Source of the DNA: Terriglobia bacterium
Lineage (GTDB): Bacteria > Acidobacteriota > Terriglobia > Terriglobales > Acidobacteriaceae
Direction of reading: 5' to 3'
Assembly (NCBI GenBank): GCA_020072585.1
Contig: JAIQGL010000016.1
Coordinates: 62,001 to 126,000 of the forward strand
Length of the DNA stretch: 64,000 bases
Every line of letters starts with the position of its first letter. Positions within the stretch are counted from its first letter, which is position 1. Shown here piece after piece: positions 1 to 64,000 of this stretch. The notes under the pieces are model-generated. The model was not told where the DNA came from, searched no databases, and saw only the letters and a program-made list of their open reading frames with translations. The position numbers and the translations under genes were made by a program.

Positions 1-1124
1 AATTTGCCGCAGGGCTCAATCAGGGTGGCGGGTTTGCGGCAACGCCCTTTGGCCAGCGCATGGCCGCCCAGTATAAGAACGGCGCTGAGATACTGTTTGG
101 CGCAAACCTGGCAGAGATGACCGCCTCGCACCATCCGCATGGCGCACAGCAGAACGCACACTTTGAACTGACTGGTTTGGCCGATGTTGAGTATCTGATT
201 GCTGAGCGTAAGGGAAGCGGCGAACAGGTACAAAATCGCGCTCAAGTCACGTTCGTGAACCAGCGGCGCGGCCTGGCTTCCTGGTTAGCTGCGCCTGCGC
301 CTATCGGCGGGCTGGATTTTGTCTCCAAGGATGCCGGAGCAGTAGCGGCGTTCATCTCCAAGAATCCGGCCGACATGCTGGATGACGTTTTGAAGATTGC
401 CAACGCCTCTGACACCAACGCGGCGGCACACATCGCTCGCGGCGAATCAGAGCTGAAAATCCGGTTGCATCAGGACCTGGCGGACACTCTGGGCGGCGAG
501 GTAACCTTTGCCCTGGATGGTCCCATTCTGCCCACGCCCTCCTGGAAGATTGTGTCTGAGGTGCACGATCCCAACCGCCTGCAATCCACGATCCAGCAAC
601 TGGTTGCGGACGCAAAGGAGCACATAAAAGGCGAGGGTGAAGGCATTGCACTGGACCAACAGACGGCCAACGGGCTGACTTTTTACACAGTCCGCTCAAT
701 CAATGAAACAAAACCGTTTGAGGTTACGTATACCTTTACGGACGGATATATGATTCTTGCGCCGAGCAGGGCACTGGTAATGAACGCGATCGCGATTCAC
801 CAAAACGGAAACTCGCTGGCACGCTCCGCTGCGTTCCGCGCACTACTGCCGCAAGACGAGCACGCGGATGTTTCCGCCGTCCTCTATCAGAATCTGGCTC
901 CGGTCATTGGACCGATTGCCCAGCAACTATCGGCTTCGCAGTTGCAATCATTGCAGCAGATTGCGGCGGAGACCAAACCCAGCGTAGTCTGCGCGTATGG
1001 TGAAGATAATGCCATCCGCGTGGCCACCAGCAGCCGGCTCTTCGGCTTTGACCTGAACACTCTGGCTCTGTCCACGTTGATGAATGTGGCACAGCCTTCA
1101 CGAGCGCATCGCACACTCCGCTAG
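1..1124 (+). CDS. Conserved hypothetical protein, 3' part only
   Basis: The reading frame is open from base 3 with no start, so the gene begins before the window; an in-frame ATG at 60 is internal to it. The visible 374 residues contain no clear signal peptide or enzyme motif. The text (for example TPSWKIVSEVHDPNRLQ near the middle, and FRALLPQDEHADVSAVLYQNL towards the end) resembles large soluble or periplasmic proteins of DUF3352 type found next to ABC modules in acidobacteria; that assignment is from memory of the family style and is weak. It ends 14 bp before an ABC ATPase gene on the same strand and is probably co-transcribed with it. The function is unknown. Confidence 0.75.
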   Translation, partial: FAAGLNQGGGFAATPFGQRMAAQYKNGAEILFGANLAEMTASHHPHGAQQNAHFELTGLADVEYLIAERKGSGEQVQNRAQVTFVNQRRGLASWLAAPAPIGGLDFVSKDAGAVAAFISKNPADMLDDVLKIANASDTNAAAHIARGESELKIRLHQDLADTLGGEVTFALDGPILPTPSWKIVSEVHDPNRLQSTIQQLVADAKEHIKGEGEGIALDQQTANGLTFYTVRSINETKPFEVTYTFTDGYMILAPSRALVMNAIAIHQNGNSLARSAAFRALLPQDEHADVSAVLYQNLAPVIGPIAQQLSASQLQSLQQIAAETKPSVVCAYGEDNAIRVATSSRLFGFDLNTLALSTLMNVAQPSRAHRTLR

Positions 1125-1138
1125 CGCACTGAGGCCGG

Positions 1139-2086
1139 ATGCCTGCAATTATTGAAATGCAAAACCTGACGGTGCAGCTGGGCAACAGGACAATCCTGAA
1201 CCAGTTGAACGGCTCGCTGTCAGGTCGTTGTATCGGACTATTGGGGCCGAACGGATCGGGCAAATCAACCCTGATCAACACTCTGCTGGGGTTTTACGAG
1301 CCAGTTGCCGGAGCGGCCCGCGTTTTGGGAAAAGAAGTCAAAAGTAATCTGAGAGAGCTTCGCGCGATGATCGGCTATATGCCGGAGAGTGACGCCTTCA
1401 TCGCCGATATGACCGGCGTCCGTTTCGTCCGCTACATGGCAGAGCTCTCCGGCCTGCCCCGCGGGGAAGCCATGGAACGGGCCCATGAAGCTTTCTTTTA
1501 CGTTGGCCTGGGTGAAGCGCGCTATCGAAAGCTTGGAACGTACTCTCTAGGCATGAAGCAGCTAGCCAAACTGGCCCAGGCCATCGCGCACGGACCAAAG
1601 CTGGTGCTGTTGGATGAACCTACGAACGGCCTCGATCCTGAAGCGCGAATCCGCATGCTGCAACTGGTCAGGGAAATTCGCGATACCGGCGAAGTCACCG
1701 TGTTGATCTCTTCCCACCTGCTGCGCGACATTGAAGAGTGCTGCGACCAGGTACTGATCCTGAAAGATGGCCGGATCGCCGCACTGTGCAATCTGGAAGA
1801 AGAACGCAAAGCCAACCTCAAATTTCTGGAACTGGAAGTTACACAGGGCAACGGCTTTCTTGAGTCAGTACGCGGCATGGGTTGCGAGTGCGCCAGCTTT
1901 GGCGCGGGACGCGTGCGCATTGTGCTGCCAGACGATATTGATCTTCGCCAGATCTATCGCACCGCGGCGGAACATGAGGTGCAGATCCGCCGCATGAACT
2001 ACCGGAGAGATTCGTTGGAAGACATTTTCCTCAAAGCCATGGCCGGCAGTCCGCAGCCACAGGGGAGCGCCAATGGCCGTTTATAA
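1139..2086 (+). CDS. ABC transporter ATP-binding protein (module 1)
   Basis: A 315-residue nucleotide-binding subunit. Walker A is GPNGSGKST at about residues 36-44, the signature is YSLGMKQ near 138, Walker B is [13 protein letters not shown] near 157-169, and the H-loop is SSHL near 192. The C-terminal 90 residues after the H-loop form the small extra domain common in ABC-2 type exporters of the CcmA/NatA class. The stop overlaps the start of the following permease by 14 bp, so translation is probably coupled. The substrate cannot be told from sequence. It forms the first of two successive ATPase-permease pairs. Confidence 0.93.
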
Positions 2087-2963
2087 ACGCACTTACAAGG
2101 CCTACCACGGAGCGCTTACTCCAGCGTGGTCGCGCTTTACCGTGCTGACTCGCTACGGCCTGTCAACATTGTTTGACTCGCGGCCGTTCACTGCTTACAC
2201 CGTCTTGTGCTTCCTGCCATTTCTGGTTGGACTGGCTTACATTTATATCGTTCACAGCGTCGCAGCCCAGGCCATCATGGGGATGAATGTGGGCAACGCG
2301 ATGCCGGGTACGGTCAACAATGACTGGTTCCACAGGCTTCTTGTTTTCCAAGCGGGAATGGGATTCATTCTTGCTGCCTGGGGCGGCCCCGGAATGATTA
2401 CCAAGGATTTCGCTAACCATTCCGTGCAGTTGTATCTCAGCCGGCCCATCTCAAGGACGGAATATCTGTTCGGGAAGATTTCTGTTCTGGCCGCGCTGCT
2501 CTCATGCACTACCTGGATTCCAGCTCTCATATTGTTTCTTGTGAAAGCGGAACTTCAGGGCCATGGTTGGCTCTGGGACAATCTCTGGATGGCCGGTTCG
2601 ATCGTGCTCGGCTGCTTGCTTTGGATCGCTGTGATTTCACTTGTTTCGATGGCAGTCGCTGTCTGGGTAAAGTGGCGCATTGCTGCCACTGCTCTTATGC
2701 TGGCCATTTTCTTCCTGCTACCTGCTTTAAGCTTGGTGATCGGCGCAATTCTACGCACCAACTGGGGTTTTCTGATCAACTTTCCTTTTATGATCACCAT
2801 CGTCTGGGCGCATTTGTTTAAAATCACCCTGATCCATCGTCATGCTTCAGGATTTGACGTGGTGCCGCTCTGGGCCGCCTGGGCATCGCTCTTGTCGCTC
2901 TGTGCTGCCTGCTTCTGGCTGCTTGATCGCAAGCTACAGGCGCGGGAGGTGGAGCGCGCATGA
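2073..2963 (+). CDS. ABC-2 type transporter permease (module 1)
   Basis: A 296-residue integral membrane protein with about six hydrophobic segments (first near residues 43-65, last near 270-285). The motif [18 protein letters not shown] after the second segment is the usual ABC-2 permease pattern, in which LSRP(I/V)SR precedes a membrane helix. It is partnered with the ATPase whose 3' end it overlaps, and it overlaps the next ATPase by 4 bp (ATGA). The substrate is unknown. Confidence 0.88.
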
Positions 2964-3913
2964 GTCCTACGACGAACAGCAACGTTGTTTTTGAAGACGT
3001 CTCAAAGTTTTATGGTGAAGTGCTCGGAGTGAACCGCGTGAATCTTTCACTGCCTCCCGGTGTCACCAGCCTGGTTGGCCCAAATGGTTCCGGCAAAACG
3101 ACGCTCATGAATCTGGTTACCGGCCTGGTCCGGCCGACGCAGGGCTGCGTCAGCGTGCTTGGCCTTACGCCGGACGAACCGGAAGAGTTTTTCCGCCACG
3201 TTGGTTATTGCACGCAGTTTGATTCGTTCCCCAAAGGAGTTACCGGCTTTGAATTCATCAACCAGTCACTGCGCTTGCGCGGGTTGACGGGAAATGAAGC
3301 CGCACGCTTGACTGCTGAAGCGATTGACCGTGTCACCATGGGAGAGGCTGCGCATCGCCGGGTTGCCGGCTACAGCAAAGGCATGCGCCAGCGTATTCGC
3401 CTGGCCCAGGCGATCGCGCATCACCCCACCGTGCTGGTGCTGGACGAACCGCTGAATGGGCTTGATCCCATGGCTCGCGCCGAATCCATCAATTTGTTTG
3501 AAGCGCTGGGAAAGCAAGGCCTGCACGTGATTATCTCAAGCCATGTGCTGCATGAAGTCGACAAGATTTCCGACCAGGTTGTGCTGATGAGTTACGGTTA
3601 CGTAGTGGCGGAAGGCCAGATTCACGGCGTGCGCACCGAGGTAAAAGAACATCCCATGCAGATACTGGTTCGCTGCGCCCATCCGGGACTGCTCGCCTCG
3701 CGCCTGTTTTCACACGACCACGTGGTGGAAGCCAAACTGAACAACGACGGTAAGGGCGTCCTGGTCCGCACCAAAGATGCCGACATGTTTTATCAACTAC
3801 TGAACAAGATCGTGGTGGAAGAGGATTTTGCCGTGGATACCGTGGCGCCCAATGATGATGACGTGAACTCCGTCTATCAATACCTGATTGGTAATGGAGG
3901 AGGAACCGTATGA
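2960..3913 (+). CDS. ABC transporter ATP-binding protein (module 2)
   Basis: A 317-residue ATPase with Walker [10 protein letters not shown] at about 40-48, signature YSKGMRQR near 138, Walker [14 protein letters not shown] near 158, and H-loop SSHVL. It is a paralogue of the ATPase at 1139 with the same architecture. The start overlaps the upstream permease stop (ATGA) and its own stop overlaps the next permease start, so all four transport genes are likely translated from one mRNA. Note LNGLDP in place of the more usual TNGLDP after Walker B. Confidence 0.93.
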
Positions 3914-4779
3914 GCACAGCGGCGGTAGCGCGCGCGGGCAAGTCATGGAACGATGTTCCCTGGCAGTTGTGGGCCTCACAACTGGCGGCGATTCTTCGCA
4001 TCGAGATAAAAAAGACCCTATGGATGCGCCGCAGTATATGGATCTATCTGTTGGCTTTCGCTCCCGCGGTCATGTTCGGGATTCATGCGCTGACCAGCCC
4101 GATGGGCCGCAATTGCAGCATTGAGGAAGACACGCGCGTGCTGGCATATACCTTCCAGATATTTTATTTGCGTGTGGGAATTTTCTTTGGCTGCATGGGC
4201 CTATTTACCTGGCTCTTCCGGGGCGAGATCGTGGAAAAGAGCCTACACTATTACTTTCTCTCACCCATGCGACGTGAGTTACTGGTAGCAGGGAAGTTTC
4301 TGGCCGGATTTATTACTGCTTCGCTTGTTTTTGCCTCGTCGGTCCTGCTCTGTTTCATCTTTGCCTACGGGCACTTTGGTCCGACTGGCCGCGCATTTGT
4401 TTTCAACGGGCCGGGCTTCGGTCAGCTGACTGCCTATCTCTTTGTTACGATTCTTGCATGCCTTGGCTTCGGCGCAATCTTCCTTGCACTGAGCCTGATC
4501 TTCAAGAATCCAATTATCCCGGGCGTTGTGGTCTTGCTGTGGGAGTCTTTCCACGCAGTGGCGCCTTCACTACTGCAAAAATTCAGCGTCACCTTCTATC
4601 TCAAGCAGCTCAGTCCTGTCACGATTCCGCCCGATGGTCTCATGGCGCTATTTACCGTGGTTGCCGAACCCGTATCGCCATGGCTGGCGGTTCCGGGACT
4701 GCTTGCGCTGAGTGTGGCGACGCTGGTATTTGCCGGCTACCGTATTCGCCGGACGGAGATTAGTTATCTGGCGGATTGA
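3910..4779 (+). CDS. ABC-2 type transporter permease (module 2)
   Basis: A 289-residue membrane protein with about six hydrophobic stretches. [23 protein letters not shown] (around residues 108-130) is the ABC-2 permease cytoplasmic loop, equivalent to the LSRPISR loop in the module 1 permease. It ends the transporter operon. The two permeases differ strongly from each other, so they may form one heteromeric exporter or two separate ones; the sequence alone does not decide. Confidence 0.87.
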
Positions 4780-4875
4780 TCTTCGCCAGCTACTTCTCTG
4801 GACTACTAAATAGCTATATATTGCGGGTAGTTCATTACGGGAGTAGACTATCGCAAGCAGGTTGGAGGGTTCGTT

Positions 4876-5913
4876 ATGCTCCTTCGTTCCGCTTTCCTTC
4901 TTATTACTCTTTGTGCCGGAAATATCTTATTGGCCCAACAGCAAGCACCTGCTCCTCCGCCACAAACGGCGCGACAGGCACTGATTGAAATGGTTACCGG
5001 CGGTCAACAGGCGGTGATGAAGCATTTGACCGTGGAAGTCCAGCAGCTTTTGAACAAGGCTGGAAGCAAGAGTTCGTATGCTCTGGCTATGTTCGATTCC
5101 ATAAAAAGCCAGGCAGGCCCGGACTTGCAGGTTTTTGAAACTGGCCCAGTGCTTTTTTCGATCAATCAGCCGCGTGAGCATGAGAAATTTGAGGTTCGAG
5201 TGGAGAATGACGATCTTAGCGGCGACGAAGATGCCGTGGAACTTTCACTCCATGCACTTCGTGATGGCCATGAGCAGCAGTCAGACGATTTTGGAGCTTT
5301 TCTCTCGCACATTGTGGTCAACATGAAGCGGCAAGAGAGTATCTGGCGATTGAACAAAATTGGCATTGGGCTTGAATTTCCATTGGGAGATCCAGCGTTT
5401 CTGGAAAAGACCCTGATCAAAGGCCTGGGGCATCAATCGACAGGGGTGGGCCTGGTTGCGGGAACGAACGTTGGCAGCAAACCAGAACCCGCCGAAGTCG
5501 ATATTCCTCCCAGCCAACTCGTTACACTGCTGGCTTTCGCGGAGAGCACCTTTGCGCAACAACACGTTGACGCGGGTTTCACCTGTTCACTTCCAGATCT
5601 ATCAGAAGCAGCCAAGGACTTTGGGCTTGACCAGCAACTTTCCACCGGGATTTATAAGGGGTATAAGCTGAGTCTTACCGGGTGTGAAGGGAAGCCGGCA
5701 GGCAGTTTTCAGATTGTTGCGGAGCCTGTTGTGCAGGGTAAAGGCGCAATGGCTTTCTGTACAGATGCTACACACAATGTCCGTATTGCTGACGATGGCC
5801 GCGGCGCGACTTGTCTCACTTCAGGTAAATCTTATCAACAGATGTTGGAACTCGATGGAATGAGCAGCTACGGCGTTGACGTGCATGTGGATTCAACCAA
5901 GATCAAAAAGTAG
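4876..5913 (+). CDS. Secreted hypothetical protein with pilin-like C-terminal domain
   Basis: 345 residues. The start has a strong ribosome binding site (GGAGG, 7 nt before the ATG) and opens a clear Sec signal peptide (LLRSAFLLITLCAGNILLAQ). The first 220 residues are not recognised. The last ~110 residues (IYKGYKLSLTG, then PAGSFQIVAEPV, then MAFCTDATHNVRIADDG) look like the C-terminal head of acidobacterial type IV pilin/pseudopilin-like proteins, but the N-terminal prepilin helix and cleavage site are missing here. So the pilin-type head seems to be fused to another secreted domain. The role is unknown; the gene stands alone between an ABC operon and a convergent hydrolase. Confidence 0.8.
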   Translation: MLLRSAFLLITLCAGNILLAQQQAPAPPPQTARQALIEMVTGGQQAVMKHLTVEVQQLLNKAGSKSSYALAMFDSIKSQAGPDLQVFETGPVLFSINQPREHEKFEVRVENDDLSGDEDAVELSLHALRDGHEQQSDDFGAFLSHIVVNMKRQESIWRLNKIGIGLEFPLGDPAFLEKTLIKGLGHQSTGVGLVAGTNVGSKPEPAEVDIPPSQLVTLLAFAESTFAQQHVDAGFTCSLPDLSEAAKDFGLDQQLSTGIYKGYKLSLTGCEGKPAGSFQIVAEPVVQGKGAMAFCTDATHNVRIADDGRGATCLTSGKSYQQMLELDGMSSYGVDVHVDSTKIKK

Positions 5914-5918
5914 CGCAG

Positions 5919-6557
5919 TTACTTCTGCAAAAACGGATTCGTCTCGCGCTCTTCGCCGATCGTCGTGACGGGCCCGTGTCCGGGCACGACCTCCGTCTCA
6001 TCTGGCAGCGCCATAACCTGCGTGTGCAGGGAGCGCATGATCTTCTCCATGGATCCGCCGGGCAGGTCTGTGCGGCCAATACTGCCGGCAAAGAGCGTGT
6101 CGCCGGCAATCAGCTTTTGTTCTTCAGGAATATAAACGCAGATGCTGCCTTCGGTGTGACCGGGGGTATCCATCACATGTGACGATATCTCCCCAATCTT
6201 CAGCACGCGGCCCTGGCTGATGGATTCATCCACTGTAACGGCTCCCGGCGGCCGCATGCCCACCCAGCTCGCCTGAATGTCCAGCATCTTGAGCAAAGCA
6301 TGATCATTCTGGTTCATCAAAATGGGAGCGCCTGTGGCTGCTTTGAGCTTCATGGCTCCGCCTACATGGTCGATATGCGCATGCGTAATCACGATCTGCT
6401 TGAGCGCGAGCTTTTCCTGGCGGAGTATGTCCAGAATCCCCTCGACCTGGTCTCCAGGATCGATCACCATTGCCTCATGGGTCTGCTCATCCCCAAGAAT
6501 GGAGCAGTTGCATTGCAGCGGGCCGACAGGGAAAATCTTGTGGATCATACATAACAT
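5919..6557 (-). CDS. MBL-fold metallo-hydrolase (glyoxalase II-like)
   Basis: 212 residues from the ATG at 6557 (a second ATG lies at 6548); the open frame runs further upstream to 6644 but those residues do not look like protein. The zinc motif THAHIDHVGG is the HxHxDH signature; further metal ligands are the His in MDTPGHTEGS and the Asp in LIAGDTLF, and PGHGP near the C terminus supplies the last His. Proteins of this short glyoxalase II-like type hydrolyse thioesters such as S-lactoylglutathione or related substrates; the exact substrate is unknown. It converges with the secreted-protein gene 5 bp away. Confidence 0.88.
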   Translation of the reverse strand: MLCMIHKIFPVGPLQCNCSILGDEQTHEAMVIDPGDQVEGILDILRQEKLALKQIVITHAHIDHVGGAMKLKAATGAPILMNQNDHALLKMLDIQASWVGMRPPGAVTVDESISQGRVLKIGEISSHVMDTPGHTEGSICVYIPEEQKLIAGDTLFAGSIGRTDLPGGSMEKIMRSLHTQVMALPDETEVVPGHGPVTTIGEERETNPFLQK

Positions 6558-6630
6558 GCTACTAGCTGGAGGGCGTGCGGTGCCACCCCTGCAATGCAAT
6601 CGAGAGCGTGGCTGGACCCTTTTGGCACAA

Positions 6631-6662
6631 ACAAAAGCCGCCACACGGGCGGCTCTTGTTTT
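6631..6662 (-). terminator. Likely Rho-independent terminator of secG
   Basis: Inverted repeat ACAAAAGCCGCC / GGCGGCTCTTGT with a 5-nt spacer and one mismatch, about 55 bp after the secG stop. On the minus strand the stem is followed by TTTGTGCC. It also lies downstream of nothing transcribed on the plus strand, so it most likely serves secG. Confidence 0.6.
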
Positions 6663-6715
6663 CAGCTTTTTTGCTCTGGCTTATGTGCCGGCTTTTTTTG
6701 AAACTCAGGGCAGAG

Positions 6716-7006
6716 CTATTTCTTCGGAGCTTCTACCGGTGTTGGGACTTTGTCCATTACGGAAGACGAGCTGCGCGTGCTGGTGATGTAGGTCAACAGC
6801 ATTGAGGTGATCATAAAGATGATGGCGCACCAGGTGGTCAGGCGCGAAAAAACGGTCGCAGTGCCGCGCGGGCCAAATGCCGTCTGGCTGCCCATACCAC
6901 CAAACGTGGCGGCAATATCGGCGCTCTTTCCGTGTTGCAAAAGCACCACCACGATCAGCACCGCGCAAACGATCACGTGAACCACAGTAAGTAAAGCTGT
7001 AAGCAT
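6716..7006 (-). CDS. secG: Preprotein translocase subunit SecG
   Basis: 96 residues with two transmembrane helices (about 3-22 and 56-75), separated by the conserved loop VVLLQHGKSADI...FGGMGSQTAFGPRGT, which is the family hallmark. SecG is the small stimulatory subunit of the SecYEG channel in the inner membrane. It lies just downstream of, and in the same direction as, tRNA-Leu(GAG). A secG/tRNA-Leu(GAG) neighbourhood is also known in Escherichia coli. Confidence 0.95.
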   Translation of the reverse strand: MLTALLTVVHVIVCAVLIVVVLLQHGKSADIAATFGGMGSQTAFGPRGTATVFSRLTTWCAIIFMITSMLLTYITSTRSSSSVMDKVPTPVEAPKK

Positions 7007-7032
7007 TCTGTTATCTAAAGTCCTTTCAAACT

Positions 7033-7117
7033 TGGTGCGGAAGGGGGGATTTGAACCCCCACGCCTTTCGGCGCCACCCCCTCAAGATGGTGTGTCTGCC
7101 AGTTCCACCACTTCCGC
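7033..7117 (-). tRNA. tRNA-Leu, anticodon GAG
   Basis: Read on the minus strand, the acceptor stem is GCGGAAG/CTTCCGC, followed by discriminator A and an encoded CCA (7035-7033). The anticodon stem-loop is CCATC-TTGAGGG-GGTGG; the anticodon GAG corresponds to bases 7083-7081. A long variable arm (GCGCCGAAAGGCGT) shows a class II tRNA as expected for leucine, and the T-loop is GGTTCAAATCC. It reads CUU/CUC codons. Confidence 0.96.
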
Positions 7118-7177
7118 TCTGGGCCTGTTTACACCCACTTGAGCGTTGATCGCCGGATGGGAGAAAAAGGAAAACTT

Positions 7178-7183
7178 ATTATA
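7178..7183 (-). promoter_or_regulatory. Possible -10 box for the tRNA-Leu/secG unit
   Basis: A perfect TATAAT on the minus strand about 61 bp upstream of the mature tRNA 5' end, in an otherwise A/T-rich patch. No good -35 hexamer is visible 17 bp further up, so the call is weak. Confidence 0.3.
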
Positions 7184-7307
7184 ACAAACTCCCGGTTTTG
7201 CGCGCCTGGACGGGGACTTGAGTGTGCTCCCTTCCCGTCTCTCTGTTCAGGTTAAAGGCCTCAGTAAAAGCGGGTAAAACGAGCTGAGGCGCCGTTTTGC
7301 CGGCGGA

Positions 7308-8600
7308 CTATTTCAAATCCATATCCGGAATGCTTTTGAAGGCGATTCGTGGCGGCGCGGCCTCCCGGACTTTGTGAATGCCGCCCAGGTACAAAGTTGT
7401 GGAACCATATTTTGCGTTGACGTCATCCATAATCTGGGCCAGACGGTCGAGCTTTTCCGCTCCATACATCTCGTCAAAGAGCGTCAGGTTGCGCATGTTT
7501 TCCGGGACCAGGTGCACCAGTGCCACACCCACCATGACAGGCCTGAGCTTTGGGCAATCTTTCCATGCGTCCTGAAAAATATTGACCAGGGTAATGGTGT
7601 CATGGCAGGAAGGGAAGCGCAGGTTGGCTTCCCAGACCGGACGGCCATGGTGCAGCCAATATGTTTTTGAGTCGTTCCCGTTTTCGTTATGGTTCTTGGA
7701 AAAAAGCACAAAGATGGACATGGCGCTGGTCCAGAGCTTGGCCTGGCGCAAACGGACCGCAGCCTTATGCAGCAGCTTTTTGCCCACAGCGGCCGCCTGC
7801 TCCCATGTACGCAACTCCGGCGGCAGAACATGCTGGTGGCTGATACTGCGCTTCCCCGATTCATGCTCATCAAAATCACTTCCGCGCAGCTTCAGCCAGA
7901 AACGCGTCCCCAGTACGCCGCCCCAGAGCTGGGTCATCTGGTCCATATCCAGCTGCCACAGCTGCTCCATGGTTTCAATGCCCTGTTTGAGCAGGCGCTG
8001 CTCCATGCGATGCCCAATGCCGGGCAGGTCGCGCGGTTTCAGGGGAAGAAGAACGTGGGGAAGCTGGCTTGCAGTGATCGTGACCAGTCCATCCGGCTTT
8101 TTCAGGTTGGAGGCTATCTTGGCCAGAAAACGGTTGGATGCCAGTCCAACGGAGCACCGCAGGGTTTCACCCACGGAGCGAATGGCCTGCTTTACCTGCC
8201 GGGCAAGGGCCTGAGCATTGGAGAGTTCCCGGTCACGGCCTTGCAGGCGGCACTCCATCTCATCGACAGAGACGATTTTTGAAACATGCAGGCACTGCTC
8301 TTCTATGGCCTTCTTGATCCGGTTGTGATAGTCCACATAGATTTCATGCCGCGCCGCCACCACGTTCAGCCCAGGGCATTTCTTTTTGGCCTCGCCCAGG
8401 GGCGTTCCGGTGCTCACGCCGAATGCCTTGGCTTCATAGCTGGCGGCAATGCAGACGGTTGAATCCACGTCAAGCGTGACAACGACCGTGGGCTTTCCGC
8501 GAAGCTGGGGCTGGACTTGTTGCTCCACGGAGGCGAAATAGGAATTCATGTCCAGGAAGAGCCAGTTGACCTGCTCCGCGGGTTGGGAAGGGAAGGACAT
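7308..8600 (-). CDS. Y-family (DinB-like) translesion DNA polymerase
   Basis: 430 residues. The palm starts with FLDMNSYFASVEQQ (catalytic Asp near residue 17) and the second acidic pair is VSVDEME near 110. The segment NRFLAKIASNLKKPDG and the helix-hairpin-helix LPGIGHRMEQRL are conserved in Pol IV. The C-terminal half has the little-finger domain. The family copies damaged templates without proofreading. SVDEME departs from the common SIDEAF, so it may be a distinct DinB subgroup rather than orthologous Pol IV. No imuA, dnaE2 or lexA lies beside it and no LexA box was recognised upstream. Confidence 0.88.
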   Translation of the reverse strand: MSFPSQPAEQVNWLFLDMNSYFASVEQQVQPQLRGKPTVVVTLDVDSTVCIAASYEAKAFGVSTGTPLGEAKKKCPGLNVVAARHEIYVDYHNRIKKAIEEQCLHVSKIVSVDEMECRLQGRDRELSNAQALARQVKQAIRSVGETLRCSVGLASNRFLAKIASNLKKPDGLVTITASQLPHVLLPLKPRDLPGIGHRMEQRLLKQGIETMEQLWQLDMDQMTQLWGGVLGTRFWLKLRGSDFDEHESGKRSISHQHVLPPELRTWEQAAAVGKKLLHKAAVRLRQAKLWTSAMSIFVLFSKNHNENGNDSKTYWLHHGRPVWEANLRFPSCHDTITLVNIFQDAWKDCPKLRPVMVGVALVHLVPENMRNLTLFDEMYGAEKLDRLAQIMDDVNAKYGSTTLYLGGIHKVREAAPPRIAFKSIPDMDLK

Positions 8601-8712
8601 GGCAGAACGGAGGATACCACAAAAGGGAATAAAAGGCGAATCTGTTTTCGCCCCACAAAGCGACGCCGATCAAGTCAGGGGGACAGATCGGCATCGTGCA
8701 TGCAACACGACT

Positions 8713-9072
8713 TCATTGCCCCGTGCTCTCGCCGGTGGGCGGGCCGAAACCGCAACGTCCGCGCCAGCTTTGCCGGAGCCGTTCCCGCTCCTCAGGGGTC
8801 ATGTGCTCCCAGCGCTCGGCCATGCGCTCTTCCATGCGACGGCGAAAATTGGAGCGAGAGCCACGCACACGCATACCAAGGTCTCCGAACAGTATCCTGC
8901 AAAGAGCGAACAGGCCGATCGCCTGCCAGAAGGTAATTTGCCGCCATCCGAACACCGCCGGCAGATTCCAGTTCCACAAGTGCATCACCACTTCGCCGCC
9001 GATCCAGATGAAAATCGCAAACGCTAGACCCGCCAGCGGTGCGATAAAAATCAATTTCCTTTTTCTATTCAT
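8713..9072 (-). CDS. Small membrane protein after ECF sigma factor
   Basis: 119 residues from the ATG at 9072, chosen because GAGGGG precedes it and because it starts 10 bp after the sigma factor stop; the open frame upstream overlaps the sigma gene. Two hydrophobic helices (KLIFIAPLAGLAFAIFIWIGG, and WQAIGLFALCRILFG) are followed by a strongly basic/acidic tail rich in Arg and Glu (RRRMEERMAERWEHMTPEERERL). The position is that of an anti-sigma factor or sigma-controlled membrane partner, but no zinc anti-sigma motif (HxxxCxxC) is present. The role as a sigma regulator is inference from context only. Confidence 0.75.
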   Translation of the reverse strand: MNRKRKLIFIAPLAGLAFAIFIWIGGEVVMHLWNWNLPAVFGWRQITFWQAIGLFALCRILFGDLGMRVRGSRSNFRRRMEERMAERWEHMTPEERERLRQSWRGRCGFGPPTGESTGQ

Positions 9073-9082
9073 ATTGAACCCC

Positions 9083-9661
9083 TCATGCTTTCGTAAATTC
9101 GTCATAAATGCTTTGCAAGCGTTCGCGCAGATGCAGCACCGCATAGCGTTTGCGCGAGAGCAGCGTATTCACGCTCACACCGGTCTCAGCGGCCAGTTCC
9201 TTGAAGCTGCGCCCCTCCAGTTCGTGCGCGACGAATACTTCACGCTGCTCGTCGGACAGCTCGTCAAGCGCGAATTCCAGCTCATCCAGAAGTACGCTGC
9301 GGACGTAGAGCGCTTCTGGTCCGGCATCGGGAGAGGGCAACAGATCTTCAATCCGCAACAGCTCGCCGTGTTCATCCTCGGCCGCCTGATCGCTGAAGGT
9401 CTCCGGCCTCTTCTTGCGAAAAAGGTCCGTGATGCGATTGCGCGCCACGCGAAAGAGCCAGCCGGTGATGTGCTCAATCGGCATCAGCAGGCGATTGGCT
9501 TCTACCAGTTTGTAGAAGACGTCCTGCACGATGTCCTCAACGTCAGATGGATCGGGCACACGCTGGCGGATGAAATTGCGCAGCCGGGACCGCTCTTTTG
9601 TAATGATCTCGGAGATTTGGCGGTCTTGCGCGGTCATCGCGATGCTCGACGGCTCATTCAT
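9083..9661 (-). CDS. ECF-type RNA polymerase sigma factor
   Basis: 192 residues. Region 2 contains DPSDVEDIVQDVFYKLVEA (the DxxDxxQ type helix), followed by GWLFRVARNRITDLFRKKRPE. Region 4 is LPDEQREVF-like (ELSDEQREVFVAHELEGRSFKELAAETGVSVNTLLSRKRYAVLHLRERL), a helix-turn-helix for the -35 element. A ~45-residue acidic linker separates the two. The downstream co-directional membrane protein is probably its partner. The signal and regulon are not visible. Confidence 0.92.
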   Translation of the reverse strand: MNEPSSIAMTAQDRQISEIITKERSRLRNFIRQRVPDPSDVEDIVQDVFYKLVEANRLLMPIEHITGWLFRVARNRITDLFRKKRPETFSDQAAEDEHGELLRIEDLLPSPDAGPEALYVRSVLLDELEFALDELSDEQREVFVAHELEGRSFKELAAETGVSVNTLLSRKRYAVLHLRERLQSIYDEFTKA

Positions 9662-9752
9662 CTGCCCCTGCCATTGCTGTAGACGAATGGCGGCTGAAAA
9701 TATTGTAGGGAATTGAACCGGAGAAATATCTAAGGATGGGACAGGCCAATCT

Positions 9753-10484
9753 TCACGCTGAAGTGGTCACTTCGACTGCCGGTGGTTGTATTCCCTTGAT
9801 CAGCAGCCAAAGGCCTATTGCGGCTTCAAAGATAGCAATCGGAATTCCCGATCGAGCCCTCCGCAGAGGGGCATCGGCCAAAGCGGAAAACACGATGGTG
9901 GCAAAAGGAATGACGGTTGGCACCAGCGAGGAAAGGATCCCCCAGCCGGCAAGCACTCGCGGAACATAACGCGACTTGAACCACAGGTAGCAGAACAGGG
10001 TCGATCCCAAGCCGAAAAACAGGGCTGCGACGCGATTTCCGGCTGTGCCCATGGTGATAGACAATCGCGCCAGCTCTTGCAGATGCTCCGTGTTCAATGC
10101 CGGCAAGGAACCGGTGGCGCCGCTCAGAAGCAGCAAAGCAGCAAAATCGCACGCAATTGTGGTGGCAACCATGGAGCACTCCACCAGCCACCAGAACACT
10201 GCAAGCAAGGCCAGATTCCTGTTGATGGGCTTGAGCACGACGTAAAGAGCCACTACCAATATGACGTCACAGACCAGGGTAAGCAGATCACTGGCAACGC
10301 CGAGCCGAAAGAGCTGCGCGGAGGCCGCGATATTTTTTGCGGTCTGCATGGCATCGCCGTGTATGACCAGTTGACCGCGCACGTAGTGCTCCACAATGTT
10401 CGCGGTAATGATCGTGATCGGGTACATCAAACCCGCGATTCTTGCAGCTTTGCGCTGTGACTCGTCGATGATGTAGATCGCCAT
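9753..10484 (-). CDS. DUF4386 family membrane protein
   Basis: 243 residues with about six hydrophobic segments. The pattern (N-terminal RKAARIAGLMYPI, then LFRLGVASDLLTLVCDVILVVALY, then SRYVPRVLAGWGIL) matches the DUF4386 family of integral membrane proteins of unknown function. It is probably a single-gene unit. Confidence 0.85.
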   Translation of the reverse strand: MAIYIIDESQRKAARIAGLMYPITIITANIVEHYVRGQLVIHGDAMQTAKNIAASAQLFRLGVASDLLTLVCDVILVVALYVVLKPINRNLALLAVFWWLVECSMVATTIACDFAALLLLSGATGSLPALNTEHLQELARLSITMGTAGNRVAALFFGLGSTLFCYLWFKSRYVPRVLAGWGILSSLVPTVIPFATIVFSALADAPLRRARSGIPIAIFEAAIGLWLLIKGIQPPAVEVTTSA

Positions 10485-10639
10485 TTGTTTTTCCTGAGTT
10501 AGAGACTTCTTCCGCTCCCCGTCCCGGGCTTGATCTTAAAGAGCAGTACGCGCGAAGCTAGAGGCGAAGCTGACATTCTGCCCCCATGGAGTCATACGAC
10601 GGCCCTAGCGGGCGAGTTCCCATGTTTTGCAATAACCCC

Positions 10640-10659
10640 CCCCGCCTTTTTGGGCGGGG
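10640..10659 (-). terminator. Stem-loop downstream of the 101-residue gene
   Basis: CCCCGCC / GGCGGGG, a 7-bp perfect stem with a 6-nt loop of mostly T, about 20 bp past the stop of the gene at 10677. The minus-strand 3' flank is GGGGTTATTG and not a proper U tract, so it may be only a stabilising hairpin. Confidence 0.4.
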
Positions 10660-10676
10660 TCTGGGGTTGTGCTGAA

Positions 10677-10982
10677 TCAGTGTTTTCGCCGCTGTTTGGG
10701 GAGTGGCTCTTTCAGTCGTTTTTCAATGGCAGCGCGGACTTTGCCGAAGGTTCCCCAATCGTCCAGCTCAGCCGTATGGAGCGGAGAGAGCAGGACAGTG
10801 TTGATTTCGACCTGAACTTCTTGCGTGAGTCCCCGCAGTTCTGCAAGGTCTTTGCGGTTGAAGATGCTGGTTTCCGATAGTTCGTCCAGCCGTTGAATCA
10901 CGAAGTGGAACGAGCGATTGAGCTGAAACATCCGGCGGTAAAGGTCCATCCGCTCTGCGCTGGTAAAATTGGGATCAGCCAA
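10677..10982 (-). CDS. Small hypothetical protein, paralogue of the gene at 20513
   Basis: 101 residues, starting at TTG 10982 with AGGAGG five bases upstream. It is an all-helical protein with no membrane segment. The first 70 residues align with the 70-residue protein at 20513-20725: MAD(P/L)xFxSxExxxxYRxxxxLNxSxxFxxxRLxEx, then a RxDLxxLxxLTQEVQ-like stretch. The C terminus has an additional basic tail (EKRLKEPLPKQRRKH). Both genes are preceded by a homologous hairpin leader and both begin MAD with the same codons (GCTGAT). The function is unknown. It could be a small regulatory or structural protein controlled through its leader. Confidence 0.72.
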   Translation of the reverse strand: MADPNFTSAERMDLYRRMFQLNRSFHFVIQRLDELSETSIFNRKDLAELRGLTQEVQVEINTVLLSPLHTAELDDWGTFGKVRAAIEKRLKEPLPKQRRKH

Positions 10983-10985
10983 GTT

Positions 10986-11047
10986 TGCCTCCTATCAAGG
11001 TAGATTTGGTTAGGGACGCGTTCGTGCGTATACACGGCGCGTCCCGC
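10986..11047 (-). promoter_or_regulatory. Structured leader upstream of the 101-residue gene (copy A)
   Basis: Minus-strand RNA would fold GGGACGCG / CGCGTCCC (11045-11038 with 11020-11013), extended inside by CGTG / CACG with a 6-nt loop. It is followed by TAACC, AAATC, CTT and then the AGGAGG ribosome site. The same order of elements precedes the paralogous gene at 20725. On the plus strand the hairpin is followed by GCTTTTTG and would look like a terminator, but no plus-strand gene ends here. Confidence 0.5.
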
Positions 11048-11107
11048 TTTTTGTATGTAATGGATTCGGTGGAGAGATGCAACGAAAAAAGAGCGAAGTC
11101 TGAAGAA

Positions 11108-11246
11108 ACGAATAATGTGAAGCGAGTGATGAATATTGTGAAGCGAACGCTTTAGATTGTGAAGAGAGTTAGGAAAAGTTTTGCCGCAGATTTACGCAGA
11201 TGAGCGCTGATGAAAGAAAGTTTTCACCGCGGAGACGCGGAGACGT
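11108..11246. repeat. Cluster of short extragenic repeats
   Basis: The stretch 11115-11168 repeats GTGAAGCGA-type words three times (AATGTGAAGCGAGT, ATTGTGAAGCGAAC, ATTGTGAAGAGAGT). It is followed by GCCGCAGATTTACGCAGATG (from 11182) and TTTTCACCGCGGAGACGCGG (from about 11220). The last word has relatives at 54411 and, inverted, near 54957 in this window, so it is a dispersed repeat. No ORF is supported here. Confidence 0.5.
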
Positions 11247-11290
11247 AATTAATGATTGTTCCTGACACGCTTCTCCGAAGATAATGGAGC

Positions 11291-12085
11291 ATGGCGACAG
11301 TAGTAATACCCGCTCCAACAAAGGTAACATGTCCTTATTTGTATAGGTATTCAGCGTTTATTGAGGAACGAAAGAATTGGCTGAAGGAAATTATCCTTGA
11401 ACATCGTCTATATGTTCCCAACCTGAGCCAGTTGAATGATCCTGCTGACGGACGACCAAAGCTGGCCCATAAATCTGGGGATGACTTGTTCTTCCTGCTT
11501 TATAACAGTCCTGCTGGCGTTTTGGCACGCAATCCGCATATGTCGGTCGAGAATCAGATCAAAGAAGGTCTGATCCTTGACTACAATCTCAGGCATCACG
11601 GAGAAGAAGTTGTGATGCGCGGCACAGCCGAGTCGTTATACAAGGAACTAGAAGACTGGCGTATTTATTGTCTCTGCAAACGCTGGGGCAACATGAGCAT
11701 GTGGGCAAAATATGCAGACGTTCACAAAGGTTATTGTTTAGAGTTTGTAAACGACGGACCGTTTTTCGGTTCGGCCAGAGAAGTGAGCTACGGAGACTCG
11801 ATTGAGATCGATATCACCGTGCGCGAGCATCTTGATGGTCGTTGGTTCTTCCGCAAAACACTGGACTGGAGCAATGAAGAAGAGGTCAGGGTATTGGTTC
11901 CGCGTCGTTCCCTTCCTATAACGGTGATTGATCCTGCATGGTTGACGAGACTCATACTTGGATGGAAGATGCCTGATCCTGATCGCAAAATGATTCGTGA
12001 ATGGGCCAAACAGCGGTCACCAGAACTGAGAGTCGTGACTGCTTTCTATGATGAATTCAAACAGGCGCTCAAGCTTACAGATTGA
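11291..12085 (+). CDS. DUF2971 domain protein
   Basis: 264 residues. The conserved DUF2971 blocks are visible: an early LYRY-like YLYRYSAF, LSQLNDPADGR (loss-of-food-like LNDPFDG motif), CLCKRWGNMSMWAKYADVHKGYCLEF, the VSYGD segment, and a later HLDGRWFFRKTLDWSNEEEVRVL. The family has no established biochemical role and is common in accessory regions. Codon usage looks less GC-rich than in the housekeeping genes nearby. It stands alone, flanked by repeat-rich DNA on both sides, which fits acquired DNA. Confidence 0.82.
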   Translation: MATVVIPAPTKVTCPYLYRYSAFIEERKNWLKEIILEHRLYVPNLSQLNDPADGRPKLAHKSGDDLFFLLYNSPAGVLARNPHMSVENQIKEGLILDYNLRHHGEEVVMRGTAESLYKELEDWRIYCLCKRWGNMSMWAKYADVHKGYCLEFVNDGPFFGSAREVSYGDSIEIDITVREHLDGRWFFRKTLDWSNEEEVRVLVPRRSLPITVIDPAWLTRLILGWKMPDPDRKMIREWAKQRSPELRVVTAFYDEFKQALKLTD

Positions 12086-12957
12086 ACTATATGGCAATCC
12101 ATTTTTCAAAAATAGATCACGCAGATTTTCATCTTGCGCCGTAGTGCTACTCTGGTAGCCATATGCTCGGATACAAGAATGCGCTGGTAACTGAGGCGCG
12201 ACTGTGCGGTTAGAACTCCCTGGAGCAGCATGGCACGGGATGAATTCTCGGGATCCTTCGACTTCTCCTCAGTCGCGTTGCTCCCTCGGAGTCGCTCAGG
12301 ATGACAATAGGGTAGGAGGGCTCATATTCTTTCTATACTCAAAGCCAGGCAGGAGCTGTGCGAAAACGAACAGCGCCGCAGCATGGCGTTGTCAAGATGT
12401 ACTACTTCGCGATGGATTCTTAATAGAGAATGCGCTAGGTTATGGCTGCGCCAAGGTGCGTTGGGTCTTTGAAAATTTAGCAATCAGCAAATAGCCAGAG
12501 AGAGGCAAACCGCCACAGGCGAGGGCGCCTGTGCTCCACGATCTTTTTTTGTACCCGCAAATCCGCTCAAACACCGAGGGCGGCTGTGTTCCACGATCCT
12601 TCTTGAACCCTGCGCCAATCAGTACCTGCATATGCCAACCCTACGCCAATCTGGGATGACCTGGAATGCACCCTTCCAAACCCACGCCAATCTGGGATGG
12701 GTATTAGAGGGGGAGGGGTGCGGATTGCCAAAATCGCGGAATTGGGACAGTTTGCTTTTTTGGATAACTCAAGGTCCTTCACCCCTACTCGCGCGCTGAT
12801 ACCACCCCATCGCGCAAAAAACGCGCGCCGGGGGCCCCGGATGAAAGCGCGCGCTCGTTGACGGGGATTCGGGATGACGACTTTTTGTTCCAAATGCACC
12901 ATTACCCGAATTGCCAAAATTGACTATTGGGAGCTCTACTTCACGATTATTGCAGGG
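12086..12957. other. Non-coding, repeat-containing stretch
   Basis: No ORF here has a convincing protein. It holds near-duplicate words: GAGGGCGCCTGTGCTCCACG at 12521 and GAGGGCGGCTGTGTTCCACG at 12576, and ACGCCAATCTGGGATG at 12643 and again at 12684 with a looser third copy near 12612. A CGGAGTCGCTCAGGATGAC word (12287-12305) of the kind often dispersed in acidobacterial genomes is also present. ATTGCCAAAAT occurs at 12723-12735 and 12909-12921. No promoter or RNA gene was recognised. Confidence 0.5.
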
Positions 12958-13707
12958 CTACCACTTGACGATCGCGGCAAAGGACTTGGCATCCAGGCTG
13001 GCGCCGCCGACAAGAGCGCCATCAATCTCCTGTTGTGACATTAGAAGGGTGGCGTTATCCGGCTTGACGCTGCCGCCATAGAGAATACGTAGCTGTGTGG
13101 CAACGCCCTCGCCGAAGGCTTCAGCGGCCACGGCGCGAATTGTGCGATGGGCTTCCGCGGCCAGCTCTGGTGTGGCCGTCTTGCCGGTGCCGATGGCCCA
13201 GACCGGTTCATAGGCGACTACCATGGGAATGGCCTCACCACCGGAAATCTCACGGAAGGCGATGCTGCATTGGCGGCGCAAAACATCTTCCGTGACTCCG
13301 GCTTCGCGCTCCGCAAGCACTTCACCCACGCAGACGATAGGCTTTAAGCCCGCAGCCAGCGCGGCACGGAGTTTGCGGTTGACCGTGTCATCGGTTTCAC
13401 CAAAATACTGGCGCCGCTCTGAATGCCCGATGATCACATGCGAGCAGCCTACGGCGCGCAGCATGGGCGCTGAGATTGCGCCGGTGTATGCGCCTTCCTT
13501 TTCCCAGAACATGTCCTGGCCGCCAACGCCGATAGGGCTGTCTTTTGTGGCTTCAATGACGGCCGGTATAGCGAGAAAAGGCGGGCAGAGAACAATCTCA
13601 TCGCGGGTGTGCTCCCAGAGATGTGGCAGCAGCGCGGATACAAACGATTGTGCCTGCTCCGGAGTCTTGTGCATCTTCCAGTTGGCGGCGATCAGTTTTT
13701 TTCTCAT
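12958..13707 (-). CDS. tpiA: Triosephosphate isomerase
   Basis: 249 residues, the normal family length. It interconverts dihydroxyacetone phosphate and glyceraldehyde 3-phosphate in the cytoplasm. All catalytic residues are at canonical places: AANWKMHK (Asn9, Lys11), IIGHSERR (His95), AYEPVWAIGTGKT (Glu167 and loop 6), and the phosphate loop LYGGSVKPDN. It is the last gene of gap-pgk-macro-tpiA; its ATG overlaps the macrodomain stop by 4 bp (ATGA), showing translational coupling. Confidence 0.98.
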   Translation of the reverse strand: MRKKLIAANWKMHKTPEQAQSFVSALLPHLWEHTRDEIVLCPPFLAIPAVIEATKDSPIGVGGQDMFWEKEGAYTGAISAPMLRAVGCSHVIIGHSERRQYFGETDDTVNRKLRAALAAGLKPIVCVGEVLAEREAGVTEDVLRRQCSIAFREISGGEAIPMVVAYEPVWAIGTGKTATPELAAEAHRTIRAVAAEAFGEGVATQLRILYGGSVKPDNATLLMSQQEIDGALVGGASLDAKSFAAIVKW

Positions 13708-14306
13708 GCGATATTTCCGTCGGGCTTGATCTGGTAGTGAGGGAAGTCACGGCTCAGCTCTTCCGCGGCGGCAGCGTAGGCCTTGTAGGTGCGCTCGTCG
13801 AAAAGCACAAAGCGGACCAGTTTGACTGACTTGGGTTCATGCAGAAGATCGGCAATCGCGCGGAGTGCAATCTGCGCGGCTGACGCCACAGGATATCCGA
13901 ACGCGCCGGTGGAGACAGAAGGGAAGCTCACGCTGGTGCAGTTCTTGAGATTTGCCTGTTCCATGGAATGGCAGTAGCAACTTTCCAGGATCTGGGGCTC
14001 GTTGACTTTGCCTCCCTGCCAGACCGGGCCGACGGTGTGAATCACATAGCGGGCTTTGAGTTTTGCGCCGGAGGTGGTTACGGCTTGGCCGGCCGGCAAA
14101 GCGCCACGCTGTTCACGGATCTTTTTGCATTCGGCCAGAAGGGCCGGACCGGCAGCTTTATGGATGGCGCCGTCCACGCCGCCTCCGCCGAGCAGGCCAG
14201 AGTTGGCGGCGTTCACGATAGCGTCAGTGGTTTCATGGGTGATGTCGCCCATCAGCAACTCAAGGGTTGCGCGGGAGCCGATTCGGTATCGCAGGATTGA
14301 GGGCAT
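13704..14306 (-). CDS. Macrodomain protein (ADP-ribose hydrolase-like)
   Basis: 200 residues from ATG 14306, which lies 1 bp after the pgk stop; the frame is open further up inside pgk but only this start gives macrodomain sequence. The fold hallmarks are [32 protein letters not shown] (adenine/ribose and diphosphate loop 1) and [21 protein letters not shown] (loop 2). It is of the YmdB/MacroD class, which hydrolyses O-acetyl-ADP-ribose or mono-ADP-ribose esters. The family is cytoplasmic. It sits between pgk and tpiA with coupled junctions on both sides, so it is expressed with glycolysis. Confidence 0.93.
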
Positions 14307-14307
14307 T

Positions 14308-15519
14308 CTATTTGTCGGTGAGTGCTTCCACGCCCGGCAGCTTTTTGCCTTCCAGAAACTCAAGCGAGGCGCCGCCGCCGGTGGAAATATGCGTGATCTT
14401 GTCTGCCAGTCCGGATTGATGAACAGCCGCAACGGAATCACCGCCGCCGACGATGGAAGTAGCGCCGCTGTTGGCGGCAATGGCCTCAGCAATCTTCATG
14501 GTGCCCCGGGCGAATGGCGCAACTTCAAATACACCCATGGGGCCGTTCCAGACAATTGTTTTTGCGCCGACAATCTCCCTGCTGAAAGCTTCAATCGCTT
14601 CCGGCCCGATGTCCAGCCCCATGAGGTAGTCTGGAATGCCTTGCTCAGTTTTGATGATCTGGGTCTTGGCGGAAGCGTCAATTTTTTCCGCCACCACGTT
14701 GTCAGATGGCAGCAGCAGGCGGACGTTTTTGCTTTGTGCATCCTGCAAGAGAGACTTGGCCAGCTCGAGCTTGTCCTCTTCCACCAAAGATTTTCCTACG
14801 CGCGCGCCCTGGGCTTTAAGAAAGGTATAAGCCATGGCGCCGCCAATCAGCAGTGCGTTGACCTTGGTGAGGAGATTGCGAATGACATCAATTTTGTCTG
14901 AAACCTTGGCCCCGCCGATGATGGCAACAAAAGGCTTCTCAGGATTGGTGGTGGCCTTGCCCAGGTATTCCAGTTCTTTCTGCATCAACAGGCCGGCAGC
15001 GGACTTGCCAATGAATTTGGTAATGCCCGCGGTAGAAGCGTGGGCCCGGTGCGCCGAACCAAAAGCATCATTCACATATAGGTCAGCCAGGGCGGCAAGC
15101 TTGCGTGAAAAGTCCTCGTCATTGGCTTCCTCTTCCGCATGGAAGCGCAGATTTTCCAGAAGCAAGGTCTGGCCTTTTTCCAGCTTGTGGGCCATTTCTT
15201 CCGCGCCCAGACCAATACAATCCGGAGCAAAGCCAACGTTGCAGCTGCGTCCTAGCTTTTCGTCCAACAGCATGCGCAAGCGCTCTGCCACAGGCTTAAG
15301 GCTCATCTTGGCGTTGAATTTTCCTTTCGGACGCCCCAGATGCGAAGCCAGGATCAGTCGCGCGCCCTTGCGCAAGGCATACACGATTGTGGGCAGAGTT
15401 TCACGGATGCGCGTGTCATCAGAAACGCGGCCATCTTCCGTTAGAGGGACATTGAAGTCCACGCGCATGAAAACACGATGTCCTTCAAGATGCAGGTCCT
15501 GGATGGAAAGCTTTGCCAT
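14308..15519 (-). CDS. pgk: Phosphoglycerate kinase
   Basis: 403 residues from ATG 15519; a GTG seven codons earlier (15540) is possible but less typical for the family. It transfers phosphate from 1,3-bisphosphoglycerate to ADP. Visible motifs are [11 protein letters not shown] near the N terminus, [23 protein letters not shown], the hinge [10 protein letters not shown], and the C-terminal nucleotide loop [12 protein letters not shown]. It follows gap by about 25 bp. Full family length, no defects. Confidence 0.97.
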
Positions 15520-15544
15520 GGTTTTCTCAAGAGTTGCCACTGCG

Positions 15545-16552
15545 CTAGAGTCCTTTTTTCGCCATAAAATGAATCAGATCACGAACGCGGCAGGAGTATC
15601 CCCACTCATTGTCATACCAGGCAATGACCTTTACACAATTGCCTGCTATGACGCGGGTGAGCGGAGCGTCCACAATGGAAGAGCGCTCGTCGCCGCGATA
15701 ATCTACAGAAACCAGTTCAGCCGTTTCATAGCCCAGAATGCCTTTCATCGGCCCATTGGCAGCGACCTTCAGGGCGTTATTCACCTCGTCCACCGTTGTG
15801 TTTTTCTCCACAAAAGCCACCAGATCCACTACCGAGACGTTGGGCGTGGGCACGCGCATGGAAAAACCATCGAGCTTGCCTTTCAAGTCCGGAATCACCA
15901 GGCTCAGGGCCTTTGCGGCGCCGGTGGAAGTGGGGATCATGGAGAGAGCAGCGGCACGGGCACGACGCAGGTCCTTATGGGGAAAATCGAGGATGACCTG
16001 ATCATTCGTATACGAATGGATCGTGGTCATGGAGCCGCTCTGGATCTTAAAAGTCTCATGCAGCACTTTGGCCACAGGCGCCAGGCAATTTGTGGTGCAG
16101 GAAGCATTGGACACAATGTTGTGTTTCGCCGGATCGTACTTACTGTCATTCACGCCCAGCACTATCGTGACATCTTCATTTTTTGCCGGCGCGGAAATAA
16201 TGACCTTCTTCACCGGCCCCCGCAGGTGCTTTTTTGCCTGATCGGCTTCAGTAAACTTGCCCGTGGATTCAATGACGATCTGGGCCCCTACAGATTCCCA
16301 GTTGATGGCCGCAGGGTCTTTCTCAGAAAAAACCTTGATCGATTTTCCAGCGATGGTGATGGAGTCGCCGGATGCCTTGATTTCGTGCTTCAGGTTGCCG
16401 AGGATGGAATCGTATTTAAGGAGATGAGCGAGCGTTGCCGTGCTCGTCAAGTCATTGACGGCGACAAATTCGATATTAGGATCGTCAATCGCGGTACGCA
16501 GGACGTTGCGACCGATCCGGCCAAAGCCGTTAATTCCCACTTTGATTGCCAT
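15545..16552 (-). CDS. gap: Glyceraldehyde-3-phosphate dehydrogenase, type I
   Basis: 335 residues from ATG 16552 (GGAG upstream in GAAGGAGCAG); the open frame further up to 16612 is not part of the protein. NAD site [13 protein letters not shown], catalytic Cys in [12 protein letters not shown], and the conserved [15 protein letters not shown] at the C terminus. It phosphorylates and oxidises glyceraldehyde 3-phosphate. It heads the operon gap-pgk-macro-tpiA and has over 1.2 kb of non-coding DNA upstream. Confidence 0.97.
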
Positions 16553-17813
16553 GTTTTTTGACTGCTCCTTCAGAAACCCGATGATGTAGAAAGTTGGATG
16601 CAGAAACCCCAACGGTAGAAAGCCGATACTCAGTTGAAACTAATCAGGTTAGCAGAGACAGTGTGAGACCGCAAACGGGCCTTGACGGATCATTGGAGGT
16701 GATTTTAAGGAAAGAGAAGTTGCACACAATAATCCAACGCAGCCCCTGGCGAGTGAGGGCAGATGGTTGTTCCGCAGCGAAATATGGATGGACGATAAAG
16801 CCGCAAGGTCGCAAGCCCCCGCGGCTTTAAAGTAATGTTGCTCGGTTGGTTTCCAAAAGTTTTGCAGTTTTTGTTGCTGGCGTCACGCTTTGCTGACAAG
16901 TTTCTTGCGCAGCCCTTTTATTGTCTGGGCCGCCGTGAAAAAAACGGTCAGTCTGCCGCCGAATGTTTTTGACCCAAAACACAAGTGATGAAGCTCAGGC
17001 GGTCCGCTTCCATGGCTTCCGATCTCTTCTAACAAGTGCCTGGGCTTGGGCGACGTCCTCCTGATGCTTCTTCAGATTGAGATGCTCTTCAGATTGACTC
17101 TTCGTGCACGCCGTTCAATTTCTTGTTATGCCTGGCCCTGGGTCCCTGTTTTTCTTTTACAGCTTTGCATATTGTCCGAAAAGTGTTTGCGAGTCGTCCC
17201 GTGTGTTGCTTGTGTTCTTTTTGACTTCTAGCTCTAGCCGTATTGCTCTTTTGCGAGTACATCTCTGGATACCTTCAAGACTGGGCCAGGGCAGGAACAT
17301 TCGAGCCGTCAAGTCCGATCTTTTGAAGCCAGCGCCAAAGCGTCTGCGCACGTTCTTTGATTGCGAAACCAATTTCGGCCATCTGCAGGGACTTTTACCT
17401 GCCTGGAGCACTTTGAATGACTTGGCTGGTTGCGGGCAGCAATTATAGCAACGTGCACTACTCTTGCAACATAAGAATGTGGAAAATTTTATGTTGAGTT
17501 AACTTTTTGGATTCCTCTCCTCAATGTTCGCAGCTCTAATCGCCGGAGTTAGTTGTCCGGGCAATTACAGCCCATGTGGGCCCCGCATCTTCCACGCGAG
17601 GTTCATCCCCCATAAGTTTCCGATTCGATGCCACGGGGCCGATGGCAGGTTTGGAACACGCCCCCGAATGGCCGGAAAAGCTGGTGGTGGTACAGTTTGA
17701 ATTTATTCCCAAAACACGGTTTGGCTAATGGATTGCTAGTAACTTTAGTAAGGTATTGCATTTTAGGGAAATGCCGATAAACTTCTGGCGACCCGTAATT
17801 ATTGGAATTTGCC
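16553..17813. other. Long non-coding stretch upstream of gap
   Basis: About 1.26 kb with no believable protein on either strand; the longest open frames (for example 17104-17448) have no family resemblance. A hairpin AAAGCCGC / GCGGCTTT (16797-16804 with 16821-16828) is the clearest structure. The doubled word CTTCAGATTGA occurs at about 17070 and 17087. The promoter of the gap operon must lie in the first part, but no consensus boxes could be picked with confidence. A structured non-coding RNA cannot be excluded by eye. Confidence 0.5.
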
Positions 17814-18377
17814 CTAGCCGAGAGCGTTTAGAACACTTGTTCCGGCAGGCGGGGAAAACTCCCCGATTTCATCGGCCATCCCATAATTAACCGCATCCGT
17901 ACCAGTGAGGTAAACGTCATGAAAGCGAAATTGAGTCCACAATTCTTCGGGCAGCTTGAGATGTCTGCGCAAGATTTCTTCCACTCTGAGGTCATCAATG
18001 GCGAGGTTATCGGCGACAGCTTTCAATTTATCAACGCCAGCCGCGTTGGGGTTGTAGGTGGCCTTGTGGATCATGAAAACAGCGTTGGCGGTAGTCTTGC
18101 GGCCATGGGCACCAAGATAGGCGAGCGTAGCAGCAGAGGCAACCTGGCCAGCATTGTAGAGCACGATTTCAATGGACAGCTTCTTTAGGGCGTTGTACAG
18201 AAAAACTCCATCGCCAACGAATCCACCCCAAGATTGAAACAGGACGTGAATACGCTTAGTTCCATTGCTGGCCACTGCAGTTAGTCCGCCAACAAGTTTG
18301 GATACGTTAGCGGCATTTATATCGCCGCAATATGTTGCCCAGATTTCCTCTATGGGCTTCTTAGTCTCGTCTGGCAT
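17814..18377 (-). CDS. ClpP-like serine protease
   Basis: 187 residues of ClpP/crotonase-fold serine protease. The triad is readable: Ser81 in GQVASAATLAYL, His104 in VFMIHKAT, and Asp in FHDVYLTGTDAVNYGMADEIG, equivalent to the DxxF/YM...A..YGL.D of ClpP. Unlike housekeeping ClpP it has QSWGG where ClpP has xSPGG, and the Ser is followed by AA rather than MG. No clpX or other unfoldase is near. Related proteins occur in prophages and mobile DNA. It lies 30 bp after a DDE transposase gene in the same direction and is likely co-transcribed. Confidence 0.82.
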   Translation of the reverse strand: MPDETKKPIEEIWATYCGDINAANVSKLVGGLTAVASNGTKRIHVLFQSWGGFVGDGVFLYNALKKLSIEIVLYNAGQVASAATLAYLGAHGRKTTANAVFMIHKATYNPNAAGVDKLKAVADNLAIDDLRVEEILRRHLKLPEELWTQFRFHDVYLTGTDAVNYGMADEIGEFSPPAGTSVLNALG

Positions 18378-18407
18378 AGAGAAATATTACACTCCTTTAC
18401 ACAGGAA

Positions 18408-19232
18408 CTATTGAATCAATCGCACTATTTCATCAAGTGTCCAAACATGGTCAGTTAATCCAGCTTCCATGGCCGGGGTAACTCTTAGAGTTTTGTGAAT
18501 CCGGCAAAAGTTGTAGTGCATAAAGTGCAGGGCCACGGCATGACCATGATTCTCTACTTTCTTGCTGAATCCGTTTGTAAGACGAGTAAAACGGCGCATT
18601 CCCATTCGCATGGTTAAATTTTGTCTTTCCACGAAACTGGTAGAAATGTGCTGAGGATCAGGCGTTCCGGCAATAGCAGCAGTGCGGCACCCAATGCACG
18701 TTGCTGGGCTGTATCGGCTCTCCGAGAGGCTTTCGGGCATACCATATATCTTGACAAGCATTGCATAGTCGATATCGCTTCCAAAGGCTTCTTCCACTGC
18801 ATCAACGTAAACTCGATGACCGTCCGTAGTGAGCTGAAAGCGGTTTGAAATTCTGCTGGCAAGGTCTTTCATAAAGAATTGAGCAGTGTTTATGCCGCGA
18901 TCCCCAAGAGCGTAAGAGATTATTAGTTTTGTGTCAGCATCAATTGCAGTCCATGTCCAGCAATCGCCAGCACCTTTGGCCATCTGTTCTTCGGTGACAT
19001 TCTTTTGCTTGGCATAGACGAAAGCCCAAATTTCATCGCACTGGACGCGACGCACTTTCAGGTTACGAATCGCGGCATTATGGTATTCAGCGCAAGCACA
19101 GCCAATTTGTTCCAAGAGTCTCAAGATTGTGACCTTGGAAACGCCAGTCATTCTAACAATGGCATTTATGGAAACTCCCTCAACAAGGGCCGCGATTACT
19201 TGGGTGCGCTTAGAAGTGGAAAGCCGATTCAT
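18408..19232 (-). mobile_element. IS1-type DDE transposase gene, no terminal repeats seen
   Basis: 274 residues. An N-terminal helix-turn-helix (ALVEGVSINAIVRMTGVSKVTILRLLEQ) is followed by a CxC-type strand and a DDE core: VQCDEIWAFVYAK (first Asp), WTWTAIDADTKLIISYALG (second Asp region), and SFVERQNLTMRMGMRR (Glu). The C-terminal LHFMHYNFCRIHKTLRVTPAMEAG is typical of IS1-like transposases that often stand alone. No terminal inverted repeats or target duplications were found around it, so it may be immobile or domesticated. It shares a divergent palindromic promoter with the P63C gene. Confidence 0.85.
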
Positions 19233-19245
19233 GATGTAAGTAACT

Positions 19246-19302
19246 TATACTTGCTCGGGCATGAAGTCAACAAAATATTGACTTCTTTCTCGGGCAAGTA
19301 TA
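19246..19302. promoter_or_regulatory. Divergent promoter with 25-bp imperfect palindrome
   Basis: Arms 19246-19270 and 19278-19302 match in 21 of 25 positions (outer TATACTTGC, inner GAAGTCAA) around a 7-bp A/T centre. Each arm contains TTGACT as a -35 box pointing outwards, with TATAAG/TATACG-type -10 candidates at the outer end (15-17 bp spacing depending on choice). One promoter faces the DDE transposase and the other the P63C gene. The symmetry suggests one regulator controls both. Confidence 0.6.
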
Positions 19303-19312
19303 CGATGCAGCC

Positions 19313-20386
19313 ATGACAGAAGAATCCTTCACTCTCACATCGGAAGCAGCTAAAGAACTCTCCCAACTCGGAGCTGCGAAGGGCGGCGAAGCAAGGGCAG
19401 CGAAATTAAGCCCAGAGCGGCGACGGGAGATTGCGCGTGCTGCCGTTGAGGCCCGATGGGCCAAAGCTGGCAAAGAACCTGTTCCAATTGCAACACACGG
19501 TTCCCCTGACAGACCACTTAAGATCGCAGACATAGAAATCCAGGCTTACGTTCTGAGTGATGGCACCCGTGTGCTGTCTCAGGCGAGCTTCCTAGAGGCT
19601 ATGGGCAGGCACAGAAAAGCCAACGTGAAGCGCAAATGGACTGAAGAGCAAGTCCCTCCTATTTTGCACGGAAAGGCCATTAACGAGTTCATATCAAAGG
19701 AGATATTAGAGAAGAGCCGCCCGATAAAATTTCGTACGTCCCATGGCGTAATTGCTAGTGGATATCGCGCTGACCTTCTTCCCGATGTCTGCGAAATCTA
19801 TCTAAAGGCGCGCGATGCGGGTAAGCTTCCTGCGAATCAGACGCATATCGCAAAGCAGGCGGAAATACTAATACGCGGACTGGCCAACATTGGAATCATC
19901 GCCTTGGTTGATGAAGCAACCGGATATCAGGATGATCGAGCCAAGGACGCATTAGCTAAGATTCTAGAGAAGTTCATCACAAAAGAGTTGCGTCCCTATG
20001 TCCGCACATTTCCTACTGATTTTTACAAGGAAATGTTCAGACTCAGAAAGTGGCATTGGCCGGAATTGCCTGCAGACCAGCGAAAGAGGCCGATACTGGT
20101 AGGCAATCTTACGGATAATGTTATTTACGATCGACTAGCCCCCGGAGTTAAGCAGAGATTGAAGGAATTGATTGGAAGGGATGAAAACGGACGGTTAAAG
20201 AAGAAAATGTTTCAGCGGCTTACTGAAGAGGTTGGCGACCCTAAGCTAAGAGAGCACCTTGCTTCGGTCGTAGCCCTAATGAAAGCTGCCGACAGCTGGC
20301 CCCAGTTCATCGAAATGATTGATCGAGCCTTGCCAAAATACAAGCCCATGCCGTTATTCGACACTGTTCGGGAACTGAAGCCGTGA
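19313..20386 (+). CDS. P63C-domain protein
   Basis: 357 residues. The N-terminal segment AAKGGEARAAKLSPERRREIARAAVEARWAK is a basic helical motif seen in DNA-associated accessory proteins. The middle carries the P63C domain: GYRADLLPDVCEIYLKARDAGKLPANQTHIAKQAEILIRGLANIGIIALVDEATGYQ, followed by FYKEMFRLRKWHWPE. P63C proteins are found in mobile and accessory DNA and have no settled function. It is divergent from the DDE transposase and shares its palindromic promoter. It converges with two tiny genes 1 bp past its stop. Confidence 0.85.
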   Translation: MTEESFTLTSEAAKELSQLGAAKGGEARAAKLSPERRREIARAAVEARWAKAGKEPVPIATHGSPDRPLKIADIEIQAYVLSDGTRVLSQASFLEAMGRHRKANVKRKWTEEQVPPILHGKAINEFISKEILEKSRPIKFRTSHGVIASGYRADLLPDVCEIYLKARDAGKLPANQTHIAKQAEILIRGLANIGIIALVDEATGYQDDRAKDALAKILEKFITKELRPYVRTFPTDFYKEMFRLRKWHWPELPADQRKRPILVGNLTDNVIYDRLAPGVKQRLKELIGRDENGRLKKKMFQRLTEEVGDPKLREHLASVVALMKAADSWPQFIEMIDRALPKYKPMPLFDTVRELKP

Positions 20387-20387
20387 T

Positions 20388-20507
20388 TTAATCCTGCGTA
20401 GCCTGCCTGACGATCCGCGCAGCGGCTTGGTTAACGTCCTCCCGCTTGCGGGTCGTTTTCTTTGTGGCCTTCCGGGCTTTGGGCTTGGGTGTCTTATTTT
20501 TTGGCAT
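20388..20507 (-). CDS. 39-residue basic small protein
   Basis: Read from ATG 20507 to TAA 20388: a Lys/Arg/Thr/Pro-rich N-terminal half (MPKNKTPKPKARKATKK) followed by REDVNQAAARIVRQATQD. The second half resembles the tail of small acidobacterial hypothetical proteins that share ED(V/I)NQ(A/T)AxRIV. It starts 5 bp after the stop of the 70-residue gene at 20513 on the same strand, so the two are probably one transcript. There is no strong ribosome site (AGGGG 14 nt upstream), which fits translational coupling. Function unknown. Confidence 0.6.
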   Translation of the reverse strand: MPKNKTPKPKARKATKKTTRKREDVNQAAARIVRQATQD

Positions 20508-20512
20508 GAGGG

Positions 20513-20725
20513 TTATTTTACCCCTTTTCTTTTGACCGTTTCGTCCAGAGTGGTTTGCACCTCTTGGGTGAGAGTTGCCATGTCCTTGAGGTATCTGGGG
20601 TCTAAAAGTTTATTTCCGGCTATTTCTTCCAGCCGTTTCATGATGAATTGCAAAGAGCTATTGAGCATGACCAGCAGCCGATACATGCCCTCTTGCTCAC
20701 GGCTGCTAAACTCAAGATCAGCCAT
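20513..20725 (-). CDS. 70-residue hypothetical protein, paralogue of the gene at 10677
   Basis: An all-helical soluble protein starting at ATG 20725. It aligns along its whole length with the first 70 residues of the 101-residue protein at 10677 (shared MAD start, LNSSLQFIMKRLEEI versus LNRSFHFVIQRLDEL, and LTQEVQ in both). The upstream 75 bp contain a hairpin leader homologous to that of the paralogue. A 39-residue gene follows 5 bp later. Two leader-plus-gene copies within 10 kb suggest a duplicated family; the role is unknown. Confidence 0.72.
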   Translation of the reverse strand: MADLEFSSREQEGMYRLLVMLNSSLQFIMKRLEEIAGNKLLDPRYLKDMATLTQEVQTTLDETVKRKGVK

Positions 20726-20727
20726 TT

Positions 20728-20795
20728 GTCGCCTTTCTACGAAGGTGATTTGTGGTTAGGGGCGTTCCCGGTCTGAACACCGGAAGCGTCCCGCT
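20728..20795 (-). promoter_or_regulatory. Structured leader upstream of the 70-residue gene (copy B)
   Basis: Minus-strand RNA folds 20792-20780 against 20771-20759 as an imperfect 13-bp stem (two mismatches and one G-U) with an 8-nt loop. The outer sequence AGCGGGACGC, the closing GAACGC-CCCTAACC, and the following AAATC..CCTT..GTAG match copy A near 11013-11045 in order and spacing, although the inner stem sequences differ, as expected of a conserved structure. Confidence 0.5.
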
Positions 20796-20909
20796 CAAGT
20801 TATGGCTTAATTTTTGATCGAAAACAAGGGCCGGGAAATTCAAACTGTACCACTACCGAAAAGCTCCTTTGCTTGCAACTCCTTAGTTCAATGTGTTACA
20901 CACAGAAGC

Positions 20910-21680
20910 ATGCGCAACTGGATGCGCGAGCGCATGAAGCGCCGTAAAAAGAAACCCGAGAACGAGACGGAGGCGACTGGCAAAGTAGGCCAGCAAAAGC
21001 CTCTGGTTGATGAGTTTCACCCCCAACCCATTGTCCCCACATACGATGAAGGGACTACTGAGGCACCTGAGGCGCACCACCCCGCTATCGAAACGGCTCC
21101 AGCAGAAGAGCCCCGGATGGAAACAGAAGTTCAGCCTGAATCGCCCACAGCTCCGCCACCCGGCACCCCGGAACAGCGCCCGGTGCAGCAGGTGGGCAAA
21201 ACTTCCGCGCGTCCCCCTAAAGGCGTGGTTGTTTTGGCCATAGGCCTGCCTGGCTCAGGAAAAACGACATGGTTTAAGCGCCGGGGTGTCACGCCTCTTT
21301 CCAGTGACATGCTGCGCTCCATCCTTTTTGACGACATTACCGAGCAGCGTTATCAGGGACTGGTTTTTTCCACCCTTCGTTCCTTGCTGCGGGCCCGTCT
21401 TATTGCCCGGATGCCATGGAATTATGTGGATGCCAGCAATCTGGCGCCGCACGAACGCCGCCAATGGATCAAAATGGCCAAAGGCTTTGGCTATGAGGTT
21501 CATGCAGTGTTTTTTGACGTGCCTCTGGAAGTCTGCCTGGAACGCAACCGTAAACGTGAACGGCAAGTAAAAGAAGACGTGGTTCAGCGCATGGCAGCCA
21601 AGCTCAAGGCGCCTGGTTTTGAAGAAGGGTTCGCCAAGATCACTGTAGTACGGGTAAAGCGTTCAGGCGAAGCGACCTAG
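20910..21680 (+). CDS. P-loop kinase-like ATP-binding protein
   Basis: 256 residues from ATG 20910; an ATG at 20814 would add 32 residues without protein character. The first ~110 residues are a charged, Pro/Glu-rich low-complexity region (RMKRRKKKPENETEAT...). The kinase domain follows: Walker A VLAIGLPGSGKTTWFKR, SSDMLRSILFDD (like the DxxR of polynucleotide/zeta-toxin-type kinases), YVDASNLAPHERRQWI, and VFFDVPLEVCLERNRKRERQV (lid arginines). It is of the AAA_33/polynucleotide-kinase-like class. The substrate could be a nucleic acid 5' end or a small molecule; not decidable here. Confidence 0.8.
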   Translation: MRNWMRERMKRRKKKPENETEATGKVGQQKPLVDEFHPQPIVPTYDEGTTEAPEAHHPAIETAPAEEPRMETEVQPESPTAPPPGTPEQRPVQQVGKTSARPPKGVVVLAIGLPGSGKTTWFKRRGVTPLSSDMLRSILFDDITEQRYQGLVFSTLRSLLRARLIARMPWNYVDASNLAPHERRQWIKMAKGFGYEVHAVFFDVPLEVCLERNRKRERQVKEDVVQRMAAKLKAPGFEEGFAKITVVRVKRSGEAT

Positions 21681-21697
21681 AAGCGTCCGGGGGCAAT

Positions 21698-22453
21698 TTA
21701 TCCCCGGGCAAAATGCACCAGGGCGAAGATCCCGAACCACAGGAACGCCAGATAGTGCCAGTACCATCCGGTTACCTCAACGGCAATCCGCTGTGATTCA
21801 AACCGGATGGCCATCAGGCGTCCTGCAACCGCATAAAGCAAGACCAACAAGCCGCCCACCAGGTGGACGGCATGCGTCCCGGTCAGGATATAGAACAGCG
21901 AACGGCTTGGACTTGAGTCAAGAAACACACCCTGATGGCGCAGGCTGTTCCATACCAGAATCTGTCCCGCCAAAAAGAAGCATCCCAGCAATACCGTGAT
22001 TCCCAGCCACGGCATATCGCGTTTCATCCGCGGAGGGACAATGCCCATTGCAGCGAACTCTTCTTTCCTGGCCATGGAGCGCCGTGCCAATTCCAGGGTC
22101 GTACTGCTCAGGAGTAGGAGCAGGGAATTCAGCCACAATTGCAGATAGGGAAGGTGGAGAGGGACCCAATCATGTATCCACCTGTGGGCGTCTTCGTCAT
22201 AACGGCCTTTGCCCATGCGGAAAACGTACACCATGGTCAGAAGAACGAAGATTGCTGTAACCGAGATGATGCAGAGCATCATGCCGATGCGGTAGCGGCG
22301 CATGCGCTGCTCGCGTGACCGGAAGTCCCCAGAACCGCCATGATCGCCGTCATCACCTCCGCCATATCCTCGGCGGTGCGGGATTTTGCCCGGACCTCCG
22401 CCGCCCAGCTTAGGTTTGCGTTCGATCTCTACGCGGTCGCCAATGATCGGCAT
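21698..22453 (-). CDS. ctaE: Cytochrome c oxidase subunit III
   Basis: 251 residues. A glycine-rich charged N-terminal tail (about 50 residues) precedes five transmembrane helices. Family features include LWLNSLLLLLSSTTLELARR, LFYILTGTHAVHLVGGLL (with the conserved His/Glu-type positions), and the final VEVTGWYWHYLAFLWFGIFALVHF. It is the third structural gene of the oxidase and lies 30 bp after subunit I. It converges with the P-loop kinase gene; a short CCGGGG/CCCCGG hairpin (21687-21707) at the junction might end both transcripts. Confidence 0.93.
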   Translation of the reverse strand: MPIIGDRVEIERKPKLGGGGPGKIPHRRGYGGGDDGDHGGSGDFRSREQRMRRYRIGMMLCIISVTAIFVLLTMVYVFRMGKGRYDEDAHRWIHDWVPLHLPYLQLWLNSLLLLLSSTTLELARRSMARKEEFAAMGIVPPRMKRDMPWLGITVLLGCFFLAGQILVWNSLRHQGVFLDSSPSRSLFYILTGTHAVHLVGGLLVLLYAVAGRLMAIRFESQRIAVEVTGWYWHYLAFLWFGIFALVHFARG

Positions 22454-22483
22454 CAGACTACTCAGATGGCGTTTCTGCCTGCT

Positions 22484-24205
22484 CTAGCTGGCTGGAGCGT
22501 CCTGCATGACAAAATCCTTTTCAGCCCCAGTCACGTTGTACTCATACGGTCCGTGACTTACCTGCGGCCGTTGTACGCCAAAACCCTCTTCCGGCGCGGG
22601 AGATGGCAAAGCCCACTCCAGCGTAGTGCACTCCCAGGGATTGGCGTCTGCTGCCGGTCCTCTCCGCATGCTCCAGAACAGGTTCACCATAAAGATGATC
22701 TGTCCGGAGATGGTGACGATGGCCGCCACGGTAATGAATTTTTGCAATGGCGCCATTGCCGCTACATATTGTACGCCGGTCAGATCGGAATAGCGCCGTG
22801 GATGTCCAGCAATTCCCAGCAGGTGCATGGGCATGAATGTGGCATAGGCGCCAAATAATGTGATCCAGAAGTGCAGACGGCCCAGACGCTCGTTCATCAT
22901 TCGCCCGAACATCTTGGGAAACCAGAAGTATGTTGCGGAGAAAATGGCAAACAGCCCGGCCATGGCCATAATCAAATGAAAATGCGCGACTACGAAATAT
23001 GTGTCGTGCAGGTAGGTATCGAGGGCCGGCTGGGCCAGAATGGGGCCGGTCAGTCCGCCAGTGATGAACAATGACACAAAGCCGGCGGAAAACAAGAGCG
23101 GTGTGGCATAGCGAATCTTCCCGCCATAGAGGGTAGCTACCCAGTTAAATGTTTTGATGGCTGAAGGGACCGCAATGGCCGTGGTAAGAGTGGAGAACGC
23201 GAACCCTGCATATGGATTCATGCCGCTGGTAAACATATGGTGCCCCCAGACCATGAAGCCTAATGCTCCAATCGCCAGCGTGGCGCCAACCATGGCTTTG
23301 TATCCAAAGACTGGTTTGCGGGCAAAGACTGCCAGAAGGTGCGATGTGATCCCCATCGCCGGCAGGATAGCGATATAAACTTCTGGGTGTCCGAAGAACC
23401 AAAACAGATGCTGCCACAGCAGCGCCGAACCTCCGGAGTGCTCTATCGATTTGCCGCTAACCAGTAATCCGCCGGGTATAAAAAAATTTGTTCCCGCATG
23501 CCGGTCCAGCATCAGCATGGTCAGCGCAACCAGCAATATGCTGAAGGCCAAAAGGATCAGGATGGCCGTGACGAACCAGGCCCAGCACGTGAGTGGCATG
23601 CGCATCCAGGTCATCCCCGGTGCACGATATCGAATTGTGGTGATCACAAAGCCGATCGCGCTGAGGAGCGAAGCGACACAGAACAGGCCGATGCTGACTA
23701 GCCACAGATCTGTTCCCAGAGCTTGACCTGGCCCGGCAGATGCCAATGCGCTCAGCGGGGGATATTGCGTCCAGCCTGCTCCCGAGGCACCGCCTGGAAC
23801 GAAAAATGTTGCTATCAGAACCAGGAACGAGACAAAGGCGATCCAGAATCCGGCGGCCGTGAGCCGGGGAAAAGCCATTTTCGGCGCGCCGAGTTGCAGC
23901 GGAAGAAAGAATGTCCCAAAGCCGCTTTGCGGCACGGTTGAGAGCACAAAAAAGACCATCAACGTTCCATGCATGGTCAGGTAGGCCAGATAATTTTCCG
24001 GCTTGATTTCACCCAGGAAGGGGATTGCCGCCTTTGGCCAGACCAGATGAATGCGCATCAGCAGTGAGAGCCACGCTCCAGCCAGCACCGCAGCCAACGA
24101 GAGAAAGAAGTATTGCCGTCCGATGACTTTGTGGTCTGTGCTGAAGGTATGCCGGAAAAAGCCTGGCTTTTCTGAAGAACCCGGATTGGAGGTCGATGTC
24201 GGCAT
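22484..24205 (-). CDS. ctaD: Cytochrome c oxidase subunit I (aa3 type)
   Basis: 573 residues with 12 predicted helices. Haem and copper ligands are readable: TMHGTLM (low-spin haem His), FFGHPEVYIAILPAMGI (CuB His covalently paired to Tyr), WGHHMFTSGM (two CuB His), and DTYFVVAHFHLIMAMAG (haem a3 and haem a His). HPEVY and the K-channel region indicate an A-type oxygen-reducing oxidase. It reduces O2 to water and pumps protons in the inner membrane. Order on the strand is subunit II, I, III, with pdxT immediately before. Confidence 0.97.
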   Translation of the reverse strand: MPTSTSNPGSSEKPGFFRHTFSTDHKVIGRQYFFLSLAAVLAGAWLSLLMRIHLVWPKAAIPFLGEIKPENYLAYLTMHGTLMVFFVLSTVPQSGFGTFFLPLQLGAPKMAFPRLTAAGFWIAFVSFLVLIATFFVPGGASGAGWTQYPPLSALASAGPGQALGTDLWLVSIGLFCVASLLSAIGFVITTIRYRAPGMTWMRMPLTCWAWFVTAILILLAFSILLVALTMLMLDRHAGTNFFIPGGLLVSGKSIEHSGGSALLWQHLFWFFGHPEVYIAILPAMGITSHLLAVFARKPVFGYKAMVGATLAIGALGFMVWGHHMFTSGMNPYAGFAFSTLTTAIAVPSAIKTFNWVATLYGGKIRYATPLLFSAGFVSLFITGGLTGPILAQPALDTYLHDTYFVVAHFHLIMAMAGLFAIFSATYFWFPKMFGRMMNERLGRLHFWITLFGAYATFMPMHLLGIAGHPRRYSDLTGVQYVAAMAPLQKFITVAAIVTISGQIIFMVNLFWSMRRGPAADANPWECTTLEWALPSPAPEEGFGVQRPQVSHGPYEYNVTGAEKDFVMQDAPAS

Positions 24206-24244
24206 TAGTTGATGGTCGTCCCAAACTCCGTCAGGACGATGATT

Positions 24245-25036
24245 TCATTCTCCTGAGGTCTTCGCATGCGCTTTCAGCCACTTTTCAAACTCTTGCTCCG
24301 TTACCACCCGTACCGTGGCCCGCATTCTGTAGTGCCCAATGCCGCACAGTTCGGCACAGGCGATTTCATACACGCCTGTCTGCGTGGGCGTGAAGTGTGA
24401 ATGGATTTCCATGCCGGGAACGGTGTCCTGCTTAAAGCGCATGGCAGGGATAAAAAGGCTGTGAATCACATCCTGAGCGCGCAGGTGCAACTGCACTACA
24501 TGGCCCACAGGCAGGACCATAACAGTTGAGACAAAGTCATCGCGTCCTGCCGGGTCGGCGGGATCAATGCCAAGCGGATTTCCCTCATCGGCCTTGGCAA
24601 ACTTCTGCGCGTCAATCCGCCCGAAAACGCCATCCGGTCCCGGATAGCGGAAGTACCACTGAAACTGTGCTCCGGTAACTTCAAGCGGTATCTGGCCTGC
24701 TGGCTCAGAGATCATCGTGCTGGACCACAGGCGGTCGCCTGAAATATGGAGCCAGAAAAAGACTGCTGTGATGGCAAGGGTCCACGTAACTTCCAGCCGC
24801 CAGCTTCCGCCGGAAGCTTTGCCATTGCTACGTGTTTTTTTAGATAAGACGTACGCCAGAACCAGATGCGCAGCAACAAACATGGCTCCAAGCACCCAGA
24901 ATGCGATCTTGAATTGGTGGTCGATCAGCGCGGACTGCGAAGACACACCGGCCGGGAACCAGTAAGGCTGAGCCAGAAAAAGATAGAGACAGCCCAGGAC
25001 GACGAGCAGTATCCCGAGCCGGAGCGCGGCAGACAT
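24245..25036 (-). CDS. ctaC: Cytochrome c oxidase subunit II
   Basis: 263 residues with two N-terminal helices (about 5-22 and 43-63) and a periplasmic cupredoxin domain. The CuA site is present: one His in VIHSLFIPAMRFKQDTVPGM and CAELCGIGHYRM with both Cys, the Glu-adjacent His and the Met. There is no C-terminal haem c extension, so it accepts electrons from a separate cytochrome c. Its ATG overlaps the pdxT stop (TAATG). Confidence 0.95.
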   Translation of the reverse strand: MSAALRLGILLVVLGCLYLFLAQPYWFPAGVSSQSALIDHQFKIAFWVLGAMFVAAHLVLAYVLSKKTRSNGKASGGSWRLEVTWTLAITAVFFWLHISGDRLWSSTMISEPAGQIPLEVTGAQFQWYFRYPGPDGVFGRIDAQKFAKADEGNPLGIDPADPAGRDDFVSTVMVLPVGHVVQLHLRAQDVIHSLFIPAMRFKQDTVPGMEIHSHFTPTQTGVYEIACAELCGIGHYRMRATVRVVTEQEFEKWLKAHAKTSGE

Positions 25037-25614
25037 TATTTTGACCGATGGCCGTTCTTCACCATCTTCAGAAACTCCTGGTGCACGCGTGTGTCTTCTG
25101 ACAGTTCTGGATGGAATGTTGCGGCCATGGTTTTGCCCTGGCGTACCAGCACGGGATCACCACCCGATTTAGCCAATACCTCCACTCCTTTGCCAGTACG
25201 CACAATTTTAGGCGCGCGAATGAATACCATCTCCAGAGGCTTGTCACCGAGCTTGGTGCGGACTTCGCGAATGGAGCTATCTATTTGACGGCCGTAAGCG
25301 TTGCGCCGAATGCTTATATCCATTGCGTTAAGCGATTGCTGGGGCGGGTTCTCAACCTGATTGGCGAGCAGAATGGCGCCGGCGCAGGTTCCAAACGTTG
25401 GCTTGGTCCTGACGAAGTCGCGCAGCTTTTCCAGGAAGCCGTGTTCAGCAAGAAAGTTCAGAAAGGTACTGGATTCACCACCGGGAATGACGATGCCGTC
25501 AATGGCATCCAGTTGCTCCGGTTTGCGAACCAGTGTGACATTGGCGCCCAACTGCTCCAGCCGCACCTTGTGCGCTTCATAGTCACCCTGGATGGCTAGG
25601 ACACCAATGGTCAT
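25036..25614 (-). CDS. pdxT: Pyridoxal 5'-phosphate synthase glutaminase subunit
   Basis: 192 residues, class I glutamine amidotransferase. Motifs are GIVIPGGESST, the nucleophile Cys77 in TFGTCAGAILLA, and the His/Glu pair in ATFHPELSED. It releases ammonia from glutamine for PdxS. Its partner pdxS lies upstream, separated by 158 bp. The stop overlaps the subunit II start of cytochrome oxidase by one base. Confidence 0.96.
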   Translation of the reverse strand: MTIGVLAIQGDYEAHKVRLEQLGANVTLVRKPEQLDAIDGIVIPGGESSTFLNFLAEHGFLEKLRDFVRTKPTFGTCAGAILLANQVENPPQQSLNAMDISIRRNAYGRQIDSSIREVRTKLGDKPLEMVFIRAPKIVRTGKGVEVLAKSGGDPVLVRQGKTMAATFHPELSEDTRVHQEFLKMVKNGHRSK

Positions 25615-25772
25615 GTTTTTGTTCTTTGTTCCGAGCGAAGCGAGGGGACCCCTTATGATCTCGCTTACTCCTTAAGGATTGATATGTTTCAATCTCAACT
25701 GGATGCAGATATTTGTTGCGGATGAGCTGTCGTGGGGGCTCCCTCACTTCGTTCGGGATGTAAGAAAAAGCC

Positions 25773-26783
25773 CTACCACCCTCTCGTCTGCAGCAAATCA
25801 CCTTCAGCCATCGCAGCCACAGCCAGCCCTTTCATCGCGCCCACTAGGTCTTCGCTAACTTCAAGTAACACTTTAGGATCGTCAAAGTGCGTACACGCGC
25901 GGACGATGGCTTTTGCGCGCTTCTCCGCTTCAGCGGGTTCGCAGAAATTCAGCCCATCCGCCATGAAAATACCCGAGCCCACAAATACGGCTTCTGCTCC
26001 GAGTTGCCGAACCAGGGCTGCGTCGGCAGGGGTGGCAATCCCTCCGGCAGAGAAGTTAGGGACAGGTAGTTTGCCGGTTTTAGCGACGAGGCGAACTAGC
26101 TCCACCGGAGCGCCGAGCTCTTTTGCCTGAGCATAAAGTTCTTGTTCAGAGAGAACCTTTAACATATTCATTTCACGCACGATCTGGCGCATGTGCTTCA
26201 CGGCGTGCACCACGTCGCCGGTGCCGGCTTCACCTTTGGTGCGGATCATCGCCGCACCTTCGGCAATGCGCCGCAATGCCTCACCCAGATTACGTGCGCC
26301 GCAGACAAACGGTGTCTTGAACGCATGTTTGTCCACATGGTGGGCTTCGTCAGCCGGGGTCAGTACTTCAGACTCGTCAATGTAATCCACGCCCAGCGCT
26401 TGCAGGATTTGCGCCTCAGCGAAGTGTCCGATGCGGCACTTGGCCATCACAGGAATGGAGACCGTGTCCATGATCTCGCGGATCTTCTTAGGGGACGCCA
26501 TGCGGGCCACACCACCCTGGGCGCGAATCTGCGCCGGCACACGCTCCAGCGCCATTACCGCGGCCGCGCCGGCTTTCTCAGCGATCTCCGCCTGCCGGGC
26601 ATCGGTCACGTCCATGATCACGCCACCCTTAAGCATCTCCGCCAGCCCGGTCTTAAGCCGTAGCCCAGTGCTCAGGAGAGTGCCGCCGCCGTTTGTGCCA
26701 GCAGTTGCAGAGTGGCCATTCGAGATCGATTTTGGGCTGCGCCCAGCGGACATTACTTCCTTTTTTCCCCGCGATTTAGACAT
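25773..26783 (-). CDS. pdxS: Pyridoxal 5'-phosphate synthase lyase subunit
   Basis: 336 residues; about 40 residues longer at the N terminus than typical PdxS ([20 protein letters not shown]..., low complexity). The (beta/alpha)8 barrel shows [51 protein letters not shown], and [15 protein letters not shown]. With PdxT it makes PLP from ribose 5-phosphate, glyceraldehyde 3-phosphate and glutamine. A start nearer the barrel is possible (for example the Met at residue 11). Confidence 0.96.
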
Positions 26784-26881
26784 TGCAAACTCCTGCGCCG
26801 CGTCACACCATACGCCACGGCGAAACTTGTAGGGATGAACAATCTATTTTACTCGGTTGGAGGCATTTCTGCTTGCTGGAA

Positions 26882-27391
26882 TCACACCTGTGTCCCATCC
26901 AAAGTGGAACTGATTCCTGGCGGTCTTCCATGCTGGGCGAACATCTTTTCTGGATCAATGGCAACAAAGGTCCCTTTGCTGCGCGCCAGGACTTCGCCCT
27001 TGTCGTTCTTGATCTCAGCCACATTGATATGCCTGCGTCCATCCACACTTTGTTCATGCGCTGTGACGGTCAAGGGTATGCCCAACGGCACGGGCCGCAG
27101 ATACCTGATCTCCATGGACCCGGTAAGCGCCAGCACGTTGCGGAACTTGTTCACCTTACCCATGGCTTCATCCAATATAGTGGCGATAATTCCGCCGTGG
27201 GCGTGGCCCGGAGGGCCTGTAAAACGGCGCGACAGCTTGAAATGGCAAACGGCCTGGCGTGTATCTTCATCGAGCGAGAACCTGAGTCGCATGCCCTGAG
27301 GATTGTCATGGCCGCAGCCGAAGCAGTGGTTCTTGCGGGGTTTGGGCTTACCGTGAACTGCGTGGCCGTGGGAGATTTTGTGTTTCGCCAT
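26882..27391 (-). CDS. PaaI-type hotdog thioesterase
   Basis: 169 residues. The hotdog signature PGHAHGGIIATILDEAMGK is the PaaI active site (HGG plus the Asp/Glu in LDEAMG). An N-terminal NHCFGCGHDNPQGMRLRF is the CFGCGxxNPxGL motif common in this subgroup. It would hydrolyse acyl-CoA thioesters; the acyl chain is not predictable. The methyltransferase gene starting at 28001 follows downstream, 34 bp away in the same direction of transcription? It lies at lower coordinates of neither; on this strand pdxS is next downstream, about 100 bp away. Confidence 0.85.
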   Translation of the reverse strand: MAKHKISHGHAVHGKPKPRKNHCFGCGHDNPQGMRLRFSLDEDTRQAVCHFKLSRRFTGPPGHAHGGIIATILDEAMGKVNKFRNVLALTGSMEIRYLRPVPLGIPLTVTAHEQSVDGRRHINVAEIKNDKGEVLARSKGTFVAIDPEKMFAQHGRPPGISSTLDGTQV

Positions 27392-27425
27392 GGGTGAAGG
27401 AGAGATTTTAACATTTACAGAACAG

Positions 27426-28001
27426 CTACTTCCGGGCTATCAACTCCGCGACTCCCTTTTCATGAATTGTCTCGTGATAATGCAACACCCGCATTGAGGA
27501 AAATGCATGCAGTAGCTCGTTCGGCTGGAGCAGGAACACAGGATTGCGTGGTCCGCTATTGAAGTTCAGTTGATCCATGGTGTAGGTCTTGTAAATCAGG
27601 TGTCCGCCGGGCTTCAGCGACATGCGCAAGGCAGGGAAGAGTTCACGCTGGAGAAAAGAGAAAACCACCACCAGATCGTATTGTTCGCGGCCAAGGTCTT
27701 TCTCGGTATTCAGGTCCTGTACCTTTGTAACGATTGATCCCGTAATCGTGCGTTGTCTCGCATTTTCTTCCGCCTGCCGCAAGCCGACTTCAGAGATATC
27801 GACCAGCTTTACATGCCAGCCACGCTCTGCCAGCCAAATTGCGTGACGGCCAGCGCCTCCGGCCAAATCCAACGCAACGCCTGGAGGTTTGCTGGAAACA
27901 AACTCATCGTAAGCAGTCACCAGAAACGTATTTGGGTCGAATGAACTGTGCAACCGTTCACTATGCTTTCTGTCCCAGCGAGTTTTCTCGTTAATTTCCA
28001 T
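27426..28001 (-). CDS. TehB-like SAM-dependent methyltransferase
   Basis: 191 residues of a class I methyltransferase. SAM-binding motif I is VALDLAGGAGRHAIWLAERGWHVKLVDIS, followed by the YDLVVVFSFLQRELF motif and LKPGGHLIYKTYT. The opening MEINEKTRWDRKHSER is typical of the TehB/tellurite resistance subgroup. The natural substrate is unknown. It lies 34 bp upstream of the PaaI thioesterase on the same strand and may be co-transcribed with it; it is divergent from miaB. Confidence 0.85.
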   Translation of the reverse strand: MEINEKTRWDRKHSERLHSSFDPNTFLVTAYDEFVSSKPPGVALDLAGGAGRHAIWLAERGWHVKLVDISEVGLRQAEENARQRTITGSIVTKVQDLNTEKDLGREQYDLVVVFSFLQRELFPALRMSLKPGGHLIYKTYTMDQLNFNSGPRNPVFLLQPNELLHAFSSMRVLHYHETIHEKGVAELIARK

Positions 28002-28097
28002 TTACTTCCATCCCCTTATCGAATCGTTCTTCGCGCACGCGGCTGCTCATAAAGAATAACCGTAAACACCGCTAATTTGCTGCGTTATACTGGAGCT

Positions 28098-29423
28098 GTG
28101 AGCGGACAGCAGGAAAAGACGTTTTACCTTGAAACTTTTGGCTGCCAGATGAATGTTCATGACTCGGAAAAAGTCATTGGCACGCTGGTCCATCAGGGGT
28201 ACCGCCAGGTTGAAACCGTGGAAGAAGCGCACCTGGTCCTCTATAACACCTGCTCCATTCGTGACAAAGCCGAGCAAAAAGTCTTCCATCGGCTGAATGA
28301 CTACAAAAAACTCCAGGCACAAGGTAAGAAGTTTGGCGTGCTTGGCTGCGTGGCCCAGCAGGAAGGCGAAAAGATCTTTGAAAAAGCGCCGTATGTCTCG
28401 CTGGTAGCGGGCTCAGCCTCGTATCGAAACCTGCCGGCGATGTTGATCCAGATAGGAGCGGGGAACAAACGCGTCACCGGGCTCGACGATCGCGAAACCG
28501 ATCTGACCTTTGAAACCGACTTTACCGCGCGCACCAATCCGCATCGCGGATACATCACCATCATTGAGGGCTGTGATAAGTTTTGCGCCTATTGCGTAGT
28601 GCCTTACACGCGCGGCAAGGAACGCAGCCGTACGTCGGATTCCGTTCTGGCTGAAGCGCGGCAGATGGCCGACCTGGGCTATACCGAGATTCAACTCCTT
28701 GGCCAGAACGTGAATGCTTTTGCCGATCCACTAGGCAAGAAAACTTTTGCTGAGCTGTTGTATGCAATCGGTGAAATCCCGGGCACTCGCCGGGTGCGGT
28801 TCACCACCTCACACCCCCGGCACTTCAGCAAAGATATTGTTGATGCAATTGTTGCCTCACCCCGGCTGTGCGACCACATTCATCTGCCCGTACAAAGCGG
28901 GTCATCGCGCGTTCTCAAAGCCATGAACCGTGAATACACGCGCGAGATGTATCTGGAAAAGATCGCCTGGATCAGGTCGGCGGCAAAAGAGATCTCACTC
29001 ACCACGGACATGATTGTGGGTTTCCCGGGAGAAACCGAAGCCGAATTTGAAGAAACCGTCACGCTTCTGCATGAAGGCCAATTTGACGGAGTCTTCACTT
29101 TTAAGTATTCACCCCGGCCCAACACGCCGGCCCTGAGCATGATTGACAGCATTGCCGACGCAGAAAAGTCGAAGCGATTGCAGATTCTGCAAGAGCGTCA
29201 GCGGGAGGTCCAGCGGGCAAATTATGAGAAGCGTGTCGGACAGATACTTGAAGTAATGGTTGAAGGAAAAAACGAGGCCCGCGGCCAGATTATAGGACGT
29301 ACCTCGCAAAATATTACCTTGAATTTCACCGTCCCGGAGAACGTGACCCCGGCGATGGGTAGTTATGTTAACGTTCTGGTAACCAGGAGTTTTCCCAACA
29401 GCCTTGTTGGGGAGATGGCTTGA
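28098..29423 (+). CDS. miaB: tRNA-2-methylthio-N6-dimethylallyladenosine synthase
   Basis: About 441 residues from GTG 28098; a TTG at 28077 is an alternative, and neither has a well-spaced ribosome site. Domains in order: UPF0004 (FYLETFGCQMNVHDSE, CSIRDKAEQKV and GCVAQQEG with three Cys for the auxiliary cluster), radical SAM (EGCDKFCAYCVVPYTRGKERSR), and a TRAM domain (VGQILEVMVEGKNEARGQIIGRTSQN). It methylthiolates i6A37 in tRNAs. The length and all six cluster Cys are normal. Confidence 0.95.
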   Translation: MSGQQEKTFYLETFGCQMNVHDSEKVIGTLVHQGYRQVETVEEAHLVLYNTCSIRDKAEQKVFHRLNDYKKLQAQGKKFGVLGCVAQQEGEKIFEKAPYVSLVAGSASYRNLPAMLIQIGAGNKRVTGLDDRETDLTFETDFTARTNPHRGYITIIEGCDKFCAYCVVPYTRGKERSRTSDSVLAEARQMADLGYTEIQLLGQNVNAFADPLGKKTFAELLYAIGEIPGTRRVRFTTSHPRHFSKDIVDAIVASPRLCDHIHLPVQSGSSRVLKAMNREYTREMYLEKIAWIRSAAKEISLTTDMIVGFPGETEAEFEETVTLLHEGQFDGVFTFKYSPRPNTPALSMIDSIADAEKSKRLQILQERQREVQRANYEKRVGQILEVMVEGKNEARGQIIGRTSQNITLNFTVPENVTPAMGSYVNVLVTRSFPNSLVGEMA

Positions 29424-29484
29424 AGAGTACAAAGGCTTAAGGAGCTGGATCGGTCGCGGCCATCCCGAGCGACAGGAGACGACG

Positions 29485-29970
29485 ATGGAAGTTGAGATGA
29501 AAATTCGCGGCTTGATGATGGATCCCGTCACCAATATGCCAATTGTGGTGCTGAAGGACGTGGGCAGCGATACGGTCCTGCCGATCTGGGTGGGAGTGTA
29601 TGAGGCGAATGCTATCGCGCTGGAGATTGAAAAAGTAACCACACCCCGGCCAATGACGCATGATCTGATCAAAAACCTCCTCATCGGACTGGACACGCAC
29701 GTCCACAAAATCGTGGTGAATGAGCTGCGCGACGATACGTTCTTCGCCGTGATCTGGATGGAGCGGGAGGGAAGAGTCATTAGCATCGATTCCCGTCCCT
29801 CAGATGCCCTTGCTTTGGCTTTGCGCCTGGATTGCCCCATTTACGTGGAGGATGAGGTCTTGAAAACTTCCAAGGTAACCAGCGCCTCCGCGGACCGCAT
29901 CTCCTCAGAAGATCTGCGTAAGTGGCTGGAAGGACTGAATGATGAGGACCTGGGCCGGTACAAAATGTAG
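29485..29970 (+). CDS. Bifunctional nuclease (DUF151) family protein
   Basis: 161 residues from ATG 29485 with GGAG upstream; the frame is open from 29404 within the 3' end of miaB. The DUF151 core is visible: MPIVVLKDVGSDTVLPIWVGVYEANAIALEIE, TPRPMTHDL, and the acidic SRPSDALALALRLDCPIYVEDEVL. A characterised plant member has RNase and DNase activity; the bacterial role is unclear. It follows miaB by 62 bp and is likely in the same unit. Confidence 0.88.
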   Translation: MEVEMKIRGLMMDPVTNMPIVVLKDVGSDTVLPIWVGVYEANAIALEIEKVTTPRPMTHDLIKNLLIGLDTHVHKIVVNELRDDTFFAVIWMEREGRVISIDSRPSDALALALRLDCPIYVEDEVLKTSKVTSASADRISSEDLRKWLEGLNDEDLGRYKM

Positions 29971-30064
29971 AGGTGCTCAGGAGGCGTGAGCGCAAGTGGT
30001 CGCCTCCTGCCGATATCCCGAGCTGTAGCGAGGGATATGTACTTCAGCCGCAGCCATAAATCCG

Positions 30065-30385
30065 ATGCCTGACCCTGCCGAACAACTTCAACGACTTTAC
30101 GTTGCCGGCTTTGACCTGCAAACTTTTGATCGCTTTCCCAAGGCCATTGGAGTGCTGCGCGATAGCTGCCTTGCGTTTCTGGTTCCCGGGCCTGATGGAC
30201 TTCAGATTCTTGGCAATGTCGGATGGCGGATGGGCGAAAGCCTTGGTCCGCTCGTGGAGCGCGAAGGACGGAAGGTCTTTGTCCACAAGCAAGAGATACT
30301 TGAGGCGACTCCGGAGAGGGTAGCGGCACTGGAGAAATTTCGCTCCGATATAAAGGCCATATTACGGGGACAAGCAGCTTCGTGA
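30065..30385 (+). CDS. Conserved hypothetical protein
   Basis: 106 residues. No signal peptide, membrane helix or catalytic motif is visible; the central part (SCLAFLVPGPDGLQILGNVGWRMGESLGPLV) looks like a small alpha/beta domain. It has ordinary codon usage and good protein character. A long frame on the opposite strand (29841-30419) is treated as its shadow. The function is unknown. Confidence 0.7.
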   Translation: MPDPAEQLQRLYVAGFDLQTFDRFPKAIGVLRDSCLAFLVPGPDGLQILGNVGWRMGESLGPLVEREGRKVFVHKQEILEATPERVAALEKFRSDIKAILRGQAAS

Positions 30386-30508
30386 GCTCAAAATACGCCT
30401 TCGCTTGTTTATTTGTCATAATATCTGTTATCGGACATTAAATATTTGTTTGCTCCGCCTGGCCAAAGTCTCGATTTCCCTTCGGAGTGATATGTTTAGT
30501 CCCAACGC

Positions 30509-31150
30509 ATGAGTCCCGTTACACACTTTTTTGCGGGGTGGCTGCTGGCCGAAGCTTCGCCCGGTCTGCTATCGCGGCCCGAAAAGGCGCTTGTGGTTGT
30601 TGCCGCCATGGCGCCTGATCTCGATGGGCTTGGCTTGCTCCCGGAGTTGCTGACTCGGCATTCTTCACATCCGTTGCTTTGGTTTTCCCGGTATCATCAC
30701 GCGCTACATACTCTTGACTTCGCGCTTATATGTGCTGCTACGGCTTGGCTGATGACCGGACCATTGGCAAACTTCACCTTTGGTCCAGCCATCCAGGGGC
30801 GGCAAATGCCTTCGCGTCCGTGGTTGACGGCTGGGCTGGTTTTCCTGAGCTTTCATCTGCATCTGCTGTGCGACCTTATGGGCTCACGCGGACCTGACGG
30901 CGATCAATGGCCCATCCCTTATCTCCGGCCATTCTCCAATGTGCTACAGCTTACATGGAGGCATCAATGGGCGCTCAACGGGTGGCAAAACTTTATCTTT
31001 ACAGGCTTGCTCCTGTTGACGACCCTTTGGATCGCATGGAGATTTGCAAGCTCGCCTCTTGAATTGGTTTCACCAAGGGCCAACCGTGGTTTGGTTCAGG
31101 CTTTGCGGCATAGGCTGCCTTTCACGGCGGAAAAGGGGGCCGCCGGATAG
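30509..31150 (+). CDS. YdjM-like membrane-bound metal-dependent hydrolase
   Basis: 213 residues. His and Asp patterns of the DUF457/YdjM family are present: MSPVTHFFAGWLLAE, AAMAPDLDGLG, SRYHHALHTL, and LHLLCDLMGSRGPDGDQWPIPYL, with hydrophobic segments in between. The family is annotated as an inner-membrane putative metal-dependent hydrolase. The substrate is unknown. It is convergent with truB. Confidence 0.85.
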   Translation: MSPVTHFFAGWLLAEASPGLLSRPEKALVVVAAMAPDLDGLGLLPELLTRHSSHPLLWFSRYHHALHTLDFALICAATAWLMTGPLANFTFGPAIQGRQMPSRPWLTAGLVFLSFHLHLLCDLMGSRGPDGDQWPIPYLRPFSNVLQLTWRHQWALNGWQNFIFTGLLLLTTLWIAWRFASSPLELVSPRANRGLVQALRHRLPFTAEKGAAG

Positions 31151-31208
31151 CGAAGCGTCTCGCTTTTTCAAAAGAAATTTATATATTCAATTTTATTGTG
31201 TTAGTGCT

Positions 31209-32087
31209 CTAACCATGAAGTACTACTTTAGGCTGAAACAGCGTTCCCGCAACCCGGCGAGCAATCGCCAGCAGCTCCCTTTGACCGGCAAAGACTCTGA
31301 CTGTTCCGGCTTTGCTGAACTCAGGCAAATTGACTGCGCCTCCATGGCGGATTCTGGCGGCGCTCTCCCCCGATGCCACAACCGCGGGAAACTCCGGCAA
31401 CACAAGACGCGGATGAAGGAAGAGCTCATCAAGAGTGTTCCCGGCCTGGGCCTGTTCCAGTTGTTCCAGGCTGAACGCCTCATCAATGGCGAACTCACGC
31501 ACGGCCGTGCGTTTGAGTTCGGCAAGGTGCGCGCCGGGTCCCAGTTTACGCCCTAGATCGTGCGCCAGCGACCGCAGGTATGTCCCAGAGCTGACCCAGG
31601 CGCGAAAGCGGGCCTGTTTGCCGTCAAAAAAAAGAAACTCAAGTTCTTTGACCTCGACCTGTTTGGGTTTCAAGTCCACCGGCTGGCCTTTGCGCGCCAG
31701 TCGATGGGCCGGGATGCCGGCAATTTTCTTGGCGGAAAATGGTGGTGGATATTGCGCGATTTCCCCGATGAATTCGCGGGCGGCTTCGCGGATTTGCTCC
31801 ATGGACAAGTTCACAGGTTGTTCCGGGCCGACGGGCTGGCCTTCAGCATCATAGGTGTCCGTTGCCCAGCCAAAGCGGATCACGCCTTCATAACGCTTGT
31901 CTGCCTCGTTATAAAATTGCGCCAGGCGGGTAAATCGGCCCAGAACCAGTGGGAGCACGCCCGTGGCCATGGGATCGAGCGTACCCAGATGGCCGACGGA
32001 CTTCTCGCCCGTGATGCGGCGTACGCGCGCCACCACGTCATGCGAGGTCATTCCAGCCGGTTTGTCAATAATCAGGACGGCGTCCAC
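31209..32087 (-). CDS. truB: tRNA pseudouridine(55) synthase
   Basis: 292 residues starting at GTG 32087 with GGAG eight bases upstream. Catalytic Asp in GHLGTLDPMATGVLPL, preceded by IDKPAGMTSHDVVARVRR; also RYEGVIRFGWATDTYDAEG and SSGTYLRSLAHDLGRKLG. It makes pseudouridine 55 in the T-loop of tRNAs. The C-terminal end (FSKAGTVRVFAGQRELLAIARR) is a PUA-like tail. It is divergent from the rhomboid gene by 50 bp. Confidence 0.96.
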   Translation of the reverse strand: MDAVLIIDKPAGMTSHDVVARVRRITGEKSVGHLGTLDPMATGVLPLVLGRFTRLAQFYNEADKRYEGVIRFGWATDTYDAEGQPVGPEQPVNLSMEQIREAAREFIGEIAQYPPPFSAKKIAGIPAHRLARKGQPVDLKPKQVEVKELEFLFFDGKQARFRAWVSSGTYLRSLAHDLGRKLGPGAHLAELKRTAVREFAIDEAFSLEQLEQAQAGNTLDELFLHPRLVLPEFPAVVASGESAARIRHGGAVNLPEFSKAGTVRVFAGQRELLAIARRVAGTLFQPKVVLHG

Positions 32088-32137
32088 TTGAGTAACTCCG
32101 CTTTATCAAGCATGATAATTAAGAAGCAGTTAATTGA

Positions 32138-32824
32138 ATGCTACCCATTCGCGATGACACTCCCCGGTCGACCACTCCATTCATCAATTACTTTTTGATT
32201 GCGCTCAACATTGCTATTTTCGCATTCGAATGGATACAGGGACCGCGTTCCCTTCGTGAACTTGAATTTCAGTTCGCTTTCATCCCCCAGCACATGGGAG
32301 CGTGGTTTTCCGGATCTTTACCCGCTTCCTACGCCCTTGTCCCGTTTTTCAGCTCCATGTTTCTTCATGCCTCATGGCTTCATGTGCTGGCCAACATGTG
32401 GGTTCTGCGCATTTTTGGCGACAACGTGGAAGACCGCCTGGGGCATTTTGGTTATCTGATCTTTTACCTGCTTTGCGGGGCAGGTGCAAATCTGGGGCAC
32501 CTGATCTTCAATTTCACGTCACCACTGCCGGCCGTTGGAGCCAGCGGAGCGATTGCTGGCGTGATGGGGGCTTATTTCATCCTTTATCCACGCGCCCGTG
32601 TGCTCACATGGTGGATCTTTTTTGCCTTCTGGCTGCCAGCGTGGCTGGTGCTGGGATACTGGTTCCTGGGCGAATTTTTGAGCGGCGCTGCTTCCCTCTT
32701 CACTTCTTCTACCGGCGCCGGCGGCGTGGCATTTTGGGCCCACGTGGGCGGCTTTGTGACTGGGGTGTTGCTGATCAAACTCCTTCCAGTACGAAAAAAT
32801 GTTTATGCATTTGAAGAATTCTAG
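32138..32824 (+). CDS. Rhomboid intramembrane serine protease
   Basis: 228 residues with about six helices. The dyad is Ser136 in PAVGASGAIAGVMGAY (GxSG motif) and His202 in FWAHVGGFVTGVLL. The L1-loop and helix 2 motif FLHASWLHVLANMWVLRIFGDNVED is present. It cleaves within transmembrane segments in the inner membrane; targets are unknown. There is no extra N- or C-terminal domain. Confidence 0.94.
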   Translation: MLPIRDDTPRSTTPFINYFLIALNIAIFAFEWIQGPRSLRELEFQFAFIPQHMGAWFSGSLPASYALVPFFSSMFLHASWLHVLANMWVLRIFGDNVEDRLGHFGYLIFYLLCGAGANLGHLIFNFTSPLPAVGASGAIAGVMGAYFILYPRARVLTWWIFFAFWLPAWLVLGYWFLGEFLSGAASLFTSSTGAGGVAFWAHVGGFVTGVLLIKLLPVRKNVYAFEEF

Positions 32825-32881
32825 TCAGAAAGAGATGAGAGCTGCGCATGTCAGGGCGTTGCCGCCAGGTTTCTGATGCTA

Positions 32882-33607
32882 CTAAAGAACTCCGGCAGCA
32901 GGGCCGATACGGATCTCTTCAATAGTCGCATTCGCCGGAGCTGAGGCGGCGTGCAATACGGCCTCTGCCACCGTTTCCGCCGAGATCATCTTTTCGCGCG
33001 GCGCGTCAGCCCAGAACTGGCCCCAGATATTGGTGTCAGTCGCGCCTGGCAACAGCGCCACTACGCGAATGCCGCGCTTACGCAGGTCTTCGCGTAGTGC
33101 CTGGGTAAAACCTAGTGCGCCAAACTTGGAGGCGTTATAAGCCGACATGCCCGGAAACGGCTGTACCGCAGCAATCGAAAGATTGTTCACAATGGTGGCG
33201 CCTGCATGCATCCATGGCAGAGCGGCGCGGGTGACCAGAAATGTCCCGGTTAGATTTGTATCGATGACCTCTTTCCAGGTCTCAATCGGCAATTTCTCTA
33301 CCGGAGCAAGCGTGTGGGCCACTCCGGCGTTGTTGATGAGGACGTCGATTGTGGAGCGGAGTTTGCCGATCTCCTGAAATAGCTTTTCAACCGAGGCTGG
33401 ATCACGGACATCGCATGGGATGGCGGTCACCTGGGCTTGGTCTTTGCCGAGTTGGCTTAGCGCGTCGTGAAGGCGTTTTGCATTTCGTCCGGTTATTACG
33501 ACAGAGTATCCGTTGCGCGCGAAGGTCCGGGCCATGGCCAACCCAATGCCGCTACCACCGCCGGTAATCACCGCGAGTTTAGTTTTTCCAGTTTTATCCG
33601 CAGGCAT
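32882..33607 (-). CDS. Short-chain dehydrogenase, possibly sepiapterin reductase-like
   Basis: 241 residues. NADP-type Rossmann motif ITGGGSGIGLAMA and Arg in TGRNAKRL, NNAG in LINNAGVAH, catalytic Ser in NNLSIAA and the YxxxK in YNASKFG. The final gene of a tight operon with two PTPS homologues and folE; its ATG touches the folE stop with no gap. In eukaryotes and some bacteria the third step of tetrahydrobiopterin synthesis is done by an SDR (sepiapterin reductase), so context points to a pterin substrate. This is inference; SDR sequence alone does not show it. Confidence 0.85.
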   Translation of the reverse strand: MPADKTGKTKLAVITGGGSGIGLAMARTFARNGYSVVITGRNAKRLHDALSQLGKDQAQVTAIPCDVRDPASVEKLFQEIGKLRSTIDVLINNAGVAHTLAPVEKLPIETWKEVIDTNLTGTFLVTRAALPWMHAGATIVNNLSIAAVQPFPGMSAYNASKFGALGFTQALREDLRKRGIRVVALLPGATDTNIWGQFWADAPREKMISAETVAEAVLHAASAPANATIEEIRIGPAAGVL

Positions 33608-34231
33608 TTAAAAAGAGTTGCCGTTCTTTCCATTCCGAATCAGCGAAAGAAACTCTTCACGGGTTTTTTCCGATGAACGGAAGCTGCCCAGCATGTGTGA
33701 GGTTACGGCCGAAGAATGCTGCTTCTCCACACCGCGCATCATCACGCAGAGATGTCGTGCTTCAATCACCACGCCTACGCCCTGCGGCTGAATGGCATTC
33801 TGAATTGTCTCCGCAATCTGCACGGTCAGGCGCTCCTGCACCTGCAGTCGGCGGGCAAAAATATCAACCAGACGGGGTATTTTGCTCAATCCCAGGACCT
33901 TGCCATTCGGAATATAAGCCACATGCACCTTGCCGAAAAATGGCAGCAGATGATGCTCACAGAGGCTGAACATTTCAATGTCTTTGACGATGACCATCTC
34001 GTCATAGCTCACATCAAACAACGCACCCTGCAGCACCTTGCCGGCGTCCTGTTGATAACCCTTGGTCAGGTATTCCAGAGATTTCTGCATACGCTCCGGA
34101 GTTCGCGCCAGACCATCGCGGTCGGGGTCCTCGCCCAGACGCAGCAGCAGCTCACGCAGCAACTCTTGTGTGCTGGCCGCGGACAGCGACGCAGGTTCAT
34201 GGAATTTCTTCACAGCAGCTCCTGATTTCAC
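33608..34231 (-). CDS. folE: GTP cyclohydrolase I
   Basis: 207 residues. Zinc and substrate motifs are complete: [58 protein letters not shown], and [19 protein letters not shown]. It makes dihydroneopterin triphosphate from GTP, the entry to folate, biopterin and queuosine. It lies 8 bp after a PTPS gene and directly before an SDR gene. The context favours biopterin-type use in addition to folate. Confidence 0.96.
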
Positions 34232-34239
34232 TCGGTCTC

Positions 34240-34662
34240 CTAATAGCGGATATCCCCACCGCCGGCGTATTCAAAGGAATTCAGCATGGTTTCTTCCACG
34301 CGAACCTTGTCCACCTGGGCGTGGTGAAAGCCTTTTTGCAAGACGCCATAGACTTCCACACACAGATTTTCCGTGGTTGGCACGGTTCCCTGAAATTCCT
34401 CTAATGTATTGAGGTTTTGGTGGCCAAAACGTTCCAGGATTTTTTCATGGACAAAGCCATCCAGATCAACCAGATTGCAAACCATTCCCGTCCGGGGATC
34501 AACCTGCCCTGTAACCGTGACTTCCAGCGAATAGTTGTGGCCGTGACCGTGCGGATTGTTGCACTTGCCATAGACAGTCTGATTCTCTTCCGCGGACATG
34601 GCATCGTTATGCAGCCGGTGCGAGGCGGAGAACCAGTAACGCCTTGTCAGGTAAGCCTTCAT
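34240..34662 (-). CDS. 6-pyruvoyl/6-carboxy-tetrahydropterin synthase paralogue 2
   Basis: 140 residues of the COG0720 fold. Zinc ligands are the His in [10 protein letters not shown] and the two in HGHGHNY; the catalytic Cys34 lies in [11 protein letters not shown]. The GxVPTTENL loop and the C-terminal [12 protein letters not shown] glutamate (substrate anchor) are intact. CNNPHGHGH satisfies both the C-x3-HGH spacing of QueD and the C-x5-HGH spacing of eukaryotic PTPS. The start overlaps the stop of the other PTPS by 4 bp. Confidence 0.92.
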
Positions 34663-35069
34663 GCTTCTCCGTAATAGTCCACAAACAAATCCGGCGTTTC
34701 ATAAACGCGGACGCGATGCAGCTCCGCCAGATTGAGCTTGGACTTAAGACGCAGCCAGATGCTGATGGCCAGATTCTCTGTTGTTGGTATGCGGTCTTTG
34801 AAATCAGCCACTTCCTTGTTGAGGAAGCGATGGTCCATGGCATCAATCACCTCGCGGTTCATGATCTCCTTTAGCTCTTTCAGGTCAACCACGAAGCCGG
34901 ACCGCTGGTCCACTTTGCCCTTTACCGTCACCTCAAGCGTGTAATTGTGCCCGTGGCCATGCGGGTTATTGCATTTGCCAAAGATGCGCTGGTTTTCCTC
35001 CGGGGTGAATTCCGGATTGTGGTAGTAATGCGACGCCGAGAACTCTGCTTTCCTGGTTAGATAGACCAT
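34659..35069 (-). CDS. 6-pyruvoyl/6-carboxy-tetrahydropterin synthase paralogue 1
   Basis: 136 residues, the first gene of the pterin operon. His in FSASHYYHN, catalytic Cys33 and His residues in [21 protein letters not shown], and the anchoring Glu in VYETPDLFVDY. It is clearly homologous to the next gene but strongly diverged outside the motifs (for example DAMDHRFLNKEV versus [14 protein letters not shown]). MDHRFLN matches the usual family text better, so this copy may keep the ancestral role and the other may be specialised. Confidence 0.93.
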   Translation of the reverse strand: MVYLTRKAEFSASHYYHNPEFTPEENQRIFGKCNNPHGHGHNYTLEVTVKGKVDQRSGFVVDLKELKEIMNREVIDAMDHRFLNKEVADFKDRIPTTENLAISIWLRLKSKLNLAELHRVRVYETPDLFVDYYGEA

Positions 35070-35096
35070 GTCAGATAGACCATCAGAATCAGCTCT

Positions 35097-36164
35097 TTAG
35101 CTCAGATCGCCCTTTCGAATAGATGAATTGTGCGCAGCTTTGGGTGCGGATTGCGTATATTTCCGTCCCTTCCATGTTAACTCGCCGCGCCTATTGAAAT
35201 GGATGTGAGAGCGCAACAAAAGTGACACGAAAATTGGTAACCCCAAGAAAGACATGAGGTTAGCTTTCCATGGAAAATGCGCGCGGCTGATCCGCAAAAG
35301 GAAATTCAGATAGAGAATTGCGGCACATCCGGACGCTAAAAGTCCGACGGGTAGCTCTCCTCGACAAATCAGCAGCAGACCTATGCAGAGCGTAGCCGCG
35401 ATCGCAAGGAACTCCAGGGCGCGTTTTGCTGCCAGCAACACAGGATGGTGGAACAGAAGGGCCAGGTTCTTCGTCCAACCCTCCCACATGGCGCGAAAGC
35501 TGCGGTACATTCTGGTGCGCACCAAGCCAGCCCCCTGGCGAAACCAAATTCTGTGACCTGATGCTTTAAATATTTTTGCTAACTCAATATCTTCAAGGAT
35601 ATTGAGTGGCAGGATGCCATGTCCTCCGAGGGTCTCATATACCTCACGCCGAACCAGAATGTATTGACCGTTGGCCGCTACAGTGGAATCGGCCGGGTCA
35701 TTGACCCTTTCCGGAGGGTAAATCCGCATAAGTTCGGCAAAGACGACCGGCATGACCGCCAGCTCCCACCAGGACGCTGTTTCCTGCTCCGGTGAATAAG
35801 AGAGCAAGGCAACGTTGCGGCTCGCAGCTTCCTGCACTGACGCAGCCAATGATCCGGGATAGTGGTAAGTATCAGCATCAGTGAAAAGCAGCCAGATAGC
35901 GGTGCTTCCTGTGGCACCGGTGATCAAGGCATTGCACTTTCCTGTCATCCCCGGTTTGAGTTCGCCCGCGCTCAGTACCTGTACGCCCGTGAAAGATTCT
36001 GCAATGACTCGGGTCCGGTCGGTCGATCCGTCGTCTACCACGGTGATTTGAAAAGAGATGCCCTGCTGGGTCACCAGTGACTGAACGCACCGGCCGATGC
36101 AATCCTCCTCATTCCGGGCCGGGATGATGACGTGCACGGTTACTTCCGAATGGGCTGTTTCCAT
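35097..36164 (-). CDS. Family 2 glycosyltransferase with membrane C terminus
   Basis: 355 residues from ATG 36164; the frame is open to 36287 but the earlier part overlaps the divergent gene and is not protein-like. GT-A domain: VIIPARNEEDCIGRCVQSL, VVDDGSTDRT, and the DxD-like FTDADTYHYPG. After NILEDIELAKIFKASGHRI and YRSFRAMWEGWTKNLALLF come about three to four transmembrane helices. This layout is seen in glycosyltransferases acting on hopanoids or carotenoids at the membrane (HpnB- and CruC-like); the acceptor here is not known. Confidence 0.85.
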   Translation of the reverse strand: METAHSEVTVHVIIPARNEEDCIGRCVQSLVTQQGISFQITVVDDGSTDRTRVIAESFTGVQVLSAGELKPGMTGKCNALITGATGSTAIWLLFTDADTYHYPGSLAASVQEAASRNVALLSYSPEQETASWWELAVMPVVFAELMRIYPPERVNDPADSTVAANGQYILVRREVYETLGGHGILPLNILEDIELAKIFKASGHRIWFRQGAGLVRTRMYRSFRAMWEGWTKNLALLFHHPVLLAAKRALEFLAIAATLCIGLLLICRGELPVGLLASGCAAILYLNFLLRISRAHFPWKANLMSFLGLPIFVSLLLRSHIHFNRRGELTWKGRKYTQSAPKAAHNSSIRKGDLS

Positions 36165-36187
36165 CTGAATCAGGTTATTATAAGGGG

Positions 36188-36685
36188 GTGAAATCCTTTC
36201 GCATACAGTTTGCGGTATTGTTGGCGCTTGCCCTGGCGGGCTGCGTCGGCTGTAATGATCAGCCCAGGCTGCGCCTGATTGGCTCACAGGCGCCGGATTT
36301 CACCGTGAAGGACTCAGACCGAACCGTGAACCTGCGCGATTTGCGCGGTAAGATCGTGATCCTGAATTTCTGGACGAGCTGGTGCGAACCTTGCATTGTC
36401 GAGATGCCGTCGCTGAGGCAGCTACAGAAACAGATGGCGTCCCAGGTCACCGTGCTCGCAGTCAGTACCGATGACGATGCAGCCGCCTACCACCGCTTCC
36501 TGCAGCAATACAACATCGATTTCCTCACCGTGAACGATCCCAAAAAACAGAGCAGCGATCTTTACGGCACTACCGGGCAGCCGGAGACGTTCATCATTGA
36601 TCCGTCCGGGAAGCTGCGGCGCAAGTTCATTGGACCAGTGAACTGGACCAGCCCGGAGATCGTGGAGTACTTGCAGAAGTTGTAG
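36188..36685 (+). CDS. TlpA-like thioredoxin-fold lipoprotein
   Basis: 165 residues from GTG 36188. A lipoprotein signal ends in LALAGC (lipobox). The redox site is WTSWCEPCIVEMP, with the cis-proline region TTGQPETFIIDPSGK. It would reduce or deliver thiols to periplasmic proteins, for example in cytochrome c assembly. It is divergent from the glycosyltransferase by 23 bp. Confidence 0.9.
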   Translation: MKSFRIQFAVLLALALAGCVGCNDQPRLRLIGSQAPDFTVKDSDRTVNLRDLRGKIVILNFWTSWCEPCIVEMPSLRQLQKQMASQVTVLAVSTDDDAAAYHRFLQQYNIDFLTVNDPKKQSSDLYGTTGQPETFIIDPSGKLRRKFIGPVNWTSPEIVEYLQKL

Positions 36686-36694
36686 GGCGCGCCG

Positions 36695-37033
36695 TTATTG
36701 GGATGTCAGTGTCAGGAATGCGGTCACGATTAGAACGCTCCAGGCCAGAACACAGATGCGCAGGCGCTTCAGCCAGCTCTGATACTCTGCAGAATCGATC
36801 ACCCATGACGGAGTGCTGAACAGCCAGAGAAATGACAGGCAATTTCTCGCCCAGTCGCTGCGGAAGAATGTGCATTCCGGCGCGTTCCAGAAGAACCCAC
36901 GCGGCTTGCCGTCGGCCTCCCACGCGATTCTATTCGTTGCGTATTCAGCCTTCACGAGACGGTCGAACATCAGAAAACTATAGAAGAGCAGTGGAAGTCC
37001 CACGGCCAAGATGACTATTATTTCCAGGGTCAT
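36695..37033 (-). CDS. Small membrane protein of unknown function
   Basis: 112 residues with an N-terminal helix (EIIVILAVGLPLLFYSFLMF) and a C-terminal helix (LRICVLAWSVLIVTAFLTL). The middle (YATNRIAWEADGKPRGFFWNAPE) is polar with several aromatic residues. It is not recognised as a known family. It follows the acetamidase/formamidase gene on the same strand by 18 bp and may be its partner. Confidence 0.7.
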   Translation of the reverse strand: MTLEIIVILAVGLPLLFYSFLMFDRLVKAEYATNRIAWEADGKPRGFFWNAPECTFFRSDWARNCLSFLWLFSTPSWVIDSAEYQSWLKRLRICVLAWSVLIVTAFLTLTSQ

Positions 37034-37050
37034 TCGTGAGTCTACCAGCG

Positions 37051-38076
37051 TTATTTGTTAGATCCGGCATGCGTCGGTTTCGGCAAAAAGCTCTTCTTCA
37101 CCTTGGCGACAATCACATAATTAGGATCGACCATCTCGTTCAGGTGAATCTCTCCTACTTTTGAGAGCAGTTCGTAGGCGTCCATTTCGGAAAGGCCGTA
37201 GTCGGTGTGGATCCAGCCGACCAACTCAGTAAACGCGATGCGCAATGCGTCGTCCAGCGGCCGATATGCGCCGACAGTCATAATGTACTCATCATTTTCA
37301 AATCGAGGCCAGCTGATCTTTTGGCCCTTGATTACGCGGACCTGTACACGTCCGCGCAATGGGACTTCCAGCGCTGTTCCTGCGATTTCACCATCACCCA
37401 TGGCAGCATGGCCGTCGCCTAGAAACAGCATGGCTCCGGAAACATTGACCGGAAAATAAACAGTATTGCCTACGCTGGCTTCGGGCGAATCCATGTTGCC
37501 GCCGAATGCCTCAGGCACCACCGACGTGCGGGCTTCGCCTCCGGCAGGCGCTACTCCGATGCAGCCAAAAAACGGATGCAGTGGAAACTTCACTGTGTAC
37601 TTGGAGTCCAGGGCCTGGAATGTTGCTGTATTTGTTGCGTGATCAATGGGATAAAACCAGATCTTTTCCTTGATCGGCGCGTTGAGCATGGGGGTGTAAT
37701 TGGTGGAGTTAATGGCGCCGAATCCCGGCGCAAGCGCCCCGATGCCCTGATTGCTGTCCACTTTAATTTCCAGGATCTTTACCGCCAGCGTGTCACCGGG
37801 CTCCGCACCGTCAATATAGAAGGGGCCAGTCAAGGGATTGTCTCCGGGGGCCATGCTGAGCGTATCCCCCGGCTTCTTGATGGCGTTGCCAAAACAGTCG
37901 ACGGTGTTGGTTTCAAGAATATTGCCGGACTTAAGATGTGCGACCGGATTATAGGACGCAGCGTAGGTGTATTTCAGTTCGCTTGGCTTCAACTCATAGC
38001 GGACGACTTTGCCTTCGTCAGAGCTTTGCGCACAAGCAGCAGCGGACAACAGCAACACAGCAAAGGAAGTTTTCAT
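37051..38076 (-). CDS. Secreted acetamidase/formamidase family protein
   Basis: 341 residues with a signal peptide (KTSFAVLLLSAAACA, possibly a lipoprotein). The FmdA/AmdA fold is evident from MAPGDNPLTGPFYIDGAEPGDTLAVKILEI, HPFFGCIGVAPA, GGNMDSPEASVGNTVYFPV, and LFLGDGHAAMGDGEIAGTALE. The family hydrolyses short amides to ammonia and acid; an exported version is less usual than the cytoplasmic enzymes. The true substrate is unknown. Confidence 0.88.
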   Translation of the reverse strand: MKTSFAVLLLSAAACAQSSDEGKVVRYELKPSELKYTYAASYNPVAHLKSGNILETNTVDCFGNAIKKPGDTLSMAPGDNPLTGPFYIDGAEPGDTLAVKILEIKVDSNQGIGALAPGFGAINSTNYTPMLNAPIKEKIWFYPIDHATNTATFQALDSKYTVKFPLHPFFGCIGVAPAGGEARTSVVPEAFGGNMDSPEASVGNTVYFPVNVSGAMLFLGDGHAAMGDGEIAGTALEVPLRGRVQVRVIKGQKISWPRFENDEYIMTVGAYRPLDDALRIAFTELVGWIHTDYGLSEMDAYELLSKVGEIHLNEMVDPNYVIVAKVKKSFLPKPTHAGSNK

Positions 38077-38166
38077 CGACAGGATCCCTCGCGCAGAATT
38101 ATAGACGCGCTTCGTCGGTTTCAGCCATGTTCCCGAGCTGCCAGCCTCTGTAGCAGAACTCGAGAC

Positions 38167-39771
38167 TCATCGAACTAAATAACTAAGCCAAGTCCAGCCA
38201 GCGACGATGGCGGCCACGGCCAGAGCGCATTGAGCCCAACGGGAGTAGGTGCGATGCACAGGGTGATATTCACAGGTAATTTTTGACATTTCAACGTAGG
38301 GAGCCGCGCCACGCCTGTACCAGCCTTCAATGACTACGTCTTGATCAACGTAGCCCTCCGCCTCGTTGACGCCAAAAACAAAACGGGCAAATGGAATTGT
38401 TTGCCGGTAGAGAACGAACATAATGCCCGTGTCGTCACGCAAAACCAGGTCCGGACTCCAGGATACGCCGGATTCGCCACGGCCAAGGATTCTTCCTCTC
38501 AGCCGAACCGCACGCGGACGCATCTGCGAGACTTCTAAATCTTCAAGCAGTGTTCCGATTGTGGCATCCTGAAACTTTCCGCGATAACGGTAGGCCACGC
38601 GAATGATCCAAGCGCAGCCGGCAAACATCAGGAGCAAGGGCTCGGCTTTGGGAGGCATGGTGATGCCGAAATAGCCCAATATGCCCGGCAACCAGTGATC
38701 GATACCAAGAGCGCCAATGCACAAGAGAGGAAAGGCCCATATGGCAAATTCCAGCGGAAAGGCGCCCCATCGTATGTTTTGATCTTGTGGCAACGGGTAG
38801 CGGAAGCCCTGTTGCGCTCCCTCGCCCTGCCGGTTCAATTCCCGCACGCGTAAGGCGGTGAGAGGGTGCGTTGAATTCAGCTCATAAAACCTGGCCCATG
38901 GATTGACCAGGTCCCAGCGCATTACGGCGGCAGCTTCGGTTGGATCTGATCCCAGGGCCAGCGATCTTCCTGAATGCAGGTTGGAGATTCCCATCAGGGC
39001 AAGAGCGCCTCCCAGGCGGCGTTCCCTGGTCCATAGCAATTTCTCCTCGTTAGAGCCTTCCTCTTTTGCTCTTTGATATTCGCCATCTGCCCGGACCATG
39101 CCATAGGCAATCTTCACCAGCGCGGAGGAGAGTTCATCCGGCGCATGGGTTATATCCACCGCATAATGGTCAGCAAAATATTCCCGTGTACGGTTTAAGA
39201 GCAGCACAACGAACTGGCTGACCAGATAACACAAGTACGCAGTGTATGCGATGGCTCGGAAGCTGCTGATTTTTTCAGTGACTACATATACCTGATAGAG
39301 CAGCATAGGGGCCAGAGCCGCAACGGTCATCACAGCAAAGTCCCAGTGCTCAATATGGCCTATTTCATGTGCCAGCACGGCATTGGTTTCTTCCGGGGTA
39401 AGTATCTTCAATAACCCTGTTGTCACTACTACCCTAGCGTCACGACGTACACGGCCATAGGAAAAAGCGTTAGGTGTGCCGCTATCAATGATCCCGATGC
39501 GCGGGACTTTCAGACCTCGCTCCATGCATAATTTCTCAATGAATTCACGGTTGCGCACCGGCAACTGCGTGCCTGCATCATCCCAGAAAATGTTGAGGAA
39601 CATCTCGATGAGCCAGGGTGCTGCAAGATATTGAATTCCGCCCCAGATGATGGGAAAAGCAAGAGCACCCCATAAGGAAATGCCGGAATGCAGCAGGTAT
39701 GCATCCGCTAGTGCAAAGACCAGACCATACAATAACGCAAGGACAAATATAGACCGCGCAAGAAATTTCAT
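38167..39771 (-). CDS. M48 family membrane metalloprotease (HtpX-like)
   Basis: 534 residues. The zinc site is LAHEIGHIEHW (His135, Glu136, His139), with the third ligand in NRTREYFADHYAVD. Two N-terminal helices, two after the active site and two near residues 340-390. The C-terminal 150 residues (DATIGTLLEDLEVSQMRPRAVRLRGRILGRGE...) form an extra OB-like domain ending in a last helix, longer than classic HtpX. It is likely a membrane quality-control protease. Confidence 0.9.
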   Translation of the reverse strand: MKFLARSIFVLALLYGLVFALADAYLLHSGISLWGALAFPIIWGGIQYLAAPWLIEMFLNIFWDDAGTQLPVRNREFIEKLCMERGLKVPRIGIIDSGTPNAFSYGRVRRDARVVVTTGLLKILTPEETNAVLAHEIGHIEHWDFAVMTVAALAPMLLYQVYVVTEKISSFRAIAYTAYLCYLVSQFVVLLLNRTREYFADHYAVDITHAPDELSSALVKIAYGMVRADGEYQRAKEEGSNEEKLLWTRERRLGGALALMGISNLHSGRSLALGSDPTEAAAVMRWDLVNPWARFYELNSTHPLTALRVRELNRQGEGAQQGFRYPLPQDQNIRWGAFPLEFAIWAFPLLCIGALGIDHWLPGILGYFGITMPPKAEPLLLMFAGCAWIIRVAYRYRGKFQDATIGTLLEDLEVSQMRPRAVRLRGRILGRGESGVSWSPDLVLRDDTGIMFVLYRQTIPFARFVFGVNEAEGYVDQDVVIEGWYRRGAAPYVEMSKITCEYHPVHRTYSRWAQCALAVAAIVAGWTWLSYLVR

Positions 39772-39902
39772 ACGTCTCCTTAAGGAAGCTACTTAAGCGA
39801 GCTTCTTCCCAAGGGGGTTAGTTATGTAATCAGAGTAGCTCGACGCTGCTATTGCCCACAGGTAATATTTTTTGTGGGTTCTATTCCCTTCTTTTTGTTC
39901 AT

Positions 39903-42900
39903 TTACTGCACCACCAGCGTGATGGTGGATGAGTGCGTTGTTGCTCCCGAGGTGGAGGTTACGGTCACGGTGAAATTGCCGGCAGGCGTTCCGGTTGTAA
40001 CTGGTACGTGTTTATCGCCGCCGCAGGAGGTCACAACCATAATGATCGCCAAAATCAGCATGAGCGTTCCAGCGAGCCGCAGACTCCTCCTTCTCTTTGA
40101 AGGAATACCGAGGAAAACGATCCCAAGGAAACCAAAGCTGGTGAGGGCCGCCAGCGTTATGCCAGTGAGCGGCTGAGCAGAAGCCGTTGTGCGCACCGTG
40201 GTTGCAATGGTCAGTGTTGTACTGGCTGGGCTGCCGTTTGGCGTAACGGTTGTCGGGCTAAACGAGCAATTTGATGCTCCCGGCAATCCGGTGCAGGCAA
40301 AACTTACAGCACTATTGAAGCCGCCGGAAGGCGTGACTGAGATGGTATAGGTGGCGGACTGCCCCGCAGGAATCGTTGCACTGCCGTTGGGAATGGTCAC
40401 GGAGAAATCTGGTGGTATAACGATTGGCCCAACCGTGACAGTAACAGTGTTTGATGTGCTGCCCGCGTAAAGAGAATCGCCGTTGTAGGTGGAAAAAATC
40501 TGGTGCGCGCCCTGTGTAAGCGTTGTGGTAGAGAAAGTTGCAATGCCAGATCCGTTGACTGAGCCGGAACCTAACAGGGTCGCACCCTCAGTGAAAGTTA
40601 CGGTTCCAGTTGGCACGGGAACTCCGGTACCTTTGTTGATGGTTGCGGTGAAAGTTACATTCGAACCCAGTCCCGGGGTTGCCGAACTTGGACTCAAGCC
40701 GAGTGTATTTGGGAAGGCGGCAGCGGCGGCAATTTCCCATGCTCCACGCCCGTGCGTACCCATGCGGACTTTGTGGCTGGTCTTTTGCACGTTCAGGTCA
40801 AAGACAGCAACGCGTGGCAGACCTGTCCCGTAGGCTGCCCAGGTAGCGCCTGCATCAATCGAATTAAAGACGCCAATATCAGTTCCTGCATAAAGGTAGT
40901 TGGAGTTGAGCGGATCCACAGCGAATGCATTGACTGGCACATCGGGCAATCCAGTGGAGGAAGCGGCCCAGCTTCCGGCGCCAGCGGCGAGATTTGTCGT
41001 CTTCCAGACATGTGAAGCTGTCCCATAGCCATCCAGCGTGACATAGGCAGTATTGGAATTGTTAGGATCGATTACAGCGCGGGCAATGAACTTGGCGGTC
41101 CAGGGACCTGTCACGTCTGTCATTGGATTTGCGCCAGTTGTGGTGGCAAAAGCCTTGCCGTTGGTAAGGCCAACAATGCGGACATTATCATTTTGCGCTG
41201 AAACGCCGATGGCGCTCACGCGGAAGTTGCGGCCTTGAGTATCACAACAGCCGAAATTCGCCTGGCTGACTGCGGGCATGGTGGCGCCACGATCAGCGGA
41301 ACGGTAGAGGTGGTCTGTGCCGAAATAGAGTGTGTTGGGGTTTCCCGGCCCAAGAGCGAGAGGAGCGTAAAAAAGGACTGCGTCCGTACAGGTGATTCCG
41401 TTGACCGTAAGCCCCGGTTGAGCTGGACATCCAAAGACAGACCACGCTCCCTCAGTTGCGTTGGCGACATTGGTAACGCGCGCGAACGCAATCAATCCGT
41501 TGGTTTGATTGAAGTAGGTGTGATACATCGTCACATTGGTCGCGTCTGTGCTGCTCTGGTCGATAGCGGAATAGCCGCCGTCTCCAAAATCGGCCCGCGT
41601 CCAGGTGGCATTTGGCTGGAAAAATTCCGTACCATTATCCTGCGTGCCGCCGATAGAGAAGTTTGCGTCCGTGGGATGCACGGAGAGGCTCACAAACTGT
41701 GTAGCGTTGAAGCCGTTCGTGTTTACGCTTGTCCATGTGTTGCCGGCGTCAATCGACTTGAAAATGCCACCGTCGTTGCCGACATAAATCACGTTGTGGT
41801 TGCTGGGCGCAAAAGCCAATGCATGGGAGTCAGCGTGGAGCAATGCGTCATTGGCTGCGAATGAGGTGCCGCCATTGGTGGACTTGGAAAATGCGCGGTT
41901 GCTGCAGGTTCCGGCTGTGCCATCCGCTGATCCGCCAAGATAAATCGTGTTTACATCGTCCGGATGGAATGCCGGTACCATGTCATAGAAACATTGCCCG
42001 CCGCAGAAGCCATTGGCGGCTGCTAGAGGTGTCCAGGTAACGCCATCGAGGGATGTCTTCAGCGACCCAGCTGAAGTAATCACGCCTCCGCAAGGCACGG
42101 TTTCATCCTGTGCCAGCGCGAAAGTAGTGGTGGGCCCTGCTCCTGAACGGTTCACGGCGAATTTGCCGAATCCTGAACGCGTAATTGTTTGCGTCCATGT
42201 GGCCGTACCCGCCCATGGATCACCCGCCGTACTCACCCATACGCCGCCATCGCCTGCTGCGGCAGCCCCGAAGACGTAAACCAGAATTGAGCTCGCATTG
42301 CCGGGATCCATCACCATGTCAGTCACAGTGCGATCTTGCGCTGCTCCAAGGCCTGTCTGCACCGTTTGCTTGGTGAATGTAGGCGTTGTACCTAGCGCGT
42401 TGGTGGAGAGAAAAACACCGCGCGCCGGCAAGGTGTTAAATGAGTCTCCACTCAGGCCGCTCACTCCGGAGGCCGTTGAAACCAGAATCTTGTTGCTGTC
42501 CGCGGGATTGACAATGATTCTGGTGATCGCGCGTCCTGTAAACACGTCGCTGACGCCGTTGGAGTTGAATGGTCCGGTAACAACCGGGGCGGTGGTTGCG
42601 GTGCGGATGATGTAGATTCCCACACCAAAAAAGCTATCGCCGGAAAGATTGCCTTCTCCAGTCCCGACAAAAACAGTCGTCGGAGTACTCGGGTCAATGG
42701 TGATCGCTCCAATCGCCAGAGACTGCGCCGTGTCCAGCAAGGGCGTCCAACTGGCTCCGCCATCCAGACTGCGATAAACACCACCCTGTGCCGTCCCTGC
42801 ATACACAATATTGGCGTCAGTAGGGTCAACCGCGATTGCGGTCACGCGTCCGCTCACAGCTACCTCGGAAGGGCTGGTTTGCCCGTTAGGAATCGGGGCT

Positions 42901-43328
42901 GGGCCAAGCGCGGTCCATGAGGCGACCGGTGCAGCCGGAATCAGGGCGCTGAATGGAGTGAGTCCCTGGGTCACAAGCCGCAAAACTTTTTCCTGGAATT
43001 CCATTGTGCGCACAGCTTGCGAACGGGCCTGCGGATTGTGCAGCAGGTCGTCTATACCTCGCCGCGTACGGATCTCCTGGTCACGAAGGGCGAAATATTC
43101 TTCTTCTGAGATACGGCCACGTGCAAAAGGCGGAATATCAGCGCTGTCTGTATCGGCTTCAGGTGCTGCTGAGGGGGGAAGCTGGGGCAGCGTTGCGCCA
43201 GCGGACGGAGGATTGGCCGTGGAATTATGCTGAGGCACACTCTGGGCAAAGCAGGCGGCCGCTACTACCAAAGATAGGATTAGTGATGGCAAAACGACGG
43301 TCGGGCGGAACATGCGCTGGGTTTGCAT
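39903..43328 (-). CDS. Large secreted BNR/sortilin-type protein with Ig-like repeat
   Basis: 1141 residues from ATG 43328 (TTG 43340 also possible). A signal peptide (VLPSLILSLVVAAACFAQ) is followed by a long run of beta-propeller repeats of the VPS10/BNR kind: YAGTAQGGVYRSLDGGASW, YVGNDGGIFKSIDAGNTW, YAGTDIGVFNSIDAGATW. Then an Ig-like bacterial domain (TVTFTEGATLLGSGSVNGSG...YNGDSLYAGS) and another beta domain. A hydrophobic stretch plus KRRRS near residue 1070-1085 is followed by a second hydrophobic segment and a repeat tail. Extracellular glycan binding or hydrolysis is possible but unproven. Confidence 0.85.
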   Translation of the reverse strand: MQTQRMFRPTVVLPSLILSLVVAAACFAQSVPQHNSTANPPSAGATLPQLPPSAAPEADTDSADIPPFARGRISEEEYFALRDQEIRTRRGIDDLLHNPQARSQAVRTMEFQEKVLRLVTQGLTPFSALIPAAPVASWTALGPAPIPNGQTSPSEVAVSGRVTAIAVDPTDANIVYAGTAQGGVYRSLDGGASWTPLLDTAQSLAIGAITIDPSTPTTVFVGTGEGNLSGDSFFGVGIYIIRTATTAPVVTGPFNSNGVSDVFTGRAITRIIVNPADSNKILVSTASGVSGLSGDSFNTLPARGVFLSTNALGTTPTFTKQTVQTGLGAAQDRTVTDMVMDPGNASSILVYVFGAAAAGDGGVWVSTAGDPWAGTATWTQTITRSGFGKFAVNRSGAGPTTTFALAQDETVPCGGVITSAGSLKTSLDGVTWTPLAAANGFCGGQCFYDMVPAFHPDDVNTIYLGGSADGTAGTCSNRAFSKSTNGGTSFAANDALLHADSHALAFAPSNHNVIYVGNDGGIFKSIDAGNTWTSVNTNGFNATQFVSLSVHPTDANFSIGGTQDNGTEFFQPNATWTRADFGDGGYSAIDQSSTDATNVTMYHTYFNQTNGLIAFARVTNVANATEGAWSVFGCPAQPGLTVNGITCTDAVLFYAPLALGPGNPNTLYFGTDHLYRSADRGATMPAVSQANFGCCDTQGRNFRVSAIGVSAQNDNVRIVGLTNGKAFATTTGANPMTDVTGPWTAKFIARAVIDPNNSNTAYVTLDGYGTASHVWKTTNLAAGAGSWAASSTGLPDVPVNAFAVDPLNSNYLYAGTDIGVFNSIDAGATWAAYGTGLPRVAVFDLNVQKTSHKVRMGTHGRGAWEIAAAAAFPNTLGLSPSSATPGLGSNVTFTATINKGTGVPVPTGTVTFTEGATLLGSGSVNGSGIATFSTTTLTQGAHQIFSTYNGDSLYAGSTSNTVTVTVGPIVIPPDFSVTIPNGSATIPAGQSATYTISVTPSGGFNSAVSFACTGLPGASNCSFSPTTVTPNGSPASTTLTIATTVRTTASAQPLTGITLAALTSFGFLGIVFLGIPSKRRRSLRLAGTLMLILAIIMVVTSCGGDKHVPVTTGTPAGNFTVTVTSTSGATTHSSTITLVVQ

Positions 43329-43459
43329 ATAGCACTCCAAACGAAACGGTTAGAACCGATTTCTCAGGGGGTACAAGTTCAAGGGGGTAGTTGATGCAGA
43401 AATCTTTGCATTTACAGGGAATTCCGTCAACTAAGAAACGCTGGAAAGTGGATGGAAAA

Positions 43460-45934
43460 CTACAATTTTGCTTGGCGCAGCCGCAGAGCGTTGGCTATGA
43501 CTGAGACTGAACTGAAGCTCATCGCGGCGGCGGCAAAGACCGGTTGCAACAGCAATCCCGTGAAGGGATACAGGACGCCCGCGGCAATAGGCACGCCAAG
43601 CAGGTTATAGATAAAAGCAAAGAACAAGTTCTGGCGAATATTGCGCATGGTGGTCCTGCTCAGGTTCCGGGCGCGAACCAGAGCGCGCAGATCGCCTTTG
43701 ATCAAAGTGATGTCCCCGCTCTCCATGGCCACGTCAGTGCCATTTCCCATGGCGATGCCCACGTCTGCCTGAGCCAAAGCAGGCGCGTCATTGATGCCGT
43801 CACCAGCCATAGCCACAACGTGTCCTTCGCTCTGGAGTTTCTTGACAATGGCCAATTTGTTTTCCGGAAGGACATCGGCTTCAAAGTGGTCGAGACTGAG
43901 CTGATACGCGATTGCTGCGGCAGTCGCCTGATTGTCTCCGGTCAACATCACAAGGCGCAGCCCGGCTTGTTTGAGCGCCTGGATGGCCTCCGGGGCTGAG
44001 CTCTTAACTGGATCAGCAATGGCGATCAGTCCCGCAGATTTGCCCTCAATGGCGGCCAGAACCACTGTATTTCCCTTGTGCCGCAGTTGGCCGGCCTGGG
44101 TGATCAGATCTTCTGACTGGATTTGCCTACCTGCTAAAAGCGCAGTGGTGCCGACGGCAACTTCGCGACCTTCAACCCGCCCAATGACTCCCTGCCCCGT
44201 AAGGGACTGGAAGCCTGAGACGGAGCTAAGCTTCAATCCGCGATCCTCGGCCGCTTTCACGATTGCCGCCGCCAGCGGATGTTCGCTGGATCGTTCCAGG
44301 GAGGCTACGAGCCGTAAAAGTTCGTCTTCTGCTATATCGCCCGTGGCAACCACTTGAGTTACACGAGGCTTCCCTTCCGTCAGTGTGCCGGTCTTGTCGA
44401 GCACAAGCGTGTCGACCTTCTCCATGATTTCCAGAGCTTCAGCATTTTTGACCAGCACGCCCGCATGGGCTCCGCGACCGGTCCCGACCATAACCGCCAT
44501 TGGAGTAGCCAGACCCAGAGCGCAAGGGCAGGCAATGATAAGAACTGCTACGGCGTTGACCAGGGCATGTGCCAATTGAGGCTGTGGGCCCCATATCGCC
44601 CACGCAGCAAAGGTGAGAACTGCCACCAGAATTACCGCTGGCACAAAGTAGCCGGAAACTTTATCCGCCAGCGATTGGATGGGCGCACGGCTGCGCTGGG
44701 CTTCTGCCACCATACGTACAATTTGCGCCAGCAAGGTTTCTGAACCCAGCTTTTCCGCGCGCATGATGAATGAACCTACCTGATTTACGGTTCCACCCAC
44801 CACTTTTGAACCGGGATTTTTTTCCACTGGCATTGACTCTCCGGTGATCATCGATTCATCAATTGCGCTGATTCCTTCTTCCAGGGTTCCGTCGACAGGG
44901 ACGCGGTCGCCTGGGCGTACACGCAGGCGGTCATTGCGATGGATATGTTCCAGAGGGATCACTTCGTCTGATCCATCCGGGCGCACGCGGCGCGCGGTCT
45001 TGGGATTGAGGTCGAGCAGCGCCTTGATGGCGGAGCTGGTCTGGCGTCGTGCACGCAGCTCCAATACCTGCCCCAGCAAGACCAGCGTTACGATGATGGC
45101 GCCTGATTCAAAGTAAACTTCCGGCCGTCCGCGGTGACCGAGGAAAGATGCCGGAAAAAGGGTGGGAACCAGTGTCGCAATCACGCTGAAGATGTATGCC
45201 GCACCTGTGCCGATGGCGATCAGCGTAAACATATTCAGGTGACGGTTGACGATGGAGGTCCAACCGCGTTGAAAGAATGGCCAGCCTCCCCAGAGAACAA
45301 CTGGAGTCGCCAGGGCCAGTTGCAGCCATTCCATCCAACCCGCAGGCAAGTTGTGAAATGCGCTATCTGGAGCCATACCGCCCATGGAAAGAGCAAGAAG
45401 AGGAATGCTGAGAGCGACTCCAATCCAAAATCGCCGCTGCATGCTGCGCAACTCTGAGTCGTCCTCTGCATGGACGCCGGTAGCAATACGCGGCTCCAGG
45501 GCCATGCCACAAATGGGGCAGCTTCCCGGTTGGTCGCGGACGATCTCCGGGTGCATGGGGCAGGTGTATTCCACTATTTCCGGTGTCTCCCGTTCCAGTG
45601 CCATGCCGCACTTGGGGCACGGTCCGGGCTTGGCCTCGCGGACCTCCGGGTCCATGGGACATACGTATGTGACAGTTCCCTTGCTGGTTGAATGTTGCCG
45701 CGGAGGCGCTGCCGGGGCAATTCCTCCGATTTGAACCATCTGGATGCCAGACGGTTTTGGAGTCAGATATTTTTCCGGCTCGGCATTGAACCGCTGCTGG
45801 CAGTGGCAGCAGCAAAAGTAAAAGTGCTTCCCTTTGTACTCAGCCGAGGCAGGCGCACTGGCGGGGTTTACGTCCATTTTGCAGACGGGATCTTTGACGA
45901 TTATTTTTCCGAGGTTTGCTTTTTCTGGAATCAT
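43460..45934 (-). CDS. copA: Copper-translocating P1B-type ATPase
   Basis: 824 residues. The N terminus has a YHS domain ([12 protein letters not shown]...[11 protein letters not shown]) and two tandem heavy-metal binding segments ([25 protein letters not shown] and [25 protein letters not shown]) in place of an HMA domain. The pump core has [10 protein letters not shown] in the metal channel, [11 protein letters not shown] (phosphorylated Asp), HP in [10 protein letters not shown], and [20 protein letters not shown]. It exports Cu(I) (or related ions) from the cytoplasm. It lies 16 bp after csoR and shares its promoter. Confidence 0.95.
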
Positions 45935-45949
45935 GGTTCCTGCCGCCTT

Positions 45950-46270
45950 TTATCGGGCGTGCCTGTAGAAAAGTTCCGTTATCTCGTCATAGGTGCGCTG
46001 GGCCTGTTTGGCGCTGCCAGAGCGCAGGGCCTCAGTGGCGCAGTGTTGCAGATGGTCTTTCATCAGAATTCGTTCTACGGCGCGCAAGGATTGATGGATG
46101 GCGGACATCTGCACCAGAACATCGGGGCAGTAGCGCTCTTCTTCCACCATCTTCTGGATCCCGCGGACCTGTCCTTCAACGCGACGAAGGCGGAGCAGCA
46201 GGTCCTGCCGCGCTCCTGCCTGGCGCGGCGTCGCGCGATGCGGCTCCTTGAATGCGATTTTCTTCGGCAT
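45950..46270 (-). CDS. csoR: CsoR-family copper-sensing repressor
   Basis: 106 residues, all-helical. The metal ligands Cys, His and Cys are visible in YCPDVLVQMSA and HLQHCATEAL, in the order of the CsoR Cys-His-Cys site, and RRVEGQVRGIQKMVEEE is the DNA-contact region. It releases DNA on binding Cu(I). It heads the csoR-copA operon and has a matching operator overlapping its promoter. Confidence 0.94.
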   Translation of the reverse strand: MPKKIAFKEPHRATPRQAGARQDLLLRLRRVEGQVRGIQKMVEEERYCPDVLVQMSAIHQSLRAVERILMKDHLQHCATEALRSGSAKQAQRTYDEITELFYRHAR

Positions 46271-46296
46271 ACCGTGCGTCCCTTTTATCCCCCTAC

Positions 46297-46325
46297 AGTA
46301 TACCCCCTAGGGGTATGTGAGTCAA
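46297..46325 (-). promoter_or_regulatory. csoR-copA promoter overlapped by CsoR operator
   Basis: On the minus strand TTGACT (46325-46320), a 17-bp spacer and TATACT (46302-46297) make a near-consensus promoter. The spacer and -10 contain ATACCCCCTAGGGGTAT (46300-46316 on the plus strand), a near-perfect palindrome of the GC-centred type bound by CsoR. Repressor binding would block RNA polymerase, so copper should induce the operon. The transcript start would be about 20 bp before the csoR ATG. Confidence 0.8.
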
Positions 46326-46413
46326 CGGAGCTGGAAGATTTGGGCTATATTGGAGGGTTCCAAAATTACCGCCAATGCACCTCGGCCAATCCAAACTTTC
46401 AAGGGGAAACTGG

Positions 46414-46641
46414 ATGACCCTGCTTGATGTGGTTTTCAAATACGGCACGCCGCCCGGCGAGAAGGAAATGTCAGCCCTCAACAATGCCTGGGAGGTCTAT
46501 GGCGTCCGCAAGATTAAATTTGACGAAAAAGAGCACACTATCCGCGTTGAGTATGACGCTTCACGGCTGAATGACGGCGAGATAGCCGGGATCCTGCGGC
46601 GCGCGGGAATTGATTTAAGGGAAAAAGTGCAGCTGGTGTAG
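46414..46641 (+). CDS. Small HMA-like protein lacking the CxxC motif
   Basis: 75 residues from ATG 46414 (AAGGGG before it). The pattern MTLLDVVFKYGTPPGEKEMSALNNAWEVYGVRKIKFDEKEHTIRVEYDASRLNDGEIAGILRRAGI has the beta-alpha-beta-beta-alpha rhythm of heavy-metal-associated domains (GVRKIKFD...IRVEYD...ILRRAGI), but there is no metal-binding CxxC. It lies divergent from csoR-copA. It could be a degenerate metallochaperone or a redox/ligand-binding relative; this is inferred from shape alone. Confidence 0.6.
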   Translation: MTLLDVVFKYGTPPGEKEMSALNNAWEVYGVRKIKFDEKEHTIRVEYDASRLNDGEIAGILRRAGIDLREKVQLV

Positions 46642-46648
46642 GGGACTT

Positions 46649-46933
46649 TTACTCTGGCCTGGACGCATCGCCTATTCCGTCAACAAAGAATTCCACGTGT
46701 CCACAATCTGAACATACGTACACGTCAAAGTGTTCACGGTTGATGCCCAGCTTTCCCAGGAAGCCCCACTCTTGGAAACTCTTTGTGCCTAGATATTCCA
46801 TACTGCTCTCACAGCGCAGGCAATCCAGAGGGTCCCGCTGGGTGGCTTCTACGATTACCGTCTTTTCGGCACACTTCCAACAGGAATCGAATTGGTCCTC
46901 GATTTCTTCGTTGCACTGCTGGCATTTCCACAT
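46649..46933 (-). CDS. Zinc-ribbon protein
   Basis: 94 residues from ATG 46933 (GTG 46939 also possible). Two Cys-pair ribbons: CQQCNEEIEDQFDSCWKC and CLRCE...CSDCG. The final VYVCSDCGHVEFFVDG resembles zinc-ribbon tails of putative nucleic-acid or protein-binding proteins. The function is unknown. It is convergent with the HMA-like gene. Confidence 0.75.
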   Translation of the reverse strand: MWKCQQCNEEIEDQFDSCWKCAEKTVIVEATQRDPLDCLRCESSMEYLGTKSFQEWGFLGKLGINREHFDVYVCSDCGHVEFFVDGIGDASRPE

Positions 46934-47655
46934 AAGCACCTTGCACGCTGGATGTGAACTTACTCCACAAATTGAAGAGATTGAGCAAGAATCGCAGGCT
47001 GCACGCGCGATTTTTTAGGGGGTGGGTTTTTATCTTAGCCGTAAAATTGCGATATGGTGCAAAGAAATATTTGGCGGGGGTACTTTTTGTTTTGCAATAG
47101 GGATTGGAAACCGAGACAGATGCAACAGGCCGGCCGCTATGCTTGTGGCGGCAACGTGGCTTAAAAGCCAGATCCTTCGCTTTTGCTCAGGATTTCGCCT
47201 GCGGACTCCCGCTCAGCTCACCCCTTCTGCTGCGTTCAGGATCACGCCCGCAAATCGCCTCAAAATGCAACGAGGCACTTTCGATGGATCTCTGGCCGTT
47301 AGATCCCTTTCGAAAGCGCCCCGATGCGCGCCACTTCGTCTGGTATCTGTAATAGCATCCTCTGTGCCAATCTGGACCAGCTGAAAATAAAGGGCTTAGG
47401 AGAGCTGCTGAGTAAAAAGCGGGTAGGATTTCCCTGCCCTTGAAAAAATTGCCCTGTGGATTTTGCTAAACGGGAATCTCTGTCGATATTTCGGGGGCGA
47501 ATATTACCTGTGCGCAATGGTTCTCTAGCTTTATCCTAATAAATAGCTGTATAGCAATCACTTAGGAAAAACTAAGCGCCGGGTCACTCGCGCAGCGCGA
47601 TTGCTCCGCGACGCAAGCCCACGGCTAACCATAACAGAGCGAAGGAGATACCTTT
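46934..47655. other. Non-coding stretch upstream of the prohibitin-like gene
   Basis: About 720 bp with no convincing protein; two overlapping frames at 47022-47384 have no family likeness. The text around 47170-47240 contains CTCAGGATTTCGCCTGCGG and GCTGCGTTCAGGATCACGC, degenerate versions of the CTCAGGAT-type dispersed words seen at 12290. A short GC-rich palindrome (TCGCGCAGCGCGA) lies at about 47588-47600. The promoter of the gene at 47656 was not resolved. Confidence 0.45.
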
Positions 47656-48492
47656 ATGGCAAATTTCGATCCCAGAGTTATTAACGCAACCCCAAGGCCA
47701 GTTTCCGGCACACCTGTGCTGATCGGCATTGGCCTGGTACTAGTGCTCATTCTTAGCTGGGCTTCTCTGGCCTACGTTCCGGCGGGAAACGTTGGCGTGC
47801 TGGTTTATTTCGGACGCGTCACAGGAGAGACTCTGCCCGCCGGGACCCATTTTGTTTCCCCATTCAAGGTCAATCATGTCTTCTCCGTGCGGACGCAGAC
47901 GCAAGAAGAGCACACCTCTACGCCATCCATGGAAGGCCTGAACCTGGAGATGGACACATCTCTCATCTATCACCTGGAGCAGAGCCATGCGGCCGATGTT
48001 TACAGCAAGCTGGGGCCGGACTATGCTCGCACGATCATTGATCCCAACCTGCGCTCTATTATTCGTGATACCACGGCCGGACATTCCGCCAATACGCTCT
48101 ACTCCAGCTCTCGCAAAGAAGTGGAAGATGAAATCAAATCGGGATTGAAGGCCGCGCTGGAGCCGCGCGGCATTGTGGTTGAGAGTGTCCTGCTGCGTGA
48201 CATACAGCTACCGCACACGCTGCGGGCATCGATTGAAACCAAGCAGCAGGCCGAACAGGAATCTCTGGCCATGAATTTCCGTTTGCAGAAAGAGCGGCAG
48301 GAGGCGGACCGCAAGAGGATTGAAGCGCAGGGCGTTCACGATTTTCAGCAAATCGTGGCCCAGGGCATCAGCCCGCAGTTGTTGCAATGGAAAGGGATTG
48401 AAGCCACGGAGAACCTGGCCAAGAGCCCGAACGCAAAAATCATTGTGATTGGTAATCCCAAGAATGGATTGCCGCTGATCATGGGTCAGTAG
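47656..48492 (+). CDS. Prohibitin/SPFH-domain membrane protein
   Basis: 278 residues with an ideal ribosome site (AAGGAGATA). One transmembrane helix (VLIGIGLVLVLILSWASLAYV, about 20-40) precedes the SPFH domain: PAGNVGVLVYFGRVTGETLPAGTHFVSPF, DTSLIYHLEQ, and LKAALEPRGIVVESVLLRDIQLP. A coiled coil follows (IETKQQAEQESLAMNFRLQKERQEADRKRIEAQG). It probably forms membrane assemblies that scaffold or modulate proteases, as prohibitins do; the specific partner is not visible. Confidence 0.9.
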   Translation: MANFDPRVINATPRPVSGTPVLIGIGLVLVLILSWASLAYVPAGNVGVLVYFGRVTGETLPAGTHFVSPFKVNHVFSVRTQTQEEHTSTPSMEGLNLEMDTSLIYHLEQSHAADVYSKLGPDYARTIIDPNLRSIIRDTTAGHSANTLYSSSRKEVEDEIKSGLKAALEPRGIVVESVLLRDIQLPHTLRASIETKQQAEQESLAMNFRLQKERQEADRKRIEAQGVHDFQQIVAQGISPQLLQWKGIEATENLAKSPNAKIIVIGNPKNGLPLIMGQ

Positions 48493-48538
48493 ACGCAATT
48501 CATCTTGGGCCAAACTTAGGTGAAACAGTGCGCTTGAG

Positions 48539-49267
48539 CTACTTCAATGCGAAGAGAGCGTTCACATGAGCATTGATGGTTACGGTCTGAGGAGTGAATT
48601 CCGCCATAGGCGCCGGTGTTGCCGCAGCCGTGGCTGACCGTGCCATGCTGGCCAGATTCATGACCACCGGTACAATGGCCTGGCTGACGTCGACTGAGGC
48701 ATAGAGCAGATCGCCAAGCGAGCGTCCGCCGGCTACAGCGACGGCGTTTGCCTGGTTGCGCGCCTTCTTCAGAGCATCTTCAGATGCCCTGGCTTTGGCT
48801 TGCTCAATGTCTTCCAGCGTGTAATTGACGGACTGATTTTGTGTGTCTTCGATGTCGGCCAACTGTTCCGTAACGGAACCGACCTTGGTAAAGTCGCGCA
48901 GCTTTAGAGTTACGTCCGTAGTCACGCGGTAGCCGATCACCCGGCGTTTGGGATTTTTCCAGTCATACATGGGCTGCATCTGGTACATGGCAAACTGGGC
49001 GGTCTTCACATCAATACCGTTGCTCTTCAAAATCTGGCGCACACGGTCAACCGCTATGGCAACGTGATCATAAGCCGCGCGCGAAGTATCCTGTTGTGAA
49101 GCTAAATCCATGCGGATGACTGCGGTGTCTGGCGCAGATTCGAATTTTCCATCGGCTCCGGCATAGATGGTGTTGACTTGCACCATATTGGGAGTGGAGG
49201 AACCCTGCGCTGAGCTAAAAGCGGTCAGCGCCAGGAGCATCAGGAGCGAGCGACTTAATGTTTGCAT
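48539..49267 (-). CDS. SIMPL-domain (DUF541) secreted protein
   Basis: 242 residues from ATG 49267, where a signal peptide begins (QTLSRSLLMLLALTAFSSAQ). The SIMPL/DUF541 pattern is visible: SAPDTAVIRMDLASQQDTSRAAYDHVA, VRQILKSNGIDVKTAQFAMYQMQPMYDWKNPKRRVIGYRVTTDVTLKLRDFTKVG, and KARNQANAVAVAGGRSLGDLL. The periplasmic family has no settled function. It is convergent with the prohibitin gene. Confidence 0.88.
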   Translation of the reverse strand: MQTLSRSLLMLLALTAFSSAQGSSTPNMVQVNTIYAGADGKFESAPDTAVIRMDLASQQDTSRAAYDHVAIAVDRVRQILKSNGIDVKTAQFAMYQMQPMYDWKNPKRRVIGYRVTTDVTLKLRDFTKVGSVTEQLADIEDTQNQSVNYTLEDIEQAKARASEDALKKARNQANAVAVAGGRSLGDLLYASVDVSQAIVPVVMNLASMARSATAAATPAPMAEFTPQTVTINAHVNALFALK

Positions 49268-49382
49268 TGGGAAATCTCTGCTAAAAATACTAACACTCGA
49301 GCCCGGCAAAGTTGCTGGGTCCATTACCTTTTGCGCGGGTTTATCGCTGGCGCGATGAACGTCTGCTATTCGCTGCGCTCAC

Positions 49383-49475
49383 CCAAGACTAAAGTCTTGG
49401 ACTGGGGCCTGCGATTCGCAAGCAAATCGCTAGACGCTGATACAGGTGTGGATCAGTCTAGACTGCCCCACACCT
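49383..49475 (+). promoter_or_regulatory. Tandem hairpins upstream of the selenoprotein gene
   Basis: Three inverted repeats in a row: CCAAGAC / GTCTTGG (49383-49400), GCGATT / AATCGC (49411-49430), and AGGTGTGG / CCACACCT (49444-49475) with the perfect palindrome CAGTCTAGACTG inside the loop. They end about 64 bp before the peroxiredoxin ATG. They may be a terminator of something upstream, a leader, or remnants of dispersed repeats; no promoter boxes were clear. Confidence 0.35.
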
Positions 49476-49538
49476 ATTGACGTTCCGGCGGGTGAGAATT
49501 TAGGCTAACCATGCAGATCAAGCGGAGGGAAAGAAGCG

Positions 49539-50114
49539 ATGCGTCGAAGAACCGCTGTAAAGATGTTGGGTACGCTAGCGTTGCTGGGACCGACGGCCGG
49601 GACCAGCTTGTTAGGTCAGGAGAAGAAAGAAGCGCCGGCACCGCGGCCAGCACCAGCATTGAAGGTCGGAGACATGGCTCCCGACTTCAGCCTGCGCGAC
49701 CAGACTTTTAAGAACATGGTCTCGCTCCATGACTTCAAGGGGAAGAAAAACGTCGCACTGGCGTTTTACATCTTCGCCTTCACCGGTGGTTGAACCAAGC
49801 ACATGCAGAACTTCCAGGCGAACCTGCAAAAACTGGAAGCTGCAGACACCCAGGTGCTGGGTGTTAGCATGGACAGCCCCTTCAGCAATGCCGCATGGGC
49901 AGAGAAAATCAACGTTACCTTTCCACTGCTGAGTGACTGGGGCGGCGATATCACCAAGAAATACGGCCTCTACGATGAAAAACGTAAGATTGGCCGCCGT
50001 GTAAACTTTCTGATCGATAAAGAGGGCAAGATTGTCGAGATGCAGATTGACAATGAAGCTGTGGATCCAGCCTCGATGGTCGCCTCTTGTGAACGCAGGA
50101 AACTCAAGAGCTAA
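49539..50114 (+). CDS. Selenocysteine peroxiredoxin, in-frame TGA at codon 85
   Basis: One 192-codon frame containing a single TGA (49791-49793) that I read as selenocysteine. The signal segment MRRRTAVKMLGTLALLG fits a twin-arginine signal. The thioredoxin-fold AhpC/TSA domain follows: LKVGDMAPDFSLRD, then NVALAFYIFAFTGG-U-TKHM, matching the peroxiredoxin FYPFAFTPVC-T pattern with Sec at the peroxidatic Cys and the conserved Thr three residues before. The Pro of PxxxTxxC is replaced by Ile. Downstream VLGVSMDSPFSNAAWAEKINVTFPLLSD and the Arg-containing RRVNFLIDKEGKI are typical. GGAGG lies 10 nt before the ATG. A lone Cys at about 184 could be the resolving residue. A nonsense mutation is the alternative, but both halves are intact and in frame. 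Confidence 0.85.
49804..49844 (+). promoter_or_regulatory. Putative bacterial SECIS element
   Basis: Just after the TGA of codon 85, TGCAG-AA-CTTCCAG (49804-49817) pairs with CTGGAAG-CTGCA (49833-49844): 12 bp with a 2-nt AA bulge. The 15-nt loop starts with G and begins 24 nt past the UGA, within the 16-37 nt distance reported for bacterial SECIS apical loops. Inside the loop CAGG-CGAA-CCTG can form an alternative small stem. SelB binding is predicted, not shown. Confidence 0.65.
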
Positions 50115-51353
50115 ATGCCGGTAACCGTTCAGACAGAAGCCCGCCAGGAAATTTCATCCCAGCGGGCACTTTTTTTGCTTTCTCTGGCGCAGTTGCTGGC
50201 CATGTCACTGTGGTTCACCGGGACCGCCGTGATTCCGCAAATCACAACCTTGTGGCATTCCGGGCTGGCCCTGGGATCGTGGCTCACCATCGCCGTTCAG
50301 ATTGGGTTTTCACTGGGCGCCATCACGTTTGCGCTCTTCAACATTCCCGATGTCTTTAGCCCAATCAAGGTACTGGTGGTTTCCGCGATTGCCGCCGCTG
50401 CCGCGAACGCTGCTTTCGCTTTTGCCGCTGCTTCCCCGCTCTCGGCAATTCTGCTGCGTGGAGCGACAGGTTTTTTTCTCGCCGGCGTCTATCCCGTGGG
50501 CATGAAGATTATTGCGGGCTGGTTTCAGCGCGGACGCGGACTGGCCCTGGGAATCATGATCGGCGCACTCACGGTTGGGTCAGCAGTGCCACACGCTGCG
50601 AATGCGATTGGTGGCATCCCGTGGCGGGGGGTGGTTCTGCTGGGCAGCTTACAGGCCTTGCTTGGCGCTTTGATCGTTGGGATTGGTGTTCGCGAAGGTC
50701 CTTATGCCATGCCGCAATCGCGCTTTGATCCGGCGCAGATTCTTGAAATCGTCCGCAACAAATCTCTGCGGCTCGCGAACCTCGGCTATCTAGGACACAT
50801 GTGGGAGCTCTATAGCATGTGGGGATGGATCGCCGTGATCTTCTCGGTGTCCGCCGGGTGGGGACGTACGACGTTTGAAGCCATGGCCGCGCTGGCCATA
50901 GCGATTGGAGCAATTGGCTGCATCTGGGCTGGAGCAGCGAGCGACCGTCTGCAAGACCAGAACGCGGCGATGCGTGTGGCGCAGCGGGCACGAGTCACCA
51001 TGATCGCCATGGCCATCAGCTCGGTTTGCTGCGTGCTGGCTGCCCTGGTTCTGCATCGTCCAGTGCTTCTCATTCCACTTTCAATGATCTGGGGAATCGC
51101 GGTGATCGCGGATTCCGCGCAATTCTCCACCATCATCAGCGAGGTCTCAGACAAGAACTACGTGGGCACGGCGCTCACATGCCAGGTAGCACTGGGATTC
51201 CTGCTGACTGCCGGCGTCATCCGTTTGATGGCTGCCATTGCCGCGCGCTACGGATGGAGTTGGGCACTGGCGAGCATGGCATTGGGACCACTGCTGGGCA
51301 TCTGGGCGATGAGCAAACTGCTTCCCCTCAAGCAGACAGCAGCAAACGGATAG
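50115..51353 (+). CDS. MFS transporter
   Basis: 412 residues with 12 predicted helices. The ATG follows the selenoprotein stop directly (TAAATG). Visible MFS features are the N-terminal LFLLSLAQLLAMSLWFTGTAVIPQI, and GATGFFLAGVYPVGMKIIAGWFQRGRGLALGIMIGALTVGSAVPH. It belongs to the sugar-phosphate/CynX-like group by feel, but no substrate can be assigned. The tight spacing suggests co-expression with the peroxiredoxin. Confidence 0.88.
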   Translation: MPVTVQTEARQEISSQRALFLLSLAQLLAMSLWFTGTAVIPQITTLWHSGLALGSWLTIAVQIGFSLGAITFALFNIPDVFSPIKVLVVSAIAAAAANAAFAFAAASPLSAILLRGATGFFLAGVYPVGMKIIAGWFQRGRGLALGIMIGALTVGSAVPHAANAIGGIPWRGVVLLGSLQALLGALIVGIGVREGPYAMPQSRFDPAQILEIVRNKSLRLANLGYLGHMWELYSMWGWIAVIFSVSAGWGRTTFEAMAALAIAIGAIGCIWAGAASDRLQDQNAAMRVAQRARVTMIAMAISSVCCVLAALVLHRPVLLIPLSMIWGIAVIADSAQFSTIISEVSDKNYVGTALTCQVALGFLLTAGVIRLMAAIAARYGWSWALASMALGPLLGIWAMSKLLPLKQTAANG

Positions 51354-51490
51354 AGTAACACTCTCACTTGTTGGCCCCATTGGGGTTGACCGCCATCCAA
51401 TTTACGGAAACCGGCCTACAGAAAAAACCTGACGACATTTCCCTAAAAGCAGGGTTAGAATCCGGCAGAAGCTTCCTTTCGGAGCCCGAG

Positions 51491-51793
51491 ATGATCATGC
51501 GCAGAACCCTTCTTCTGGTTTTGGCTGTACCGCTGGCATTCAGCACCTTTTGTTCCGCACAGGCTGGTTCGCTCAGCGATCTCCGCGCCGATGAACAGCG
51601 GCTTCGGCAACAGGAACTCCAACTGGATCGCGATTATGACCGCCTGGCATTGGATCGTCGCAACCGTGCCCGGCGGGCGCAGATCAGGTTCGACGAAGCG
51701 CAGGTCAGGCGTGATCGTGCAGAAATACGGCGACTCCGGGCAGACATCAAGAGAGACCGCCAGAGACGACGGCAGCACCGCGAGCTTTACTAA
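51491..51793 (+). CDS. Small secreted Arg-rich coiled-coil protein
   Basis: 100 residues from ATG 51491 (GGAG six bases before it); the frame is open from 51368 but those residues are not protein-like. A signal peptide (MRRTLLLVLAVPLAFSTFCSAQA) is followed by one long charged helix rich in Arg, Asp and Gln (LSDLRADEQRLRQQELQLDRDYDRLALDRRNRARRAQIRFDEAQ). No family is recognised. Similar charged periplasmic helices occur as envelope-stress or scaffold proteins; the role is unknown. Confidence 0.72.
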   Translation: MIMRRTLLLVLAVPLAFSTFCSAQAGSLSDLRADEQRLRQQELQLDRDYDRLALDRRNRARRAQIRFDEAQVRRDRAEIRRLRADIKRDRQRRRQHRELY

Positions 51794-51924
51794 CCATTCG
51801 CGAGTCCCGCTCTAAAGGAAGCCACGCAAGTCCCGCCAAAAGCGCATTGCTGAAAGCAGCGTGATATTCTTTCCCGTTCCCCACGCCCAAAATGGAAAAG
51901 CAGGAAACGGAGCCCGTCATCTCT

Positions 51925-53889
51925 ATGAAACTTCGTGATTTTCTGACATTCACGCTTCTGCTCGGATCGCTTGCAATGGCGCAGGCGCCTAAGGCAACTC
52001 CGGTTCCACCGGCACCCCAGTCGCTGACCGCGGGCGAATCCAGGGTGACAGAGCCTTCACATGAACTCACCGTGGGGGACGTGCATGCTTTTCTTGACGG
52101 CTTTGTCCCGATGCAGCTTGAGCGAGAAAACATTGCCGGCGCCGTGGTGCTGGTGGTGAAAGATGGCGCAATCTTTTTTGCCAAAGGCTACGGCTACAGC
52201 GACGTGGACAAGAAAACCCCCGTCACAGTGGATGCCACCCTGTTTCGTCCCGGCTCCATTTCCAAGCTCTTTACTTGGACCGCCGTGATGCAACTGGCGG
52301 AGCAAGGCAAGCTGGACCTGGATCGCGACGTCAACGAATATCTCGATTTCAAGATTCCCGCGAAATTCGGCAAGCCGATCACGCTGCGCAATATCATGAC
52401 GCATACCACGGGATTTGAAGAGCAGGTCAAGGACTTGATCAATGAAGAGGGCGCTCCCATCGCTATGCTCAAGCAGCATCTGTCGGAACACATTCCTGAA
52501 CGCATCTTTCCACCCGGAACCACGCCGGCATATTCAAATTACGGGGCGTCGCTTGCTGGGTACATTGTTGAGCGCGTTTCCGGACGGCCTTTCAATGACT
52601 ATGTGGCGGAAAACATTTTCAAGCCGCTGGGAATGTCGCGCTCCACGTTCGTGCAGCCGCTACCCGCTGAATTGAAGCCCTTCATGTCCAGCGGTTACAG
52701 AACGGGTTCGGGTAAAGCAAAGCCGTTTGAAATTGTTGAAGAAGCACCTGCCGGCGCTCTTGCCGCCACGGCGGCAGACCTGGCGCGATTCATGATCGCA
52801 CATTTGCAGAACGGAAAATTTGGCAACGCGCAGATTCTGCGTCCTGAAACCGCCGCACAGATGCATTCGCGCCAGTTTGGTCTCAGCCCGGCCCTGAACG
52901 GCATGTGCCTGGGCTTCTATGAGGAGACGCGCAACGGACATCGCATTATCGGCCATGGCGGTGACACCATTTTCTTTCACAGTGACCTGCATCTGATGCT
53001 TGAAAACGGCGTGGCATTTTTCGTCTCATACAACAGCGCCGGCAAAGGCGAGATCAGCCCGCGTACTGCCTTGTGGGAGCACTTTCTTGATCGCTACTTT
53101 CCTTTCACTCCGCCGAAAGTCGAAAAACTTACCACTGCGGACTCCGACGCTCGCGCGGTTGCCGGACACTATCTCAGCAGCCGCCGCTCTGAAAGCAACT
53201 TCCTGAAAGTTGGCGCGGTCGATGACAACGTCCAGGTCACACCCGACGAAAATGGCACCATCAAGATAGATCCTTTCAAAGACTTCAGCGGCCAGACAAA
53301 AAAATGGCAGGAGATTGCCCCGCTGGTCTACCGTTCCGTCAACGGCCAGGACCTGATTGCCTTCCGGCGCGACGATCAGGGACGAATGCAACTGGTGCCC
53401 AACTTTCCTGCTGTAGTGCTGCAACGCTTGTCGCTGCCTGCCAATAGCGATTTCAACCAGGCCCTGATCCTGTCTGTCCTGATTATTCTGGGTCTCACGC
53501 TTTTATGCTGGCCGCTGGCCGCCATCATCCGTGGACATTTCCGCATACGGCTGGAGCTGGATGCCGGCTACATGCGCCTGCGTCCATGGGTTCGCGCGGT
53601 CTGCGCCGTTGATATTGCCTTCCTTTTGATCTTCTTTATCGCAATCACCAGTGACAACCCGGGCGCGCTGAGTGCCAAGTCTGACGCGAAACTGCACGCG
53701 ATCCAGGTCCTGGGCCTGGCTGGAGCACTAGGGACGTTCCTTGTCTTCCTGGCATTTGTGCGCTCATGGAGAGATCAGCATGCATGGTTCTGGACCAAAG
53801 TCTGGAACCTTCTGGTGTTGCTTGCCTGTGTTGGTTTTGTGTGGTTTTCTTATCATTGGAACCTTTTGAACTTCAATATGAACTATTAA
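51925..53889 (+). CDS. Beta-lactamase-fold serine hydrolase with membrane C terminus
   Basis: 654 residues from ATG 51925, where a signal peptide begins (KLRDFLTFTLLLGSLAMAQ); ATG 51892 is an alternative. The class C beta-lactamase/DD-peptidase motifs are SISK in FRPGSISKLFTW, the YSN in PAYSNYGASLAGY, and HGG in IIGHGGDTIFF. The last ~150 residues contain four transmembrane helices (ALILSVLIILGLTLLCWPLAAI and later). It is probably a peptidase or esterase acting on the cell envelope rather than an antibiotic-degrading enzyme. Confidence 0.87.
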   Translation: MKLRDFLTFTLLLGSLAMAQAPKATPVPPAPQSLTAGESRVTEPSHELTVGDVHAFLDGFVPMQLERENIAGAVVLVVKDGAIFFAKGYGYSDVDKKTPVTVDATLFRPGSISKLFTWTAVMQLAEQGKLDLDRDVNEYLDFKIPAKFGKPITLRNIMTHTTGFEEQVKDLINEEGAPIAMLKQHLSEHIPERIFPPGTTPAYSNYGASLAGYIVERVSGRPFNDYVAENIFKPLGMSRSTFVQPLPAELKPFMSSGYRTGSGKAKPFEIVEEAPAGALAATAADLARFMIAHLQNGKFGNAQILRPETAAQMHSRQFGLSPALNGMCLGFYEETRNGHRIIGHGGDTIFFHSDLHLMLENGVAFFVSYNSAGKGEISPRTALWEHFLDRYFPFTPPKVEKLTTADSDARAVAGHYLSSRRSESNFLKVGAVDDNVQVTPDENGTIKIDPFKDFSGQTKKWQEIAPLVYRSVNGQDLIAFRRDDQGRMQLVPNFPAVVLQRLSLPANSDFNQALILSVLIILGLTLLCWPLAAIIRGHFRIRLELDAGYMRLRPWVRAVCAVDIAFLLIFFIAITSDNPGALSAKSDAKLHAIQVLGLAGALGTFLVFLAFVRSWRDQHAWFWTKVWNLLVLLACVGFVWFSYHWNLLNFNMNY

Positions 53890-54019
53890 GGGGTTGCAAC
53901 GCAGGCGCTCGCTTGCCAGCTGAGCATTCACTTCTGGCGTGACCTGGCTGCACCGCGAATCTGGTAAATGGGTAATAGGGTGATTGAGTTATTCCAATTA
54001 CGGACTCAATGGAAAATTG

Positions 54020-54409
54020 ATGAAACTGGAAAATGTCCGCCCCATGTTGGCCGTCAATAGCATTGACGACACGATTCTTTTTTACCGCAACCTGCTCGGC
54101 TTTGAGTGCGTCAACCGCATGGAGGGATGGGCCGCCCTGCAAAAAGATGACGTGGTGGTGATGATCTCCCTGCCCAACGCGCATGAGCCTTTTGAAAAGC
54201 CCACGCTCACCGGCTCAATCTATTTCAATACATCCGATGTTGACGCGCTGTGGGACGCGATTAAGGACAAGGCGCGCATCGTTTACCCGATTGAAAACTT
54301 CTTTTACGGAATGCGCGAGTTCGCCATCCGCGACAATAACGGTTACATCCTCCAGTTCGGCCAGGAGATCACCGATCCGGCACAAATCCCACCGCCAGAG
54401 ATGGATTAG
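54020..54409 (+). CDS. VOC-family (glyoxalase/bleomycin-type) protein
   Basis: 129 residues from ATG 54020, with GGAAAA before it; an upstream TTG at 53984 is less likely. The vicinal oxygen chelate pattern is clear: ENVRPMLAVNSIDDTILFYRNLLGFECVNRMEGWAALQKDDVVVMI, SIYFNTSDVDALWDAIK, and FFYGMREFAIRDNNGYILQFGQ. The Glu and Gln positions that bind metal are partly present. The reaction is unknown. Confidence 0.85.
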   Translation: MKLENVRPMLAVNSIDDTILFYRNLLGFECVNRMEGWAALQKDDVVVMISLPNAHEPFEKPTLTGSIYFNTSDVDALWDAIKDKARIVYPIENFFYGMREFAIRDNNGYILQFGQEITDPAQIPPPEMD

Positions 54410-54410
54410 G

Positions 54411-54435
54411 TTTTCACCGCGAAGGCGCGGAGAAA
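54411..54435. repeat. Dispersed extragenic repeat word
   Basis: TTTTCACCGCGAAGGCGCGG just after the VOC stop matches TTTTCACCGCGGAGACGCGG near 11220. An inverted relative, CTTTGCGACCTTCGCGTCC plus TTTGCGGTGG, occurs at about 54956-54985 before ligD. These look like one dispersed family scattered in intergenic DNA. Confidence 0.45.
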
Positions 54436-54542
54436 AACCCCGCTAATCCTAGGTTGAATTGCTTCCGAACCCCGTTAAATCCACCATCAATCGGCTCCGA
54501 TTCCGTTGCAAACCGTCTGGAATCTGGTTGACCACCACACGG

Positions 54543-54812
54543 CTACTGGATCGTCGGCTCGGCCGGCGCCACCTTCATTCGCACCGGTTTACCCAGACCA
54601 TACTGTTCAGCAGCTCTCTCCTGCGCTTGCCGCAATCCATCAGCAAATTCCTCGGCCGAGAGCGCCCCCAGTTCCCCGTGCTTGCGGCACCTGAACCGGA
54701 CAGTCCGCTCGCCTGCTGCCACGTCCAACTCTCCCCGGCACTCGGTGCATAACAACAGCAATTGGACAGTCTTCCCGTCTTCCTTGATCTTCATCGAAAA
54801 CATGATTTCCAT
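54543..54812 (-). CDS. Small hypothetical protein with Cys pair
   Basis: 89 residues from ATG 54812, chosen because GGAGG lies seven bases before it; the frame is open to 54842. LLLLCTECRGELDVAAGERTVRFRCRKHGELG has a CxxC and a CxxH, possibly a small zinc ribbon. The remainder is helical (SAEEFADGLRQAQERAAEQ). It is not recognised. It follows ligD on the same strand by about 180 bp. Confidence 0.6.
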   Translation of the reverse strand: MEIMFSMKIKEDGKTVQLLLLCTECRGELDVAAGERTVRFRCRKHGELGALSAEEFADGLRQAQERAAEQYGLGKPVRMKVAPAEPTIQ

Positions 54813-54993
54813 AGTTCCGCCTCCAAGGCAAGCCATTTCCATTGCGTAGTTTACCTTATGTTCGCCTACAAAACAATAGCGAATCGCGGCAACACTTCAT
54901 TCACCCTGCGTCAGGGTATTCTTCCGGCTGCCAGATTTCCCTGACTTTCCGACTTCCTTTGCGACCTTCGCGTCCTTTGCGGTGGAATCATCC

Positions 54994-57579
54994 CTACCCC
55001 ATCGCCGCACTCAGCTTCTCCAACGCCGGGGCCAGTTCCTGCGGTTTGTTCAGCACGCCTGCAAACAGGTCGCCCACGCGCTCAAATCGCCGGAGAACGT
55101 TGGCAATATGGAATTGCGCCGGCTTTAATCCGGGCACAATCTCTTCCCACTTGAGCGGCGTGGCCACAGGAGCGCCAGGATGCGCCCGCAGAACGTAAGG
55201 CGCGGAGATGGTCTTGCGGCTGGCGTTCTGTAGATAGTCGAAATAGACCTTGCCTTTTTCCCGCGCGGAAACCATTCGCGGCGTGGTGAACAGGTCCGGG
55301 CGTTCGGCGGCAACCCATCGCGCCAGTATCTCCGCGAAGGATCGCGTCTGGGCAAATTCATAGATCGGCTCCACCGGCACATAGACGTGCATGCCGTTTC
55401 CACCCGTGGTCTTGGGATATCCGGTGAGTCCGATCAACCGCAGCTTTTCCCGCACAAGCTGCGCGGCCTCAACTATCCGGTCATAGCCGCAGTGATACGG
55501 ATCAAGATCGATCAGGATGAAGTCTGGATTGTCCAAGGTGCCGAGACGGCTCATGTACGGGTTCTGGTCAATGCAACCAAGGTTGGCCAGGTAGAGCAGT
55601 GAAGGTTTGTCGTCAACGATGACTCGTATTTTGGAATCGTCGTCCGCCGCGAGCTCTTCCCTATGCAGCCAGTCAGGAAAACCTGAAGCGTCTTTCTGAA
55701 AGAAATATTCGTGATCAATCCCGTTGGGATAGCGCTTGAGTGAAAGCGGCCGGCCCTGCAGATGCGGCACCAGCAGATCAGAGACTGCGGCGTAAAAATT
55801 GATGAGATCGCGCTTGGTGTATCCATCTGCGGGGTAATACACCTTATTGAGATTGGTGAATTTGAGCCAGCGGCCTCCAATCGTCAGCGCTGCCTCCGCA
55901 TTCTCTGGCGGAAGTAGTTGCTCTCTAAGACTGGATGTTCCCGGGGCTTCGCCTTCCGCTACGGGATCTTTCGCAGCTTGATCTTGTCCGTCTTTACCTT
56001 GAGTGTCTTTACCTAGTGTGTCTTTATTTCGTGTGTCTTTATTTTGTAAAACCAGGTCCTCTGCTGACAGACCGGTCTCCCGCACTACATCTTTTGGCTC
56101 CGCGTCATCCCGCAGTCCCAGAAAGACCGGCGCCCGCAAGCGGTTGTCCTGCGTCCATGAGGTGAATTTCACGGTACAGACCAGCTCTGGCTTCACCCAG
56201 ATAACTTCACCAACATCCCGCGGAACGTCACTGAGTGTGGCCTTTTTGGTGGTCAGCGGCTTGATTTGTTCAAATACCGCTTTGAGCGATTGCTGCGTGA
56301 ATCCCGAACCCACATTGCCGGCGTACACCAGTTTTTTGTCCTGGTAATAGCCAAGCACCAGCGCGCCAAAAAACTCGCGCTCGCCCAGCAGGTAGCCGCA
56401 GATCAAAAAATCCTGCTGGCAGGTGACCTTGATCTTGATCCAGCTGCTGCTGCGCTTTGATTCATACCGGCTCTGCGCCTGTTTGGCCAGAATGCCTTCC
56501 AGCCCTTTGGCCTTTACGGCCTCCAGCAACTCCGTTCCCTTACCGGCAAAATGCTCGGAATAGCGCACGACCTCACTGGGCGTCAGGATGGACATCAACA
56601 GGTTGCGGCGATCAATCAACGCGGCTTTGCGCAGGTCGTAGCCATTGAGATACAGCAGATCGAAGGCAAAAAAATTCAGCTGTGGCGCGGCCATCCCTTT
56701 TACCGGCGGTTTGGGGCCAAAGCCAGTCATGCCCTGGAGCCGCTGGAAGCTTGGTGTGCCGTTTTCATCCAGCGCCACCACTTCCCCGTCGATGATCGCC
56801 GAATCCGCCTTCACGCATTGCGCCAGAGCTTCCGCCACCGTGGCAAACTGCTTTTCCAGCTTGATGCCGCGCCGTGAGAGCATACGTACTTTGCCACCTG
56901 TAATGTAGCAGAGAGCGCGATAGCCGTCCCACTTCACCTCGTAGAGCCAGTCTGTTCCGGATGGCACAACGCTGCTCAGGGTAGCCAGCATTGGGTCGAG
57001 CGAAGACGGCATCTCGGCTTTGATTGCGCCTTCAATGGAAGAAAGTTCTCCCGGCCCCTGTAGCACGCTGCGTGTGTCAGACTCAGGGTCCCAGCCTTCA
57101 CGTACGGCAAAGTCTTTCTTCTTGATCAGCAGCCAGTCTTTGCCCTTGGCGCGATTGGTGCGGACCAGCGCAAATTCGCCCACGATCTTGTGTCCATGAA
57201 AGCGTAGTTTGAGGTCTCCTGATTCCCACATTTGCGCCGGAGTTTTGGGTCCGAGCCACTCGTATGTGCCGCGGTCCCAAAGAGTCACATTGCCGGCGCC
57301 GTAGTTGCCGCTGGGAATGGTGCCCTCAAAACTTCCATAGTCAAGCGGATGGTCTTCAACATGCACCGCAAGGCGTTTGATAGCTGGATCGAGCGTAGGA
57401 CCGTTAGGCAGGGCCCAGGACTTAAGAACGCCATCCATCTCAAGCCTCAAGTCATAGTGGAGACGCCGAGCGCTATGTCGTTGAATAAAAAAGCGGTTGC
57501 CTTCAATGTCCGATGGCTTGTCCGGGGGCTCCGGAGTACGCGAGAAAACCCTTTTTCGCCGGTATTCTTCTAGTGACAT
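54994..57579 (-). CDS. ligD: DNA ligase D, PE-ligase-polymerase order
   Basis: 861 residues. 3'-phosphoesterase domain at about 1-170 (FFIQRHSARRLHYDLRLEMDGVLKSWALPNGPT, HPLDYGSFEGTIPSGNYGAG). Ligase domain at about 190-490 with the adenylated Lys in YEVKWDGYRAL, IIDGEVVALDENG, and EGILAKQAQSRYESKRSSSWIKIK. Primase/polymerase domain from about 560 (RDLINFYAAVSDLL, DLDPYHCGYDRIVEAA, ARTV-like RSFAEILARW). Domain order PE-Lig-Pol is the Pseudomonas-like form. The linker near 511-530 is a short NKDT/GKDT repeat, visible also in the DNA (TGTCTTTA words at 56000-56040). It repairs breaks with Ku, which is divergent and adjacent. Confidence 0.96.
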   Translation of the reverse strand: MSLEEYRRKRVFSRTPEPPDKPSDIEGNRFFIQRHSARRLHYDLRLEMDGVLKSWALPNGPTLDPAIKRLAVHVEDHPLDYGSFEGTIPSGNYGAGNVTLWDRGTYEWLGPKTPAQMWESGDLKLRFHGHKIVGEFALVRTNRAKGKDWLLIKKKDFAVREGWDPESDTRSVLQGPGELSSIEGAIKAEMPSSLDPMLATLSSVVPSGTDWLYEVKWDGYRALCYITGGKVRMLSRRGIKLEKQFATVAEALAQCVKADSAIIDGEVVALDENGTPSFQRLQGMTGFGPKPPVKGMAAPQLNFFAFDLLYLNGYDLRKAALIDRRNLLMSILTPSEVVRYSEHFAGKGTELLEAVKAKGLEGILAKQAQSRYESKRSSSWIKIKVTCQQDFLICGYLLGEREFFGALVLGYYQDKKLVYAGNVGSGFTQQSLKAVFEQIKPLTTKKATLSDVPRDVGEVIWVKPELVCTVKFTSWTQDNRLRAPVFLGLRDDAEPKDVVRETGLSAEDLVLQNKDTRNKDTLGKDTQGKDGQDQAAKDPVAEGEAPGTSSLREQLLPPENAEAALTIGGRWLKFTNLNKVYYPADGYTKRDLINFYAAVSDLLVPHLQGRPLSLKRYPNGIDHEYFFQKDASGFPDWLHREELAADDDSKIRVIVDDKPSLLYLANLGCIDQNPYMSRLGTLDNPDFILIDLDPYHCGYDRIVEAAQLVREKLRLIGLTGYPKTTGGNGMHVYVPVEPIYEFAQTRSFAEILARWVAAERPDLFTTPRMVSAREKGKVYFDYLQNASRKTISAPYVLRAHPGAPVATPLKWEEIVPGLKPAQFHIANVLRRFERVGDLFAGVLNKPQELAPALEKLSAAMG

Positions 57580-57658
57580 AGCCTATTGGGAAGATTGTAT
57601 TGCACCGTTTTTTGTGCTCTTATACCACTCTACGCCCTAATACTGGAGAACATTCAAA

Positions 57659-58513
57659 ATGGCCAGCACCGTATGGAAGGGACACCTGACTTTTGGTTTA
57701 TTGTCACTCCCCATCAAATTGTACAGCGCAGCCCGCAGTGAATCCGTCGGTTTCAACCAGCTTCATAAGCACGACAACTCGCGCGTGAAACAGGTCCTTT
57801 ATTGCCAGGCTGAAGATAAGCCCATCCCGCGCAGTGAGATTGTGAAGGGCTACGAATACGAGAAGGACAAATACGTTGTCATTGAGGATGAAGATATTAA
57901 GAAGGTCGCGCCCAAGACGGCCAAGACCATGGAAGTGCTGGAATTTGTGAAGGCCTCTGAGGTTGACGCCATTTTTCTGGAAAGCTCTTACTACATGGCG
58001 CCCGATGAAGCCGGCGAAAAGCCCTACGCCCTGCTCTTTGAAGCATTGCGCCAGAGCGGCTGCGTCGGCGTGGCCAAGATCGCCATGCACAACCGGGAGC
58101 ACATTGTGATTCTGCGTCCAGGGCCAAAAGGAATTTTGCTGCACACCATGTACTATCCTGACGAGATTCGCCAGGTTGAGGAGTTTCGCACGGATACGAG
58201 CATCGTAAAAGCCAAAGAGCTGGAGATGGCCAAGATGCTGATTGATTCCCTGCTCGCCGCCTTTGAGCCGGAAAAATACAAGGATGATTATCGCGAAAAC
58301 CTGATGGCGATGATTAAGGCAAGAGTGGAAGGCAGGCAGATTGTGGAAACCGTGGAGACAAAACACAAAGCGCCTGTCGTGGATATTCTGGAAGCGCTCA
58401 AGATGAGTCTGGCCGAAGTGAAGAAGCCCATCCGGTCCTCAACCGGGACACCTGCTCTGCCCGTAGAAGAAGAACCGGTCAGGTCAAAGAAAGGACGCAA
58501 GGCCGGCGGATAA
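57659..58513 (+). CDS. ku: Non-homologous end joining protein Ku
   Basis: 284 residues with GGAG upstream in CTGGAGAAC. The Ku core is complete: ASTVWKGHLTFGLLSLPIKLYSAARSESVGFNQLHKHDNSRVKQVLYC, PIPRSEIVKGYEYEKDKYVVIEDEDIKK, and IFLESSYYMAPDEAGEKPYALLFEAL. The C-terminal tail is short and Lys/Arg rich (RSKKGRKAGG). It binds DNA ends and recruits LigD. Only 79 bp separate it from the divergent ligD. Confidence 0.97.
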   Translation: MASTVWKGHLTFGLLSLPIKLYSAARSESVGFNQLHKHDNSRVKQVLYCQAEDKPIPRSEIVKGYEYEKDKYVVIEDEDIKKVAPKTAKTMEVLEFVKASEVDAIFLESSYYMAPDEAGEKPYALLFEALRQSGCVGVAKIAMHNREHIVILRPGPKGILLHTMYYPDEIRQVEEFRTDTSIVKAKELEMAKMLIDSLLAAFEPEKYKDDYRENLMAMIKARVEGRQIVETVETKHKAPVVDILEALKMSLAEVKKPIRSSTGTPALPVEEEPVRSKKGRKAGG

Positions 58514-58545
58514 GATTTTCCAGTCATCGCACCCGACCAGCAGGG

Positions 58546-59298
58546 CTACTGTGCCTTGCCCGGTGTGATCGTGACTGCCTTGTTCTTTTCAAACACTACT
58601 GTCACCGGCTTGCCCGCGTTGGCGTACTCAATCGTACGATTTCCATATTCAACGCCGTCAGAGCTGATGTTTGTGCCCAGAGCAAAACTGGCTTGCAGCT
58701 CGCTCATTCCTTGTTTGGCCTGATGCTGCTCAATCGCGCTCCAGGTATCAGCGGGCCAGTGCTTGTAAAGCTGGTGCGGGTCCTCAAAGAAAAAAACTTC
58801 GTTCGCGCTGAATGAATAATCGTCGCCAGTATTCAGGCCAAAGGAGACGGCAAATGTACCCGGCTCCCCCTCTTTTTCAAATACCGCCATGATCTGCTTC
58901 TGGACTACAGCAACCTGTCCGGGTTTGATCGCCACCGGCTCCCGCTGTAGTACCACGTCCTTGACCTGCAACTTGGCTAGAGGCGGCAGCAGCCCGACTT
59001 TCCGCTTAAAGTTCACGCTATGTGAGGCAGCGTCATAGGGATAATACGGGAGGAAGTTCCCTGTCTTTATCCATAATGGTTTCCCGGCCAGCTCTTTTTT
59101 GGCCGAATTCACGTCATAAGGAACGATCTTGTGCGGGGTGACATAATCGTCCAGATTGGCCGAATAGGTGGTTTCCGGCTTCTTTGGTCCAGCGCCGGTG
59201 TCACGCCTGGCGTAAAAAATGAACCCCACCCGCACGGTGGCGATTACCACAAAAACAGACACGCTTATCAGGATCTTCTTTTTGAGATCTGAATCCAT
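58546..59298 (-). CDS. Membrane-anchored hypothetical protein
   Basis: 250 residues with one N-terminal helix (KILISVSVFVVIATVRVGFIFYA) and an otherwise periplasmic domain rich in Pro and aromatic residues (KTGNFLPYYPYDAASHSVNFKRKVGLLPPL, FALGTNISSDGVEYGNRTIEYANAGKPVTVVFEKNKAVTI). The family is not known to me. The C-terminal GNRTIEYANAGKPVTVVFE looks like a small beta domain. Convergent with ku. Confidence 0.75.
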   Translation of the reverse strand: MDSDLKKKILISVSVFVVIATVRVGFIFYARRDTGAGPKKPETTYSANLDDYVTPHKIVPYDVNSAKKELAGKPLWIKTGNFLPYYPYDAASHSVNFKRKVGLLPPLAKLQVKDVVLQREPVAIKPGQVAVVQKQIMAVFEKEGEPGTFAVSFGLNTGDDYSFSANEVFFFEDPHQLYKHWPADTWSAIEQHQAKQGMSELQASFALGTNISSDGVEYGNRTIEYANAGKPVTVVFEKNKAVTITPGKAQ

Positions 59299-59513
59299 CG
59301 TGAAAATAATGTAACACGCAAAGGGCGTCTCCGGACGGAGGACGGAGTTTCACCGGATCACACAGCCTATTCCCCAGATAGCCATCCGCACCAGAGCAGG
59401 AGCATACCCGATGACAGAATGAGAGCATGCCACAAACTTGGGAAACTTTCTGCCAGCGGAACGTCGCCTTGCCGGCAGCCTGGCGGCCGGGATGAGCCGC
59501 GTTCTTTCCGCTA

Positions 59514-61145
59514 TTAGAATTTCACCAGCAGCGCCAGGTTCAGCCGGTTCTCGCGTTTTCTGAGGTCAGGAGTAAAGCCCGCCACCAAGGAGCCCGGCGT
59601 ACCCTGGTTCCCTCCTTGCGGAGTAATGCCACCCGAACCGGAAAAGTAAGGCACGTTGGCCGCGCGATGGTTGTATTCCCAGCGGAACGTGAGGTACTGG
59701 CTGGGCATATAGTCCACGGTCGCCGATGCATCCCAAGCTTTATAGGGATCGCCGGGGTTCTCCGTGAAGTAGGGCGTGCCGGAAAAAGCGGTTGCGCCGT
59801 TGATCGGCGGGAGAAGTACAAGATAGCGGCCAGGGTTGTTGATGGCGCCTCCGCCAAGCGTGAGCGCATACAGGTCTTTGTGGAACCAGAGCCGGTTGTA
59901 GATCATGTAGCCAAGAAAGCTCTGCTTGGGTCCATTCTTCGTGTTGCCAAAACAGCTTACGCCGCCGCCGCTCTCGCATCCGGCATCTCCGGTAAGAGAA
60001 AACGCAGCTTTGCTGATGAAGTTTTCTGGATTGTCGTAATACTTGTATTGAATGCTATCGTCGGTGTGCCAGCGCGTGCGCCCTGTCACTCCAGGCACAT
60101 CACGACCCAACGCATACTGGTTGCCCAGAATCGACCACTTCCCGTTTGGGCGCCACAAAATCTGTCCGCCCACGCCGGGCCTTTTGTTGAATCTGCCGTA
60201 GGACTGCCAGCCATTCACCAGCCATGGTTCGATCTTGAGCTTCTCCGTCGCGTAGATCTGCACACGCATGCCGTTAAAAAACCACGGCGTATTCGATGAA
60301 ACATAGGATGGCTGGTACGCCCAGTTATCAAAGTTGTAATAGCTGAACAGCCCCACATAGGACATGAAAATGCCAGCTTGCACGTTAATACCATGCAGCT
60401 TGTTGATGTGGTACCCGCCATAAGCTTCAGAAATGTAGCGATAGGCATCGGCAAGGTTCCATTGGCCGCGTGCAGGGCTGGCGTCATTACGTGGCGTGGT
60501 CTGTGAATACAACCCGAACTGCGTCATGATCCGGGCCTGAACATTGTCGTAATGAAAATCACCGCCAACGCCCAGTTGTGTGAGCTGGAACTCATTGGCG
60601 CGGAAAACCTCACTTGATCCGCCAATCGTGTTGTCTGAGGGATGATTGAAGTCGTAAATGTAGTCGATATCCGCCCTGATCTCAGGAGTGAAGAATTTCG
60701 AATCAAAAGCTGGCTCTTTGGTGCGGGCATTGCCATTCAACCAGGTGAAATCAGCAAAGGCGAACGGTTCAGTAGGTTTTTTTGCTTCGGTGGGGGACGT
60801 CTGCTCCACCACCACGCTCGCTTCCGGGGCCGGGGTTCGTTCGGAGAAACTGCTTTCACTGGTGCTCCCGGCTGCCGACGTTCCACTCTGCTGCGCTTTC
60901 AGCTGCGTCTCCAGTTCCGCAATACGGGCACGCATCTGCTCCAGCTCCTTTAGGATTTCACGGTTTGTAGTGTTCGTGTCGGAAGTCTCTGTGCCAGCTG
61001 CGATGCTTGCGCTGCCAAGAGGGGCGTGGTTCGTGCTCTGGACGGGAGGTTGGGCAAAACCCTGAAGTGCCATGAAGCACAGCGGAAGCAGCACCGCGCT
61101 GCTAAGAGTAATTTTGCTTGAAAGCCGGTTGGTTCTTCTGTTCAT
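59514..61145 (-). CDS. Outer-membrane beta-barrel porin-like protein
   Basis: 543 residues: signal peptide (AVLLPLCFMALQGFA), a coiled-coil (NREILKELEQMRARIAELETQLKAQQ, about 63-88), a Pro/Ser/Glu-rich linker, and a long barrel with alternating aromatic strands ending in RLNLALLVKF, a C-terminal Phe as used by the outer-membrane assembly machinery. FTWLNGNARTKEPAFDSKFFTPEIRADIDYIYDFNHP is typical of bbp2/OmpL-like porins in acidobacteria. It likely allows solute diffusion across the outer membrane. Confidence 0.85.
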   Translation of the reverse strand: MNRRTNRLSSKITLSSAVLLPLCFMALQGFAQPPVQSTNHAPLGSASIAAGTETSDTNTTNREILKELEQMRARIAELETQLKAQQSGTSAAGSTSESSFSERTPAPEASVVVEQTSPTEAKKPTEPFAFADFTWLNGNARTKEPAFDSKFFTPEIRADIDYIYDFNHPSDNTIGGSSEVFRANEFQLTQLGVGGDFHYDNVQARIMTQFGLYSQTTPRNDASPARGQWNLADAYRYISEAYGGYHINKLHGINVQAGIFMSYVGLFSYYNFDNWAYQPSYVSSNTPWFFNGMRVQIYATEKLKIEPWLVNGWQSYGRFNKRPGVGGQILWRPNGKWSILGNQYALGRDVPGVTGRTRWHTDDSIQYKYYDNPENFISKAAFSLTGDAGCESGGGVSCFGNTKNGPKQSFLGYMIYNRLWFHKDLYALTLGGGAINNPGRYLVLLPPINGATAFSGTPYFTENPGDPYKAWDASATVDYMPSQYLTFRWEYNHRAANVPYFSGSGGITPQGGNQGTPGSLVAGFTPDLRKRENRLNLALLVKF

Positions 61146-61370
61146 TGGGTCAATGTCTTCCTCATGAGTATCCGGGGAATGGGCTGGTTTACCTTTCAGT
61201 GGACCACCATCGCCCGTAAGAAAGAGCTAAGGAATGCGTAAATGTTCCATAAAGGATCGCGATCGAGGATTTTGAAGAAAAGATAGTCTGAGGTAAGACA
61301 GTCGGGTAAACTTATCAATGTCAATCAATGCTTGCCGTCGTTGTAAGATGGCCGTTTTTCGATCAAATTT

Positions 61371-62291
61371 ATGGTGCTCCGAATCGTTGGAATGTTGTTG
61401 GCCTTATCGTTTCCGGCTGCCGCCGGCGTTATCACGGATGTGCGCGGCGCCCTTGCACGCAATGATTTCAAAACAGCAAATGGCATGCTTGAGGGCTATC
61501 GCGCGCAGCATGGCGTTAATCCGGAATATCTGGAAGCGCTTTCCTGGATGGGCCGAGGCGAGTTAGCTGCCGGTGACTTCAGCCAGGCTTACAGATTTGG
61601 TCAGGATACCCAGAAACAGACGCTTCAATTCCTGAAGAGTGCAAAGCTTGATTCACAACCCCACCTGGCCATTGCGTTAGGCGCGGCGTTTGAGGTGCAA
61701 GCCCAGGCATTGTCAAAGCAAAACCAGCCAGAAAAAGCAGTCCTGCTGTTACGCGATGCGTTGAAGACATACGGGGGCACGTCCATTCGTGCCCGGCTGC
61801 AGAAAAACCTCAACCTGCTGACGCTTTTGGGGAAGCCTGCGCCGCCGTTGGTTGAGCGCGAGTATCTGGGGCCGAAGCCCGCATCTTTGGCAGAGTTGAA
61901 AGGATCAGTGGTCTTGCTCTTCTTCTGGGCACACTGGTGCGGCGATTGCAAAGCGGAAGCGCCGGTCATCGCCAGCCTGCAATATGAATTCGCCAAGCAG
62001 GGCTTGGTTGTTGTGGCGCCCACGCAGAGATACGGCTATGCGGGAGCGCAGGACAATATCTCTCCTGAACAGGAGACGCAATACATTGAAGCTGTCCGGC
62101 AGCGCTACTACGCTCAGCTTTCCGGCGATTCGGTGCCGGTCAGCAAAGAGAATTTTGACCTCTACGGGGCCAGCACCACGCCGACCATCGTGCTCATCGC
62201 GCGCAGCGGCAAAATCTCTCTCTACCATCCGGGCGCAATGCCGTACGGCGAGTTGCGCCCTGAGATCGAAAAATTACTGAACTCCCGATAA
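61371..62291 (+). CDS. Secreted TlpA-like protein with helical repeat N terminus
   Basis: 306 residues. A signal peptide (LRIVGMLLALSFPAAAG) is followed by a helical TPR-like region (DFKTANGMLEGYRAQHGVNPEYLEALSWMGRGELAAGDFSQAYRFGQ) and a thioredoxin-fold domain with the redox site WAHWCGDCKAEAPVI and the cis-Pro region ASTTPTIVLIARSGKI. It probably acts as a periplasmic thiol oxidoreductase; the N-terminal repeats may bind a partner. It ends 10 bp before the convergent pntB. Confidence 0.85.
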   Translation: MVLRIVGMLLALSFPAAAGVITDVRGALARNDFKTANGMLEGYRAQHGVNPEYLEALSWMGRGELAAGDFSQAYRFGQDTQKQTLQFLKSAKLDSQPHLAIALGAAFEVQAQALSKQNQPEKAVLLLRDALKTYGGTSIRARLQKNLNLLTLLGKPAPPLVEREYLGPKPASLAELKGSVVLLFFWAHWCGDCKAEAPVIASLQYEFAKQGLVVVAPTQRYGYAGAQDNISPEQETQYIEAVRQRYYAQLSGDSVPVSKENFDLYGASTTPTIVLIARSGKISLYHPGAMPYGELRPEIEKLLNSR

Positions 62292-62300
62292 GCTGCGTCT

Positions 62301-63674
62301 CTAGACTTTCTGCACCGCCTGGGCCAGGTTGGTCAGGCTGGTCTTGGCGTCGCCATAGAGCATGCCGGTAACAGACTTGAAGAAGAGCGGGTTCTCCAAC
62401 CCTGAAAACCCCTTGCCTTTGCCGCGCTTGAGCACAACAACCGATTTTGCCTTATCAACTTCGATGATCGGCATCCCGGCGATCAGACTTTTTGGGTTGT
62501 CACGCGCATCAGGGTTAACGACGTCATTCGCGCCGATCACCACGGCCACGTCCGTCTGCGGCATCTCAGGATTGATCTGCTCCATCTCGTAAAGCGAAGA
62601 GTAAGGTACGTTGGCTTCCGCCAGAAGCACATTCATGTGCCCGGGCATGCGTCCGGCGACGGGATGGATGGCATACTTCACCGCGATACCACGCTCTTCC
62701 AGCAGATTGCCGAGTTCGCGGCAGGCATGCTGGGCCTGCGCCGTGGCCATGCCGTATCCGGGAACAAAGACCACTTGGCTGGCATAGGCGAGCTGCACGG
62801 CAACGTCATCCACACTCACTTCGCGCATTGAGCCGCTGACGGCTGTTTCCACTGATACCGCGGACCCAAAGCCGCCAAAGAGAACGTTGGTGATGGAACG
62901 GTTCATGGCCCGGCACATCAGAATGGAGAGAATGAAGCCGGAAAAACCGTCGAGCGTTCCGGCAATGATCAACACGTTGTTTCCCAGCACAAAGCCGGTG
63001 GCGGCGGAAGAGAGACCGGCGTAAGAGTTCAGCAGTGACATTACTACCGGCATGTCGGCAGCGCCAATGGGAATCACCAGCATCACGCCGAAAACAAATG
63101 CGCAGCCAACCATCGTGTAGAAGTAGACGGAAACAGCAGGATTGATCAGCCATGTGATGAACGATCCAATCATCACAATGAACAGGCCCAGGTTCACGAT
63201 CTGCTGGCCTTTAAACATAATGGGCGTGCCGCGCATCAGCTCCTGGAGCTTCGCGGCTGCAATCAGCGAGCCGGTAACGGTGAGCGAACCGAGCATCACT
63301 TCAAGACCAAGTGCGCCCATCTTGACGCCGCCGAGTGTTGGCCCATGAATCACATACTCGGCAATGCCGACCATGGAAGCAGCCATTGCGCCGAAGGCAT
63401 GTGAGAGCGCCGTCCGCTGCGGCATGGCGGTCATGGGCACCATGGCCATGGGAATGCCGATGCATGAGCCCAGAATCAGCCCGATGGCGATGTAGATATA
63501 GTTGTGAATGTCAGGATGAAACAGAGTTCCCAAAACGGCGGCAGACATGCCGGCGGCAGCCATGATCATGCCGCGCCGCGCCGTGTCAGGATGGCTCAGC
63601 CCCTTCAGACCCAGCACAAAGAGGCAGGAGGCGATCAGGTATGTGGCTTCAAGAAAATATTGCGCGTTGCTCAC
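62301..63674 (-). CDS. pntB: NAD(P) transhydrogenase subunit beta
   Basis: 457 residues: nine or so transmembrane helices, then the NADP-binding domain III: VVFVPGYGMATAQAQHACRELGNLLEERG, YAIHPVAGRMPGHMNVLLAEA, and VVIGANDVVNPDARDNPKS. It transfers hydride between NADH and NADP+ coupled to proton flow. The ATG overlaps the pntA membrane subunit stop by 4 bp. Confidence 0.95.
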   Translation of the reverse strand: MSNAQYFLEATYLIASCLFVLGLKGLSHPDTARRGMIMAAAGMSAAVLGTLFHPDIHNYIYIAIGLILGSCIGIPMAMVPMTAMPQRTALSHAFGAMAASMVGIAEYVIHGPTLGGVKMGALGLEVMLGSLTVTGSLIAAAKLQELMRGTPIMFKGQQIVNLGLFIVMIGSFITWLINPAVSVYFYTMVGCAFVFGVMLVIPIGAADMPVVMSLLNSYAGLSSAATGFVLGNNVLIIAGTLDGFSGFILSILMCRAMNRSITNVLFGGFGSAVSVETAVSGSMREVSVDDVAVQLAYASQVVFVPGYGMATAQAQHACRELGNLLEERGIAVKYAIHPVAGRMPGHMNVLLAEANVPYSSLYEMEQINPEMPQTDVAVVIGANDVVNPDARDNPKSLIAGMPIIEVDKAKSVVVLKRGKGKGFSGLENPLFFKSVTGMLYGDAKTSLTNLAQAVQKV

Positions 63675-64000
63675 TTTTTCTCCTCCGGCTTGGCCGCTTT
63701 GGGCGCTTCCTTCTTATGGAACATCTTGAGCATGCGGTCCGTAATCAGGAAGCCGCCGGTCACGTTGATCATGGCTGAAGTCACGGCCGCGCAACCAAGG
63801 ATGGAAGCCAGCGTCTGGTGCTGGTCATAGTGCGAGCCGGCAATCACGATCGAGCCGATCAGCGAAATACCGGAGATGGCGTTGGTGGCCGACATCAGCG
63901 GCGTGTGCAACAGGGGCGGCACGCGCGAAATCACCTGGTAGCCCAGAAATGCCGCCAGAGCGAACACATAGAGTGAAGCGATGAGGACGGCCGGACTCAG
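63671..64000 (-). CDS. pntA: NAD(P) transhydrogenase alpha subunit, membrane part (partial)
   Basis: The open frame runs to the window edge, so the true start is just outside; the visible 109 residues begin LSPAVLIASLYVFALAAFLGYQVISRVPPLLHTPLMSATNAISGI, the domain II motif of PntA. Four helices are visible, followed by a Lys/Ala-rich C-terminal tail. It is the separate small membrane subunit found where the alpha chain is split in two. The catalytic alpha1 gene would be expected further upstream, outside the window. Confidence 0.9.
   Translation of the reverse strand: MSPAVLIASLYVFALAAFLGYQVISRVPPLLHTPLMSATNAISGISLIGSIVIAGSHYDQHQTLASILGCAAVTSAMINVTGGFLITDRMLKMFHKKEAPKAAKPEEKK

Follow-up and report, generated by a model that had tools for sequence, protein, structure and literature searches.

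The gene at 49539-50114 of the window, the 64,000-nucleotide stretch of DNA analysed here, very probably encodes a selenocysteine (Sec)-containing peroxiredoxin, in which an in-frame TGA would be decoded as Sec. A peroxiredoxin frame that continues past the TGA, homologues with either TGA or a Cys codon at the same column, Sec insertion genes in the genome, and a conserved hairpin following the TGA form the evidence. The window corresponds to C52:62001-126000 of a 6.9-Mb genome (74 contigs, 96.8% complete).

Reading frame

Two ORFs, 49539-49793 and 49803-50114, were found in the same frame, the first ending in TGA (49791-49793) and the second, which ends in TAA, starting at 49803, three codons past that TGA. 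The joined frame had TGA at codon 85 only, and translation with TGA as Sec (U) gave 191 residues. These coordinates agree with the original prediction that two ORFs are joined through a single TGA; its peroxiredoxin of "191 residues plus Sec" holds as a product read through the TGA, but not in the count, since the 191 residues already contain Sec. The features are listed in Table 1.

Table 1. Features in and around the predicted peroxiredoxin gene (window positions)
Feature	Position	Strand	Remarks and basis
SPFH/band-7 protein (presumed by us)	47656-48492	+	Neighbouring frame
Neighbouring frame	48539-49324	-	
Shine-Dalgarno-like GGAGGG	49524..49529	+	9 bases upstream of ATG; sequence
Predicted selenocysteine peroxiredoxin gene	49539..50114	+	191 codons + TAA, one in-frame TGA; frame, homology, homologues
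N-terminal signal-like stretch, residues 1-27	49539..49619	+	MRRRTAVK, then an uncharged run; cleavage site a guess; crude rule
Ile78 in place of Pro of PxxxTxxC	49770..49772	+	Rv2238c alignment, family rows
Thr82 of TxxU motif (FAFTGGU)	49782..49784	+	Column at least 90% conserved in 53 family members
TGA, predicted Sec85 and peroxidatic residue	49791..49793	+	Frame, homologue column
Predicted bacterial SECIS hairpin	49804..49844	+	MFE, z, 27-row pairing
Cys184, proposed resolving residue	50088..50090	+	Only Cys besides Sec85; C-terminal helix of model
Probable MFS transporter	50115..51353	+	Neighbouring frame; TIGR00893 E 6.3e-9, 35/395 bits (below cut-off)

The dN/dS ratio between the window gene and its homologue L009 was 0.067 downstream of the TGA (98 codons) and 0.056 upstream (25 codons), suggesting that purifying selection is similar on either side. 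Three other comparisons yielded no ratio because synonymous change was saturated, and a downstream value of 0.52 obtained with L036 was discarded, as an indel spoils the comparison.

Peroxiredoxin family and fold

Pfam matches extended across the TGA, to PF00578 (AhpC-TSA, E 4.9e-35) and PF08534 (Redoxin, E 9.4e-23). With the single sequence as query, the top solved relatives were chains of Mycobacterium tuberculosis Rv2238c/MT2298 AhpE (E 1e-24); in the profile search, 2ywn ranked first and AhpE second (E 1.6e-39). The alignment with Rv2238c placed the TGA on the peroxidatic Cys, the position originally proposed for it, and Ile78 on the Pro of PxxxTxxC. An AlphaFold2 model of the mature part, built with 11 sequences, had a pLDDT of 88.4 and a pTM of 0.85. 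Foldseek with this model returned Bcp4 (3hjp) first (TM 0.80) and AhpE near the top (TM 0.80-0.83). None of the NCBIfam cut-offs was reached by the window protein, the highest score being 88.6/140 bits (NF006960); the PrxU model NF040737 gave 77.1 bits vs the 270 required.

Alignment of 53 members revealed 12 invariant columns, including that of C/U, a C-terminal Cys, and an Arg (R115 of A4; 53/53 members) that we take to be the catalytic Arg of peroxiredoxins. This alignment excluded L102, L103, L104, L019, L124, L126, L078b, L079b and the window duplicate L082, together with rows having fewer than 45 residues before Sec or being more than 80% identical (first 100 positions) to a kept row. 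For the counts over 101 family rows given below, L102, L103, L104, L019, L124 and L126 were removed, L104 as misplaced and the others as members of other subfamilies.

The TGA codon in homologues

Scanning of named genomes gave 11 relatives. Ten were close (63-86% identity), with titles naming Acidobacteria, Acidobacteriaceae or Candidatus Acidiferrales, and 10/10 had TGA at the column; the eleventh, from Spirosoma (32% identity), had TGC. L010, a locus from a named record, and L033, from genome G202 of the class to which the window belongs, encode identical proteins; together with the titles of the close relatives, this points to an acidobacterial genome.

At E 0.001, where other subfamilies are counted too, all 299 genomes of the class had a peroxiredoxin match. 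Among the 150 class matches listed, 136 had a single in-frame TGA, with an additional TAG in one case, and 14 had none; all 14 were fetched and showed TGC/TGT at the peroxidatic column. A subset of the 136 was fetched (30 loci automatically, the others chosen by hand) and the place of the TGA was read in the fetched rows, where all 70 distinct TGA rows had it at the peroxidatic column. In a phylum sample of 159 genomes, 23 had a match at E 1e-25. Three of the 25 phylum matches listed came from genomes already sampled; the other 22 lay outside the class, and 21 of them had TGA. Taken together, the 106 fetched rows (other subfamilies included, L104 alone removed) had TGA in 90, TGC/TGT in 16 and nothing else, a ratio that describes the chosen fetched rows and is no population frequency. 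Examination of homologues for Cys or U at this column, as had been advised, therefore gave U or C and no other residue. The second copy at L078 (G028:C60:11031-11474) contained a TAG besides the TGA, and its frame stops short of the C-terminal Cys.

Sec insertion machinery

The window's genome contains selA (543 bits, cut-off 268), selB (385 bits, cut-off 242), selD (371.5 bits, cut-off 125) and a tRNA-Sec gene (73.9 bits, gathering score 47) for which ARAGORN reported the anticodon tca. The original prediction had named these four as a check, and each was present above its curated cut-off. Co-occurrence was determined in 74 genomes of the window's taxonomic family, with selA counted as present at E < 1e-100 and close matches, each with TGA, taken at E < 1e-30. 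The TGA form was present in 14/19 genomes with selA vs 0/55 without it (Fisher p 2.5e-11, relatedness ignored); 5/19 genomes with selA had no close match.

Predicted SECIS hairpin

The hairpin predicted downstream of the TGA has 12 bp in two blocks and a 15-nt loop beginning 24 nt past the TGA; the window's own minimum-energy fold forms 3 extra pairs inside this loop. For the 63 bases from the TGA, the MFE was -15.8 kcal/mol (z -2.32). Against dinucleotide shuffles, the mean z was -1.57 in Sec rows (n = 87; z <= -2 in 31 and above -2 in 56), -0.26 in Cys rows (n = 14; none <= -2) and +0.18 at ordinary TGA stops of the window's long ORFs (n = 21; none <= -2), these controls ending mechanical ORFs of at least 200 aa, some of which are perhaps not genes. 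The p values were 0.0012 for Sec vs Cys and 3e-7 for Sec vs stops, with rows that are related. Random synonymous codons as the reference (bases 0-54) gave a mean z of -1.89 for Sec rows (n = 70) and of -0.38 for Cys rows (n = 15).

Two hairpin designs were observed, the window's type (12-bp stem, 15-nt loop) and a second type (9-bp stem, 3-nt loop) in other families. In 27 distinct rows of the window's type, 90.4% of cells were paired, a value reached by 0/500 shuffles; 2 cells were changed on both sides (reached by 115/500) and the covariation score was reached by 33/500, covariation being weak because there is little sequence variation. In the second type, 91.7% of cells formed pairs and both sides had changed in 17 cells (each 0/500 shuffles), with the numbers of pairs so changed (72/500) and of pair types (484/500) not above shuffles. 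Structure prediction and pair counts thus point to a SECIS hairpin after the UGA. One Cys form that lies within a group of Sec forms (L073:1654-1716) keeps GCG-TATCA-GGT-TGATA-TCGC (z -0.82), which may be a fossil SECIS left by a change from Sec to Cys.

Other readings of the TGA

The two separate ORFs obtained with the standard code are what would be expected if the TGA were a nonsense mutation in a decayed gene or a miscalled TGC/TGT in a Cys peroxiredoxin. However, TGA occupies the same codon in all ten close homologues, which come from separate records, and in 90 of the 106 fetched rows with Cys in the remainder; selection appears to act on either side of it, and the 55 sampled genomes lacking selA have no close match. 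A TGA common to separate assemblies makes sequencing error very unlikely, and decay or error as a whole is considered highly improbable. Equally little credence is given to a true stop, with an 84-residue fragment and a separate C-terminal protein started from the ATG at 49803. The position of this ATG just past the TGA would suit two products, but the fold would then break at the catalytic residue, the codon was never TAA or TAG in 106 rows although a true stop would permit them, and the TGA is accompanied by the hairpin and the Sec genes. Readthrough of UGA occurs in bacteria, and Trp or another near-cognate residue could in principle be inserted here instead of Sec; with Cys as the sole alternative to TGA among fetched rows and Sec machinery in the genome, this is most improbable as well.

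Loss of the motif proline

The peroxiredoxin motif of the window protein keeps Thr and C/U and has no Pro. As the full PxxxTxxC is not present, the protein is termed a variant peroxiredoxin. The replacement of Pro by Ile, pointed out in the original prediction, is real, and 82/87 Sec rows of the family are likewise without Pro, mostly with Ile/Val instead. Family rows alone gave ratios without:with Pro of 82:5 for Sec and 5:9 for Cys. When phylum rows and outgroups were counted, 82/90 Sec rows and 5/16 Cys rows lacked Pro; among distinct rows, the numbers were 68/70 and 5/15 (L019 included), respectively.

In a quickly built tree of 106 rows and 158 columns, with motif columns masked, 42/103 forks open and long outgroup branches, Pro changed 4 times and Sec/Cys 7 times. 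Dependence of the Pro loss on Sec, to which the raw counts point, was not supported by independent pairs (5 pairs on starred branches; median p 1). Pro is retained in two further Sec peroxiredoxins encoded by the window's genome. With the dependence unsupported and Pro kept in these two, the loss is regarded as a trait of the clade that is not forced by Sec.

Pro and Thr of PxxxTxxC are described as "strictly conserved" in PMC5719442, and the PxxxTxxU motif as "highly conserved" in PMC13188914. One tentative explanation, which we hold to be possible without favouring it, is that a lineage of mostly exported two-chalcogen peroxiredoxins (Sec85 and Cys184), present across acidobacterial genomes, dropped the motif Pro because selenium chemistry no longer needs its geometry; Cys forms nested among its Sec forms would have stayed proline-less. 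If true, nature would here have set up a test of the function of the "strictly conserved" Pro. As both Sec and Cys forms occur naturally in the clade, some having Pro and others not, the role of Pro and the benefit of Sec are directly testable.

N-terminus and probable export

By a crude home-made rule, 90/101 family rows have a signal-like N-terminus, suggesting that the protein is likely exported, by the Sec or the Tat route. Twin-arginine export had been proposed from MRRRTAVK. This stretch is indeed present and export is likely, but assignment to Tat is less secure, since the twin-arginine pattern was found by the crude rule in just 18/101 family rows. RRRTAV occurs in the window, L009, L036 and L039, and homologues start with MRKG or MRRG.

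Tandem pairs of Sec peroxiredoxins were observed in class family f5 (L058, L060, L076, L077, L078, L079, L083, L085, L086, L088, L091 and L094). The crude rule detected no signal-like start in the second copies L079b, L086b, L088b, L091b and L094b, as would be seen if a pair consisted of an exported and a cytoplasmic protein.

Cys184 and proposed catalytic cycle

The C-terminal Cys was present in 99/101 family rows. It lay 97-101 residues past Sec/Cys in 84/99 rows, Cys forms included, and in 97/101 rows the domain outside the tail had no Cys except the peroxidatic residue. The Cys184 column was not reached by the alignment with any of the best 60 of 172 matched solved chains. An invariant C-terminal Cys, no other Cys in the domain and no chain aligned there led us to propose a couple of Sec85 and Cys184, a resolving step that we consider somewhat favoured.

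It is rather unlikely, though a rival to be taken seriously for the resolving step, that the selenoprotein works as a 1-Cys AhpE-like enzyme, with Cys184 serving as a structural or anchoring residue and an outside thiol reducing the selenenic acid. One of the nearest solved relatives is AhpE, whose title describes it as a 1-Cys peroxiredoxin, and the failure of the best 60 of 172 profile-search chains to reach Cys184 fits this as well. Against it stand the invariance of the Cys in 53 members, its position 97-101 residues past the peroxidatic residue in 84/99 rows and its retention in Cys forms.

For the favoured couple of Sec85 and Cys184, the following cycle is proposed. Ribosomes with SelB and Sec-tRNA(UCA) would decode UGA 49791-49793 as Sec, aided by hairpin 49804-49844, and the readthrough product would be a 191-residue peroxiredoxin exported from the cytoplasm by its signal peptide, with the periplasm as the most likely destination. 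At that site, the Sec85 selenolate, positioned by Thr82 and the conserved Arg, would attack a peroxide, either organic or hydrogen peroxide. The resulting selenenic acid would be resolved by Cys184, within or between subunits, to give a Se-S bond, which a periplasmic thiol system may then reduce. A selenoprotein acting outside the cytoplasm would raise the question of its reductant there. The window's genome encodes a DsbD-like membrane protein (65 bits, cut-off 27.1), and nothing was found tying it to the peroxiredoxin gene.

Comparison with known peroxiredoxins

In human PRDX5, an atypical 2-Cys peroxiredoxin, the resolving Cys lies about 100 residues past the peroxidatic Cys. The proposed resolving Cys184 is also about 100 residues past Sec85, a likeness of spacing only; no chain named PRDX5 or Peroxiredoxin-5 was among the best 60 of 172 profile-search chains. 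AhpE (Rv2238c) resembles the window protein in its FAFTG-x-C, aligned with FAFTG-G-U, but differs in having Cys for Sec, in keeping Pro and in having no aligned counterpart of Cys184 (best 60 of 172 chains). The likeness to PrxQ/BCP consists of the top rank of Bcp4 in the fold search and the presence of a Sec-BCP (L103) in the same genome; unlike PrxQ/BCP (NF006960), the window protein stays below the model cut-off and has no second Cys close past the peroxidatic residue. With PrxU, a name that presumably belongs to the Eubacterium acidaminophilum protein (NF040737), and with Sec peroxiredoxins in general, it shares the peroxiredoxin domain, Sec at the peroxidatic position and TxxU. It differs from PrxU in its low score with that model, its signal-like N-terminus and the C-terminal Cys invariant in its family.

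Sec peroxiredoxins are an established bacterial selenoprotein family, with 12 in the table of PMC1794560 and 91 in that of PMC5029168, and PMC13188914 gives their motif as TxxU; these sources agree with the earlier remark that such proteins are known in other bacteria. Unlike those with PxxxTxxU (PMC13188914), the window's clade has mostly Ile/Val for Pro. As far as can be judged from sequence comparison, what is new relative to known Sec peroxiredoxins is the usual signal-like N-terminus, the invariant C-terminal Cys and the mostly Ile/Val replacement of Pro. Among open papers, none was found on a proline-less exported Sec-peroxiredoxin clade. A 2025 predictor paper (PMC12013277) lists 3 known selenoprotein genes in Occallatibacter riparius, of the Acidobacteriota; therefore, clade members may already count as plain Sec peroxiredoxins.

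Since the standard code gives two fragments and no NCBIfam cut-off is passed, the gene would probably be split or missed in automatic annotation. As many acidobacterial genomes carry members of the family, selenium-dependent peroxide defence there may be under-recorded.

Genomic neighbourhood and other TGA-containing frames

In the window, the MFS-like frame begins right at the peroxiredoxin stop (TAAATG). At L009, L032, L036 and L039, the gene lies between an oxidative-stress-defence-like gene (NF008299, 67/249 bits) and a probable MFS transporter. No conserved neighbourhood was found within flanks of about 0.6 to 3 kb, the commonest neighbour cluster occurring at 9/91 loci.

Further frames with in-frame TGA were observed. 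The selD gene (L028:1480-2526) has its own at codon 18 (Sec-SelD; hairpin z -1.02). Three peroxiredoxin-type frames of the window's genome, with the TGA in or close to the active site, are L102 (G000:C31:139217-139645), peroxiredoxin-like with FYPLDWSPTUT (hairpin z -1.34); L103 (C31:117389-117781), a Sec-BCP/PrxQ with FYPKANTSGUT (154 bits vs cut-off 140; hairpin z -0.34); and L104 (C3:3997-4302), peroxiredoxin-like with FYRGYWUPFC and a hydrophobic N-terminal stretch (hairpin z -0.31). The hairpin z-scores of these three are weak. The same genome has three formate-dehydrogenase-alpha-like frames with one TGA each (G000:C1:311901-313784, C48:203135-203911 and C66:59563-60312). The best of them scored 627 bits vs a cut-off of 666, and the C1 frame and the gene for tRNA-Sec are about 16 kb apart.
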